Of a DNA stretch of 64,000 bases, positions 1 to 64,000 are shown in pieces. This DNA is from Eopsaltria australis. Its lineage: Eukaryota > Chordata > Aves > Passeriformes > Petroicidae. A program made the position numbers and the translations under genes. The notes beneath the pieces were generated by a model. The model was not told where the DNA came from and ran no database searches. It was given only the letters and a program-made list of their open reading frames with translations. Location: assembly GCA_034509425.1 (NCBI GenBank), contig JAVTVJ010000967.1, positions 62,001-126,000 on the forward strand, read 5' to 3'. Positions within the stretch are counted from its first letter, which is position 1; every line of letters starts with the position of its first letter.

Positions 1-101
1 TTTATTCCCTTACTGTAGATTTCCCACCACTCTTGGGAGTCTCGCTGTAGTTTTCCCAGGGATTCCTCTAGATGGAGTACTTCAATTGTTAACTTTCTGC
101 T

Positions 102-314
102 TCAGCACAATTTACAAATTCCCCTAGGTGGAATTCCCTTAAGGCAATGAGTCCACCACTTTTTCCGGCACACTTTACAAATATAACAAACAAATGGGTA
201 ACAATTACAGTCAGGGTCAACACATTTCACTCTATAATCTGCGTTACTTAAATAACTTTGGTGAATGAAATGAATATGTTTATCTGCTACTGCTACTGTG
301 ACATTTGAGTCCAT
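102..314 (-). other. Cysteine-rich ORF of unknown origin near the 3' side of element G
   Basis: This 70-residue open frame contains nine cysteines, with a dense block spaced CX4CXCX4CX2CX2CX7CX9CX2C in its second half. It lies downstream of the truncated reverse transcriptase of element G, on the same strand. I do not recognise the family. It could be a remnant of an env surface subunit, an accessory frame, or chance. No signal peptide or membrane helix is visible. The Met is not in a convincing context, and the frame may simply be a surviving part of a longer broken gene. Confidence 0.25.
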
Positions 315-471
315 CCAGATTCTGTAGCAAGGTGAATTTTAAGGATCCAGGATCACCAACTACTTTCCACGGAGAGTCGGATATTGGTCCTTTGACTCTG
401 CTGGCATGAGTCCACCTAAGCTGTTGTTTTCGATGTGTTTCGGGGTCTTCCCATTCAAAAGCAAAATAATC

Positions 472-1272
472 TCAGCATTCTTTCTTTAAAGAACATGCCC
501 AAAATGCGTCCTTGAGATCAATTACACTATACCATTGATCTCTAGGGTTTAATTGACGCAGTAAGGTATAGGGATTAGCAACTACGGGGAATCTAGATGC
601 AGTTCTCTTGTTTATTTCCCTTAGATCGTGCACTAGTCGGTAACTCCCATCAGGTTTCTTTACAGGTAGAGTGGGGGTGTTAAATGGTGACATACAGGGC
701 TCTAATAATCTTCTTTTAATTAATTTATCTACCTCAGGTTTCAGTCCCCATTTCCCTTCCTGTGATAAAGGGTATTGTTTAATCTGCACAGGCACATCAG
801 GATCTCTGAGAGTTACCTCAAAGGGTTCAATATCTAATCTCCCTACCGTATCTGGGGAATACCAAACTTCCAGGTTAATCTTTTCCTCGTCTTTCACAGT
901 AAGTGCGCACAGTTTCACTTTTACTTCATCTTTTTCTTCCTTAAGGTTAATGTTCAATTCTACCATTAAATCCTGTCCTAATAGATTGTATTCCGCCTTG
1001 GGTACTAATAGCAATGATCCAATTCCAAATCTGGATTGTGTCTCAAACTGTACATTTTTAATCACGGGGACACCGAAGGGCTCTCCCTTTGCTCCAATCA
1101 CTTGTATCTTTTCTGAGGATATTTTGCATCCTTGAGGTAGTTTTTGAACAGTTGATCTTTCTGCTCCGGAATCCACGAGAAACTCTATTTCTTGTTGCTG
1201 AGGACCAACTTTTATTTTTATCAAGGGCTCTGTTGTTTTTAACGTCCCCAGCAAAGACAGCCCCTGACACTC
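472..1272 (-). pseudogene. pol: pol fragment of element G: retroviral protease and N-terminal reverse transcriptase
   Basis: The frame opens directly after the gag TAG (1275-1273) and stays in the same frame, the gammaretroviral arrangement in which pol is made by stop-codon readthrough. Near its start is an aspartic protease active site (LVDSGAERS, about residues 32-40 counted from codon 1272). The reverse transcriptase fingers follow (VKKPDGSYRLVHDLREINK), then the first catalytic block (YSVIDLKDAFWA) with its Asp intact. The frame stops shortly after that block. The continuation below 472 shows a short matching stretch in another frame and then unrelated sequence, so the palm, RNase H and integrase are missing or off the window. 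No functional product is expected. Confidence 0.85.
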
Positions 1273-1557
1273 CTAATCTTCTTTAAACATCTTCTCATCT
1301 TGTATTCTCTTCCTGCACTCTCTTTTTGTATGTCCCAATTTGTGGCAATAAAAACATTCCACAAGCCTTCTCTGCCCTTTTCTTACTCGTTCTGCATTAG
1401 TGCTGCCAGATTTCCTGTTTCCTGTGAAGGGCCTCTCTCTCTGACGATCCCCCTGAGAGTATCTTAGTCCTTCTCTTACAGCAGTCACCAGAATTTGTGT
1501 GTTTTTCCTTTGAGCTTCCTCCTCTCTCCTTACATATATTTTCTGGGCTTCCCTCAA
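1273..1557 (-). pseudogene. gag: gag nucleocapsid segment of element G with one CCHC zinc knuckle
   Basis: The frame contains a single classical zinc knuckle, CFYCHKLGHTKREC (CX2CX4HX4C), set in a basic Arg-rich context, as expected of a gammaretroviral nucleocapsid. It ends Asp-TAG, and the TAG is followed by G in the frame of the protease, which supports a readthrough gag-pol junction. The capsid immediately upstream is in a different frame (ORF 1397-2107), so a frameshift lies between about 1500 and 1557. The gene is broken at that point. Confidence 0.85.
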
Positions 1558-2107
1558 TAATTCTCTTTAACTCTTTTTCTTGCCAATCTTCAATTTTTTC
1601 TAGTTTCTTCCTAATATCATTCCAAGATTTAGCTACAAATTGGGTCTTCAGGACTATCTGCCCAAGGGGGGGGTTGAGATCTAAGCCTGAATATAGTTGC
1701 AGGCTCTTTCGGAGCTGCTCCAGCCAGTCTGTGGGGGCTTCATCTTGTCTCTGGCAGTCATTCAGGGCTTTGCTGATGTTCTGACTCCGGGGAACGGATT
1801 CCCAAATTCCCTGAACAATCATGTTTCTTAGATCTGACATATGGTCTCTATCTCTTTCATCCTGATTATTCCAATTAGGCTGCTGTGCTGGCCATTTAGT
1901 ATCTGCGGCTGGCCCCTGGGCATGTTGTTGTTCCCAGAGCCTCATCCCAGTCCGTCTAATCATTTCTCTCTCTTCCCTAGTAAATAATATGCTCAGGATC
2001 GATGTTAATTCATCCCAAGTGTAAATGTTGGGTCCCAAAAATTGGTCTAATCGCACCCAGTCCTCAAATGAGCTGAAAACTGGCCAAAATAAATTATCTG
2101 CCCTAAT
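1397..2107 (-). pseudogene. gag: gag capsid segment of element G
   Basis: The translation has the features of a gammaretroviral p30 capsid: a Trp- and Asp-rich N-terminal stretch (ADNLFWPVF), then a C-terminal domain with the sequence DWLEQLRKSLQLYSGL where the major homology region is expected, and a Glu/Lys/Arg-rich charged tail. It is joined to the matrix start (2103-2294) only after a frame change near 2100, and most of the matrix and linker is missing, so an internal deletion is likely. A second frame change separates it from the nucleocapsid. The overlap with the nucleocapsid coordinates reflects this frame change. Confidence 0.8.
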
Positions 2108-2294
2108 TTGCTTTCCTCTTCATACTTCTACACAATAGTGTATAATTTATTCTTTTGTCCTTCCCTTTCCTAAAAGGTAAGTCATCCCAGTTTGCAATCA
2201 TCAGTCCGAGCAGACTATCTGGGGATATCCTAGGGAGTTCTTTCTGGGGCTCCCCCCCCACGGGTACAGACGGCTTTCCTTTCGTCTTTCCCAT
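2103..2294 (-). pseudogene. gag: gag matrix N-terminus of element G (myristoylation-type start)
   Basis: The frame starts MGKTKGKPS, with Gly at position 2 as in retroviral matrix proteins that are N-myristoylated. It follows the primer site by about 370 bases of leader, a normal distance. Only about 60 residues remain before the frame ends and capsid-like sequence begins in another frame. The start is chosen because it is the first MG after the leader. Confidence 0.65.
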
Positions 2295-2663
2295 CTTCCA
2301 GAGTGCCTTCTTTCACACACACACTCTCCGCCCCTCGATCGTGGCCCTGTCCCTCGCGGGAGAAGGGAACCGCACTACTAGAGGATCCACACTCACTTTG
2401 CCCAAAAGCGGCGTCTCACTCAGACACACTCTGGGATACCCAACCCCAACCGAACGGGTAACCGGCCTATACTTACGTACTCTCTGTAGAGTCTTCGTTC
2501 GGTTCTTCGTGCACAAAGTTTAAGGGGTCACCGGTGTTCCTCTGCTTGCGTATCAATTTGGAGGGTCGTTGATCCAGTTGAGGGTAGCGGGATATCCCAC
2601 ACTAGGGCTGTCAGAAGACGGGGCGCCTCCCCAATGTGGGAGCTCCGCACTATCCTGGCTTGA

Positions 2664-2681
2664 ATCCGAGTCACGGCACCA
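2664..2681 (-). promoter_or_regulatory. Primer binding site of element G, matching tRNA-His
   Basis: The minus strand reads TGGTGCCGTGACTCGGAT, which is complementary to the 3' end of vertebrate tRNA-His including CCA. It lies four bases inside the LTR end at 2686. A tRNA-His primer is the hallmark of HERV-H-like class I elements. Confidence 0.85.
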
Positions 2682-2685
2682 AAAT

Positions 2686-3207
2686 TGTTATAAATTACTT
2701 GGAGAAAATCCAGAAGCCAATTTAGTGAATTTAATAAAGACAAGTTTTATTAAGTATAAAAATTTGGCAAGCGATAGCAAGCAAAGCAGCGCTGGGCGGC
2801 TGGGGAGTCTTCGCTCCACCAACGGCGCACGCTGGGGGAAGCTTTCAGCGTCCATTTTATTTGCTACAGTTTCCGGTGTGTTTCTTGGAGGGTTCCATCA
2901 CCGGGAAGTACTCTGCGCCTGCGCAGGCTGTGGCCGAGGGGTCTTTTGCTGTCTGCTCTTCTTCTTTGAGTGTCCTTTTTGGAACTTTCATGTATAACAG
3001 TCTTTACATATCCATATTAGGTGATAACCACACAAGTGCTTTCCAGGAATTTGTGGCCTGGACAATAAAGCTTCCTGGACCTCTGCTCTCAGGGATATCC
3101 GTCTCAAAAATGGTTAAAATTAAATAACAGGGCATGTCTGCTTATCTCAAGGATATCCATCTCAAAAACAGTTAAATTTGAGAAACAAAGTATGTCTGTT
3201 TCTCACA
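2686..3207 (-). repeat. 5' LTR of element G (522 bp)
   Basis: On the minus strand the LTR begins TGTGAGAAACAG and ends TTATAACA, four bases before the tRNA-His primer site. An AATAAA polyadenylation signal is near 2745. The upstream part holds two imperfect 58-bp direct repeats (3092-3149 and 3150-3207) that look like duplicated U3 enhancer units. I could not identify a convincing TATA box inside the LTR. Confidence 0.75.
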
Positions 3208-3427
3208 GTTAATGCAGCAGATTTAAAGCAGAAGTTACGGAAGACGGGTTTGCAGGGGAAGCCAGAGGGGCAGGGGGGAATCCGGGTTTATATGCTCTGA
3301 GGGGGAATGGGTGGGGGGTGGTGAGGTTTGAGGCAGGGAAACTGGTAAAACAGGTTTGGTGTGGCATAGCCAGAGCTGCATTATTAGCATCACAAAGTGC
3401 CGCAGGGGGTATTGGAATGCGTGATAA

Positions 3428-3463
<36 letters not shown>

Positions 3464-3935
3464 GACCGCAGAGAAATAGGAGTAAAGCCATGGGGCCGGC
3501 AGTGTGTCGGGTGTGGCTACACTGCCAGCTCCGTTCTGCGGGGGGAGAACACGTGAAGGGGAAGGTGGGGGGAGGGGGGGGGGGAGGTTTTTAACTGTGG
3601 TGATCCCGATATTTCCGAAATACTACAGGTTTTTTTTCTGCTAATTTTACAATAACATGAAATAAGGGGATAAAATGAGAAACAGAAAAGTCACCAGAAG
3701 CCTGAAGAGAGTAGATCTTTTCCCCAACGAGATCCCAAAAGAAGTTAGAAAGGATAGAGTCCCCGTTAATAGCCGAGAAATGCTTAGAAATCCAAATAAT
3801 AAGGGACTTCAGTTTCCCCTTAGAAAGATTACCCTTAGAAAAGTTAAAATTACTAGCAAGAAGGATTTCTAGATCTTGGGAATAAAGGTCTCTCTCAGAT
3901 GGAGTAAGACTAGGTTTTCCTAGCTTGTGTCCCAT
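3208..3935 (-). pseudogene. gag: gag of element K1: betaretroviral matrix and proline-rich linker
   Basis: The frame begins MGHKLGKPSLTPSERDLY, a Gly-2 matrix start. About 110 residues of helical betaretrovirus-type matrix follow, with the aromatic and charged pattern of this domain (for example FFWDLVGEKIY). Past about 3600 the reading turns strongly proline-rich, as betaretroviral gag linkers do. Two poly-C runs (poly-G on the plus strand, including 44 G at 3428-3471) sit in this linker and shift the frame. The sequence is cut at 3207 by the LTR of element G. The gene cannot be functional. Confidence 0.7.
3428..3471. repeat. Homopolymer of 44 G
   Basis: An uninterrupted run of 44 G on the plus strand lies inside the proline-rich linker of K1 gag, where the coding strand is poly-C. 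A second G-rich stretch lies at about 3564-3587. Such runs are unstable and error-prone in sequencing, so the exact length is uncertain. Confidence 0.95.
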
Positions 3936-4278
3936 TCTTATAGTCTCACTGCCTCCCCAGCAGAAAGAAAGAGGAAAAAAAGGCAAAAATGGACCTGAAA
4001 ATATAGGAACTTGCAGAAAAACCCCAATCGTAACTCACAATTCTTACTTGAGCTGCGGGGCCGGTCCATAGGGTCAAATTAAGTTTTGCTGGGAAGGTGG
4101 TCTGCCTGGAAGTCGATCCTCAGTGATTTTCTTGTCCAAGATGGTGGGTGAGGGTCTTGACTGATCTCTTTGGGTAGCGTCTACTAGAACACAGACGTGT
4201 CTCCTCAGAGAAGTGACGTCTAGATGGCGGCTTATGTCCTGCAACAGGAGTCGCTCTCTCCAAAGACTTGCAGAGTCC

Positions 4279-4296
4279 AGGCTGTTCAGTGCACCA
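4279..4296 (-). promoter_or_regulatory. Degenerate primer binding site of element K1 (tRNA-Lys-like)
   Basis: Two bases after the LTR end, the minus strand reads TGGTGCACTGAACAGCCT. It resembles the primer site of the better preserved K2 element in this window (TGGCGCACCGAACAGAGA), which itself resembles a tRNA-Lys3 site with one inserted base. Confidence 0.5.
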
Positions 4297-4298
4297 CT

Positions 4299-4736
4299 TG
4301 TCGCTTTCGGGGTACGGGGGGTGACCCAGTGTGTTGCAGTCTTCCTGGAGGAAGCGTCCTGTCAGAGAACGGCTTCTCCAAGGGCCTTGGCAATCCCCTA
4401 AGCAACGGGTTATTTCAGCAAGTGTAGCAGCTTCTCTGCTACAAGTGATATCAGCTCCTGTGATTCATCTCTTTGTGAAATTGCCCGAGGCAGACTCAGG
4501 GACAGAGAGATGAGGGAGCCATATGGCAGTTCCACAAGGTAGCTTTATTGTCCAGAAGCTCCTGGGAAGGGGAAGCCAGGGACGACAGCTGCTCCCTGCC
4601 TAAATGCTGGGACAAGGGTCTTTTAATGGGGAAGGCAGGGGGTGGGGTAAGAACCAGTTAGCCAAGTGGGTACAAAGTATTACCATAGAGAAGCAAGGCA
4701 TGCTGGGGGTGGTTCACCTGGTCACCACCACCGACA
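4299..4736 (-). repeat. 5' LTR of element K1 (438 bp)
   Basis: The termini are inverted repeats, TGTCG at the low end and CGACA at the high end. AATAAA on the minus strand lies near 4540. It is followed on the minus strand by the primer site and gag leader. The outer flank beyond 4736 is plus-strand ERVL pol, so K1 landed in or beside an ERVL element. Confidence 0.8.
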
Positions 4737-6923
4737 GGTAGGTTTCTTATCTCTGAGTCGTCTTGCCCTCAGGCTTTCTCCGAGGGAGTGCAGAGGGCTC
4801 TTGAGCCAAGAGCTCACAGCCCACCAAAGTACTCTATCTCTATACTGACTTCTGGATGGTGGCTAATGCCCTATGGAGGTGGCTGCAGCAACGAAAGAAG
4901 GCCAATTGGCAACGCAGGAGTAAACCCATCCGGGCTACTGCATTGTGGCAGGACATTGGTGCACAGGTAGAAAACATGACTGAAGATACATCATGTAGAT
5001 GCTCACATGCCTAAAAGTCATGCCACTGATGCCTAAAGATCTTTAGCTTTTTTATATATTTGTTTCTTTGTAGATTTTAATATACATCTGTACAGTTTCT
5101 AACACTTTCTCACACTTTAGAACAGTAGTTACCCTTTCTCGCATGTTATGCCTTATTCTTAAAACTCTGTTTAGTCTTATTTTCAAGGAAAAGAATTTCT
5201 AACAGGGACATCCTGTTTTGCAGCAGCACCTGGGCCAAAATAATAAGATACTTTGTAGACATAACAGGACATAGGGCTAAGAACCCTTGGAGGGGCTCCA
5301 ATGGGGCAGATCCAAGGGTGCGTTACCAGGGCAACTGTTCTCCTGTTGGATGTACTTGCTAGATATACTAATTAGTTAAACTTATAAAAATTGTGGAAAT
5401 TTGATGCCACACGTGCATAGGTATAATCTATGCACCTGAAAGCTTTCATTAAAAGACTGCTCTTTATGTTATCAATTTTAATATTGTTTGGAAAGTTTTT
5501 CTTCCAATTTTAGGCAACACCACTGAAGAACATCAGAACAATGAACAGGTAGATAAGGCTGCCAGGATTGGAATAGCTCAGGTAGACTTAGACTGGGAGC
5601 AGAAGGGTAAGCTATTTATACCCAGATTGGCCTATAAAACATCAGGAAATCTATGAAGGGATGCCATTTACAGATGGGCTCATGATTGAGGGGTGGACAT
5701 GACCATAAAGGCCATCACACAGGTCACTCATGGCAGCCAAACGTCCTGCCATTAAGTGAGCCACACAAGTAAAATCTCGGAATAGAAGGTGGTGGCTGGG
5801 TTTCTGATATGGTGAGGCCTGGTAAATTGACTACATTGGGCCACTGCAAAAAACATGCCAAGGCAAGAGCTACATACTCATCATGGTGGAGGCAACGACT
5901 GGCTGGCTGGAAACATACCCAGTAAACCATGCCACTGCTCGAAACACCGTCTTAGGCCTTGAGAGGCACATTTTGTGGCAACATGGTACCACAGAGAGAA
6001 TTGAATTGGACAATGTGACTCATTTCCAAAATAACCTTATAAACTCTTTGGCAAGGAAACATGGCACTGAGTGGATATATCGCATCCCTTGTCACCCGCA
6101 AACCACTGGAAAGATTGGGAGGTATAATGAACTGCTAGAGATTTTGTTAAGAGCATTAGGTAATGGGGCATGGAAGCATTGGGATGCAAATTTAGCAGAA
6201 GCCACTTGGCTGGTTAACACTAGGGAATCTGCTAACTGCCCTGGTCCTGTCCAAACACAAATGCTGCATACTATGGGAGGAGATAAGGTCCCCATAGTAC
6301 ACATGGGGAAGTGGCTGGGGAAGTCAGCGTGGATTTCTTCTCCCATGGGAAAAGACAAAACCATTCCGGGGATTATCTTTGCTCAAGGACCTGGGTGTAT
6401 TTGGTGGGTAATGCGGAAGGATGGGGAGACCTGATTTGTGCCTCGAGGAGATTTAACTTTAGGGGAAAAATAATCTGTGTGTAAGTTGTATGTTGCAGGA
6501 AGTAAAGTAGCAGGAATGACATGAACTGATGGAGAATGAATTTTGTGAGGAGCAAGGAGAGTGCCACGATGAGCTGAGCCGGGCTGGTGTGGGTGCCCAA
6601 TGATCAAGTGTACTGCTTCTCCTGTCCTGACCACTCATCCTGATGGAATGGACCCCAAGTCATGGCCTGTTTTTGAATATCTAGAGAGGTGGAGGAAGCC
6701 CATGAAATGGGAAAATAATATCTATCTGTGAAAGGATGGGGGATAGTAGTTAATGAAAATGTATGTTGGGTATAAAGATGGTTTAAGGATGCAGTTTAAG
6801 TTGTATGTGTTGGTAGGAAGGGACTTCAGTAATGAGAAATAAATACAATGGAATAGTAAGAAGATATATAAATCATGTGAGATTTGAGTATGATACAAAT
6901 GGTATGGAATAAGGGGTGGAGAT
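4737..6923 (+). pseudogene. pol: ERVL copy A: pol (RNase H and integrase) and 3' internal region
   Basis: From about 4795 a broken frame reads the end of ERVL RNase H (YTDSWMVANAL at about 4837-4870) with the Trp-rich region that follows. After removal of the solo LTR at 5027-5519, the integrase N-terminal zinc region continues (EEHQNN...DLDW...YRWAHD), with many stops. The integrase core and C-terminal region are open at 5883-6434. In that frame the position expected for the catalytic Glu (GKIERY-type context) reads Gly. The 3' internal sequence ends in a purine-rich tract just before the LTR at 6924. The copy is decayed. Confidence 0.8.
5027..5519 (+). repeat. Solo LTR, class I type, 4-bp target duplication CCAC
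   Basis: The 493-bp segment starts TGATGCCTAAAG and ends TTTTAGGCAACA, near-perfect inverted termini. It is flanked by CCAC on both sides (5023-5026 and 5520-5523). Removing it rejoins ERVL copy A. ATTAAA near 5451 and a TTATAAAA stretch near 5383 suggest plus orientation. A 4-bp duplication fits gammaretrovirus-type integrases. Confidence 0.8.
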
Positions 6924-7511
6924 TGTATTGGGTCTGGTGAGATGGAGTTCATTTTCCCATAGCAGCCCTCTCAGTGCTGTGCTTTGCATTGGTAGCCAGA
7001 AAGGTGTTGAGAACACACCAGTGTTTTGGCTATTGCTGAGCAGTGCTGGCACAGCATCAGTGATGTCTCTCAACATTCCCCTCTCATCAAGGAGCTGGGA
7101 GTAGGCAAGATCCTGGGAAGGGGACACAACCAGGCCAGCTGACCCAAATTAATCAAAGGGATATTCCATACCATATGATGTCAGCTCAGATATAAAAGCT
7201 AAGGGAGAGAGGAGGAATGGGGGGCATTAATTATTCTACAATGCTTGCCTTCTGGAGCAACCACTATGCATGCTGAAGCCCTGCTTCCTGGGAAGTGTCT
7301 GAACTCCACTTGCTGATGGGAAGTAGACATTAACTTTTCCCTTTGCTTATGTACACATAAATTTCTGCTTGTTTTTTTCCTTTGCTTTAGTAAACTGCCT
7401 TATCTCAACCTCCTAGTTGTTTTCCATCTTATTCTCTCTCCCCTGTCCCACTGGGGAGTGATAAAGTGGCTTGGTGAGCACCTGGCACTTAGCCAAGGTC
7501 AAACCAATACG
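6924..7511 (+). repeat. ERVL-type LTR after copy A
   Basis: It starts TGTATTGGGTCTGG directly after a purine-rich tract (AATAAGGGGTGGA), the expected polypurine position. It contains a TATA-like ATATAAAAG near 7192 and the U5 signature of avian ERVL LTRs (a TATCTCAACC-type motif, then a Pro-box-like pyrimidine run). The normal CCACGACA-type end has decayed to ACCAATAC, after which copy B starts in mid RNase H. Confidence 0.75.
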
Positions 7512-9013
7512 TCCTGTGGAAGCGGCTGCAGCAATGGAAGCAGAATAACTGGAAGCACAGGGGTAAACCCATCTGGGCTGCTGCATTGTGGCAAGATATT
7601 GCTGTCTAGGAGGAGAACCTGGTTGTGAAGCTACATCACATAGATGCTCATGTACTCAAGAGCTGGGACACTGAAGAACATCAGAACAACCAGCAGGTGA
7701 ATCAGGCTGCTACAATTGAAGTGGCTCAGTTAGATCTGGACTGGCAACACAAGGGTAAATTATTTCTAGCTCGGTGGGCCCATGACACCTTGGGATATCA
7801 AGGGAGAGATGCAACATATAGATGGGCTCGTGATCGAGGAGTGGACTTGGCCATGGACACTATCACACAGGCTATCCATGAATGTGAAACATGCTCCGCA
7901 ATTAAGCAGGTCAAGTGGTTAAGACCCCTGTGGTATGGAGAACAATGGCTAAAATATAAATATGGGGAGACCTGGCAGATTGTATCACACTCCCACAAAG
8001 CCATGACAGCAAGTGCCACGTGCTTACAATGGTGGAAGCAACCACTGTGTGGCTATAAACAAATCCCATGCCCCATGGCACCTCCCAGAATACTATCCTG
8101 GGCCTTCAAAAGCAAGTCTTGTGGCGACATGGTACTCCAGAAAGAATTGACTCAGACAACAGAACTCATTTCTGAAACAAGCTCATAGACCCTTGGGCCA
8201 AAGAACATGGCATTGAGTGGGTGTATCACATTCTCTATCATGCACCAGCCTCTGGAAAGAATTGAATGATGCAATGGACTGTTAAAGACTACACCTAGAT
8301 AAATGTGTGGTGGGACCTTCAAACACAGGGATACACATTTAGCAAAAGTTACCCGGTTAGTCAACATCAGGGGATCTTCCAATTGGGCTGGTTCTGCCCA
8401 ATCAAAACTTGTATGTATTGTAGAAGGGGATAAAGTTCCCATAGTGCTCATAAAAAATAGTCAAAATTATTCCATGCTCAACCAAAGGAAAACCTATCCA
8501 TTGGACTGTTTTTTCTCAGGGACCTGGGTGCACTTGGTAGGTAATGTGAGAGGATGGGGAAGTCCGATGTGTGCCTTAAGGGAATTTAATCTTGTGTTAG
8601 AACAAGGAATTACATTGTGTGATATTAATTGCTATATTACACTGTATATAATCACTTCTGTGGTGGCTATATGCAATTTCAAGGGTACTGCAGTAAAAAT
8701 CACTCAGATTAATGAAAAATTAACTTTGATTAAACCAGACAAGCACAGCAATGATAGAATCAGAACTGGCTTCAGCGTGCAACCAACACCACATACCCTC
8801 TTTCACACTTGAAAGACTGTCATAATGGATGGAGCTCAAGGTCATGGGCTAAATGGACTCAACAGACTTTTATAGGGATGGTTCATAGACTAAGGGAATG
8901 ATACCTGTGTGTATATATCAAAAGACAGGAAAGGTGATGGTGGTTAACTGGGATGTGTTCAAAAGTGTCATATCTGGATATGGTGTAAATAGTATGGAAT
9001 AAGGGGCAGATAC
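7512..9013 (+). pseudogene. pol: ERVL copy B: truncated pol (end of RNase H and integrase) and 3' internal region
   Basis: The segment begins inside the RNase H C-terminus (LQQWKQNNW) with no start. Open stretches at 7625-8188 and 8303-8600 cover the integrase zinc-binding region (HDTLGYQGRDATYRWARDRG, then HECETC) and parts of the core and C-terminus. The copy is cut up by frameshifts and stops. It closely parallels copy A and copy C (53609-54490). A purine-rich tract (GGAATAAGGGGCAGA) precedes the LTR at 9014. Confidence 0.8.
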
Positions 9014-9606
9014 TGTCCTGATTTTGGCTGGGATAGAGTTCAATTTCTTCCTAGTAGCTGGTACAGTCCTGGATTTTGGATTCAGTGTGAGAATAATGTT
9101 GATAGCACGTGGATGTTTTAGTTGTTGCTAAGTAGTGCTTACCCTGAGTCAAGGACTTTGCAGTGTCTCATGCTCTGCCAGTGAGGAGCTGCACAAGAAC
9201 CTGGGAGGGACCATGGACAGGACAGATGACCTGAACTGGCCAAAGGGATATTACATACCATAGAGCATCATGGTCAGTATATAAACTGCAAAGAGTTGGC
9301 CATGAGGTGCCAATCACTCCTCGTGGACTGGTTGGGGATCAGTCAGTGGGTGGTGAGCAATTGTATTGTACATCACTTGTTTTTCTTGGCTTTTAGTTCT
9401 CTCTCTTTTTTAAATCTCTCTTTTCATTATTATTATTATTATTAACATCATCATCAACTTGATTTCCCTTATTAAAGTGCTCTTATCTAAACACACAGGT
9501 TTTAGATTTTTCCAGTTGTCCTTCCCATCCCACCAAGGGCTGGGGGCCAGGCAGGAAGTGAGTGGCTGCATGGTAGGTAGTTGACAGCTGGGTTTAAACC
9601 ACAACA
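9014..9606 (+). repeat. ERVL-type LTR after copy B (593 bp)
   Basis: It starts TGTCCTGATTTTGG after the polypurine tract and ends GGGTTTAAACCACAACA. A TATATAAAC TATA box is near 9278. A small ATT/ATC microsatellite sits at 9425-9455. It has the U5 architecture of the LTRs at 6924 and 60770. Confidence 0.8.
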
Positions 9607-12544
9607 TGCCAATAGCAGCTTAAATGTCAGGGCTCTGACAAAGTCATGTCTACTCTTCAGAAGTTGATTCAAGATCCACTGACATGAAACATTCTCTTAA
9701 GTAAATGAGTTTGGGCTTTAGATGTCATTAAATCTTACACCCTGTTTTTTTACTGCATAGATGAGTTAGGGAAAAAACTGAGAATTAAAATTCTGTCTCT
9801 AATACTGTTTGCCTTCTACTGCACAGCTGCACAGAATTTGGTTTGAATTTGCTGAAATATTATTCAGTTTATTTGGGGGGTGGGAATCCTACCACACCAC
9901 ACCAGGAAACACAATAGTTTAAATGTCTGTATCTTTATATAAACCAATGGCCCAATAATAAACACATTTATCCTTAATAACAATGCTAAAGAAAAAAATT
10001 TGTTTTCCCCATCATTTATGGTTCCTTTCTAATTTATCAAACTGTAGGATATGACAATGTCATAAGAGAGGTATTTGTGATAGAACTGCTATTCAAATGA
10101 CAATCTCATTGGGCATAACTTGTGTGGTTTGTAAAACTTTTTTTACTTGGGTTTTTTTGGTATCTTTTGTCTTGCAGTTTCCCTTCAAAAGAACAACTAT
10201 TCTATATTTGATTGTCAAAATAATTACTGTGAAATAAAATATACACAGAAGCAATAAAACAGATTTATCTAGAGGTAATAAAAATGATGCATAAAGCAAA
10301 TGTAAGATAATTTCTTTTTTATTGCAGAGCCTGGATAATGACAGCATCATAGACCAACAGACTTCCAAAAAACTAAAACATGAGTTTATATATACTGATT
10401 TGAGTTAGTCCCTATCTTGCAATAAAACTTCTGCAGAATTATTTGAAAAATCATGGAAAAGGAGAAAGTAGCATATAGTAGAGGGAGAACCAATTTAATT
10501 CCAAAATGGAAACAGGAATTAAACTTCAGAATACAAAAGATAAAAACAAAATAGAAATGTAGTTTATGCACACAGTAGAAAAAATACTGAAAAGTAACTG
10601 TAAATGGTATATGTAAGTGTGGCTAGAAAGATAACCAATATACATTGAGATTCTTATGTCATTATCAAGCAAATTATTTAAACAAGTGTGATTTATAGCA
10701 TTTCTGGTACATAAGAGTTACTCAACACTAAGAGTTATGTTGCCCCAGATTCAGTTCTGTCCCATCTTTCTTATCCCAGTAAGAACTCTGAAAATAATCT
10801 TTCACGATCTATTATTGATGCACTTCTAGCAGTTTTATCCCTAATAGCTATTCCATCCTAGTTCTGAGACACATCCAATGAAAAGAATCTGAAAAAAAGA
10901 TTGCTGGGCAGCATGAATAAAATAGAGTCATGTATCAAAGCTAGGCACCCAAAATATCCCATTTTATAGACAGAAGAGAAGATAGCTATTCTCCAGAAAA
11001 GAAAAAAGAAGGTAGTTATCACAGTTTCTTCTGTTACTACCTGCTCAGAGACTTAAGTTGAGAAACCTTTTGGAGAAACACATAGCTTGAAAATGTGTGA
11101 GACTTTCCCTCTCAGAATCCAGTTTTCTGGTTCTATATGTAGAATGTTGGAAAGAAGAATTGACTTTGTTTTCACAAGATACGCAATGCTTCAAGAGGCC
11201 TTTTACATACCTCTCTAATGGATGCTGCTTCAAAGTGCATATCTGAAGGTCTGTTGTGAGGACACAATTTCTTTTGAAATTAATTATTTTTCAGATAGCC
11301 ACAGAAAAAAGTTCTTGGAAATCATGCAAATTCTAGAATGGGACTGTTACAAATAAGTAAAGCCTTACAAAAGGAACGCCTTGTAAAATCATGGCTCAGG
11401 CCTGTTACTACAGCTAAGTAGAAAAGGGCTATGGGAAAGTGACTCAGCTGAATTAGAGGTAGAAAAACAAGTTATATAACCATCACGTGTTCACATCATG
11501 GTGTATGGTGGTTGGTAGGATTATGCTTGTTATGATTTAAAACTATGTAACTGATAAAGGTCTAACTGCTTAAAAAGGCCCAATTTTTTCACTAAAGGGC
11601 TCTCCTTTGTACCTGCCTGGGGACTCTGCATCGATCTGTTTTAACATGGGACATCCATCTGCCAAACAATCAGGTTTCTGAAAGTGATTTTTTTTTTCAA
11701 TTCTTGCCTTACAGGAGATTATTAAGAAACTTAAGAAACAATGCACACTTGGAAGCCAGAGCCCTTCTTTTCACTCATTTGTGCTTGATTTCTGGACTAT
11801 CATACCACAGGAGAACTGTAAAGGAACAATATTCATCCTTATTACTGCATGCTTTTCTCTGGATTCCAAGTTAGTCCTGAAGTCAGTATATGAGAAGTTA
11901 GTAATTTTTTACCTTCCTCTTTTCCAACACAGACATGCATTTGATCTTAGATAATATTATCAATTTAAGGAAAAAGTTCCTAATTTACAAAAAAAGGAAA
12001 TATTCAAAGTGACATGGTTTGAGGAAAGTATAATTGCAATATTTTCCTTAGAAAAAACTCCACATGTAACCTTTCAACAACTGACCTCATGAAACTAAAA
12101 AAGCCAGTCTACTTGAATAATCAAGACATGCATTTTGTTTCAGCCTAAATCAATACAGTTATATAGAAGCTGGATCAAGGATAAAACCCAAGGATGTTCC
12201 TATGTACTACAATACCTACGCTGTTTGCAACTTGTCCATCTCTCTATTCTACAACTTGTCGCAGTGGGGTACTATAACTTTATAGTAATGATGGCAAAAG
12301 TGTGTCAACTGAATATATTTTCCCCTTCTAGGTCTCACAATTTCTGCCCAACATGCAAGAAGTCTCATTATTAAAATACTGTCAGACTCAGAGACTATTG
12401 CAATTGTTACCACTCACCTTAAGCATGGTCTAAGGAGTCCATTCAACAGGCTAAAGCACAGTAATTTTTATATTCAATGGCACACAGAAGAGAAGCAGCT
12501 AGCATTCATATTTGTCCATACCCAACATGACAGGTTCAACATAA
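9607..12544. other. Unassigned AT-rich single-copy-like DNA
   Basis: I see no repeat family, coding exon or RNA gene here. Frames are short and AT-driven. If the UHRF2-like exon at 37 kb reflects the host locus, this may be intronic or flanking DNA. Confidence 0.6.
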
Positions 12545-13304
12545 GAATCATAGAATCATAGAATAAGCTGAGTTGTAAGGGACCCACAAGGATTATTGAG
12601 TCCAACTCCTGGCCCTATGCAGGATACTCCAAGAATCACACCATATGCCTGAGAGTATTGTCCAAACACTTCTTGAACTTGGACAGGCTTGGTGCTGTGA
12701 CCACTTCTCTGGGGACCCTGTTCCAGCCCTCAACCACTCTCTGGATGAAGAACCTTGCCCTGATATCCAACCTAAATCTCCCCGACTCACTTTCATGCCA
12801 TTTCTTCGAGTCCTGTCACTGGTCACGAGAGTGAAGAGATTGGTACCTGCCCCTCTGCTTCCCTTCATGAGGATGTTGAAGACCGCAATGAGGTCTCCCC
12901 TCAGTCTCCTCTTCTCCAGGCTGAACAAACCAAGTGACCTCAGCCGCTCCTCGTAAGCCTTCCCCTCCAGACACTTCACCATCCTCATTGCCCTCATTTG
13001 GATGCTCTCTAATGGTTTAATGTCTTTTTCATATTGTGGTGCCCAAAACTGCACACAATACTCAAGGTGAGGCTGTACCAGTGCAGAGTAGAGTGGGACA
13101 ATCACCTCCCTTGACCAGCTGGCAATGCTGGGCCTGATGCACCCCAGGACACAGTTGGCCCTCCGGGCTGCCAGGGTACTACTGACCCATATTCAACTTG
13201 CCATCACCCAGGACCCCCAAGTTCCTTTCCACAGTGCAGCTCTCCAGTGTCTCATTGCCCAGTCTATACAGACAGCCAGGGTTACCCCATCCCAGGTGCA
13301 GAAC
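12545..13304 (-). mobile_element. CR1 LINE, 5'-truncated
   Basis: On the minus strand this is the C-terminal end of the CR1 reverse transcriptase ORF ([21 protein letters not shown], then [13 protein letters not shown]) and the 3' UTR. It ends in the CR1-typical ATTCTATGATTCTATG octamer-like repeats at 12545-12563. Several frameshifts are present. The 5' side abuts the truncated X2 element. Confidence 0.95.
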
Positions 13305-14781
13305 TGATAGGTAGGTAAACCAATTAAAAAGTTGGTCCGCCTTCAAGGAAAAAACCATATATAAGCAGAGACTTTCTGACGCTCTTCCTCTTTGGACTTG
13401 CTGCTGCTGTGTAGAGAGGAGCAGCTCCTGCTTCTCTCGCTGGTGAGGCCCAAGCGCCCCCCCCCCCCCCCCCCCCCCACTCCTTCCAAAGAGGACGGAG
13501 GGGGGGGAAGGGAGGTTATTACGGCAGCCGTCCGCCTGCAGCCGGCAGGCATGGGGGAGGAAATGAATTGAATTTTCAGCAGATCCAGCTCAGCCGGTGG
13601 CAGGCTACATCAAGAGGAGGCGGCCAGCAAGACCGGCCGACTCCTCCAGCCGGCCAGGCTTGCCCTGTCACCCGGGCCCAGATGGCCCCACCAGCCGAGC
13701 CAGCTTGGCAGAGCCAGCAAAGACCTTGGAGCGCTGGCATCCAGCTCGGACCTGTTCAAACAGCCGGCAAAGAGCACGTGACTCACACGGCCGAGGAGAG
13801 AGACAGAGATTAACTCTCTCCATGCCTAGGGACTAAATCCACAACCATCCATCCTTCCTCGCAGGAGAACGAGGAGACATCGACATAATGCAGCGCAGAG
13901 CACTTTACATCAGTGAGGAAGCAGAACTATACCTACAGGGGGTGCATGGGAAGTTGCTTCAAGAGTGAAGCTGAAAACTCTTTTGGAGAACCATGGTTGG
14001 GGACTGAGCTAATAAATTCTCTGTAATATATGAAGATATAGTCCAAAGGGGATGTGAGGTTCTTATTGCAGCCAATGAACTGAAATACCTAAGTACAGAC
14101 AAGTAAGTGTTGAAAAAGTACAGCCTGATGAGAAACTAGAACCAAGAGAGAGAGGCTGTGACCCAGAGCCCTGGTCCCGGGGAGAATGCTAGAGAACCTG
14201 AGTTGTCAAGAGAACCTGTGATGCTAAGCACAGAAGAAAAGATTTTCTTTGTTGCTGCAATTAAACTAAGCATCCTTAAAACAAGTACCCTGTAGACTGT
14301 TCATAACCCACCATAGTGCTGCTGGCAAGGCTACTGGTGGAGAGATCCACCTTAAGCTGCGACTTTACTCCGGGCGCGGTTAATGGTGAGGCAGGAAGAC
14401 ACATTAAAAACTATTTTCTACAGAAATCCATGGTAAGCAAAAGAAACTTCTCTCCCTGAATGAACTAGAACAAGAGCTGTTTCTGAGGCGGTAAATGACT
14501 GAAGGTCAAAGTGTTGTCTTTTGTATGTTGTCAGGGAGAATGAAATGGAGAGGTGGGGAAGGAGGGTGGTCTGGAGAGTTTGTTCTGGTTTTTTTTCTTG
14601 AATTTTTTTTTCTTTTTTCCCTTTGTCTTAAATATATTAATAAAACTTCTTTGTACTTTATAAAGTTTGAGCCTGCTTTGCCTACTCCTAATCCTTATCT
14701 CACAACAAGCAATCAAGTAAATTTAGGTAAGTGTGCTAGCATTTAGCCACAAACCTGAATAAGCGAACTAAAACCACGACA
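13305..14781 (+). repeat. X2: long LTR-like element, 5' end missing
   Basis: It aligns along its length with X1 (38209-40444), X3 (45105-47415) and X4 (51345-53603): the CATATATAAGCAGAG TATA region, a GC-rich block, an AT-richer second half, AATAAA near the end, and a terminus ACCACGACA. About the first 120 bases are missing at the CR1 junction. A 22-C run lies at 13457-13478. The splice donor position reads GGTGAGG near 13440, and the acceptor position reads TTTTCTACAG at about 14420. No ORF of note. Confidence 0.8.
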
Positions 14782-14787
14782 TTAGGT

Positions 14788-15010
14788 CATATCTAGAATA
14801 TTATGTCTGGTTTAGGTCCCTCAATGCAAGGAAGATGCTGACAAGGTGGAGTTAGCCTGGTGGAGGGCTGTCAAGATGGCCATCAAGATGTGCTCTATGA
14901 GGAGAGGCTGGGGAACTAGGCTTGTTCAGCCAGGTGAAAGAAAAGCTTGATGGGGGAATGATGGTTGTGGTGGCAGCTAATAGCAGCTTTTCGATACCTA
15001 CAAGGTTGGT
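14788..15010 (+). mobile_element. CR1 LINE fragment
   Basis: The plus strand resembles the CR1 reverse transcriptase C-terminus at the nucleotide level: a SYLEYYVWF-like start, then GAGGAGAGGCTGGGGAACTA followed by a Leu-Phe-Ser region. It is short, frameshifted and without a 3' tail. Confidence 0.65.
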
Positions 15011-15888
15011 AGGACCTCCTAGCATGATCTTTTCTCCCCCCCCACCCCCAGCAAATCACAGTCATGCTCTAGTATAACTAAAGCTGATTAAGGTTCTCAG
15101 CTACAGAGGTGCGAGATATATTATGTCGGACAACATTCTACTTGCTCTTGAATTGACCAGTGAAAATACTAATGGGACAACTCAGGGTGGGGGAGGGGAG
15201 AAGGAAAGAAAGAAACAGCTCTAGATCTTAATTTAATTTGAGACCTGTGGGATCTTTTGGATTTGAAGACAGCTTGAAGAAATAGACCTGTAGTAGGAAG
15301 CTTGGTCCAAAGAACTAGATTTATGACAGTGGAGGGCTCCATGTTGAGATCAAGGGTGGATAGCTTTCCAGTATCCCCTGAATAAACATCACTGAGTAGT
15401 CAGTCCCAGATGTAAACAGAAAGAAAACTAAAAGAAAATGAATGTTTGGTACAGCCCGCCCCCCCCCCCCCCCCACGCACACACGCCTCCTTTTGGACCT
15501 GCCATTACAGCTGAATATCAAATGATCTTTGCCATAACATGAAGTCTCAGAAACAAAGAGCAGGTCCTAATCTGTGTTCCCAATTCCTTCTCAAAACATT
15601 ACAACAGACTTGTCCTTCCTCTGTAGCCTTCTTGGTGAACAATTTTTCTCGACTGGGTAATAAGCAGTGAAGGAGAACCAGTCTGGATACTGAGATGATC
15701 TCAGTGAGGATCTGAGCAGCTGTCAGTCTGTGTCAGATGCAAACCCCATGGTCTTCTCCATAATGTAAGACATTTTGATGTCTTTATGGGTACCAGGTTT
15801 ATGGCCTCCATCTGCAGGTTGCTTGTTAGATGATGAAAGGTTAATACGAAGTGTCACAAATGATGTCTCGTGTTTTGTCGTATATAGG
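15011..15888. other. Unassigned DNA with a 16-C run
   Basis: No recognisable coding or repeat family. A C homopolymer at 15459-15474 is followed by a short ACGCACACACG stretch. Confidence 0.6.
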
Positions 15889-16367
15889 TGCAGTAATCAA
15901 CGTAGGGGCAAGGACTTCCCAGATGAGATGGAGAAGTGCAAAGTCCTTTATTATACAGGCAAAGACTAAGACTACTACAGACTACACTAACAGACTATGA
16001 CTACGCTAGACTACCCTAAGACTACTTAGACTCCTACTTATGCGCAGTGAAAATTCCTTTAATACCATCCCACAGACAGGTTGTGTCATCATATAAACAG
16101 GAAAGATGTTGACCACAGTGTCCCCCAATCACCTGAGGTATTGCACAGATGTTACCTATTATGGTAACAGGCAAACAATGCTCTATAAGGTCACAAAGTA
16201 CAATACTCACACTCCATAGGTGCAGAAGGCCACAAACACATAATTCTCTCTCTGCCCATCCTTGGTGACCTGGATATGCTTCCAGGGTCACCTCTGGGCC
16301 TAGGAAAGAGGCTTACTCTGGGCCTTCCAGGCCTGCTTTTCTATAACACACATAGTATAACCCAACA
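15889..16367 (-). repeat. Y2: solo LTR (479 bp), target duplication TATAGG
   Basis: On the minus strand it begins TGTTGGGTTATACTATGTG and ends TTGATTACTGCA. TATAGG flanks both sides (15883-15888 and 16368-16373). It is the same family as Y1 (36100-36561). A short degenerate GTAGTCTA-type repeat lies at 15964-16035, and an AATAAA signal near 15950 reads on the minus strand. The 321 bases that follow, to 16688, hold nothing I recognise. Confidence 0.9.
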
Positions 16368-16688
16368 TATAGGTGGTTAACTTTTACTGAAATTTCTATT
16401 AGCTCATAAATGCATAGATCTTATTTGCTAGAAAGTTTTAAAATAATTTTTTCTCCCCATAAGCTCAAACTTTTAACATTTCAGGTCAATATAGTAAATG
16501 ACCATGATGTAAGCAAAATTAGTTAAGATATTGTTTTAGGGTAGTCACTGGCTAAGAACACAAAGCTGTGACAGATCATGTTATAGGAAGACTAAGATAA
16601 CTGCATCTACTGGAAATGTTAGATCTTAAGGTACACATGAAGTAAAATCAGTGTTTTGTAAGCATAGGCACACCTATGCAAATCAGAT

Positions 16689-17095
16689 TGTTAGTGTAGA
16701 AACACATAATTACTGGATGATTATATGTAGGTGTTTTTATTGAAGAGTTTTGGGAATCGGGGTATACGAATTTAAATTGATTCCGACATGGATGTGAGAT
16801 GGATATTTTTAAATTTTTTTTATATAATTGGTGTATGTTAATTAACTTGATATTGTTCTATTGAGTATATTGTTTTTATCCAAGCATAAGTTTAAGCCCC
16901 CCTCTCTACAACATTCTCATGATTGTTGTTCCTTTCTCATGATTCTTATAAGCAATTATTGCATTTATTTTTATCATCTACTATACTGGTGGGTACACAG
17001 GTGTAGGTTCCCATGATTCAAACGCAATGCCCACTCCCATTCTCAAGGCCTACTAACTACCGTGATTTTAGAAACATTTTAACCCTATGTTATCA
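16689..17095 (-). repeat. 3' LTR of provirus H (407 bp)
   Basis: It starts (minus strand) TGATAACATAGGG directly after a polypurine tract (AAAAAAAGGAA at 17096-17106) and ends TACACTAACA. Against the 5' LTR, the first 90 bases (R-U5 side) show eleven C-to-T differences and one opposite. The U3 side (about 16850-17095) keeps normal C content. A 41-bp length difference comes mainly from a local duplication in the other LTR. Confidence 0.9.
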
Positions 17096-17299
17096 TTCCT
17101 TTTTTTGAAAGTATTTTTATTATATATGTGTAAATGTTTTTATTTGATATAGATTTTTTGGTTTTTGAACTTATATTTGATGCTTGTTTTTGAATTTAGA
17201 ATTGTTATAAGTGTTACTATGGATGTTGTGAATTGGAGAATTTGAAGAGGATGGATGTGGAAGTTTGTTTTGTGTTAGTGTCTATTATTTTTTGGTTTT

Positions 17300-17560
17300 A
17301 GGATGGGGTTTTTTTGTATTTTTTTTAGCATGTTGTAGGTTAATTAGATTGTAAGAAATATAATTAGTAAGATTATTAAATTTTAAATGATAGATTTAAT
17401 TTATGAATTTATATTTTATTTTAATTTTTTGAAGATTTTATTTAATTAGTGGCTTATTTTATATGAGGGTGTTTTGAAGTTGAGTTAAAGTTTTTTTAAG
17501 AGATAGAATATAGTTATATATTTTTTGGTTTTTTGTGATGTGTATGTTTGGGTTAGGTTT
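17300..17560 (-). pseudogene. env: Possible env transmembrane remnant of provirus H
   Basis: A hydrophobic stretch on the minus strand (about 17340-17400, reading NLIILLIIFLTI) with a short polar tail resembles a retroviral membrane anchor and cytoplasmic tail. It lies just before the polypurine tract, where the end of env would be. The rest of env is not visible between integrase and this stretch, which suggests a deletion. Heavy editing makes the assignment weak. Confidence 0.4.
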
Positions 17561-17799
17561 GGGAGATTTATATGGGTTTTTTACATATTATTTTGTAAGG
17601 GTTAATTGATATTTTACTTTTAGGTTTTATTTGAATTTTTAAAGGTGTTATTGGTAGAGTTTGTGGCTATTGTAATTTTGTTTTTTGGTATATTTTATTG
17701 ATTTGGTTTTATAGTGTTTGATTTATTTTTTTATTTGTCTATTTGATTGTGGTCTTTACGGCGTGTGGAGGTTTTAAGTTATTTTTAGTAGTTTATTTT

Positions 17800-20700
17800 T
17801 TTTATTATTGTGGCTATAAAATGTGGGTTTTTATTTGAAGATATTTTTAGAGGCATTTTAAATTTGGGAATGATTTTTGTAGTAGTAATTTGATTGTTTT
17901 TTTTTGTTTGGTTTGTGTGACAGGGAAGGGTTTTTGCTTGTTTTGAAAATGTGTCAATTTTTATTAACAGATATTTGTATTTTTAAATTTTCGGTAATTT
18001 TATAAAATTTATTTGTTAATAGTTGTTTTGTTTTATTTTTATTGGATTTTTTTTAGTTGTGTTTGTTGTTTAGTTATTGGGTTGCTTTTTAAGTAAATTT
18101 TATATTTTGATATTATTGATTTTGTTATTGTTAATATTTGCACTGTGATTATATTTTGTTTTAGTTATTTTATTAATTGTTGCGGTGGTTCGGAACCAGA
18201 GGACTTCCGGACAGGTCCCACGGACAGAGGGTTTCCCCCCGGAGCTCCCAGGGGCAGCGGTTGAACCACCAATCCACGGACCCCAAGCTCCTGCTATTGG
18301 TTACTGGACTTGTCTGTTATTTATTCCCATTCTGGGAAATTCCCTGTCATTCCCTTGTCCATTCGTTGTTCTCTCTGCCCCCCTCCCCTCCCTAAACCCT
18401 ATTCGACTATGTACCCTAGCCCCTCCCCTGAGCCCTCAGTTGATTGGAGGTTGTTGCTCCCTTAAATACCGATGTAATAAGCTGTTCTTGGCTCTTGGAC
18501 CATGTGCTCCCTTTGGAGGCAATAAACCTACCGAAATCACATACCAAGAGACCTCCTTCTCTGGTAGTTCTTTGCTGTTTCACCACGCTCCGGGGGCAAC
18601 ATCTCCCCGGACCGAAATGCGGACCAGCTGTGCCCGCAGTAGGCACTCCGAGGAAGTCTTCCCGATCGCGAACGACTTCCTAGGGTAGCGCTGGGACTCC
18701 GCTGCCGGTACCAGGGTGGGACCGAAGCAGGGAACGCGACAATTAATGTTTTTATACTTTAATGATATTTGTTATGTTTAATTTGTAGAATAGTTTTTAT
18801 TATTAAGGGGGGGTAGTACTTTTTGTTTTTGTGTAGTTGCATATTATTCTTTAACATTTTTTTGTGTATTTAGTAGATGTTTTAATTTTTTATTTTTTGT
18901 TGAATATTTTGGCTTTGAAGGTAAATTGAATTGAGATATATTAAGTTTTGTAGGTATTAATGCTATTGTTTGTATTTTTTGAGTAATTTGTTGGGCTGTT
19001 TAATTTGTTTTTTGATTTTTAAAATAAATTTTGGACTTTTTTGATTGGTGTGTTTTATAATGTATAATTGTTACTTGTTTATTTTTGTATTGTTTTTATT
19101 AATTGTAGGATTGTGTTTTGATGTTTAATGTGTGTACTTTGGGAAGATAGTAATTTTTTTATAGTGCTTTATGTATATTTATTATTTTAAAAGTATATTT
19201 TGAGTTAGTTTAAATGTTTATTTTTTTAAATTTAATTTTAGTGTTTTGGTTAAGGTAACTAGTTCTGCCCTCTGGGCAGATGTATTTGGTGGCAATGTTT
19301 TTGTTTTTATTATTGTACTGATTGTTGTTATTGCATATTTAGTGTCTTTGGTTTTATTTTTTATGAAGCTGTTTTTATTTGTGAATAATTTTTATTTTGG
19401 TTGTTTTAGCGGGATGTTTTTTAGGGTTTTTTTGTTGAGTAGGTGTATTTTATTATTTTTACATAGTTGTGTTTTAGTGGGTTTTTTTTGGTTGTGGTAC
19501 TTAGGAATAAGGTTGGATTTAAAAGGTTAGTTGTTTTTAGTGTGATATTATTTTGTTTGGTTAGGATTATTTGGAATTTTATTATTTTATTTGGAGATAG
19601 TTAATGGTTTTTTTTTTTTGTTTGTTTTAGAATAGTGGTTATTATGTGTGGTACATAGACATTTATGTGTCTTTTTATTGTGAGTTTTTTGGTTTTTTGT
19701 ATTAATATTATAGTGGTTGTAATTGTAGATATGCAGGTTATTTGGCACTTATATTGTTAAGTTGTTTGGAGAAATAGTTTACTCGCCTTTTTTAGCTTTT
19801 TAAATGTTGGGTTAGGACTTTTAGTGCCAGGTGTAGTTTTTTATGTACAAACAGTTGAAAGTTTTTAGATAGATCAGGTAATTTTAATGTCGGGGCAGTT
19901 CTTAATGTATTTTTTCATTTTAGGAAGGGTATTTTTTTTTGTGTTTTGTTTTTGTTGAACAGTTGTGTTTTTTGAATTTTATATAGGGGTTTGGTAATTA
20001 GTTTATAGTTTATGATTTATAGGTGGCATTATTTTGTTATTTTAAGGAAGACTTGTAGTTTATGGAGATTTTGGGGGTTCGGAATAGTATAAATAGTTTG
20101 GATATGGTTAGTATTTAATTTTTTTTGTTTTTGTGAAATTTTATATTTTAGGTAAATTATAGTTTGTTGGGTAATTTGTGCTTTTTTTTAGATATTTTGT
20201 ATTTTTTTATGTTTAGTGAGTTTAAAATTTTAATTGTTATTTTTATGTAGGTTGGTTTTTTGTTGTTGTTATTAGTATATTATTAACATATTGTAGTAAA
20301 AGGTATTGGTTTTTTGTTACTTGTTTTTTTTTGGTTTAGACTTAGTTTTTTGTTAGTTGGTTTTTAAATAAGGTAGGGGAGTTCTTGTAACTTATGGGGG
20401 TTGATTTTATGTGAGTTGGGTTTTTTTTGGTTTTTGTATTTTTTTTTTTATTTAAAGGTAAATAGTTTTTTATTTTTTTTTGTTAAGGGGTATGTAGAAA
20501 AAGGCATTTTTTAGATTAATTATGGTAAGTTATTTATATATATTTTTTGTGGATGTTAGTAATGTGTAAGGGTTGGTAACTATTGGATAAATGTCTTTGG
20601 CTATTTTACTTATTGTTTTTAGATTTTGTATTAGTTTGTAATTTTTAATAGGTTTTTTTATGGGGAATATTGGTGTATTATATTTTGATTTGTATTTTTT

Positions 20701-21060
20701 TAGAATTTGATATTTTAGGAATTTCTTAATAGTGTTTGTTATTTTTTGTTGTGTTTTTGGTTTTATAGGATATTGTTTGATTTGTATGGTATTTGTTTTT
20801 TTTTTTAATTTTATATGTACTGGTTGTGTTAATTTAGATTTTTTAGGTGTATTTCTTTTTATATTGATGGGATTGTGGTATTTTTAATTTTTTTAGGGAT
20901 TGTAGGGACTGTTTTTTTCATTATTAATTTTTTTTGGTTTTGATTTTGGTATTTTTATTAATAGTTTTCTATTTCTAAAAGTTATTATTGTATCTAGTTT
21001 TGTTAATAAATTTTTATTTAGGATTGGTTTGGGGTATTTAGGTATGTATAAGAATTTATG
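17800..21060 (-). pseudogene. pol: pol of provirus H: reverse transcriptase, RNase H and integrase, edited and split
   Basis: On the minus strand, reverse transcriptase runs from about 20830 to 20150. Motif A at 20520-20497 reads INLKNAFF and the catalytic YxDD box at 20290-20276 reads YVNNI, so all three catalytic Asp codons are Asn. RNase H is visible at about 19245-19300 (SAQRAELVTLT), in a short patch that is nearly unedited. An integrase core segment at 17878-17811 reads IIPKFKMPLKISSNKNPHF, in which the expected catalytic Asp is Asn. Trp codons have become stops throughout. A solo LTR interrupts the gene at 18178-18741. It is dead, and the pattern indicates deamination at birth rather than slow decay. 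Confidence 0.85.
18178..18741 (+). repeat. Solo LTR of the K2 family (564 bp), target duplication ATTAAT
   Basis: It begins TGTTGCGGTGGTTCGGAACC and ends GGGAACGCGACA. ATTAAT flanks it at 18172-18177 and 18742-18747. It matches the K2 LTRs at 21284 and 23969. Its base composition is normal although it sits inside the C-depleted provirus H, so it arrived after H was edited. Confidence 0.97.
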
Positions 21061-21283
21061 AGTCAATACTTTGTTTTTAAAGTATAAGTTTAGGGGTTGT
21101 AGGAATGGTTGATTTTTTTTTTGTTTGTTTTAACTATTGTTTATTTTTGATTTGTTTTTTTAGATTATTTAAAATTGAGTGAGTGGCTTTTGTATTAATT
21201 AAAAATTTTATAGTTTTATTTTTTAATTGTAAAGTTACTAGAGGTTTTTGGGGCATAGATTTTTTTTTTTTTTTTTTAGTATA

Positions 21284-21856
21284 TGTTGCGGTGGTTCGGA
21301 ACCAGAGGACTTCCGGACAGGTTCCACGGACAGAGGGTTTCCCCCCGGAGCTCCCAGGGGCAGCAGTTGGACCACCAATCCACGGACCCCAAGCTCCTGC
21401 TGTTGGTTACTGGACTGGTCTGTTATGTATTCCCGCTCTGGGAAATTCCCTGTCACTCCATAGTTCATTCGTTGTTCTCTCTGTTCCCCTCCCCTTCCTA
21501 AACCCCATTTGATCATGTACCCCAGCCCCTCCCCTGTATTGTCCCCTGCCCTCATCCTATTGGGTGTTGTTCCTCCCTTAAATACCGATTTAATAAGCTG
21601 CTCTGGGCTCTTGGTCCATGTGCTCCCTTTGGAGGCAATAAACCTACCGAAATCACATACCAAGAGACCTCCTTCTCTGGTAGTTCTTTGCTGTTTCACC
21701 ACGCTCCGGGGGCAACATCTCCCCGGACCGAACGCGGGCCAGCTGTGCTCGTAGTCAGCACTCCGAGGAAGTCTTCCCGATCGCGAACGACTTCCTAGGG
21801 TAGCGCTAGGACTCCGCTGCCGGTACCAGGGTGGGACTGAAGCAGGGAACGCAACA
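21284..21856 (+). repeat. 5' LTR of K2 (573 bp)
   Basis: It begins TGTTGCGGTGG and ends AACGCAACA. A TTAAATA promoter-like box lies near 21578 and AATAAA near 21637. Confidence 0.95.
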
Positions 21857-21858
21857 AG

Positions 21859-21876
21859 TGGCGCACCGAACAGAGA
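21859..21876 (+). promoter_or_regulatory. Primer binding site of K2 (tRNA-Lys-like)
   Basis: Two bases after the LTR it reads TGGCGCACCGAACAGAGA. This matches a tRNA-Lys3-type site apart from one inserted A and one substitution. Confidence 0.7.
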
Positions 21877-22354
21877 CTCCGACCTCTCGGGGTTCCCTGC
21901 GAGCGACCTGGATACTCAGCAGCGGTCCGGACTGCGCCTTCGGGACGTCGCTCCCCTAGCGAGAACTTCCGCGTTTTAGCGGGGGGCTGGCAGGGGCCGT
22001 CAGCAACCGTTCTGGAGCGTCTGATGTGTGTACGCTAGCTGAGCGAACTGACGAGACCAGAGACCCTTGCTCTTTTGGATGTTTCTCCCTCCGGAGCCGG
22101 TGACGGCAACTGAAGCCGGGATCGAGGAACCAAGACCCGCACGGAGCGGTGAGGTTTGGCGGCTGCGAGGCGCGGTGGGAAAGGACCAGGATCCGCGTGC
22201 GGCGGCGAAGCTCGGTGCCCGTGATAGCGGCGGGAAAGCCACCGAGAACCGAGCGCAGACGGTGAGGTCTAATCCGCGATAGGCAGCGGGACTCAGGCTC
22301 GAGGGAGAGTTTTGTACCGTATAAAAAGAGCAAGGAGGCTTTTATTCGGAGACA

Positions 22355-23785
22355 ATGGGTATTAAGCTGTCCCGAAAAGAGCAGGAGTTTTATGTCCAAG
22401 TTAAAGAGACCCTAAAGTTAAAAAACGGGAAAGCTAATAAGAGGGCTTGGAAACGTTTTGTTAAATGGATCTTTGCCTATGTCCCTCTTCCTTTTGCTTC
22501 TTCTGTTAAAACTCTGAGTTTTTGGGAGGTAGTAGAAAAACGTTTAGAGGCAGTGGAGAGAGGGGGTGATGTTTCTGTCCAAAAATTGTTCCCGTTGTTG
22601 ATTTTAACTTGTTATACTTTGCGTAATTGTCCTGATAGTTCGAAATCCCCGACTCACCCACCCCACGTTCCTAATTCCCCTTTTCCCAATGCCTCTTCCT
22701 CGCTGCAGGGAAGCGCGCCCCTCAGTTCTCCCCACTATGAGACTGATTCCCTCATAGCGAGCTTCACCCCAAACCCTTTCTCCGAGCCCACAGCCAAACT
22801 CGCACCGGCTGCGCTCCCCCATTGTTCCGAGTTTAAAGATGGCGGCGGCCTCGTGGCGCCGTGCCTACACCCCTGCGCCCACTGCGCAGTCTCATACCGA
22901 AAGCCCGCGAATCCTCCCAACTCCTCCCACGGGTCCTTCCCCTTCGCGTCGATTGGCCCCGCGTCGGGTTCCCCCCCCGCGGCCGATGATGTCTTCGCGT
23001 CGGGTCCCTCCCCTCGCGCCGGAGGTCCCTGCCCCAGCCCGAGGGAGATCCCCGCCCCACCCCGCCCCTGGACTGCTCATATCAACTGCAGTCCCACCCC
23101 TGACCACCGCCCACTCGCAGATCCCCACGCTCCCTCATTCACACCCTGGGATTGGGGGCCAAAAAGTGGGGAGGCTGAAGCCTGTGATGCAGCCGGTCAG
23201 CCAGACCCTGCAGTGGCATCAGGTGTGCACAGCCCTCAGGGTAACAACCCACAATGGGAATCACAGTCACCTGCAGCCTTGCGAGAGCCTAGCAAAGTGG
23301 AGAGAGAGCTTGGGAGAGATTCTCCTCACTTTAAAGGTGTGCTGGTCCCATCTGACATAAAAACAATCCTGACAGGCATTTTAGTTAAGGTTCAGTATTG
23401 GGTGTGGGAAAAGATATGGAAGCAGCAGCTTCAAAGCCTGCTGAACAGTTCTAATCACCCTCCACCTAAGTCTTCCACAGCCTCCTGGACACCACATGCT
23501 CCAAAAGCTGAATCCACTGTGTCCTGCTCTCCATCACCACCCATGCCACTGGAGACCCCATCAGAGGCGATCCCAGATGACCAGTCACTTGAGCCACGAT
23601 GGCTGAAGTTAGTAGGCATCACAACTCTCCACCCAACACATCCACCAGAGCAGATCCAGTCGCATCCACCAACAGACGCTGCTCCACAGAGATCAGCGTG
23701 GAAGAGAAGGAAAAAGAAAACTCCAGACTTCGACAGTCATCAAGAAAAATCACTGACACCCTTCTTCTTGAGATCTTCCCATTAG
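22355..23785 (+). CDS. gag: Intact gag-like ORF of K2: matrix domain plus long proline-rich region, no capsid
   Basis: The 476-residue frame starts MGIKLSRKEQEFY (Gly-2, probably myristoylated). About 95 residues form a betaretroviral matrix (KNGKANKRAWKRFVKWIF, then LSFWEVVEKRLEAV). Residues from about 100 to 300 are rich in Pro, Ser and Ala, with PPHV- and PPRP-type motifs. A conserved-looking patch near residues 330-365 contains ILTGILVKVQYWVWEKIW. The C-terminal tail holds a basic cluster (AWKRRKKK) before the stop. Capsid, zinc knuckles, protease and polymerase are absent. An open frame of this length in an element with LTRs about 3% apart is unusual. The product could bind membranes and interfere with or hitch on Gag of relatives, but that is inference. 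Confidence 0.75.
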   Translation: MGIKLSRKEQEFYVQVKETLKLKNGKANKRAWKRFVKWIFAYVPLPFASSVKTLSFWEVVEKRLEAVERGGDVSVQKLFPLLILTCYTLRNCPDSSKSPTHPPHVPNSPFPNASSSLQGSAPLSSPHYETDSLIASFTPNPFSEPTAKLAPAALPHCSEFKDGGGLVAPCLHPCAHCAVSYRKPANPPNSSHGSFPFASIGPASGSPPAADDVFASGPSPRAGGPCPSPREIPAPPRPWTAHINCSPTPDHRPLADPHAPSFTPWDWGPKSGEAEACDAAGQPDPAVASGVHSPQGNNPQWESQSPAALREPSKVERELGRDSPHFKGVLVPSDIKTILTGILVKVQYWVWEKIWKQQLQSLLNSSNHPPPKSSTASWTPHAPKAESTVSCSPSPPMPLETPSEAIPDDQSLEPRWLKLVGITTLHPTHPPEQIQSHPPTDAAPQRSAWKRRKKKTPDFDSHQEKSLTPFFLRSSH

Positions 23786-23869
23786 ACTCTCCTGAAACCT
23801 ACCCCATGTACCTCCCATACCCCAATCATTCCCAGTCCTGTAGAGAGACAATGATTTAACAATGTTTGT

Positions 23870-23968
23870 TTGTTTATTTGCAGATTTTCAAGACTTTGCT
23901 TTGGATTTTAGTTATTATCTTCATTGTACTAACAAATCACTTTCTTTAAGTAAAAAGACAGGGGGAGA
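23870..23968 (+). promoter_or_regulatory. 3' end signals of K2: possible splice acceptor and polypurine tract
   Basis: A TTTGTTTATTTGCAG stretch ends at 23882 and has the form of a splice acceptor. A purine-rich run, AAAAAGACAGGGGGAGA, ends immediately before the 3' LTR and serves as the plus-strand primer site in this type of element. Confidence 0.6.
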
Positions 23969-24540
23969 TGTTGCGGTGGTTTGGAACCAGAGGACTTCCG
24001 GACAGGTTCCACGGACAGAGGGTTTCCCCCCGGAGCTCCCAGGGGCAGCAGTTGGACCACCAATCCATGGACCCAAGCTCCTGCTATTGGTTACTGGACT
24101 TGTCTGTTATGTGTCCCCGCTCTGGGAAATTCCCTGTCACTCCATAGTTCATTCGTTGTTCTCTCTGTTCCCCTCCCCTCCCTAAACCCCATTTGATCAT
24201 GTACCCCAGCCCCTCCCCTGTATTGTCCCCTGCCCTCATCCTATTGGGTGTTGTTCCTCCCTTAAATACCGATGTAATAAGCTGCTCTTGGCTCTTGGTC
24301 CATGTGCTCCCTTTGGAGGCAATAAACCTACCGAAATCACATACCAAGAGACCTCCTTCTCTGGTAGTTCTTTGCTGTTTCACCACGCTCCGGGGGCAAC
24401 ACCTCCCCGGACCGAACGCGGGCCAGCTGTGCCCGTTGTCGGCACTCCGAGGATGCCTTCCCGATCGCGAACGGCATCCTAGGATAGGGCTAGGACTCCG
24501 CTGCCGGTACCAGGGTGGGACTGAAGCAGGGAACGCAACA
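23969..24540 (+). repeat. 3' LTR of K2 (572 bp)
   Basis: It begins TGTTGCGGTGGTTTGG and ends GGGAACGCAACA. It differs from the 5' LTR by scattered substitutions and a one-base deletion. Confidence 0.95.
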
Positions 24541-25639
24541 AGTATATATTATTATTACTTTGGCAATTTTTTTTGGTTGGAATTGATTGCTTTAGTCAAA
24601 TTGGTTTGGGTATTTGCGCTTTTAATATTCAGGGAGATGACAATAGGTGTATTTATTGAAAGTTAATGGTTTTTTGCGGCTTTTTTTAAATTTGCTTTTT
24701 CTTGTACTTTTGTTTCATTTGTTTATAGTACTTTTTTTTGAATTTTTTTGTAATAATGTTAAGAGTTGTTTTTGTTGTTTGTTAATTTTTTTATTATAAA
24801 CTTTTCAAGCTACTTCGAGTAGCTTGTCTAGATTTTTTAAGTTTTTTTTTAGTTTTTGTAATTTTTTTTAATATCATTTTGTGACTGATTAAGAAAGATA
24901 AGAGCGAGTTGAATTTTTGTTGGTTTTGTGTTTATTTGGAGGTTAGTATATTTTTTGGCTGGTTTTTTTAAGTTTTTTTAAAAATGTAGTGGGGGATTTA
25001 TTTTTATTTTGTTTTATTTTATATAATTTTGTTTAATTTATAGTTTTAGGTATAGTATTTTGAATTTTTATTTGAACTTAATTTTCATATTTTTTTAGTT
25101 TTATTATGTTTATTTTAGATGGGTTCTTAGGGTTTTACAATGGATTTTTGGTGGGAAAACTATAATTTAGAGTTTTTGTTACTAGTTTTTGATGAATTTT
25201 TTTGTTTGTTTTTAAGTTGTTTTGACTACTATTTTTTTAGTAGAGTTTATTAAAGTGTTTAATCCTATTTGGATATCATTTTAGTTTGGATTTTGAGTTT
25301 TTATAATTATTTTTATTATTTTGGTAACTATATTAGGATTTTTTCTATAGGTTTTGGTTGACTGTTTTTATATTACTAGATTTTTTGGAGAAAAGGGTAC
25401 TTTTATAAAAACTGGTTTGTTTATTTTTATATTTTGTTTTAAAGGAGTAATTATGGGGGTTTTTTGTTTGTTTGTTCTTAACAAACTTTTTTTTGTCTTA
25501 GGCCAAGCCAGGGCTAATTTGGATTGTGTGTGGTAGGATACTGGTTCATTTTTATTACTTTGATTGTTATTTATATATTTTTTTGTACTTTTTTTCTTAT
25601 GTTTTTGTACTGTAACTAAATTTTGGTTATTTCTGGGTG

Positions 25640-26480
25640 AAGGTGGTAAAGGGGTGTCATGAGCAGGCGAAGAGGGCGTAGGTGGAAGGGGAGGATATTT
25701 TTGAGGAGGTGTAGGTGGGAAAGGGGGGTGTTTTTGGGTAGGTATAGGTGGGGGTGGAGGGTATTTTTGAGTAGGTGTAGATGGGGGTGTAGTGTTTTTT
25801 TGAGTAGGCGTAGGTGGGGGTGGAGGGTATTGAGCAGGCGTAGGTGGGGATGGAGGGTATTTTTGAATAGGAGGGGTAAGTAGATCAGTTTTAGTAGGAG
25901 GAGTAAGTGGATTATGTGAAATAAGGTTAGATGAAGTAGGGTTAGATTTTTTTGGTGTAGTGGGGGCTACTAGTAAGTTATTTTTTATATTATTTTTTCG
26001 GTATAGATTTTTATTTAATGTCAGGTGTTTTAAACAACGTTTTTTTTGGACACAGGTTACACACTTCTTGTTAAGTACTGCAGTAATTATTAAGCTATTC
26101 TTAATTAGATACTTTGATTCTTTTTGTAAAAAGAAAAATAAATTAACATAGGAAACTTCATTTAATTTTTTTTCAGGTTTACAAAACGATAATAAATGAG
26201 AAATTAAGTTAGATTGTAAAGACTCGGTTTTAGGTCACTGTTTTTTGTTTTGCAAAACATATTTTGGCCACTGAGTGTTACAATAATTGATTAATTTATT
26301 TTTGCGTAATCTTTGGTTAAAATTGCTTCATTTTCAATGTGGTAATAAGTACTTCAGAGGAGAAGTATGTGGTATGGGGGCATTGCCACTCACAATTTTT
26401 TTAAGCTTCTCTATGTTACTATTACTAAAGTTTTTACTGCCAACCTTGCAATGCTTTCGCAATTGTCTTACGGACGGCGC
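25640..26480 (-). pseudogene. gag: gag of provirus H: N-terminal region and proline-rich repeat
   Basis: On the minus strand, a broken frame from about 26300 to 25980 gives a Leu/Phe/Lys-rich matrix-like segment. From about 25930 it turns proline-rich and contains a tandem array of roughly 11-12 residue units of the PPPPTPTQK type (25650-25885). G-to-A change is weaker here than in pol. Above about 26000 the plus strand has ordinary amounts of C, and the leader (26490-26691) is unedited. The capsid and nucleocapsid should follow at lower coordinates but are too edited, and too split by K2, to place with confidence. Confidence 0.6.
25650..25885. repeat. Minisatellite in the proline-rich gag region of provirus H
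   Basis: About six imperfect units of 33-36 bp share GTAGGTGGGGGTGGAGGGTA and TTTTTGAGTAGG-like cores on the plus strand. In the minus reading they encode repeated Pro-rich units. Confidence 0.85.
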
Positions 26481-26691
26481 CTAGGCATTTACCAGGAATT
26501 CCTTAGCCCAACCAAGCATAGCTTTTGTTGCATCTTATTGGCAGGCAACCAGACTAGAAGTAAAAGCACCTTACCTCTCCAGGGGACGTTGTGAGCAGCG
26601 GAGGGTCGCGGCGCCGTTGGGCTCCCCGAGAATCCCTCAGTGCCGGTTGGAGCGTGATCAAGTCACGGGGTCTTCGGCAGCGTTCACAGGG

Positions 26692-26709
26692 TCCTGTCTG
26701 GGCTCGCCA
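26692..26709 (-). promoter_or_regulatory. Primer binding site of provirus H
   Basis: The minus strand reads TGGCGAGCCCAGACAGGA three bases inside the 5' LTR end. It resembles a tRNA-Arg-type site with one extra base, but I cannot confirm the tRNA. Confidence 0.55.
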
Positions 26710-26712
26710 AAA

Positions 26713-27160
26713 TGTTAGCGTAGAAACACATAATCACTGGATGATTATATGCAGGTGCTTTTATTGAAGAGCTTTGGGAACCGGGGTACACGAACCCAAA
26801 TCGATTCTGACATGGATTCGAGATGGATACATTTTTATACTCTTTCTTTATATAACTGGTGTATAATCACGTTAATTATCAACTTGATATTGTTCTATTG
26901 AGTATATTGTTTTTATCCAAGCATAAGTTTAAGCCCCCCTCTCTACAACATTCTCATGATTGTTGTTCCTTTCTCATAATTCTTATAAACAATTATCGCA
27001 TTTAATTTTATTATAAGCAATTATCGCATTTATTTTTATAATCTACTATACCAGTAGGTACACAGATTTAGGTTCCCATAATTCAAAGACAATACCCACT
27101 CCCATTCTCAAGGCCTACTAACTACCGTGATTTTAGCAACATTTTAACCCTATGCTATCA
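26713..27160 (-). repeat. 5' LTR of provirus H (448 bp)
   Basis: Minus-strand termini are TGATAGCATAGGG and GCTAACA. A duplication of about 30 bp (an AACAATTATCGCATTTAA-type unit) lies around 26985-27048. In U3 it has A where the 3' LTR has G (plus strand) at about eight sites, opposite in strand sense to the internal editing. Confidence 0.9.
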
Positions 27161-27164
27161 AGAT

Positions 27165-27727
27165 CAGCTTGACTATACTTTCTACTTCACAGGTGGCTTC
27201 TCCCTTAAATCTCTGTCTACAAAAGAAAATACCATAATTTAACTCCAATAATTATGAATACATACTCTCAATTTTTTGCCCTTTTTTCAGTTAAATACTT
27301 CTGTGATGTTATACATTTAACTGATCTTGGAACCAGGTCTTTGAAAACATACCATGATGCATATATGTCATTTTAGAGACCATTTATTTATTTATTTTAA
27401 AATAGTTCAGTTAAAAGGGACCTGTGACAATCATCTAGTCCAACTGTAATGAGACATGGTGACTGAAGTTGTGAGAAACTTCTGAATTTAAGTATTACAA
27501 AAATTTTTAAGTAAATTTTTGCTTTCAACACTGCAGGTATCTATTTTGTGTGTATGTGTGTGTGGACAAACACATCTGCAGGTAAAAAATTGATGCTTGC
27601 AGATATAAAACTGCATTTAAACTCCACGTTCAGACAAAAGTTATATTATCTTCCAAGCTATGTATATAAAGAAAAGTTGTATCTAGTATTGCCAAGACCA
27701 GCTAAAAAATGTTCAGATTGAGTTTTC
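27165..27727. other. Unassigned AT-rich DNA between proviruses H and A
   Basis: No coding or repeat family recognised. A short TATGTGTGTGTG stretch lies near 27550. A CR1-like tail phrase (GTCCAACTGTAATGAGACA) near 27440 may be a tiny remnant. Confidence 0.55.
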
Positions 27728-28092
27728 TGTCGGCGAGAGGAGCAAGACGACGATCCAATGTGATTCATAAATCAAGCTCGTTTATTGTCAGACAGTGCAC
27801 ATACTTATACTACCTTACGTGCTCAAAATATTATTCACTTACAGAAGTTTCACACGGGATCTTTCTCTAATCTAATTAACACACAAACTGGTCTCAGAAG
27901 GCAATAACATCAACAGTTTCTTCTGCCAAGCTAATCTCTAGACACCTGCACCTTGTTTACAGCTCTCATGTCTCCCTTTCCCACAGTTGTTTTGAGAACA
28001 GCCTTGAGCAGAGGCCTAACACTTGTCTATGGAGTCTGGATTGCTCACTTATACCTTATGTCTGTGCAGCCAGAAATGGCCATTTCCCAACA
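27728..28092 (-). repeat. 3' LTR of provirus A (365 bp)
   Basis: On the minus strand it begins TGTTGGGAAATGG and ends CTCGCCGACA. AATAAA (minus) is near 27780. No difference from the 5' LTR was seen on reading. Confidence 0.97.
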
Positions 28093-28527
28093 TATCCCCC
28101 TTCTTTTCTTTGAGCAATCCAGACCATGTTTACACTTTTTCTATTACTTATCAAATACTTAACACTATAAACTTATTGACACTTAAACTTAACAGAAATG
28201 AAACTTAACAGCACTTAACCTTAACAGTCCTTAACACTTCATTTGAACTTAACACTTATATTTAGCAGAACTTAGATTTAACAGAACCTAACCTTAAGAG
28301 AGCTTAACAGAATTTAAAATCAATAAACTTTAACCTAACATCACTTAAATTTAGCAACACTTAAACTTAACTGAACTTATGGCACTTTTACTCTTATGAT
28401 TGTAATAACTATTAAAACTATCAATCTTATCTTAATAAACTTCATCATCCATTTTTAAAACTTATATCAGTCAATCAATTTCTTAAAGGCAATGTTACTC
28501 TTATTATCTACTTCAGTCTTTTCCCAG
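28093..28527 (-). other. 3' untranslated region and polypurine tract of provirus A
   Basis: The polypurine tract AAAGAAAAGAAGGGGGATA directly precedes the 3' LTR on the minus strand. From about 28150 to 28400 the plus strand carries a degenerate repeat with an ACTTAACAG core recurring every 11-25 bases. The first part is repeated at 29650-29830. Confidence 0.8.
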
Positions 28528-29625
28528 TTAAACTGGGTCTTCTTTGCACAAGCCCTCTAGCGACCCATGGCCCTGGTCATGGAGCCATTTTTCAACAATT
28601 CCTCCTTGTTCCTCTTTTGCAAGCAAAACATTGTGGGTCACTTTGGTTACTTGTTTCATTAAACAGCTATACACAATCTTAACAATTATTATAAACACAA
28701 TAACAACAACACACAATCGAAGGCCTTCAAATAACAAGGTTTGGATCCAACCTGTGATGCCCAATGAGGACAACCATTTAGCTATTCCTAAGTCATTGCT
28801 CACTTGCAATTGCTGGGTGAGCTGAGTCAAAGTTTTTAACTGTGCATGTATTGAATTAGAATGATCAGAGAGATTCATGCAACACATTCCCTCAAATTCT
28901 TCACACCCATGTCCTTGTGCCAACAATAAAAAGTCTATTGCGGCTCTATTTTGCAACGTGGCGTGTCTCACCGAATCCACATCAAGCAACAAATCTGAAA
29001 TTGCTTTAGATGTAGCGTTTGTTTGTTTGGAGAGCCAACAACCTAGTTTGTTCAATTGGGCCAAGGCCCCAGCCGAGGCCACTCCTGGAGCAAGGAAGGA
29101 GGCTGCAATAATAGCAGCAGGCGACCAAAACTCGACATTAGATTTGCAATCAGCAGCAAAGCCGTGTACAAAGCGTTTCAAGCGCCTGAGATGGTGCTGT
29201 CGAAGCTTATTAAGAATCATCGAGGTGTTAGGGGTCAGCAATGTCAACCTTCCAAGAGAACAGGGTCCCCCTTTTATTTTGGAGGGGATACCTGGCCAGG
29301 CTCGATCTCCACAAATGAAAAACATGCCACTAGGTAATTTCAAGGGTTGATTAGTAGAATGGGAAATGTTGGGGGAGGTATAATTGCACCATACACGAGT
29401 GTCTCCATACACTGAAAGGCTAGAGTTCACATGGGCCCAAGCCCCGGGGACCCACACCAAGCCCAGCCCTGGGCCATGGCGGCTACAGCCGGGGCAGGCT
29501 CTTACAATGCCTTTTGCTTCCTGCATTGTTATCTTAAACTGGCGAAAAAGTCCCTTCGCATTTTGGTGAAAGGTACCATGAGCTTCTCCGGCCTTGCTTT
29601 CATCTGAGGGGCCTGGATTGCTCAC
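28528..29625 (-). CDS. env: Integrase-Env fusion ORF of provirus A (365 codons)
   Basis: The frame runs uninterrupted for 365 residues. Residues about 14-50 (AHGTFHQNAKGLFRQFKIT, then RACPGCS) look like the HHCC zinc domain of a retroviral integrase. At about residue 54 it passes without a break into the C-terminal part of an alpharetroviral surface subunit. A furin-type site (RRLKR) lies near residue 150. The transmembrane subunit follows, with an internal hydrophobic fusion-peptide region between cysteines (residues about 158-198), a CX6CC-like motif (CEEFEGMCC, about 242-250), a membrane helix (LRLCVVVIVFIIIVKIVY) and a short tail. The first residues derive from a U3 fragment, and the annotated Met uses a non-ATG codon (GTG), so the true start is unclear. 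There is no signal peptide, so surface expression is doubtful. Confidence 0.75.
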   Translation of the reverse strand: MSNPGPSDESKAGEAHGTFHQNAKGLFRQFKITMQEAKGIVRACPGCSRHGPGLGLVWVPGAWAHVNSSLSVYGDTRVWCNYTSPNISHSTNQPLKLPSGMFFICGDRAWPGIPSKIKGGPCSLGRLTLLTPNTSMILNKLRQHHLRRLKRFVHGFAADCKSNVEFWSPAAIIAASFLAPGVASAGALAQLNKLGCWLSKQTNATSKAISDLLLDVDSVRHATLQNRAAIDFLLLAQGHGCEEFEGMCCMNLSDHSNSIHAQLKTLTQLTQQLQVSNDLGIAKWLSSLGITGWIQTLLFEGLRLCVVVIVFIIIVKIVYSCLMKQVTKVTHNVLLAKEEQGGIVEKWLHDQGHGSLEGLCKEDPV

Positions 29626-29860
29626 TTAGAGATGGCCATTTCCCAACATATCCCCCTTCTTTTCTTTGAGCAATCCAGGCCTGGTTTACACCTTTTTTTT
29701 TTCTTCTACTGTATTCATCAAATACTTAACTACACATGGCAATAATACACTTATGATTATAATAATTACTAAAACTATCAATTCCATTTTTACAAAGTTC
29801 ACTAATCAGTCTTTAAAACTTAAGCTTGTTAACCAGTCTCTTAAAGGCGTACTTTAAGTG
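29610..29860 (-). repeat. Internal duplicate of the 3' UTR, polypurine tract and first 40 bp of U3 in provirus A
   Basis: The stretch around TTTCCCAACA, TATCCCCCTTCTTTTCTTTG and the AATACTTAAC sequence beyond repeats the junction at 28070-28200, with small differences. The U3 part breaks after about 40 bases and runs straight into the integrase-like coding sequence of the fusion ORF. It marks a recombination junction. Confidence 0.8.
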
Positions 29861-32800
29861 TACAATTATCTGTATCTTTTTCGTGATTTAACACACATAC
29901 TTGCAACCTTACAATTCCCCTTTCTGTTTTAATCAGTATGAGTTTGTTTATGGCATTACCAGCCATTTGTCATAGGTAGCGCAGTAAGAAACACACATAA
30001 CTAGACATAAGAATACTTCTAATACTATGTGCTAAACATTCTAAGGTGAATCTTGTGATTTTTTCATTACCCAATAGTTCAGCAAATTAGCTTCAATTGC
30101 TTTGTCTCTGAAGGCTGTTAATCAGGGTAATACCTTACTGAATTCTGGAATACTATGCTAACATCCAGGGTCTGCAACAGCTGCCTTGTTTCAGTGAAGA
30201 CATGGAAAGCCCTTCTGGATAGGGTCTCCAGGTCCACCCCAAAAAGGATACAGCTGATATAAATTCCAATTATTAAGTCAAACCCGACTTAAATACGATT
30301 TGGATGCAGAAACACCTGGGTCCATTGGTAGATGTCCGACCAGGGAGAGTCAAGGCTTGGCCAGGGCCAGGGCTCTAACTGGAGGGATTTCCCTAGCACA
30401 GATCTTATGAGAAAACTGTTAGAAACAACAACTAAGAAGGTTACTTAAATCTGAGCAAATAATAGAGACAGTTACACAAACATAACACAGGTTGTGCAGA
30501 CTGTAAAATAACAGATGTTGTCAACTACTTTTGACTAAAAAGACCATGGTACCATGAACATGATAATTAAAAGACTGCATATGCATGAGTTTACGTACAT
30601 AATCTTAACAGAACTTAATCCTTGCTATAACACACATAGCTATGTATAGTTGTAGTTAACTCTTATAAAATCTAGTTGTAATACTTAACTGTAACAGAAC
30701 TTAACAAACCTAATAGCATTTAAACTTTAACAATATATTTATAAGTACTAATACACCAGGGGTGATCGCTTGGGATATGTTTGAAAACAGTGTTGCAAGC
30801 TGCAAGCACACAGATCCATCCTTTCTTTGCTCCATCTTCTCTGAGATCACTGTACTTCTAAGTTCAGCTGTAGGTATAAAACTCAAACACTCATTGAAAC
30901 AAAGTAAAACAGGAAAAACAGTAAGAACAGATTACAATTCCAGTCATTCATTTCTATCTAGCAAGACAATTCCCATCATTAATTAACAAACAATACAAAG
31001 GTATACATTTCCTGACAAATTCTGCTACTAAGGCTTACCACTCTAAAACATGCAGGATTTTGCAGAATGAAAAAAATCAAGACAGAAATATTTGAAATCT
31101 TATTCTAATACTATCACTATAAGAAACAAACTGCTCAGTTTTGCTCCAACAAGCAATCTTCTTGTCTTACTTTTACATTTTTTTTTTTTTTTTGATAAAA
31201 GATACACTACTTAACTTTAACTCTCAAGAGTCCTTCAAGGAAAATCTGACTTAAACATTTCCTAATATATAGTCTGCAAGTTTGCACATGTTATTTATTC
31301 AAATGTTTCTTCTAGCTTATTAATCAGTTTACATTTCGCCCAAACTTCCTTATTCTGCTCGGCCTCGGCTGCGCTTTGGCACTGACCTGTTAGGTGTACA
31401 ATTCTGCTGCGTCCCCTCTGGATCAGTTCTGCCACGTTTTCAATCCTTTGTTTTTGCTGAATTGTTGCTGTGGGCTGGATGCTTGTAAACAGTCACTCCA
31501 GCACTCTCACTCTCTCCGTCCTCCCTTTCTCCCCCTTTTTCTTTTTGCACTGACTAAGTGCAAGTCTTGTAGCAACCTAGATTTCCCAGATTTCTTCTTG
31601 TTAACACAAATTCCACCAGTAAAATCAGCAGCAAGTATACGAGACAATATGAACAGTCTTTGATACTTGCAGAAAAAAACGACCTATTAAAAGTGCACCC
31701 AGGGGTTGACTCAGGAGCACCAGCGGTCGAGGGCGCAGGCGCAGAGAGTGCTGGGCCGGTACTGTTGGAGCACGGCGGGCGGCCGCGCTCTCCTTCCCGT
31801 TTTCCGGTGCCAGCAAGCGAGCTGCGCGCGGTCCCTGTGGCTAGGGAAAACTGTTGTTACTTAGTCGATGCTGGGAAAAGAGGTTCCTCGCCGCCCGCCC
31901 GGCGCACAGAAAAACCGTGGCTGTTGCCGCGCCGTGTCACCACCGCTGCCGGCTCCACAGCCTCCCACCCCCGGCGCACTGAGATGCCGCCGGAGCCGAG
32001 GGCAGGAGCCGAGGGCAGGGACCGCCGGGCAGGAGCCGCTGCTTACTGCAGCGGCCGCGGGGAGAAATCCGAAACCGCTGCGAGGAGAAATCCGAAACTG
32101 CTGCGAGGGGGGGGCGGGGGACACCTTTCCCTGGAACTCTGGAAGCAGTGTTCTAGGAGATGCATCTGCAGCTAAAGAAGAAAAAAGGAGAGGTCCTGAA
32201 AGTTCTCAACGACTTTGAGGAGCAGTAACTTCCTCGGATTCAGATAGAGATGAATAAACAGAAAAGCGAGAAGGATTCAGTCAGCCATGATGGTCAGGAG
32301 CTGGAGGCTCTGTTCTCTGATGTCCAGCCACTGTTCCCAGGCAGCAATTTGCTCCTTCTGGCCATCTCCCCCCAATTCTGGGGGATGTGGCATGGGGGGG
32401 GCGCCGTTGGAGGCTCGCGGGTCGAGCTCTCTAACCTTTTAAACATGTAGAAATTTTTCCAGTACATCACTTTCATCACTTTTCTGTCCCTTTTTCCCTG
32501 ACGGATTGTAGAAGCGAGTCCGATTGCAAAGCTGTTTTCACAGTCTCGGGGGCGGCTGTCCGGTTATCACTGAACATGTCTCACAGCGCCCTTTTTAATT
32601 GTCTCTCAGCCGGGTATTTGAAAGGCCACTCTCGCTCTCAGGGTTAATCTACAGTCTCAAGTCCATTTTAGGAGATTCCGCATAGCGGAATTATCACAGT
32701 TCAATTCTCTCACAGAGATGATAAGTTAGAAGAGGTCCTGGACTGTCAGCTGTCCTTCATCTATCTCCATCCCTTCCGTCCTCTTCCCCAGACCTGAAGC
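29861..32800 (-). other. Unassigned interior of provirus A
   Basis: The segment where pol should be shows no protease, polymerase or integrase motif on either strand. 29861-31640 is AT-rich and has a few more ACTTAACAG-type units (30605-30725). 31660-32220 is GC- and CpG-rich, with two short tandem repeats (GAGCCGAGGGCAG near 32000 and GAGAAATCCGAAAC near 32070). 32220-32800 is mixed. It may be captured cellular sequence, untranslated region or decayed viral sequence. Open frames here (for example 31660-32175 plus) show no family features. Confidence 0.5.
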
Positions 32801-32815
32801 ACCGGGGCTCTCTGC

Positions 32816-33200
32816 CTAGGCGCGACCCTCTCGCCTCTGTGCTAAGGGCCTGCGTCTGGCAGGGGCTATCATTTCACCTCTTTTGTCTCCCATGGCGGAG
32901 ACTATTTCTGCTATAAATGTCTGCATTCCCACCGGCACTCGGTTCATCTTTTTTAACATGACCTGAATGGAGGTGTCTGCGGGCAGCGTCTGCTGATTAC
33001 AGTTTTCTAAAACACACTGGCGTAACAGTGCCCCTTGCCTCCACTGCGGCACCCCAGCTGTGATAGCCGCGGATACCCTATCATCCTGCAGGGACTCAAA
33101 GAGCACTGGAAACGCCGCTTCTCCTCGGCTTAAAGTTCTAACGTCCTGAGCTAGTTTTTCATCGCCCTCTTCCAAAGCTTTCTGTTCTACCTTCGCCCAG
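32816..33200 (-). pseudogene. gag: gag capsid piece of provirus A
   Basis: The frame reads an acidic start (LEEGDEKLAQDV), then a capsid-like helical stretch (LLRQCVLENCNQQTL and MNRVPVGMQTFIAEIV). It follows the upstream gag frame after a one-base shift near 33185. It ends in an Arg-rich tail and stops at 32816, well short of a full capsid and without zinc knuckles. I assign it as capsid by position and composition rather than by a clear motif. Confidence 0.55.
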
Positions 33201-34128
33201 CTAATTCTGCGTCTCCCTTCCCCCGCGCGAAACGGAGCAGCGCCCCCGCCTCCACCTCCACCCAGCGAGGGGGGGGCGCGAGCGGCGGCTGGCGCGCCGG
33301 CGGCTGCTCCTGCCGAGAAGGGACACTGCTTCCTCGCACCGGGCGAGAAGGCATAGAATCGCCCGGGGTGGGGGGCAAAGCCGGCTGATCTTCCTCCTGT
33401 GGTTCAGCCGGTGCACAGGGGAGGGGCGGACACCCCTCCTCCGGCTGCGGCGGCGCGGGCGCCGGGGCGGCCGATTGCTCCGCGCAAACAGCGGCCGCCT
33501 CCGGGGCAACGCCGTGCTCGGGCGGCGAGCCGTGCACCTCCAGCACCATACACCTCCCTACTGCCGGCAGGCTGGGCGTTTCGTTACCAATGCCGAGCAT
33601 TCCCGGGATAGGGCGCTCACCTCCCGGAGTCCCCCCGCTCCCTTCCGTGATTCCTTCTAGTTTTGCCGTGGTTACGGCTGCAACTTTTTTCTCTGCCTGG
33701 TATCTTTGCAAACAGGTCGTTACCTCCCTCCAGGGCTTCCCAAGTTTCGCGCATGCTTTGTTGCTGTCTAGAATTCCCTCAAACAACTGATCCCCATATT
33801 TCCGCCATTCAGGCAGGTCAAAGATCGTATTAGGGTCCCTGAAGCAACCCTTTTCTACTCCTAACGTAACTAATCCTGTCACCTGTTTTAAGGTGTCTTT
33901 GCTAACTCCCCGCTTTTCCAAAAAGCGTGTTAACAAATCTACGGCTACCTGCGAATCCATCTCCGTCCAGCTGGTTAACCTCTCCAGGCTGATCGCAGTG
34001 GCCTCCGCGTCCCTCCGCGCCGGCCCCTCCGCGTCTTTCCGCGCCGCGTCTATGCGCCGATCGCGATCGCCACGCAGCCTTTCCGAGTATAGCCGTTCTC
34101 GGGCGGCGGACCCCTCTCCGAGGTCCAA
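33187..34128 (-). pseudogene. gag: gag N-terminal part of provirus A: matrix and proline-rich linker
   Basis: The open frame has 313 codons. A plausible true start is the internal Met at 33960 (MDSQVAVDLLTRFLEKRG), which begins an alpharetrovirus-like matrix of about 90 residues. Upstream residues are charged and repetitive and are probably leader. From about residue 170 the frame is rich in Pro, Ala and Glu, with PPxP motifs that may serve as late-domain-like sites. It ends at a stop where the capsid frame begins one base out of register. GC content is much higher than in the surroundings. Confidence 0.65.
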
Positions 34129-34245
34129 GCGATCGGATCCCCCCTTCGCCGCGCAAAGGGTATAGATCTTCGCTCCCCGGTTGCTGCTACCGGTGCTTTC
34201 CCGATCCCGCCGGTCCGGTCCCGCACGTCGACTCCGTCTCTGTCG

Positions 34246-34263
34246 CGCACGTCGGGGTCACCA
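34246..34263 (-). promoter_or_regulatory. Primer binding site of provirus A, tRNA-Trp type
   Basis: The minus strand reads TGGTGACCCCGACGTGCG two bases inside the LTR. The first 16 bases match the tRNA-Trp site used by alpharetroviruses. Confidence 0.9.
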
Positions 34264-34265
34264 TT

Positions 34266-34630
34266 TGTCGGCGAGAGGAGCAAGACGACGATCCAATGTG
34301 ATTCATAAATCAAGCTCGTTTATTGTCAGACAGTGCACATACTTATACTACCTTACGTGCTCAAAATATTATTCACTTACAGAAGTTTCACACGGGATCT
34401 TTCTCTAATCTAATTAACACACAAACTGGTCTCAGAAGGCAATAACATCAACAGTTTCTTCTGCCAAGCTAATCTCTAGACACCTGCACCTTGTTTACAG
34501 CTCTCATGTCTCCCTTTCCCACAGTTGTTTTGAGAACAGCCTTGAGCAGAGGCCTAACACTTGTCTATGGAGTCTGGATTGCTCACTTATACCTTATGTC
34601 TGTGCAGCCAGAAATGGCCATTTCCCAACA
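34266..34630 (-). repeat. 5' LTR of provirus A (365 bp)
   Basis: Same ends and, as far as I can read, the same sequence as the 3' LTR. The right flank GTTTTC completes the 6-bp target duplication. Confidence 0.97.
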
Positions 34631-34636
34631 GTTTTC

Positions 34637-35611
34637 AACATTCTTCCTATTTTCCCTAGCAAAACCAGTTTAAATTGGAATTATTAAAACAATGAAACAT
34701 GAAATTGATACTTAGAAAAAAAATTGAAATCTTTAATTGAATTTATTTTCAACAAGACTAATGCTGAATATGCTGCTGTATAATGTAAAAGTATGTTCCT
34801 TTACCTTTAATCTCACATGTCGAAGTGGGATTTTTTTGTTGTTCTCTGTAATAAAAAATTCTCATTGATGCCATTGGTTTAGAAGCTTAGTTAGCTGCTT
34901 CCACAAATTAAGGCATGATTTAAAAAACTAGGATCCAATTTATGCAAATGCATCAGTGCAAAAGCTGGTGATGAGAAATCCCTGCAAATCTTACTGAGTT
35001 TATGGCACAAAGCCTCTACTCTAGCATATGTCATAGGTTCTGAAATTTGCATGTACTTCAGATTTAAAAAATAAAAATAAAAAATCCCTTTTTACCCTCA
35101 CTCCAGCTCAGAACTGATTTTATGTTCCTGGTCATCAGATTGTCTACAAGAAACCTCTACATGAAATGCAGGCCAGTCATCTCATACATAAATATGTCTT
35201 TTAGAACAAAATTTAAGCAGATCAAGCACCAGAATTTTCTCCCATTTAATACTTGCTTAGACGTCAATGGAAGGAACTGAATATGAGAAATGTAATTTTT
35301 AAAGAAAATATTAACTTATGCTTTACATAGAAAAACAAGTAAAGAAAAATCCAATGCATAATTTCCTTTCCATAGTGATAGGGATTTTGAGTTTCATAAA
35401 GTCAAGATAAAGGTAAATACTTCATGGGAATTTGTGAATAAAAGTTAAAAAACCCTCATTACTCTCAGCATATTCATTATATCTGACTGAAAGACATGAT
35501 GGCTTTTTAATGTTTCTTTCCTTGGTTGCAGTATTGAACTTTTTCTCTTTGATTCCAAGTTTCTTCAACAAAATTCTTTGTTTATACACACCAAATCATA
35601 ATACATGATGT
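34637..35611. other. Unassigned AT-rich DNA right of provirus A
   Basis: No coding or repeat family recognised. With 27165-27727 it forms the pre-insertion host sequence, possibly intron of the UHRF2-like gene. Confidence 0.55.
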
Positions 35612-35746
35612 TGTTATGACCCAGTTGGTAAAATGTTAGGATCTAGTTATTAAGGTTCTTAGAAATACCCCTGCCCGATTTAAGGTGCAAAGAAGACCAT
35701 ATGCCAGTGACAATAGCAAAAGTTTTATTTGACACGAAACATGAAA

Positions 35747-35768
35747 GAGAGAGAGAGAGAGAGAGAGA
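35747..35768. repeat. GA dinucleotide microsatellite
   Basis: About eleven GA units, followed by an A-rich stretch, lie near the 3' end of the LTR-like element at 35612. Confidence 0.9.
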
Positions 35769-36099
35769 AAAAAAAAGAAATAAGAAATAGGTGGGGGGGC
35801 AGAGAGAAACAGGGACAGAATAAAGAAAATATCACCACTCCATGGATCCCAACGACAGTCTGTTGATCCTCTCCAGCTGGTCTTCTTGGTGGTGAAAGTC
35901 CCCCCAAAAAGCTTGGAATCTGATGGGTTTATATACCCTCGAGTCAGGTAGCAATGTCCAGGCATGTCCCCCTGGGGGAGGGAGGGCAGTCTCTTGCAGC
36001 AGACTCTGGATCTGTTGCGTCACATGCAGTCTTGTAGAGCAAGGCCTAGCACTTTGGGGGGCGTCTTTGATGGATTGTGACTCCCCCTCAGCTGCCTCT

Positions 36100-36561
36100 T
36101 GTTGGGTTACACTATGTGTGTTATAGAAAAGCAGGCCTGGAAGGCCCAGAGGTGAGCCTCTTCCCTAGGCCCGGAGGTGACCAGGAAGCATATCCAGGTC
36201 ACCAGGGATGGACATGGGAAAGAGGATCATGGGTTTGTGGCCTTCTGCACCTATTATGTGAGAGTATTGTAGGTTGTGACCTTAGAGGGTATTGTTTATC
36301 TTTTCTGTTTATATGATGGCACATCCTGGGTGTGGGATGGTATAAAGGGAATTTTCACTGTGTAGTAGAGGGGAGTAGCCATAGGGGAGTAGCCATAAGG
36401 GAGTAGCCATAGCAGTAGCCATAATAGGAGTCATAGGAGTAGTCTTAGCAAGTAGTCATAGAGTGATCTGTAGTAGTCTTATTCTCTGTCTGTATAATAA
36501 AGGACCTTGCAACATCACAGTCTCATCAGAGAAGTCCGATGCCCCTGCGTTGAATACTGCA
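36100..36561 (+). repeat. Y1: solo LTR (462 bp), target duplication GCCTCT
   Basis: It begins TGTTGGGTTACACTATG and ends TTGAATACTGCA. GCCTCT flanks it at 36094-36099 and 36562-36567. A TATA-like GGTATAAAG is near 36330 and AATAAA near 36496. Between them is a minisatellite of GAGTAGCCATAGG-type units (36365-36445). Confidence 0.95.
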
Positions 36562-37027
36562 GCCTCTCAAATGAAAGTCCCATGGATCAGGCCTGTGGGG
36601 TTGGGGGGTGCTACAGCTGGGCCGGAGGATGGGCATTCATTGCCTCTGACCAGGGGTTATGCCACACCTGAAACCTCCACTCCCCCCCTCAGTTGGTGGG
36701 GGGGGGGGGGGTTATCCATGTAAACCTGGCTTCTGTGAGCTGTGCTCTACCCCCACCCAAACTTGGCCACAGTTGGTGGCTTTGGCCTTTTGTGGATGCA
36801 AACTTTCTCCTCAGCCTGAGATGACTGAACAATGGGCTTCCCTTTATCTAATCAGCAGTTTGACTTACAGTCCAAAGTTCCAGGCAGGTATCTTCAGGGA
36901 AGCTTCTTTGGTTGTAGCTTCTTTATACAGTTTTGGTTATGATGAGCAAAAGTTTATACCAGTGTATGAGGCATGAACTATTTCTGTCTCTGACATATAT
37001 CCTCAAAATAATATCAGAAACAATTAC

Positions 37028-37692
37028 TCATCATACTTGACATGATAGATAGCTTCTTCCTCAGTGTCCATGCAGTCTGAGTAAGATATGGATGGTCTAC
37101 TGTCCAAATAATTTGTATTCTCTCTAGAATGATCTTGACTTAAGTTTCCTGATGCAGTGTGAAATGACCTAGTGGAATTATGTCCCACCTGTCCCTGCAG
37201 GACCCCTCATGGAGGTCCTCAGGCAGTGCTTCACGCAGCACCTACGAAAAAGATAAGCCCACCCCTGTAGGTGATAACAGAGGGCCACTTACACACCGGG
37301 ATGCGTCCTTGGAGACAAAGAGACTGGAGGGTCCATCCACATGCTGTTCTAAGGAGTTTATTGTGTCCTCCTCAAAGGGGAGGCAGAACTGAATGGCCGG
37401 GGGCAGACAGGAAACAGGTCTGTTTTATACGGGGGCGGGTAGGGGGTGTGTAGGGGCAGAGACAAAGCTGATTGACATTAACATGAGCCAATGGGGAGAG
37501 GGGAGGGGAAAGGGGCCAAGAGCCAATGGGGAGCTGACTACAACAGTTTCCATTAATCCTTCTGTAAGAATTGCCAGTCTTTACTTCACCTTTTCCATTA
37601 TTATGTTCTTCTGTTGCTCGAGTGACAATTTCTATGTGGGCGTCAAACCAGGCTCCAATGCTGACATCACGGGCATCCAGCAATTCATTTAC
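37028..37692 (-). pseudogene. UHRF2: Exon of a UHRF2-like gene (tandem Tudor start), split by a solo LTR
   Basis: On the minus strand a splice acceptor (TTTTCCTTTTAG at 37693-37704) opens a frame reading VNELLDARDVSIGAWFDAHI. That is the start of the UHRF-family tandem Tudor domain, which binds methylated histone H3. The frame continues past the inserted LTR (37150-37545) as NLSQDHSRENTNYLDSRP and ends IYHVKYDE at a donor (GATGA|GTAATT, 37028). The Asn- and Ser-rich linker fits UHRF2 rather than UHRF1. Without the LTR and one duplication copy the exon is 263 bp, open, with both splice sites. With the LTR it stops at 37372. No other UHRF2 exon was found in the window. UHRF2 maps to 9p24 in human, which corresponds to the avian Z, so this may be a decayed W gametolog or a duplicate. 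Confidence 0.85.
37150..37545 (-). repeat. Z: solo LTR (396 bp) inside the UHRF2-like exon, target duplication GTTTCC
   Basis: On the minus strand it begins TGTTGTAGTCAGC and ends CACTGCATCA. GTTTCC flanks it at 37144-37149 and 37546-37551. A TATA box (CGTATAAAAC) is near 37430 and AATAAA near 37355, both on the minus strand, so it points the same way as the gene. Confidence 0.95.
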
Positions 37693-37694
37693 CT

Positions 37695-38208
37695 AAAAGG
37701 AAAATTTAATAATGAATATTTATTTTCTGTAATCCTGGTTAAGAACAGAAAGGAAAACTGACTAAACTATTTAACTGTCAGTGAAAAGAATTCTACACTG
37801 CTGATTTCAACTGGTTTGAGCTTGCATAAATGAGAACAATGTTCAGTCATTCAAGTGTTGTGCTTTAAGCATTTTTTTCCTCTACTGTTAATAAGATCTC
37901 TTATGAACACAATTGGTATAAAATATTTTTTTAAAAGTTGAGGATGATTTATTATTTTTTAACCTACAAAGTAGCTTAATCTCTCTTTCCACTCAACTTT
38001 TTTTTACGTCATGGAATTGTTCCATTTGACTAAAAGAAGCACATATGCTTAAAATACTAGCCAACAACCGGATTTTAAGACTTCCCTGGACTTCCAAATT
38101 TGAATAATTACTTAAGCCAGATACTTTTTGGTGTGCGCTTCTGCTGAATCCTTTAGTGTTTGAGAAACACTTGGAAAGTCCATCTCCTCCCTCCTAACAA
38201 GGCTGCTG
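37695..38208. other. Presumed intron of the UHRF2-like gene
   Basis: It directly follows the splice acceptor of the exon (on its 5' side in gene orientation). AT-rich, no repeat or coding feature recognised. Confidence 0.6.
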
Positions 38209-40444
38209 TGTCCTGGGTTAGTCAGGAGGGGTCAAAATCTAGGAAGTGACCTATGCTGCAGCAAGGGATATAACTTCCTTCCTGGGAGACAGAACCAGTA
38301 GCTAGGTAGTTTTAAGGATTGATGTGTAGGTGAACCAATTAAAAAGTTGATCTGCCTTCGAGGAAAGAACCATATATAAGCAAAGACCCTCTGAGCCTCT
38401 TCCTCTTTTGGCCTGCTGCTGTGTAGAGAGGAGCATCTCCTGCTTCTCTCCCAGGTAAGGCCCTGTCCCTGCTCCTTCCAAAGGAGGGGGGGGGGGGGGA
38501 AGGAAGGTTTAGGGCGGCCGTGCCACTGCAGCCGGGCAGGGGGGAGGAACCCGATGGAATTTTCAGCAGATACAGTTCAGCCGGTATGTCAGCTATACAA
38601 GACAGGGCCAGGCCCCTGCTCCGGGCTGGGGAGGGGCCGGGCCGGGCCGGACTCCATCCAGCTCGGGCCGGGCCCTGCTCTGTCACCCCTGACCCAGATG
38701 GCCCCCACCAGGCCGAGCCAGCTTTGCAGAGTCAGGCCACAGAGACTCTGACTGCTTCTGCCATCCAGCTTGGACCTTTTCAAACAGCCCGGCAGAGAGC
38801 ACGTGATCATCACCATGCCAGGAAGAGAGATTAACTCTATCCATGCCTGGACTAAACTTGCAGACACCCATCCTTCCTTGCACAGAGAGAGGAACGAGTG
38901 AGGACATCTACATAAAGGCAACATAGGGACTTTACAGTCAGTGAGGAAAGTAGAACCAATGCCTAGAGGGAGGTGCATGAGAAGTGCTTCGAGAGTGAAG
39001 CTGAAAATACTTTGGAGAACCATGGTTGGGGACTGAGCTAATCAATCCCCTGTAATATATGAAGACATAGTCCAAAGGGGGGATGTAAGGTTCTAATTGC
39101 AGCCAATGAACTGAAATACTTGGGTAAAGACAAGTAGGTGTTGAAATAAGCACAGCCTGATGAGAAACTTGAACCAAGAGAGAGGAGAGGCTGTGACCCA
39201 GAGCCCTGGTCCCAGGGGGAATGCCAGAGAACCTGTGTTGTCAGGAGAACCTGTGTTGCTCAGCACAGAAGAAGGGATTTTCTTTGTTGCTGCCATTGAA
39301 CTGTGCATCTGTTGCGTTCCCTGCTTCTTAATCCTGCTCTGATCCTGGCAGCAGAGCGCTAGCGTGACCCTGAGAACCTGTCCGCGTTCCAATCGGGGAG
39401 GCTTCCTCGGGGAGCCGGCGGTGGGCTCCGCTAGTCTGCATCGGGCTGAGGTGTTGTTGCCCTCAGAGCACTGCAGGATAGCAAAGAACTACCCAAAGAA
39501 GGAGGACTCTTAGTATGAGGGTTCGGCAGGTTTATTACCCCCAAGGGAGCTCAGGGACTAAGAGCCTCGAATAGCTCATGACATGGGTATTTAATGGAGG
39601 GATAACATCCAATAATCTGAGGGTGCAGGGGCAATACAAGGGAGGGTCCAGGGTGCGTAGTCGAATGAGGTTTAGGGAGGGGGGAAGAGAGAACAACGAA
39701 TGAACAACCGGGTAACAGGGAATGTTCCAGAACTGGGATACATATCAGACAAATAAAGGAACCAATAGCAGGAACTTGGGGTTCGTGGCTTGGTGGTCTA
39801 AACTATTGTCTCTGGCAGCTCAGGGGGGAAATTCTCTGTCTGTGGAACATGCCACCAGAAGTCCTCGTCCTCTGCAAGTCTATGGAGGGACTCTAATCCT
39901 TCCTGGTTCAGAACCACCGCTACATGCATCCTTAAAACAGGTACCCTGTGGACTGTTCATAACCCTCCATAGTGGCTGTGGGAAGGTTACTGGTTGGGGG
40001 GGGGGGGAAATCTACCACCAGCAGATCTTTCTTCTGGGTGGCAGCTGGGGGTGAGGCCAAAGACCCATAAAAACTGTATTTTTCTTACAGAGAATCCATG
40101 GTATAAGCAAAAGAGACTTCTCTCCCTAAATGAACTGGAACAAAAGCTATTTCTGAGGTGGTAAACTGACTGGAGGTCCAAGTGTTGTCTTTTGTATGTT
40201 GTCAGGGAGAAAGAAATGGAGAGGTGGGGGAAGGAGGGGTGGTCTGAGGAGTTTGTTTTGGTTTTTTCTTGGTTTTTTTGTTTTCTCTGTCTTAGGTATA
40301 TTAATAAACTTTCTTTATACTTTATAAAGTTGGAGCCTGCTTTGCCTACTCCTAATCCTCATCTCACAGCAAACATCAGGTAAATTTTGGTAAGTGTGCT
40401 GGCATTTGGTCAGAACCTTGAATAGGCGAACTGGAACCACTACA
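38209..40444 (+). repeat. X1: long LTR-like element with promoter, splice sites and polyadenylation signal
   Basis: It begins TGTCCTGGGTTAGTCAGG and ends GAACCACTACA. Flanks TGCTG and TGGTG differ by one base. Excluding the nested LTR (39310-39924) it is about 1.6 kb. A TATA box (ATATATAA) lies at 38372-38379, a splice donor CAG|GTAAGG at 38454/38455, an acceptor TTTTTCTTACAG ending 40090, and AATAAA at 40303-40308. All four X copies keep these positions. No ORF longer than about 120 codons and no viral motif is present. It behaves like a solo LTR of an unknown ERV family with an unusually long interior. Confidence 0.8.
39310..39924 (-). repeat. Solo LTR related to K2 (615 bp), target duplication TGCATC
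   Basis: On the minus strand it begins TGTAGCGGTGGTTCTGAACC and ends GGGAACGCAACA. TGCATC flanks it at 39304-39309 and 39925-39930. The ends match the K2 LTRs but the middle is diverged. It sits inside X1. Confidence 0.95.
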
Positions 40445-41520
40445 TGGTGTCATAAACCAATTGAGACTGGTGCTTTCATGAATCTCTCAACTGAAAGAAA
40501 AATGTCTTTTGTGACTCTGCTCCTTTCTGTGCTCACAATAATGCTGGTACTAAGTTATGAAACTACTCTATTGTTGAGCATGTTTCACTCATTCATTATC
40601 TTAAAACATTTTCTCAAGCCTTCAACTAATTAAATGCATTTTACTTCAACAATACAAGATTTTTCCTGTGATTCAAATTAAACCACTGAGGTATACATTG
40701 CTTCAGTTACACCGGCATTCTTTAAAAAACTGTAGTTTATTAAGTTATTTTCTTTGAATTATCATCTGGATTAAAATACTATAAAAAACCCCATTTAAGG
40801 AACACCTTCGTACACTGCACACCAAGTATAAGTAAATATTACAGTGCTAGAACTGCTATGAGGCCATACCAAGTGAAGAAGATAAGGTATATGGAAAAGG
40901 ACTTTAAGATGAAAAATTAAAAGTTAATTATAAAAATGCTCAGAATGTATTCAGTTACTGTAAAATCAAATTAAAGGAACTAATTTTCAAAAATAATATT
41001 TAACAGGAATGTTTCACAGATGTATTTTTAGTTTTACTTTATTTGCAAAACTTCCTTTTCTTCTAATTTCTTTTACATGAAGAAGGAAAGTTACCTTCTG
41101 AAGACCATCTAAATGTCCCTTAAAAAAAGCCCCAATACCAACCAAAAAAACCCCCAAAAATCCACAACAGAAAAACTGAGCCCAAAAGATAACACATTAA
41201 TGTAGCAGCCAACCTCAGGGCATAAACAAACTTGTTTCACGACACTACATTGCATACAAGACAATTGTGCATTTCCAGTATATTAAATAAGCAAGATCTG
41301 TACCGATACATCGATGGAAAAATTATAAAACTAATTTTTCTGGGATAAATTGATAGGGTTGAATTGATTCAGGGGATATGTTATGTGTTTACAGTTTTTT
41401 TTAAATTAAGACAGTTTAATTTGCTACAGATGTGTATGGTTTAATTTATAGCCTTAATCAAGCAGCAAGATACAGAGATTAATATTTATTCTTACTACAC
41501 CCAGAGACCAGCATGTATAA
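40445..41520. other. Unassigned AT-rich DNA
   Basis: No coding or repeat family recognised between X1 and the CR1 element. Confidence 0.6.
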
Positions 41521-42280
41521 ATCACAGAATCACTAGGTTGAAAGAGACCTCCAAGATCATCAAGTCCAACCCATGCCCTAACACCTCCACTAAACCATAG
41601 CACCAAGTGCCACGTCCAATCATTTTTAAACACATCCAGGGATGGTGACTCCACCAACTCCCCGGGCAGACAATTCCAGTATTTTACCACTCCTTCAGTA
41701 AAAAATGTTTTCCTAACATCTAATCTATATTTCCCTTGGCGCAGCTTAAGACTGTGTCCTCTCATTCTGTCAGTCGCTGCCTGCAAAAAGAGACCAACTC
41801 CCACCTGACTACAACCACCCTTCAGGAAGTTGTAGAGAGTGATATGGTCACCTCTGAGTCTCCTTTTCTCCAGGCTAAACAACCCCAGCTCCCTCAGTCG
41901 TTCCTCATAGGGCTTGTGTTCCAAGCCCCTCACCAGCCTTGTTGCCCTCCTCTGGACATGCTCAAGCGTCTCAACGTCCTTCCTAAACTGAGGGGCCCAG
42001 AACTGGACACAGCACTCAAGGTGCAGCCTGACCAGTGCTGAGTACAGGGGAAGAATGACTTCCCTGGTCCTGATGGCCACACCATTCCTGATACAGGCCA
42101 GGAAGCTGTTGGCCTTCTTGGCCACCAGGGCACACTGCTGGCTCATGTTCAATTGGCTGTCGACCAGTACCCCCAGATCCCTTTCTTCCTGGGCACTGTC
42201 CAGCCACACCATCCCCAGCCGATAACGCTGAAGGGGGTTATTGTGGCCAAAATGCAGGACTCAGCACTTGGACTTGAACA
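41521..42280 (-). mobile_element. CR1 LINE, 5'-truncated, with a long open C-terminal ORF
   Basis: The minus frame at 41454-42212 stays open for 252 codons and reads the C-terminal region of CR1 reverse transcriptase ([20 protein letters not shown], then [20 protein letters not shown], then a [12 protein letters not shown] end). The 3' UTR on the plus strand begins ATCACAGAATCACTAGGTTG. It is better preserved than the CR1 copies at 12.5 and 59.7 kb, hence younger. Confidence 0.95.
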
Positions 42281-43313
42281 ACATGAATGATATTACTTAT
42301 CAGTAGTTAAACTGAAACAATCATTAGGTAATTTGAAGTACAAATAAATGCAGTTCCTCAAGTAACAAATTTACTGAGCAACAGAGGGTGAAAGGTAAGA
42401 ATATAATGCATAAAGTATATATATTGAGCCTATTCCTTCTTAATTGCTACATGCTTTCTTGAAAACAAAAAGCATACAAAAAATAAACCCTTTCCTTCCC
42501 CCCCCCAAAATCCCAGTATCCAATTTCAATTTTTATTCTCAACTCCCACAATACTAAAAATATGCCTTTTTAAAACAGAAACATATAATACAAAAATGAA
42601 AGCTCCGCCTTGTTGTCAATCTGTTGACCTATTTTAAACATAAGGAGTGAGTATTTCTGTGAGGAAACCTCAGGAAAATATTGCTATATACTCTTAGGCA
42701 TGTGTTGTTTAACTCCAGCTGGCAGCTAAGTACCACGCAGCCACTTGCTTACTTCCCCCCCTTTGTGGAATAGGAAGTGGAATCAGAAAAAAAAGTAAAA
42801 CTCATGGGTTGAGATAAGAACAGTTTAATAATAAAAGTGAAGTGATTTGCAACTTCCTCCTCCTGAAAATGCAGTTGAGACATAGACATTATTGAGGTTT
42901 CCCCATCTGCAGCTACTTCTTGAGACTAGCTACAAAATAGCAAAGAAGCCATGTTATTCAAGCCAAAAAAAACGAGTCAGAAAAAAGTCTCCTGTGATCA
43001 TTCCTCCCAAATGCATCTTTCTATGCTATGAAACTCACAACTGGAAAATAGACTTGCCAGCCTTGTAGAGAATAAAAGCAAATAATTTTGAGTATAAACC
43101 CCTGAGGACGATATCAGAGTTATTTTATATACCACCCCTTATGGTATATATACCTGATGAATTAAGATGTAGACAATAGAAGAGGGGTTCAAAGAAAAGC
43201 TAAGGCATTAAGAATAATGTTAATCAGTGGCACAAAAACAAAGTCTTTTTAATCTGTAACTCTGTTATGAATATAATTTGACTTGGTAAATCAACATGGA
43301 CACTTTAAGCTTA
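42281..43313. other. Unassigned DNA with an ERVL-type LTR fragment
   Basis: Most of it is AT-rich and unrecognised. 42703-42840 on the minus strand matches the 3' end of an ERVL-type LTR (on the plus strand TGTTGTTTAACTCC, then CTGGCAGCTAAGTACCACG and GGGTTGAGATAAGAACAG). Confidence 0.6.
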
Positions 43314-43319
43314 AAGGCA

Positions 43320-43682
43320 TGTTGGGAAATGGCCATTTCTGGCTGCACAGACATAAGGTATAAGTGAGCAATCCAGACTCCATAGACAAGTGTTAGGCCT
43401 CTGCTCAAGGCTGTTCTCAAAACAACTGTGGGAAAGGGAGACATGAGAGCTGTAAACAAGGTGCAGGTGTCTAGAGATTAGCTTGGCAGAAGAAACTGTT
43501 GATGTTATTGCCTTCTGATACCAGTTTGTGTATTAATTAGATTAGAGAAAGATCCCGTGTGAAACTTCTGTAAGTGAATAATATTTTGAGCACGTAAGGT
43601 AATATAAGTATGTGCAGTCTGACAATAAACGAGCTTGATTTATGATTCACATTGGATCGACGTCTTGCTTCTCTCGCCGACA
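43320..43682 (+). repeat. Solo LTR of the provirus A family (363 bp), target duplication AAGGCA
   Basis: It begins TGTTGGGAAATGGCC and ends CTCGCCGACA. AAGGCA flanks it at 43314-43319 and 43683-43688. It differs from the provirus A LTRs by a few substitutions and a 2-bp deletion, and lies in the opposite orientation. Confidence 0.97.
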
Positions 43683-43688
43683 AAGGCA

Positions 43689-44370
43689 CTATTGATACAG
43701 AGAGCTTTAAACTAGACTTAGCAGGGGAAGAGGATGTGGTTTTGAGCAACAGAGAAGAACCAGGGGCTGTTGATGTATTAGGGACCAACAGGGCAGGGAA
43801 ACATCTGTGAAACATCTCAAAGTAATTGGGTTGTGTTCCTCTAAAAAGGTGACAAGGCAAGTAGACTAGTTGAAGTGCCTCTATACCACTGCATGCAGCA
43901 TGGGTAACAAAAATAGCGATGAACAGGCTGAGAGGTTATGAGTAAAAATTAGGGGCCAAGCCAACAAAAAAAACCTGGTGGCTGGTGTTTACTACAGGCC
44001 ACCCAATTAAAGGGAGCCTGTTGATCAAGTGTTATTACTTCAACTATGTGAAGCATCATGCATGCGGGCTCTGATCCTGCTGGGAGACTTCAGTCACCCT
44101 GACATCTGCTGGAAAAGCAGCACAGCAAGCTGTAAGTGGTCCAGGAGACTTTTGGAGTGCACAGAAGACAATTTCTTAATCAAGGTCTCTCCAAGTGATG
44201 CGAAGAATAACAAGAAGGGCTTCTACAGCCGCACTGTCTAGAAAAAGAAGACAAAGAAAATTGTACCCCCCTGATAAATAGGACAGGGGATCTGGTGACA
44301 ACTGACATAGAGAAAGCAGAGGTACTCAACAATTTTTTTGCCTGTTTTCAATTGAAATATTTCTTCCCCA
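43689..44370 (+). mobile_element. CR1 LINE fragment (ORF2 endonuclease region)
   Basis: The plus strand reads LLGDFSHPDICWKSSTASC, the conserved endonuclease GDFNHPD motif of CR1, followed by LECTEDNFL. A deletion then joins it to KNNKKGFY, the linker before reverse transcriptase, and to LVTTDIEKAEVLNNFFA. Stops are present. Confidence 0.9.
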
Positions 44371-44399
44371 CATCTCTCAAGTCCCTGAATCCCTGAATT

Positions 44400-45037
44400 T
44401 AGGACCTGCCATTCCTAAACCCATGCTGACTGGGACTGATCACCTGATTGTCCAGTACGTGATGCATGATGGCACTCAAGATGATCTGCTCCATAATCTT
44501 TCCCGGCACCGAGGTCAGGCTGAAAGGTATCTAGTTCCCTGGCCTTCCAGCCTTCCTCCCAAGTTGCCTGCCCCTTTTTCCAGAGGTGATACATTCTCTT
44601 TTTTTTTCCCCAAGTACCAGCCAAAGCTCTCTGTTCAGCCAGGACAGTCATCTTCCCCACCAGTTCATCTTTCAGCATGTGGGGACATCCTGCTCCTGCA
44701 CCTTTAGGGTGTCCTTCTTGAAGAATGTCCAGTCTTCCTGGACTCCTTTGCCTTCAGGACTGCCTCCCAAAGGACTTTCTCAACCAGTCTCCTAAACAGG
44801 CCAAAGTCTTCCATCTGGAATTCCAAGGTGGCAGTTCTGCTGTCACCCCTCCTTCCTTCTCCAAGAATGGAAAACTATATAATTTCTCACTCACTATGCC
44901 CAAGATGGCCTCCAACCACCACATCACCCACCAGTTGTTTTCTGTTCACAAACAGCAGGTCCAGCAGGGCACCTTCCTGAGTTGGCTCACTCACCAGTTG
45001 TGTCAGGGAGTTCTCTTGCACACACTCCAGGAACCTG
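44400..45037 (-). mobile_element. CR1 LINE fragment, opposite orientation
   Basis: The plus sequence (CCATGCTGACTGGGACTGAT, then CTCAAGATGATCTGCTCCAT, then CACCAGTTGTTTTCTGTTCA) is the reverse complement of the CR1 reverse transcriptase and endonuclease region. Frameshifted. Confidence 0.8.
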
Positions 45038-45078
45038 GGTCAACCCACCACACCCCTTTTTGGCATCCAACATGGGGC
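45038..45078 (+). promoter_or_regulatory. Possible LTR end and primer site of ERVL copy C
   Basis: GGTCAACCCACCACA (45038-45052) has the form of an ERVL-type LTR 3' end. After eight bases, TGGCATCCAACATGGGGC (45061-45078) resembles a tRNA-Lys1,2 primer site with three mismatches, two of them at CpG-decay positions. X3 inserts 26 bases further on. Confidence 0.4.
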
Positions 45079-45104
45079 ACAAATTAACAAGAGTTTTAAT
45101 CTGA

Positions 45105-47415
45105 TGTCCTGGGTTAGGCAGGAGGGGTCAAAATCTAAGAAGTGATCTATGCTGCAGGAAGGAATATAACTTCTGTCCTGGGAGAGAGAGCCAATAATCA
45201 AGTAGTTTTAAGGACTGATATGTAAGTGAACGAATTAAAAAGTTGATCCGCCTTCGGGGAAAAAACCATATATAAGCAGAGACCCTCTGAGGCTCTTCCT
45301 CTTTAGACCTGCTGCTGTGTAGAAAAGAACATCTCCTGCTTCTCTTGCTGGTAAGGCCCCAGCCCTGCCCTGCCGCGACCCTTGGGTGTTCCGAGAGCTG
45401 ACCGCCAGGATTAGTCAGCAACCCGAGAAGCGGCGAGGGAGTGTCCCTGAGGTCAGGTCCATGCTCGCCAGGATCCTGGGACCCCAAGCCGCGGGTTGCA
45501 GCTTTCTGAAGCAGGCAGGCAAAGGCTACTGCGGCTGCCGAAACTGTAGCAAAGCGACGGGCTCCCGAGACGGAATTACGACACTGAAACAAAGTATCGG
45601 GGGGTCCGTGCTCCGTGACCTCTGAGGGCGGAGAACTCAGTGGCTGAGAGCCCTGAGCTCAGTTGTGTATCAGACTTTATTGTGAACACAACAACCAATA
45701 AGATTGGGGGCACCGAGGAGGGACAAGGGAGGGACAAGGGGAAGGGGACCAACAGAGGGTATGTCGGGGAGGGGGCTGAGAGAAAGACAAGGGAGAAAAC
45801 TAACCAACTACTGAACTGAGCTGAACATTCTAGAAACTGAGGGTGATAGACAGGTGATTGACAAAACAGAAAACAAATGGGGAGAGGGCAGACAGCCCAC
45901 TAAAGATCACACCTTCTCTTTGGGCTAACCATCTTTTGTTCTGCCCCAGGGGAATCTCTACTTCTTCTTGGGCCGGTCCCACACACGATCTTTCCGAGGG
46001 GTGGCCTTAGGGGCTGCCACAACGGCCCCCACACCGCCCCCCCACTCCTTCCAAAGGAGGCGGGGGGGGGCGGGGGGGGGGGGAAAGGGAAGGGACATTT
46101 ATGGCAGCTGTGCCACTGCAGCCGAGAATGGGGGAGGAACCAGCTAGAATTTTCAGCAGATACAGCTCAGCCGGTGTGTCAGCTACACGAGACAGGGCCA
46201 GGCCCCTGCTCTGGGCCAGGCAAGGACCGGGCCAGACTCCATCTAGCTCAGGCCAGGCCCTGCCCTGTCACCCCGGGCCCAGATAACCCCACCAGGCCGA
46301 GCCAGCTCCGCAGAGCCAGGGCACAGAGACTCTGAGTGCTTCTGCCATCCAGCTCGGACCTGTTCAAACAGCCCAGCAGGGGGCACGTGATCGTCACACT
46401 GCCAGAGAGAGGGACAGAAATTAACTCTGTTCATGCCTAGACTAAACTTACAAACACCCATTCTTCCTCGCAGAGAGAGGAACGAGTGAGGACATCTGCA
46501 TAAATGCAGCATAGAGACTTTACAGTCAGTGAGGAAAGCAGAACTGATACCTACAGGGAGGTGCATGAGAAGTGCTTCAAGAGTGAAGCTGAAAACTCTT
46601 TTGGAGAACCATGGTTGGGGACTGAGCTAAGAAATTCCCTGTAATATATGAAGATAGAGTCCAAAAAGGGGGATGTGAGGTTCTAATTGCAGCCAATGAA
46701 CTGAAATACCTAAGTACAGACAAGTAAGTGTTGAAAAAGTACAGCCTAAAAAAAACTTGAACCAAGAAAGAGGAAAGACTGTGACCCAGAGCCCTGGTCC
46801 CGGGGGGAATGCTAGATAACCTGAGTTGTCAGAAGAACCTGTGTTGTTAAACAAAGAAGAAAGAATTTTCTTTGTTGCTGCAATTGAACTGTACATCCTT
46901 AAAACAGGTACCCTGTGGACTCTTCATGACCCACCATAGTGGCTGTGGGAAGGCTACTGGTGTGGGAGGGATCCACCATTAAGCTGATCTTTGCTACGGG
47001 CGGCGGCTGATGGTGAGGCAGAAAACCCATAAAAACTGTATTTTTCTTACAGAAAATCCATAGTGTAAGCAAAAGAGACTTCTCTCCCTAAATGAACTAG
47101 AACAAGAGCTATTTCTGAAGTAATAAACTGACTGGAGGTCAAAGTGTTGTCTTTTGTATGTTGTCAGAGAAAATGAAATAGAGAAGTGGGGGAAGAGGGG
47201 GTAGTCTGAAGAGTTTGTTCTGGTTTTTTTTTTTTTTTTAGTTTTTTTCTTTCCCTTTGTCTTAAGTATATTGATAAAGTTTCTTTGTACTTTATAAAGT
47301 TTGAGCCTGCTTTGCCTACTCCTAATCCTCATCTCACAACAAACCATCAAGTAAATTTAGGTAAGTGTGCTAGCATTTAGCCACAAACCTAAATAGGCGA
47401 ACTGAAACCACTACA
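45105..47415 (+). repeat. X3: long LTR-like element, target duplication TCTGA
   Basis: It begins TGTCCTGGGTTAGGC and ends GAAACCACTACA. TCTGA flanks it at 45100-45104 and 47416-47420. It carries a nested LTR (45371-46033). TATA (CATATATAAG), the donor CTG|GTAAGG, the acceptor TTTTTCTTACAG and the terminal polyadenylation region are in the same order as in X1. A 5-bp duplication resembles ERVL-type integration. Confidence 0.9.
45371..46033 (-). repeat. Solo LTR (663 bp) nested in X3
   Basis: On the minus strand it begins TGTGGGGGCCGTTGTGGC and ends CGCGGCA. Flanks CTGCCC and CCGCCC differ by one base. It is the same family and length as the LTR at 52193-52855. AATAAA is on the minus strand near 45680. 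Confidence 0.9.
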
Positions 47416-47851
47416 TCTGAGCATGCTATAGCTGTGCTAGTTGTTCATTGACAGGATTGTGTGCTGGTCACAGAGCTTGTTCACTCTTGGATAATAGTAT
47501 TTAGGGCTTGTTAGTGGCTGCTTATGACTTGCTATTTGCTGTACTGCTTATCTCTCTATTTTGCTGTGCCTGTGCCTGGGAACATTCTCATAAAAGCAAT
47601 GTACTTGGGCTGGCATTGATGTCATTCCTGTGCTGGGTGAGCCACCTTGTGGGGAGAATGAGGGATTACATCTCCCTTTTCTCTGGGATCGATGCAGCTG
47701 GCTGTGTTGCACGGGCTGCAGAGGTTCTTGCACATCCTTATGTAAGCTGTTTGATTCTGTTATCTAACAAACATCATTGGCTTTTTGTCAAGCATATAGG
47801 ACCTGGTTTCATCCTGGCATAAGAGGAAACAACTTGTCGGTGAGGCCACAG

Positions 47852-47925
47852 AGAAACATAGAATAGTTTGGATTGGAAGGGACCTTTAAAGGTCATCTAG
47901 TTCAACCCCCCCTGCAATGTAGGTT
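47852..47925 (-). mobile_element. Small CR1 3'-end fragment
   Basis: CATAGAATAGTTTGGATTGG and AGGTCATCTAGTTCAACCCC are the reverse complement of the conserved CR1 3' end. Confidence 0.85.
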
Positions 47926-48286
47926 GACATGCCCTGAGGCAGTAGGATGTGTGGGAGGATTTAGGCAGATGCCTAAGGTGGTTATCACCTCAGATAGCCT
48001 GGGGTTTTATGCCTGGACAGGCATATAATCCCACTGAATTGATGTGCTACTTGACAGAAGGGTGCCTTGCCTACCCCAATGAGACTCAGCAGTATTGGGG
48101 CATGACCTGTGCCTACTGAGCCTCTGTTCAGCACCACTAGAGGAGCAGAGGAAGGAGGGCCTCTACATCTGAGGACACAGTGGCTGAGACAAGGACCCAA
48201 ACCCCAACTACAGTAATTGCTCCAGTAGTCAAAAAGAAACACTGGATGTGCAGGTTGACATGTCCATACCATTGATTAGTAAGGGA

Positions 48287-48330
48287 GGAGGAGGAGGGGG
48301 AGGGGGAGGAGGAGGAGGAGGAAGAAGAAG
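48287..48330. repeat. GGA/GAA trinucleotide microsatellite
   Basis: A run of GGAGGAGGAGGAGGGGGAGG-type units shifts to GAAGAAGAAG. It falls in the gag remnant of ERVL copy C, where it would encode an acidic tract. Confidence 0.9.
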
Positions 48331-49329
48331 GGTCTGATCAAGATGCTCGTTCTTTGACAAAGAAACAGGAGGAGGAAGTGGCAGACTTTACCCAAGAGGC
48401 AGAAACCACATAGCTCCTAGCCCTGAGTAAGTGAACTTCAAGATCTGTGGAAAGATTACAGGCTTCAGCCAGGCAAGTGAATTGCCTGATTGCTCTGATG
48501 CAAGGATATTGGGGGCCAACAGTCAAGAATTAGAGGATAAGGAAGCCCAGCAGCTGGTATCCTTATCTTGGGACTGAAAAATTGACAAAGAAATTGGAAG
48601 AGAGGCAACAAGTCTCAGTCTCTGGCAGTGGCTCCTGTTGACTGTGAAGGTGAGATATCCCCTCAGGGATGATCTTGTAAATTACCAAGGGAAGTGGACC
48701 ATTACCGAGGAAGGCATCTAGTATCTGTGAGAATTAATGGTGGTGAGTCGTCTACAGTGACCTGGACAGCAACCAGGTCTCCAAAGATCTGAATATCATC
48801 CAGTGTACATGGGCCATGTGGAGGAGGTTTGTCTGGAATGCACCAGTGTTGTACTCCTACACCCTGTCAATGATGAACTGGACAGACTTCAATATGACAA
48901 CTGTGAAGAGTGCCCCACCAGCTCCAGCATTCCAAAGAGAATCTCTCATCCTCCTCATCCCTGTGGGCCAGCGTCTCAGCTGTCAGGGGTGCCCCACAGA
49001 GCCAGCATCTCCCAGCCAGAGGTAAAGGGAGTCCCAGGATCATCCTATGTGACCAAAGGGAAGACATGAGGAAGTGGGATGGTGAGCCCACCTCAAAACG
49101 AGAAGCCCACATATGTGACTTGCAGAGGAGGACAGCTGCTAAGAAGAGGCCATGCAAGGAGGCTTTTGTTCCAGGTGCTGTTGAGATGGTAGAAGGCAAC
49201 TGGTGACCAGCAATCCCCCAGATGCAGAAGAAGGGCTGAGTGCACCTCTCCTCTTGATTTTGGTGAAAGGATTTCTGGTCTGACACCCCAGGGGTCAGAT
49301 AGTGAATACTCCAATGAGGAATAGAGGGT

Positions 49330-50830
49330 CCCTGCCTTTAGCCAGGCAGTGGAAAGGGATGACTGAGTGTACTGGACCGTATGGGTTCTATGGCCTGGCA
49401 CATCAGACCCCAGGGATTATAAGGCTCTGGGTAGACACTAGTGCACGGTGTATCCTAATGACACTGGTGTACAAGGGGGTGGAACTCATCTGGATTTCTG
49501 GACTGATGGGGGATTCCAATTGTCATCTGTGTTGGAGGCTGAGGTGAGCCTAACAGAACAAGTGGTGAAAGTACCCCATTGTGACTGGCCCAGGGGCTCT
49601 GTGCATCCTTGGCATAAACTACCTTAGGATAGGGTACTACAAGGACACAAAAGGATTCCAGTGGGCCTTTGTTGTAGCTGCTGTGGATACAGAGAAGACT
49701 AAACAACTGCTTACCTTGCCCAGATGTTCAGAGGATCCCTCTGTTGTAGGGTTGCTGTGAGTCAAAGAAAAGCAGATGCCAATTGCTACTATGACGGTGC
49801 ACCGGCAGCAATATTGCATCATCCGAGACTCCCTGTTTCCCATCCACGAGTTGATTTGTCGACTGGAGAGCAAATGGGTGATCAGAAAGACTTGCTTGCC
49901 TTTTAGTTGTTCTATATGGCCAGTGCAAAACTCTGACAGAGGGTGCAGGTTAACAGTGGACTATTATGACCTGAACAAAGTCACACTGCCATTGAGGGAC
50001 ATGCTAGAACTCTTATATGAACTGGAGTTGAAGGCAGCCAAGTGGTATGCCACAACTGATATTGTCAATGTGTTTTTCTCGATCCCTTTGGCAGCAGAAT
50101 GCAGGCCACAGTTTGCTTTCACATGGAGGAGTGTCCAGTACACCTGGAATCAAGTGCCCCAGGGGCGGAAGCACAGCCCTGCTGTGGGGATGGATGAGGC
50201 TGACAGCAGGCCTGAAAGCCTCTCGGACATGGACTTGAAAGCAATCAGAATTTACCCGTGAGAAAGGCCCGTGAGAAAGCAATGGTATGAACACCTGCAG
50301 CCACAGTAGGGGACAGCCAAGAAGATAACCAGGGAAGATGTTTTGCACCCAGAGATGGCCTTGCAGAGGAGCATCAAGAATGTAGTAGAAGATTTATAGT
50401 GTGTAGTTAACTGCTTGTATAGCTTGTTAACATGCTGAGAAAGTTCTTGTTATGAAGATAGCTTTAGTGTTGTTTTCCATGCAGCCGATAGTAGCATGTT
50501 ACAGTAGCTAAAAAAAAAGAGTATAAAGATGTTAACATTGACTAATAAAGCACTTCTTCTTTGTCCTTAGACTACTCGCGTGTCATGTGTCCGTCTCTAC
50601 TGCGACACCCTGCCATTTGTCACGGACTGATCCAGACTACACCAGAAAAGGGTGAAGCCCCTGATCACCTGCAATACATTGATGACATCATTGTGTGGGG
50701 CAATACAGCAAAGGAAGTGTTTGAGAAAGGGGAAAGAATAAACCAGATTCCTCCAAAAGCAGGTTTTGCCATAAGACAAAGCAAGGTTGAGGGACCTGCA
50801 CAAGACACCCAGTTTTGGGGAATAAAATAG
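49330..50830 (+). pseudogene. pol: ERVL copy C: protease and reverse transcriptase, split by a solo LTR
   Basis: A protease-like frame at 49365-49547 reads LWVDTSARC, a decayed active site. Reverse transcriptase follows. The frame 49776-50182 carries CRLTVDYYDLNKVTLPLRD and the first catalytic block (YATTDIVNVFFSIPLA). After the LTR at 50183-50607, it resumes with ICHGLIQTTPEKGEAPDHLQ and the catalytic box YIDDII at 50675-50692. The catalytic residues are intact, but stops and frameshifts flank the domain. The sequence is typical of ERVL (class III), and parallels copies A and B downstream. Confidence 0.85.
50183..50607 (+). repeat. Solo LTR (425 bp), target duplication CCCTGC
   Basis: It begins TGTGGGGATGGATGAGG and ends TCTCTACTGCGACA. 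CCCTGC flanks it at 50177-50182 and 50608-50613. A TATA-like AGTATAAAG is at 50520 and AATAAA near 50543. Removing it restores the ERV reverse transcriptase frame at this point. Confidence 0.95.
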
Positions 50831-51344
50831 GAAGATGTAACTTTTCACAGACCCAAGAGGTGTTATCAGTAAGATTCCATACACTTCAAAAGTTGTTGGT
50901 ACAGAAGCACGGCTCTTTTTGGCACTGTGATTGCCTGTGCTACATTGGATGTTCAAAGGAAATGTCTGCTCTACACATCACGCAACTGACGTTATATGGA
51001 GTAAGTGGGGAGTCTTAATCATGCAATGGGCTCAAGTGGGGAACCACAACCACCCAGGAATCCTGGAAGAGATTGGGGACGGGCCAGAAGGCAGAGATTT
51101 TGGAGCATCACCTGAGAAGGTGGCTTGTGCCCAAGAGGAGCCAAGATATAATGAGTTATTAGAAGGTGAAAGGCAATATGCTCTGTTTACCGACAGATCC
51201 TGTTGTGTTGTAGGAAACCATTGGACATGGAAAGCAACAACACATCAAGTTGTTGAAGCCACCAAAGGAGAAGGCAAGTTTAGTCAGTTTGCAGAAGTGA
51301 AAGGCATCCAGCTAGCCCTACAGATTGCTGAATGAGAACAGTGG
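50831..51344 (+). pseudogene. pol: ERVL copy C: connection and RNase H start
   Basis: After a decayed connection region, a frame at 50931-51335 reads ALFTDRSCCVVGNHWTWKAT (about 51180-51239), the first RNase H block with its Asp, then KFSQFAEVKGIQLALQIAE with the second catalytic Glu. X4 inserts right after this, at 51345. The RNase H continues at 53609. Confidence 0.8.
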
Positions 51345-53603
51345 TGTAGTGGTTCCAGTTTGCCTATTCAAGGATCTGGCTAAATGCCAGCACACTTACC
51401 ACAATTTACCTGTTTGCTGTGAGATGAGGATTAGGAGTAGGCAAAGCGGCTCAAACTTTATAGAGTATAAAGAAAGTTTATTAATATACCAAAAACAGAG
51501 AAAAAAACAAGAAAAAGCCAGAACAAGCTCCTCAGACCACCCCTCCTTCCCCCACCTCTCCATTTCTTTCTCCCTGACAACATACAAAAGACAGCACTTG
51601 GACCTCCAGTCAGTTTACCATCTCAGAAATAGCTCTTGTTCCAGTTCACTTACGGAGAGAAGTCTCTTTTGCTTATACCATGGATTCTCTGTAAGAAAAT
51701 ACAGTTTTTTATGGGTCTTTGGCCTCACCATCAGCCGCCACCCGGAAGAAAGATCTGCTGGCAGTGGATTCCCCCCCCTCCACACCAGTAGCCTTCCCAC
51801 GGCCACTACGGTGAGTTATGAACAATCCACAGGGTACCTTTTTAAGGATGCACAGTTCAGTGGCAGCAACAAAGAAAATCCCTTCTTCTGAGCTTAGCAA
51901 CACAGGTTCTCCTGACAACTCAGGTTCTCTAGCATTCCCCCCAGGACCAGGGCACTGGGTCACAGCCTCTCCTCTCTCTTGGTTCAAGTTTCTCATCAGG
52001 CTGTGCTTATTTCAACACCTACTTGTCTTTACCCAGGTATTTCAGTTCACTGGCTGCAATTAGAACCTCACATCCCCCCTTTGGACTATGTCTTCATATA
52101 TTATAGGGAATTGATTAGCTCAGACCCAACCATGGTTCTCCAAAAGAGTTTTCAGCTTCCCTCTCAAAGCACTTCTCATGCACCTCCCTCTATGTGGGGG
52201 CCGTTGTGGCAGCCCCTAAGGCCACCCCTCGGAAAGACCGTGTGTGGGACCGGCCCAAGAAGATGTAGAGATTCCCCTGGGGCAGAACAAAAGATGGTTA
52301 GCCCCAAGAGAAGGTGTGATCTTTAGTGGGCTGTCTGCCCTCTCCCCATTTGTTTTCTGTTTTGTCAATCACCTGTCTATCACCCTCAGTTTCTAGAATG
52401 TTCAGCTCAGTTCAGTAGTTGGTTAGTTTTCTCCCTTGTCTTTCTCTCAGCCCCCTCCCCGACATACCCTCTGTTGGTCCCCTTCCCCTTGTCCCTCCCT
52501 TGTCCCTCCTCGGTGCCCCAATCTTATTGGTTGTTGTGTTCACAATAAAGTCTGATGCACAACTGAGCTCAGGGCTCTCAGCCACTGAGTTCTCCACCCT
52601 CAGAGGTCACGGAGCACGGATCCCCCGATACTTTGTTTCAGTGTCGTAATTTCCGCCTCGGGAGCCCGTCTCGTTGCTACAGTTTCGGCAGCTGCAGTAG
52701 CCTTTGCCTGCCTGCTTCAGAAAGCTGCAACCCGCGGCTTGGGGTCCCAGGATCCTGGCGAGCGTGAACCTGACCCCAGTGACACTCCCTCGCCGCTTCT
52801 CGGGTTGCTGACTAACCCTGGCAGTCAGCTCTCGGAACACCCGAGGGACGCGGCACCTCTAGGCATTGGTTCTGCTTTCCTCACTGACTGTAAAGTCCCT
52901 ATGTTGCCTTTACGTAGATGTCCTCACTCGTTCCTCTCTCTGTGCAAGGAAGGATGGGTGTCTGCAAGTTTAGTCCAGGCATGGATAGAGTTAATCTCTC
53001 TTCCTGGCATGGTGATGATCACGTGCTCTCTGCCGGGCTGTTTGAAAAGGTCCAAGCTGGATGGCAGAAGCAGTCAGAGTCTCTGTGGCCTGACTCTGCA
53101 AAGCTGGCTCGGCCTGGTGGGGGCCATCTGGGTCAGGGGTGACAGAGCAGGGCCTGGCCCAAGCTGGATGGAGTCCGGCCCGGCCCCTCCCCGGCCCGGA
53201 GCAGGGGCCTGGCCCTGTCTCGTGTAGCTGACATACCGGCTGAACTGTATCTGCTGAAAATTCCATCGGGTTCCTCCCCCTGCCCGGCTGCAGTGGCACG
53301 GCCGCCCTAAACCTTCCTTCCCCCCTCCCTCCTTTGGAAGGAGTGGGGGGGCCTTACCTGGGAGAGAAGCAGGAGATGCTCCTCTCTACACAGCAGCAGG
53401 CCAAAAGAGGAAGAGGCTCAGAGGGTCTTTGCTTATATATGGTTCTTTCCTCGAAGGCAGATCAACTTTTTAATTGGTTCACCTACACATCAATCCTTAA
53501 AACTACCTAGCTACTGGTTCTGTCTCCCAGGAAGGAAGTTATATCCCTTGCTGCAGCATAGGTCACTTCCTAGATTTTGACCCCTCCTGACTAACCCAGG
53601 ACA
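51345..53603 (-). repeat. X4: long LTR-like element, target duplication AGTGG
   Basis: On the minus strand it begins TGTCCTGGGTTAGTCAGG and ends GGAACCACTACA. AGTGG flanks it at 51340-51344 and 53604-53608. It is inserted in the RNase H of ERVL copy C and holds a nested LTR (52193-52855). The TATA, donor (CCAG|GTAAGG), acceptor (TTTTCTTACAG) and AATAAA positions match X1 and X3. Confidence 0.95.
52193..52855 (+). repeat. Solo LTR (663 bp) nested in X4, target duplication CCTCTA
   Basis: It begins TGTGGGGGCCGTTGTGGC and ends GAGGGACGCGGCA. CCTCTA flanks it at 52187-52192 and 52856-52861. AATAAA is near 52545. It is very similar to the LTR inside X3. Confidence 0.97.
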
Positions 53604-53608
53604 AGTGG

Positions 53609-54490
53609 CCAGTACTCTATCTCTATACAGACTCATGGATGGTGGCAAATACCCTGTGGGAGTGGTTACAGCAATGGAAACAGATCAACTGCTCATGTGG
53701 AAGTAAACCCATCTGGGCTGCTGTATTGTGTTAACACATTGCTGCCCGGGTAGAAAAACTTGCTGTAAAGGCACATCATGTAGATGCTCACATGCCCAAG
53801 AACCATGTCCCTGAAGAACATCAAAACAACAAGCAGTTAGACCAGGCTAACAGAATTGGAGTGGCTCAGGTGGACCTGGACTGGGAAAGCAAGGGTGATC
53901 CATTCATAGCTTGGAGGGCCCATGACACATCAGGACATCTAGGGAGAGATGCAACGTACAGATGGGCTTGTGATCGAGGGGTGGAGCTGACTATTGAGAC
54001 CATCACACAGGTCACCCATGAATGCAAAATGCACTGCAATGAAGCAAGCCACAGGACTAAAGTGTCCCTGGAATAGTGGGCGATGGCTGGGATATTGATA
54101 TGGTGAGACCTGGTATAGTGACTATATTGCCACAAATTTGTCAAGGCAAGTGCTGCATGGAAGCAACTTACTGGGTAGCTAGAAACATACCCTGTAAACC
54201 CTGTCACCACTTGAAACACCATCCTGGGCCATGAAAAGCCAGTTCTGTGGCAACAGCACGCCCCAGAAAGAGTCGAGTCAGACAATAGGACTCATTTCTG
54301 AAACAACTTCATAGATTCCTGGGCTAAGAGCGTATCACATCCCCTATGACCCACAAACCTCCGGAAAGATGTTGAGGGCACTGGGAAACAGAAACACTGG
54401 AATATAAAATTAGCAGAAGCCATTTGGCTGGTTGACACCAGAGGGTCTCATAACTGACCTGGTACTGCCCAAACACAGCTTCATTAAGAT
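53609..54490 (+). pseudogene. pol: ERVL copy C: end of RNase H and integrase
   Basis: Directly after X4 and its duplication the frame continues VLYLYTDSWMVANTLWEWLQ, the third RNase H block. The integrase N-terminus (EEHQNNKQLDQANRIG, then HDTSGHLGRDATYRWACDRG) follows at 53792-54076 with the zinc-binding His residues. One of the two expected zinc Cys pairs reads CKMHC instead of CXXC. The core and C-terminus beyond about 54080 are in shifted frames. No 3' LTR of this copy was found. Confidence 0.85.
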
Positions 54491-55745
54491 TTAAAGAATA
54501 ACATAAGTTGGAAGACAATCAGTACTTGAGGGGCTCTACTTTGTTACAGAAGGAGAGAAAAGCTACAAGAAGGTGCGGTTTCCTGAAGTACACACACTAC
54601 ACTAAAGTTAATGTTACAAGGGGCTCATAACCAGTAAGGCTACATTCCCATAGTCAGCTACTGCAAGGAAACAGCTATACCCACAACACAGTACCACTTT
54701 CTCCAGCATACCCTTCCCTCTGCGATTAAGATAATGCTTTCTGCTCTGTTCCAACTTTCCAAGTTGTACTAAAGAAATGTCAGATATAGAAAATTCAGGA
54801 TATAGCCCCAGGTCTATAAATGAACAGACAAGGACAATCTGGGCACGTTCAAAGGAAATTAATACAATAGACCCTTTAAATCCTTACTGAACACAGTATT
54901 ACTTATAAAAAGCAGTTCTTCGCAGTAGTAAGCTCCTACATCACCAGAAATCATGAAAGCATTACTGAAATGAGTCACAGATAATCCCTCAGACAAATTA
55001 AGTAGTCAACCTAAAAAAATGGCAATTTTCATCAAAATAAGTACTGCAATTTGTCTCTGAAATGAAGCTTCAGGAAATGGGTGAACAGCAAGTCCCTCGA
55101 TAATCTTGATAGGACATTCAATCCAACAACAGTTTATATAGCAGATTGAGAAAAGCTTTGCTCAAAGACAACTCCCCTAAATGATGGCGGCTAGGCAATG
55201 CATTAAACTAAAAGATATGCATTTGGTAAACAATCTTAAATAATATTTTTAAGAACATTCATCATCAGTACATAATTTACATTTATGAAGTCGATAGGCA
55301 AATAACTAAAAAATAACAAATAACAAAAAGCTGTATTTCATATATGTCATTAATGACTCTCTAAAAGGATATTAGAATATGTACTAAAGCAAGAATAACT
55401 TGCTTTAGAGCAGGAATAACAGATTTTTTCATTCCACTAGCTCTTCTAACTCGAGTAATTTTTAAAACAGTCAGGTTCCCTTAGTACAATTCACTTCTAT
55501 TTTTCTTCCTGTTTAGCATACTTCTGAAACCTAGGGCCTCATTAGCATATTTTGATTGATGCACCACCAATAAACAGCTATATTTGGTGCATCTGTCATC
55601 ACTCTTTCAGTATACTGCGCATCTACAAGTACAAGAAAAAGATTACATCTTCCAAACACATAGAAATTCCCAGCCCTTACAAAGCATGGAATGATTTTGT
55701 TATTTAGTTGCACATAGAAAGGCTGACTCCTGATTAGGGAGGATC
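54491..55745. other. Unassigned AT-rich DNA
   Basis: No recognisable repeat or exon. A minus-strand frame at 55531-55713 has splice-like TTTTTCTTGTACTTGTAG upstream, but no family match is evident to me. Confidence 0.55.
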
Positions 55746-57829
55746 CGCCTCACAGAGAGCAGCAGATAGTGACATGGTAGTTGTTGCAGCAGTTGTTAGC
55801 ACGACTGTGGTACAGAGGGGACAGACACTTATGCTGAGGACTGTGTGAGGCTGCTTGGAGATTGTGCAGCGATGGTCTCAACATGAAGCAGGGCACACTC
55901 CCCAGCACTGGCTGGTGATAATGCCCTTGGGCACACTGGAGACCCCAATCCAAACAGTTGGGGCAGGGTGGGAGGATGGCACTTCCCAGGTCTCGGGCTG
56001 CAGAGAGTATCTGAGGCCTCTCTGTGGGACTGCGGGCAGTGGTGGCATCTCCTGTGAGAGATGTGCTCTGGTCAAGGTGTTGAGTCACCAGGGTGAAGGA
56101 GATGCAGGAAGAAGTGAGCAGGCTGCAAATCATCAGGGAGGACTATGAGGAGAGTGACAGGGTCTTTGCAGAAACTCTGCAGAGACAATGGCCTGAGCCA
56201 CACACAACAAGGAAGGAAGGACAGCTAAAGACCATGGTCAAACAGGGAGCTGAGGGTGGCTGTCAAGATGGAGAAGGCTGGAAACTTGTGACTTTTGGCA
56301 AATGGAAGAAAGGCTCCTGCTCTACCTGCAAACCTGCAACTGCCCTGGATATAGTGTCCTGGGCACCGATGAGGACAAACAAGACCCTTTAGGGTATGCA
56401 TCAGAGCCAACCGAACCCAAACCTTGTATGTGCACAACGGGAAAAAGGAAAGTGAAAGTGATTAGAGACCCCCTCCCGTGATGGACAGGAGACACCTGTC
56501 GCACAGTTGGACATGAAGAAATCAGGCACTCAGGTCAGGTCCACCAAGGCTGGGCAGGAGAGCAGAAGAGCGCCCAGCCCTCTTTATTCTTACATTTTTA
56601 TATCTTGTCACAGACAGCTATGGATTGGACAATGAGGTTACCACCTCTCCAACTCCATAGGTAAGGAACACAGTCCATCAACCTTCCCCGCCCTTGGGAA
56701 AGGAATGATAAACAATACTAAAGGTACAAAACAAACCTTGGCCAGTTAGCAAAACATTGACTATGTTTACATAAAATCTATGAGAACCTTTTCTACTAAG
56801 TATCAACACAGCACGCTAAAAATTCAGGGCGACAGACACCTATCTGCTGACCCAAGCTGATGTCTCTGGAGTTTTTTTTGCTTGCCAGGGGCCAGGATCC
56901 GTGATGTTGCAGAGGGACTGCCAAGGCTTGTCTGACTCTCAAACTATTACCCCTTCCTGCACTTCCACGTGGGCACCAATGTTACTGCCAGGGGTAACCT
57001 GGAGTATTTCACAAACGACTACAGAACTCTGGGGGTGAGCGCCATGGGCATGGGGACCCAGGTGATATTCTCAATACTGCCAGTGAGGAGGAAAGGCTCA
57101 GGTAGATGTGGACTCATCTAGTGGGTCAAGACCTGGCTGTGTGTCTGGTGTCACAGGCAGGGCTTTGGCCCCTATGGCCATGGGACTCTTTTTGAGCAGC
57201 GAGGGCTACTGAGCAAGGGTGGGATACATCTGACAAAGTGGGACAAGAGTTTTTGCAAACAGGCTTGCTGAGTGAGGTGGGCTTAAAAGTAGGTATGCCA
57301 GGGGAGGGTTACTGTAACCTGAAGAGAAATGAAGGCACAAGGAGCACAACAAACATATCTGGGGGACAGCATGACAGGAGTGGCTCTCACATTTGCCCCT
57401 GACTTGGGGCCCATCTCAAAAGCCTGAACAGAAACGCATATAGCATAGGGAACAAGCAGGAGGAATTAGAAGTCTGTACACAGTTGCAGAGCTATCACCT
57501 CATTTGGATTATGGAGGCATGGTGAGATAGTTTTCCTGATTGGAGTGCTCCAATGGAGTGATGAAGGTTCTTCAGGAAAGGTAGAGTAGACAGATGAGGA
57601 GGAGGGGTCAAGCTCTACACATAGGGGTGGCTTGAATGCATGGAACTTTACCTTAGGACAGGTGACAAAGCAGCTGAAAGCTTGTGAGAAAGGATTAGAA
57701 GATAGACCATCACAGGTGATGCTGTACTAGGTGTCTGCTACAGACCTCCTGATCCAGAAGAAGAGGTAGATGAAGTCTTCTTTAGGCAGCTGGAGAAAGC
57801 TTCACAGTCACATGTCCTCGTACTCATTT
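55746..57829 (+). mobile_element. CR1 LINE: ORF1 and start of ORF2
   Basis: ORF1 appears at about 55850-56430: a CXXC-type zinc motif (CERCALVK), a Leu/Glu-rich coiled region (MQEEVSRLQIIRED) and a basic tail (GKWKKG). A solo LTR interrupts it at 56497-56834. From about 56890 to 57250 an SGNH-esterase-like domain is visible (FHVGTNVTARGNLEYF, then GIHLTKWDK). ORF2 endonuclease starts near 57415 (NAYSIGNKQEELE, then LGVCYRPPDPEEEVDE) and runs to 57829, where another insertion begins. Frameshifts and stops are present. Confidence 0.9.
56497..56834 (-). repeat. Solo LTR (338 bp), target duplication GACACC
   Basis: Termini are TGTCGC and GCGACA. GACACC flanks it at 56491-56496 and 56835-56840. 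On the minus strand a TATA box (GATATAAAA) is near 56602 and AATAAA near 56583. It lies inside CR1 ORF1. Confidence 0.95.
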
Positions 57830-58375
57830 AAGCACCTCCAGTATCTGCTGGAAGTGATGCCATTTGGTTTCTGCCTTTTTTCTATGTTCTCTGTACTCTT
57901 TGCACATATATTTGGAGCTCTGTAGCCTATTGTATTAATAGATAGTTTTCCCCGTACTTTTCCAGGGCCTTTCCCTAAGCAGAAAGACAAAACAAATTCC
58001 AGAGCTCCAAGCCCCAGGGGGGTACAAGGCCCTGTCCTATCTTGGTTCTTCCTGGGAACCAAGGCCGAGAATAACTCTGAGGTGCATTTTCATAAACAAA
58101 GTAGAGCCGGTGCTGAGAGGGGGGCTCCAGAGAAGGGGCTGGATTTGGGAGGGGGAATTGAATAACCACTTGTCCTCCTAATTGGTGCTTTTAATCAATT
58201 AAGCTAATTTCCTAAAAGCTATAAATATGTCCTCACCCCTGGAGGGGGTGGGCTTTTATGGACACCTTTCCATAACTGCTCCTGAAGATCTTCAAAATAA
58301 AGATCCCCTTTTATATTACCTCCTTGCTAAAATGATCTCGAGTTTCTTTTCCAGGTTGGGGGAAAAGGCAACAGA
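57830..58375 (+). repeat. LTR-like insertion in CR1 ORF2, ends not resolved
   Basis: The CR1 endonuclease is interrupted after GTCCTCGTACTCATT and resumes near GGAAAAGGCAACAG with about 30 bases of CR1 lost. The insert has a TATA box (GCTATAAATATG at 58218) and AATAAA near 58297, like an LTR promoter and terminator. I found no clean TG...CA ends or target duplication. Confidence 0.55.
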
Positions 58376-59660
58376 AGGACAATACAGCAGGGGGCAAACA
58401 ATCCAGGAGACTTCTGGAGTGTATAGAAGACTATTTCTTGATGCAAGTGATCAGTGAACTGACTAGTGAAAATGTACTGTTGGACCTGCTACTCACAAAA
58501 AAAGGAAGGACAACATTTTATGATCTTATGAAGAACTGGTTGATGGTGTGAAGGTCAAGGGCAGCCTTGGCTGCAGTGACCGTGAAACTGTGGAGTTTAA
58601 GATCCTGAGAGGCGTGATCAAGATAAACAGCAGAATTACAGCCCTGGACTTCAGAAGAGCAGGGTTTGGCCTATTCAGAGACCAGGTTGGCAGGATCCCA
58701 CGGGAAATTGCCCTGGAGGGTAAGGGTGCCCAGGAGAGCAGGTTGATCTTCAAGGACAAACTCCTCAGAGCACAACAACGGTCCATTTGCAATGTACAGG
58801 AAGTCAAACAAGTGTGGCAGAAATCCGGCATGGATGAACAGGAAACTCTTGACTGCGCTCAGACACAAAAAAAGAGGAAGTACTCAGGAGGTAGAAGCAA
58901 GGGCATGCTACTTGGGAGGAATATAAAGACACTGCATGCACAAGTAGAAATGCAGTCAGGAAAGCCAAAGCTCAGCTGGAGTTGAACCTAGCAAGGGAAG
59001 TGAAGGGCAACAAGAAAGGTTTTTCTAAGTACATCAGTAGCAAAATGAAGACTAAGGAGAGCATGAGCTCATTGTTCAGTGGGGCAGGGGACCTTGCAAC
59101 AAGCAATAGGGAAAAGGCTGAGGTACTTGATGCCTTTTATTGCCTCAGTTTTCACTGGTAAGGTCTTCCCTCAGGCCTCCCAGGTCCCTAAGCATCCTAG
59201 CAGAGTCTGGGGGAGTGAAGCAGTAGCCACAGTAGAGGAAGAAAGAGTTAGGAACCACTTAACCCACTTGGACATACACAGGCTCATGGGATCAGATGGC
59301 ATTCATGGGCTCAGAGTTGTGATCGGTGGTGCAAAGTCCAGCTGGGGCCCAGTAACTAGTGGGGTCCCTCAGGGATCAGTATTAGAACCAATACTGTTTA
59401 ATGTCTTCATTAACAACCTGGATGAGGGGACAAAGTATACTCTTGGGAAATCTGCAGATGATACCAAAATTGGCGGGGGAGCAGTCAACATGCTGGAGGG
59501 CAGGGCTGACTTTCAGAGGGATCTGGACAGTCTGAAGAAACGTGCTGACAGGAACCTCATGAAGTTCAACAAAAACAAATGCCAAATCCTGCACCTGGGC
59601 TGGACTAACCCTGTGCAACAGTACAGGCTGGAGGCTGACTGCATAGGAAGCAGCTCTGCT
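58376..59660 (+). mobile_element. CR1 LINE: rest of ORF2 (endonuclease end, linker, reverse transcriptase)
   Basis: The copy continues in broken frames: RRLLECIEDYFLMQVISELT (endonuclease end), then DFRRAGFGLFRDQVGRIP and IFKDKLLRAQQRSI (linker), then [20 protein letters not shown] and the catalytic region reading [10 protein letters not shown] (about 59455-59485), in which Ser replaces the usual aromatic or Ala context before ADD. It stops at about 59660, where a second CR1 lies in the opposite orientation. Confidence 0.9.
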
Positions 59661-59664
59661 TCAC

Positions 59665-60764
59665 TGAGGTGAGTTTTACCAGTCTTTATCTCATTGAATT
59701 CTCCTTCTTGAGGATAGGTGTGATGTTTGCCTCTTTCCAGTCATCAGGAACCCTCAGGGTCATCTCATCTGGTTCCATGGACTTGTGTATGTCCAGTTGG
59801 CTGAAACGCTCCCTAACTCAGTCTTCCTCTACAGTGAATAATACTTCCTTGCTCCAGAGTCTGCCACTAGGTTCAGGAATCTGGGAGAACTGAGGGCCAA
59901 CCTTACCTGTAAAAAACTGAGGCAAGGACGGCACCGAGTTCCTTAGTCTTTTCTATGTCCTTAGCTATTAGATTCCATACTCCAGTGAGCAGTGGGCACA
60001 TGTTTTCCTTAGCCTTTCTTTTGCTGATGCTGTACTTGTAATAGCCCTTCTTGTTGCCATTCACATTTCTTGCTAGTTTCAACTCCAGCGAAGCTTTAGC
60101 TAAACTAAATCCTTGCATACATCTCCATATTCCTCCTGGGGAGCCATTCCCTGCTCCCACCTTCTGCGTACTTCCTTTTTGTCTTTGAGCTCAGTCAGGA
60201 ATCCCCTGTTCATCTATGCTGTCCTTCTGCCACGCTTGCTCAACTTCCTGCATGTCTGAGTGGATTATTCTTGTGCTTTGAGGAAGTTGTCTTTTTGAGG
60301 ATCAACCAGCCCTCCTGAGCTCTTTGCCCTTTGGGACAGTCTGTCGTAGTATCCTGCCAAGCAAGTCCTTTAACAAGCCGAAATCTGCTCTCCTGAAGTC
60401 CAGAGTTGTAATTTTGTGATGTGTCTTGCTCACTTCTTTCAGGATCTTCAACTTCATCCTCATCATGGCTGTTGCCATGGGTGCCATTGACTTTTATGTC
60501 CCCAACCTGTTCTTTGTTTGTGGGTGACAGGTCCAAAATTTTTTCCCTAGTTGGCTCATTATCTCCATCAAGAGTCTGTATTCAACACACTCCGAAAACT
60601 TCCACAATTGTTTTTTGTCCTTTCATGTTGCCTCTCCATCAGATACTGGTGTGGTCAAAGTCCCTTGTGAATACCAGGGCTTGTGATCATGTGGACTTTT
60701 TCCAGTAGTGTAAAGAAGGCTTCCTCTACTTCCTCTTGATCAGGTGGTCTACAGCAGACATCTC
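59665..60764 (-). mobile_element. CR1 LINE fragment, opposite orientation
   Basis: The minus strand reads CR1 ORF2: the endonuclease part (VCCRPPDQEEVEEAFFTLLE at the high end), the linker (LELKLARNVNGNKKGYYKY), and the start of reverse transcriptase (WKEANITPILKKE). It converges on the plus-strand CR1 at about 59660. The solo LTR at 60770-61356 splits it; the phrase VMPG just across the LTR continues it. Confidence 0.85.
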
Positions 60765-60769
60765 CCCAG

Positions 60770-61356
60770 TGTCGTGGTTTAACCCTGGCTAGCAACTAGG
60801 CACCACAGAGCTGTTTGCTTGCTCCCCACCCAGTGGGATGGGAGGAGAATCAGAAGGGTAAAAGTGGGTTGAGATAAAGACAATTTAAGAGGGAAAGCAA
60901 AAACTGTGTGCGCAAGCAACAAGCAAAATAAGGAATTCACTCGCTACTTCACGTGGGCAGGCAGGTGTTCAGCCATTTCCAGGAAAGAAGGGCACCATCA
61001 CGCGTAACAGTTACTTGGGAAGATATATACCCCATAACTCCAAATGTCCCCCAGTTCCTCCTTCTTCCCCCAGCTTTTATTGCTGAGCATGACATCATAT
61101 GGTCTGGAATATCTCTTTGGTCAGTTGGGGTCAGCTGTCCCAGCTGTGTCCCCTCCCAACTTCTTGTCTGCTCCCAGCCTACTCGCCAGTGGGGCAGCAT
61201 GAGAAGTGGAAAAGGCCTTGATGCTGTGTAAGCCCTGCTCAGCAATAACTAAAACACCCCTGTGTTATCAACACTGTTTTCAGCACAAATCCAAAACATA
61301 GCCTCATACAGGCTACTATGAAGAAATTTAACTCTATCCCAGTCCAAACTAGTACA
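60770..61356 (-). repeat. Solo ERVL-type LTR (587 bp), target duplication CCCAG
   Basis: On the minus strand it begins TGTACTAGTTTGGACTGG and ends GGTTAAACCACGACA. CCCAG flanks it at 60765-60769 and 61357-61361. It has the U5 layout of the LTRs at 6924, 9014 and 62099. Confidence 0.95.
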
Positions 61357-61361
61357 CCCAG

Positions 61362-62098
61362 GCATCACCTGTGTTGGTCTGTTCTCTGACTTGTACTCAC
61401 ATTCTCTTGACTGGCTCCGCCCCTGCTCCAAGGCAAAGCTGTGTGTGTTTGAGCTACTCCTTTGCACAGAGCACAACCTCTCCCTGCCTATTGTCCAGCC
61501 TGTCCTTTTTGAAGAGCTTCATCCATCTATGGCTGCATTTCATTTATGTGACCTATTCCCCATGAGAACAGAGCCCTGCTAGCATGCCCAGAATATTGAC
61601 TTCCCTTGGTTTTGTCATGTGTGTCCTCCCTCCATGCTGCATACTTTTATGTGTAGGCACTTGAGATGGGCTCCCACTTGTGCTGCTTTCACAGGGAAAG
61701 TGAGGGCCTACCTGTCCCCTGGGTGCTTTCTCCATGCCTCTGTTCCTTTATTTCTCTTCAGACTTTGGTCATCATGACCTGTCAGACCTAGTTCAAAGTC
61801 TTTCTCCCCCAGTTGGAAAAGATGCCCCACTTTGTCAAGGTGTCTCTTGTTCTTTCTCAGCAGTCCTCATCAATCAATTAGGATCCCATGGACACTAGCT
61901 GTGCAGCCAGGTGTTGACCTATAGGATGCATCTGCTCCTACCAGAGCCTTTTCCCTTCACCTGCAGTATTGAGAACACCTGGGCTCCCATGTACTTCACC
62001 CTTGTTCCCATACCTCTGTTGTCACTTGTGATTTGGTCTAGGTCAGTCTCTTTTTTGCAGTGTTAGCAGCATCCACACAAATGAGCAGTACGGGGTAC
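61362..62098. other. Unassigned DNA, possibly CR1-derived
   Basis: The first about 40 bases continue the minus-strand CR1. The rest contains phrases such as GACCTGTCAGACCTAGTTCA that look like degraded minus-strand CR1, but no coding motif is clear. Confidence 0.4.
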
Positions 62099-62670
62099 TG
62101 GGTCTGACTGGGGTAAAGCTCACAGCCCTTACAGTGCTGTGCTTTCTATTGGTAGCTGGTGTTGATAACAGAGCAGTGTTTTGGCTACTGCCAAGCAGTG
62201 CTGTCCCTCTGACATTCCTTCCCCCACTGAAGGGGATGGGGATGGGCAAGATCCTGGGAGGGGACACCAGCAGGCCAGCTGACCCCAATCAGCCAAAGGG
62301 ATATTCCATACCATATGATGTCAGCTTAGATATATAAGGGAAGGAAGAGGGGGGGGCAGGGGGGGAGGGGTGGTGGTATTTGTGAGTCTTCAACGTTTGC
62401 CTTCCGGAGGAACCGTTATGCATGCTGAAGCCCTGCTTCCCAGAAAGTGTCCGGACATCGCTGCTGTTGGGAAGTAGAGACTGATTGTTTTTTCTCTTTA
62501 GCTCTTGCGCACGCAGATCTCCGCTTGTTTCTTCTTACTGATGTAATAAACTGCCTTATCTCACCCTGCTAGTCTTTCTCCATATTATTCTCTCCCCTGT
62601 CCCAGTGGGAAAGGGAGTGATAGAGCGACTGAGTGGGCACCTGGCACCCAGCCAGGGTCAACCCACGACA
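62099..62670 (+). repeat. ERVL-type LTR
   Basis: It ends GGGTCAACCCACGACA at 62670. A TATATAAGG box is near 62330 and AATAAA near 62546. The 5' end (TGGGTCTGACTGGGG at 62099) is placed by alignment to the LTR at 6924; no target duplication was confirmed. Confidence 0.75.
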
Positions 62671-63076
62671 AGGTCAAAGGACTGGACAAGCCTTGGCAGC
62701 CTCTCTGTAGTATCCTGTATCTGGGCCTCCAGCAAGCAACAAGCATCCTGTGATAGATTCTTTCCTACAAGAAGACAGAACCAGGCTCTTCATAGTGGTG
62801 CATGATGGGAGGATGAGAGGCAATGGGCATAAGCTGAAATAAGAGAGGCTCTGACTGAATATGAGGAGAAACCTTTTTCACAATGAAGTCAACCAAGCAG
62901 TAGAGCAGGCTGCCCAGAGGGCTTATGCAATCTCTGGTTTTGGATGTTTTCAAGATCTGACTGGATAAAGCCCTGAGGAACCTGGCCTGAATGCAGCCTT
63001 GACCCTGCTTTGAGCAGGATGTTGGACTAGGACCCTTCTGAGGTCCCTTCCAACCTGCATTATTCTATGATCCTAT
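62671..63076 (+). mobile_element. CR1 LINE 3' end
   Basis: From about 62765 the plus strand is the conserved CR1 3' region (AGGAGAAACCTTTTTCACAA, CAGGCTGCCCAGAGGGCTTA, then TCCCTTCCAACCTGCATTAT) and ends in the ATTCTATGATCCTATG tail at 63076. 62671-62760 is weaker but probably part of it. Confidence 0.85.
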
Positions 63077-63119
63077 GTCTGGTCAGCAGATGGGTCCCCT
63101 GCAGAAGGGAGACTCCAAC

Positions 63120-63990
63120 CGCAGTCATCCAATGTTCCCTCTTGGTGCTAATGCACAGCTCTATTGGGTGTATGCACAGTTCTGTTGGGTGTACCAGGGC
63201 AAGGTTTTGGTAGCCAGGAGTGGGACTGCAGGAGTGGCTTCTGTGAGAAGAGACCAGGGGCTGCCCTGTGCCAGACACAGTCAGTTCCAGCCAGCTCCAC
63301 AACAAACCCACTGCAGGCCAGAGCTGAGACAATCAGTGAATCTGGTGGCGCATCTATGAAAGCATATTTAAGAAAGGGCAAAAGGACGCATGGCAGAGAA
63401 GAGTGAGGGGGAAAAGTGTGAGAAACGTCTCTGTGAACATCAAGGGCAGAGAAGGAGGGGGAGGAGGTGCTCCAGGTGCCGGAGCAGATATTCCACTGTG
63501 GCCCATGGAAAAAGACCACAGCGGAGCAGGTATTTCCATGCAGCCTGTGGGTGGGACCCCGTGCTGGAGCAGGGGAAAAGTGTGAGAAGGAAGGAGTGGC
63601 AGAGTCAGTGTTATTAACTGACTGCAACCCCCAAATCCCCATAGCCCTGCACTGCTGGAGGGGTGGGAGGTGAGTGTAGAGGAGTCAGGAATGAAGGAGT
63701 GGAAGGAGTGACGTTGAGCCTGGATGGCGTGGGGGAAAGATGTTGTTTTAATTTTTGGTTTTGTTTCTCACCATCCAACTCTCTTGTAATTGACAAGAAA
63801 ATTAAATTTCATTTTTTCCCAAGTGAAGTCTGTTTTGCCTGTGACAGTAATTGGTAAGTGATCTCCCTACCTTTATCCTGACCCATGAGCTTTTTCATCT
63901 TATTTTCTCCCCGTGTCCTGCTGAGAAGGGGGAGTGAGAGAGTAGCTGGGTGGGCATCTGGCAGCCAGCCAAGGTCAACCTACCCCAACA
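63120..63990 (+). repeat. ERVL-like LTR, 5' end uncertain
   Basis: It contains CATATTTAAGAA (TATA-like, near 63365), runs such as GGAGGTGCTCCAGGTGCCGG, a U5 with AATTAAATTTCATTTTTTCC, TTGCCTGTGACAGTAATTGG and TCTGGCAGCCAGCC, and ends GGTCAACCTACCCCAACA at 63990. The start may be as early as 63075 or as late as 63190. Confidence 0.7.
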
Positions 63991-64000
63991 GTTTGGGCCC

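Follow-up and report, generated by a model that had tools for sequence, protein, structure and literature searches.

Decayed copies of Z genes have been described on the W chromosomes of birds. In the collared flycatcher, W pseudogenes are reported for IFNB, FCHO2, SMC2, NTRK2, and HOMER1, and the mean Z-W dS is given as 0.262 for the young stratum and 0.330 for the old stratum (PMC4468903). The term UHRF is absent from the main text of that study, as are SPIN1 and UBE2R2, so this text is not decisive on whether UHRF2 belongs to the flycatcher list. The Z-transposed regions of songbird W chromosomes are another class of decaying W copies of Z genes, made at the DNA level (PMC7692361). Avian W chromosomes are rich in ERVs, and the report on this accumulation covers ERV density and activity (PMC8310711). 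UHRF2 itself is assigned to the Z in a table from a study of dosage compensation in birds (PMC2373894). Within the open-access literature, with subscription papers mostly outside the search, UHRF2 was not found in connection with 'W chromosome' or 'W-linked', and a literature search for UHRF2 on the germline-restricted chromosome likewise returned nothing.

The window analyzed here is a stretch of 64,000 nucleotides, corresponding to bases 62001-126000 of the 263-kb contig C896 of Eopsaltria australis, and the genome searched comprises 1.17 Gb in 5,919 contigs. On the reverse strand at 37028-37692, the window contains exon 3 of a copy of UHRF2, in which the tandem Tudor domain starts, and this exon is split by an LTR (Table 1). 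UHRF2 reads methylation marks on DNA and histones. The locus is most likely a remnant of a second, decayed UHRF2 copy, namely the W gametolog of the Z-linked UHRF2 in a female bird, with a probability of about 0.62. It would share with the flycatcher W pseudogenes the descent from a Z gene, the lack of function on the W, and perhaps the level of Z-W dS. Those pseudogenes are characterized by internal stops and/or frameshifts (PMC4468903); here the exon is split by a solo LTR, and the majority of the exons were not recovered. A high density of ERVs and solo LTRs in DNA limited to females would be the feature in common with the described ERV accumulation on the W (PMC8310711). A decayed fragment of a probable gametolog with a solo LTR is an ordinary kind of event that is already known. 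The locus illustrates in detail what is likely to be decay of the W, with an ERV scar in a host exon and the empty site preserved on the other copy.

Table 1. Features of the split UHRF2 exon and its surroundings, in window coordinates
Feature	Position	Strand	Remarks
Intron 3 segment	35504..35611	-	81% identical to C1140:206143-206251
Second insertion, 1,388 bp	35612..36999	.	Absent from C1140, ends 28 bp beyond exon
UHRF2 exon 3, 3' part	37028..37143	-	Up to GT donor
Target site duplication GTTTCC, low-coordinate copy	37144..37149	.	
Solo LTR, 396 bp	37150..37545	-	Sense to gene; TG...CA, direct repeat, related copies
AATAAA in LTR	37362-37357	-	Gene sense
First in-frame stop TGA	37372..37374	-	Inside LTR
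TATAAA in LTR	37429-37424	-	Gene sense
Target site duplication GTTTCC, high-coordinate copy	37546..37551	.	Counted within exon
UHRF2 exon 3, 5' part	37546..37692	-	49 codons, tandem Tudor start
Intron 2 end and acceptor	37693..37717	-	Similar to C1140
Intron 2 segment	42834..42968	-	76% identical to C1140:207889-208022

The affiliation to UHRF2 was recognized from the 49 residues ahead of the LTR. They score above the Pfam threshold of the tandem Tudor domain (TTD) of UHRF proteins and match the human UHRF2 chain in PDB with an e-value of 3.6e-12, compared with 3.3e-6 for the best UHRF1 chain, so that the UHRF2-like identity proposed in the initial annotation is confirmed and a UHRF1 origin of the exon is ruled out. 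The TTD and SRA family searches of the genome scored all candidates (6/6 and 10/10, respectively). Five TTD matches were obtained; four belong to UHRF1 and to a UHRF2 on contig C1140, and the remaining one is the window exon.

The extent of the exon and its open frame on both sides, both already proposed from the sequence, agree with the acceptor, the donor, and the alignment of the joined flanks. When the flanks were joined by a script, the exon was open and aligned without gaps with the C1140 exon over 88 codons, the 88th including one base beyond the donor (263 exon bases and the base that begins the intron), with 38 differences and no indels. The acceptor AG (TTTTAG/GTAAAT) and the donor GT (GATGA/GTAATT) are both present. 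The two sites had been described as intact; this holds for the acceptor and for the GT of the donor, but is generous for the donor as a whole, because its G at +5 is lost (GTAAGT on C1140, GTAATT in the window copy). Without joining, the frame enters the LTR and terminates at codon 107, at the very TGA that had been pointed out.

The interrupting element has TG...CA ends, a target site duplication, and related copies elsewhere, and its internal part is absent, as expected of a solo LTR; its length and the perfect GTTTCC duplication are as originally described. The UHRF2 on C1140 carries the empty site without the LTR. A target duplication of 6 bp is known from ERVK and alpharetrovirus types. 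The window LTR was compared with 27 other copies, mostly the best-scoring of 43 other rows, the 16 rows left out being partial in many cases. The distances range from 0.084 to 0.235, the nearest copies differ by 8-12%, and the own branch of the window LTR in the tree with these copies is 0.048. The 27 copies sit on 24 contigs, and 18 of these contigs are shorter than 500 kb, a count for which no background was computed. At a substitution rate of 1-2e-9 per site per year the branch, which gives no more than an upper limit for the age, would correspond to up to about 24-48 million years. Judged from its branch, the LTR can be old, and neither this upper bound nor the 8-12% difference from the nearest copies supports the earlier suggestion of a fairly recent insertion.

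The intron pieces on either side of exon 3 are homologous to and collinear with C1140, and the intron 2 segment, searched against the genome, matches solely the window and C1140. Because unique intron DNA is kept, the window copy is a DNA copy with introns, and a retrocopy is ruled out. The copy is about 14% diverged from the UHRF2 on C1140; this divergence, together with the exons missing among the scored candidates, rules out a haplotig of the C1140 copy. About 300 bp of the second insertion are repeated on contig C6 at 92%.

The initial annotation had recommended a search for a second, intact UHRF2 in the assembly, and an intact-looking copy of 16 exons is indeed found on C1140. Its 16 exon matches run in one direction over 78 kb, and the matched stretches are open, the splice sites having been judged by eye. 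GLDC, which we take to be the neighbour of UHRF2, matches on C1140 only (6/6 rows). With UHRF2 and GLDC on the same contig, C1140 has the appearance of a Z-type copy with conserved neighbours.

The window locus is a gene fragment and not a gene, since exon 3 alone was matched on C896. A direct exon scan of the first 126 kb of C896 gave no convincing match to any other UHRF2 exon; bases 126001-263241 were covered by the genome-wide searches. In the genome search for UHRF2 exons, 57 of 83 candidates were scored, which leaves absence short of absolute; within this scope, 14 of the 16 exons of the window-type copy were not found genome-wide, and the set of UBL, TTD, PHD, SRA, and RING exons was not found at the locus. 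With the UHRF2 query, 12 exon rows of UHRF1 (contig C667) were picked up at 48-82% identity; therefore, the exon search detects exons more distant than those of a W copy would be. The only further exon of this third copy among the scored candidates is exon 2 on C6 (1787040-1787282, reverse strand), which is open, has AG and GT, contains two in-frame gaps, and is about 84% identical to C1140. No TTD match was found on C6 (6/6 candidates scored), though 1.78 Mb follows in the gene direction. With exon 3 on C896, exon 2 on C6, and no TTD on C6, either the copy is dismembered or the contigs do not reproduce the arrangement in the bird.

As most of the window copy was not found and an intact-looking UHRF2 is present elsewhere, ordinary sex-chromosome decay is the explanation that suggests itself. 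Once recombination between Z and W had ceased, rearrangements, deletions, and the insertion of retroelements would have fragmented the copy on the W; a provirus would have entered its exon 3 and later recombined to the solo LTR.

Several observations bear on the linkage to the W. CHD1, SPIN1, and NIPBL, which we take to be Z-W pairs, were found on two contigs each, and the assembly accordingly looks female. There are three CHD1-family loci; two of them share 64-73% identical DNA well past the exon, and the third matches one of these over the exon only. Repeats shared with the CHD1 contigs gave no indication of which contig is the W. None of the three genes was found on C896 or C6, an absence that says little about C896 because three genes were tried and the contig is 263 kb long. 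ERV protein matches from seven queries make up 17.8% of C896 over its first 126 kb, and none fall in 130 kb of C1140, a comparison that favours C896 because six of the seven query reading frames were taken from C896 itself. When the two halves of the C896 stretch are compared, 12.5% of the first consists of close repeats of the second, against 1.2% for C1140. We infer W linkage of C896 on good grounds, rather than report it as a result.

The fragment could alternatively be a UHRF2 segmental duplicate, located in ERV-rich autosomal or Z DNA, which is considered unlikely. The contig with exon 2 speaks for such a duplicate, as C6 looks ordinary in the pieces sampled at 0.5, 1.2, and 1.7 Mb, whereas ERV-rich, W-like DNA was seen near its end only. 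The pieces from these three positions have no repeats in common with C896, and one interspersed repeat was all that the 0.5 Mb piece matched elsewhere (40/107 candidates scored); C6 therefore does not look W-like overall. In the 8 kb around exon 2, close repeats common to C896 make up 44.6%, compared with 3.5% for C1140. C6 either passes from ordinary to W-like DNA or is misjoined. Against the duplicate, the Z-W-like dS, the female signs, and the ERV density of C896 fit a W gametolog without any further event. The region of C6 with exon 2 (1783001-1791000) may be the place where female-limited DNA begins, or a point of misassembly. Near 1.90 Mb on C6 (L067:374-1750), there is an open frame of 458 aa with a strong match to Gag p24.

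If the fragment is the W gametolog, the next question is whether the LTR ended its function. According to the initial annotation, the locus may be a W-linked gametolog killed by an ERV, or a duplicate. The gametolog part is the best reading, in view of UHRF2 and GLDC on C1140, the Z table, and the paired contigs. The killing by an ERV is not shown, as exon 2 is located on a different contig and the majority of the exons were not recovered. That the W copy worked until the LTR landed in exon 3 and thereby killed UHRF2 is improbable on balance, although exons 2 and 3 keep their frame and splice signals and have gaps in frame only.

The divergence between the window/C6 copy and C1140 was analyzed over exons 2 and 3 (169 codons). 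The dS is 0.24-0.28, close to the flycatcher means (PMC4468903), but this value combines unequal exons, with 0.16-0.19 in exon 2 and 0.36-0.42 in exon 3. By three methods, dN/dS is 0.26-0.33 in exon 3, where an excess of synonymous changes (Fisher p 0.0007, from rounded counts) favours a copy that worked until the insertion. The pairwise dN/dS includes the constraint on the C1140 copy, and exon 2, at 0.8-1.0, points the other way. So do the protein changes polarised with human UHRF2: 17 fall on the window-type copy and 7 on C1140, with 19 ambiguous.

The chance that the frames survived under neutrality was also estimated. The excess of changes on the Z, 1.57-fold in the flycatcher, translates to 39% on the W (PMC4468903). 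With 39% to half of the changes on the W copy (28-36 changes) and indel ratios of 0.05-0.10, exon 3 would stay open with a chance of 0.11-0.32 and both exons with 0.02-0.13. The indel ratio of the LTR copies is 0.084. The ratio of the two intron pieces is higher (7 gaps to 42 mismatches), and at this ratio, calculated by hand, the chances drop to about 0.04-0.08 for exon 3 and under 0.01 for both exons. When all changes are placed on the W, they are 0.014-0.065 and at most 0.005, respectively. Because these chances are low, past constraint on the window-type copy appears likely from the sequences compared. The open frames give no date for the end of this constraint and do not tie that end to the LTR. 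Hence, the earlier argument from the open frame to selection has fair but moderate support as regards past constraint, and does not extend to an end of constraint at the insertion.

As 14 of the 16 exons were not found among the scored candidates, other lesions may predate the LTR. We regard it as more probably one of several scars than the established reason for the loss of the copy, and its insertion as the recent killer of the W copy is possible. A wider scenario, in which UHRF2 remained functional on the bird W long past the stop of recombination and was then lost by retroelement insertion and rearrangement, a regulatory gametolog caught dying, is rather doubtful. Long retention of UHRF2 on the W, if it proved true, would place a chromatin regulator among the dosage-sensitive genes that this chromosome keeps.

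A piece transposed later from the Z to the W and now decayed is very unlikely as the source of the fragment. Such transfers are known in songbirds, but the two that are dated are placed before 4 and at 8.3 million years (PMC7692361), much younger than the gametolog considered here, for which the divergence is about 14% and the dS resembles that of old gametologs.

Any transcript would run into the stop and an AATAAA in sense orientation within the LTR. Unless splicing bypasses the LTR, the locus should therefore not yield UHRF2 with a complete tandem Tudor domain. Together with the TATAAA, likewise in sense orientation, the AATAAA would allow the LTR to provide a promoter or a poly(A) site for a short product of a still transcribed copy, which is scarcely credible given the lack of any upstream exon match on C896 and the changed +5 base of the donor.

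Other open frames were recognized in the window and on C896. The frame at 28531-29625 of the window has matches to an avian retrovirus gp85-like envelope and to an integrase zinc-binding domain, and the 486-aa frame at 22325-23782 has a weak Gag p24 match under the curated cut-off. A 248-aa frame at C896:38527-39270 looks coiled-coil-like by eye, has no Pfam match, and might be a gene remnant. The 355-aa frame at 33191-34257 of the window, in GC-rich DNA and also with no Pfam match, is perhaps a CpG-rich promoter or a product of chance.
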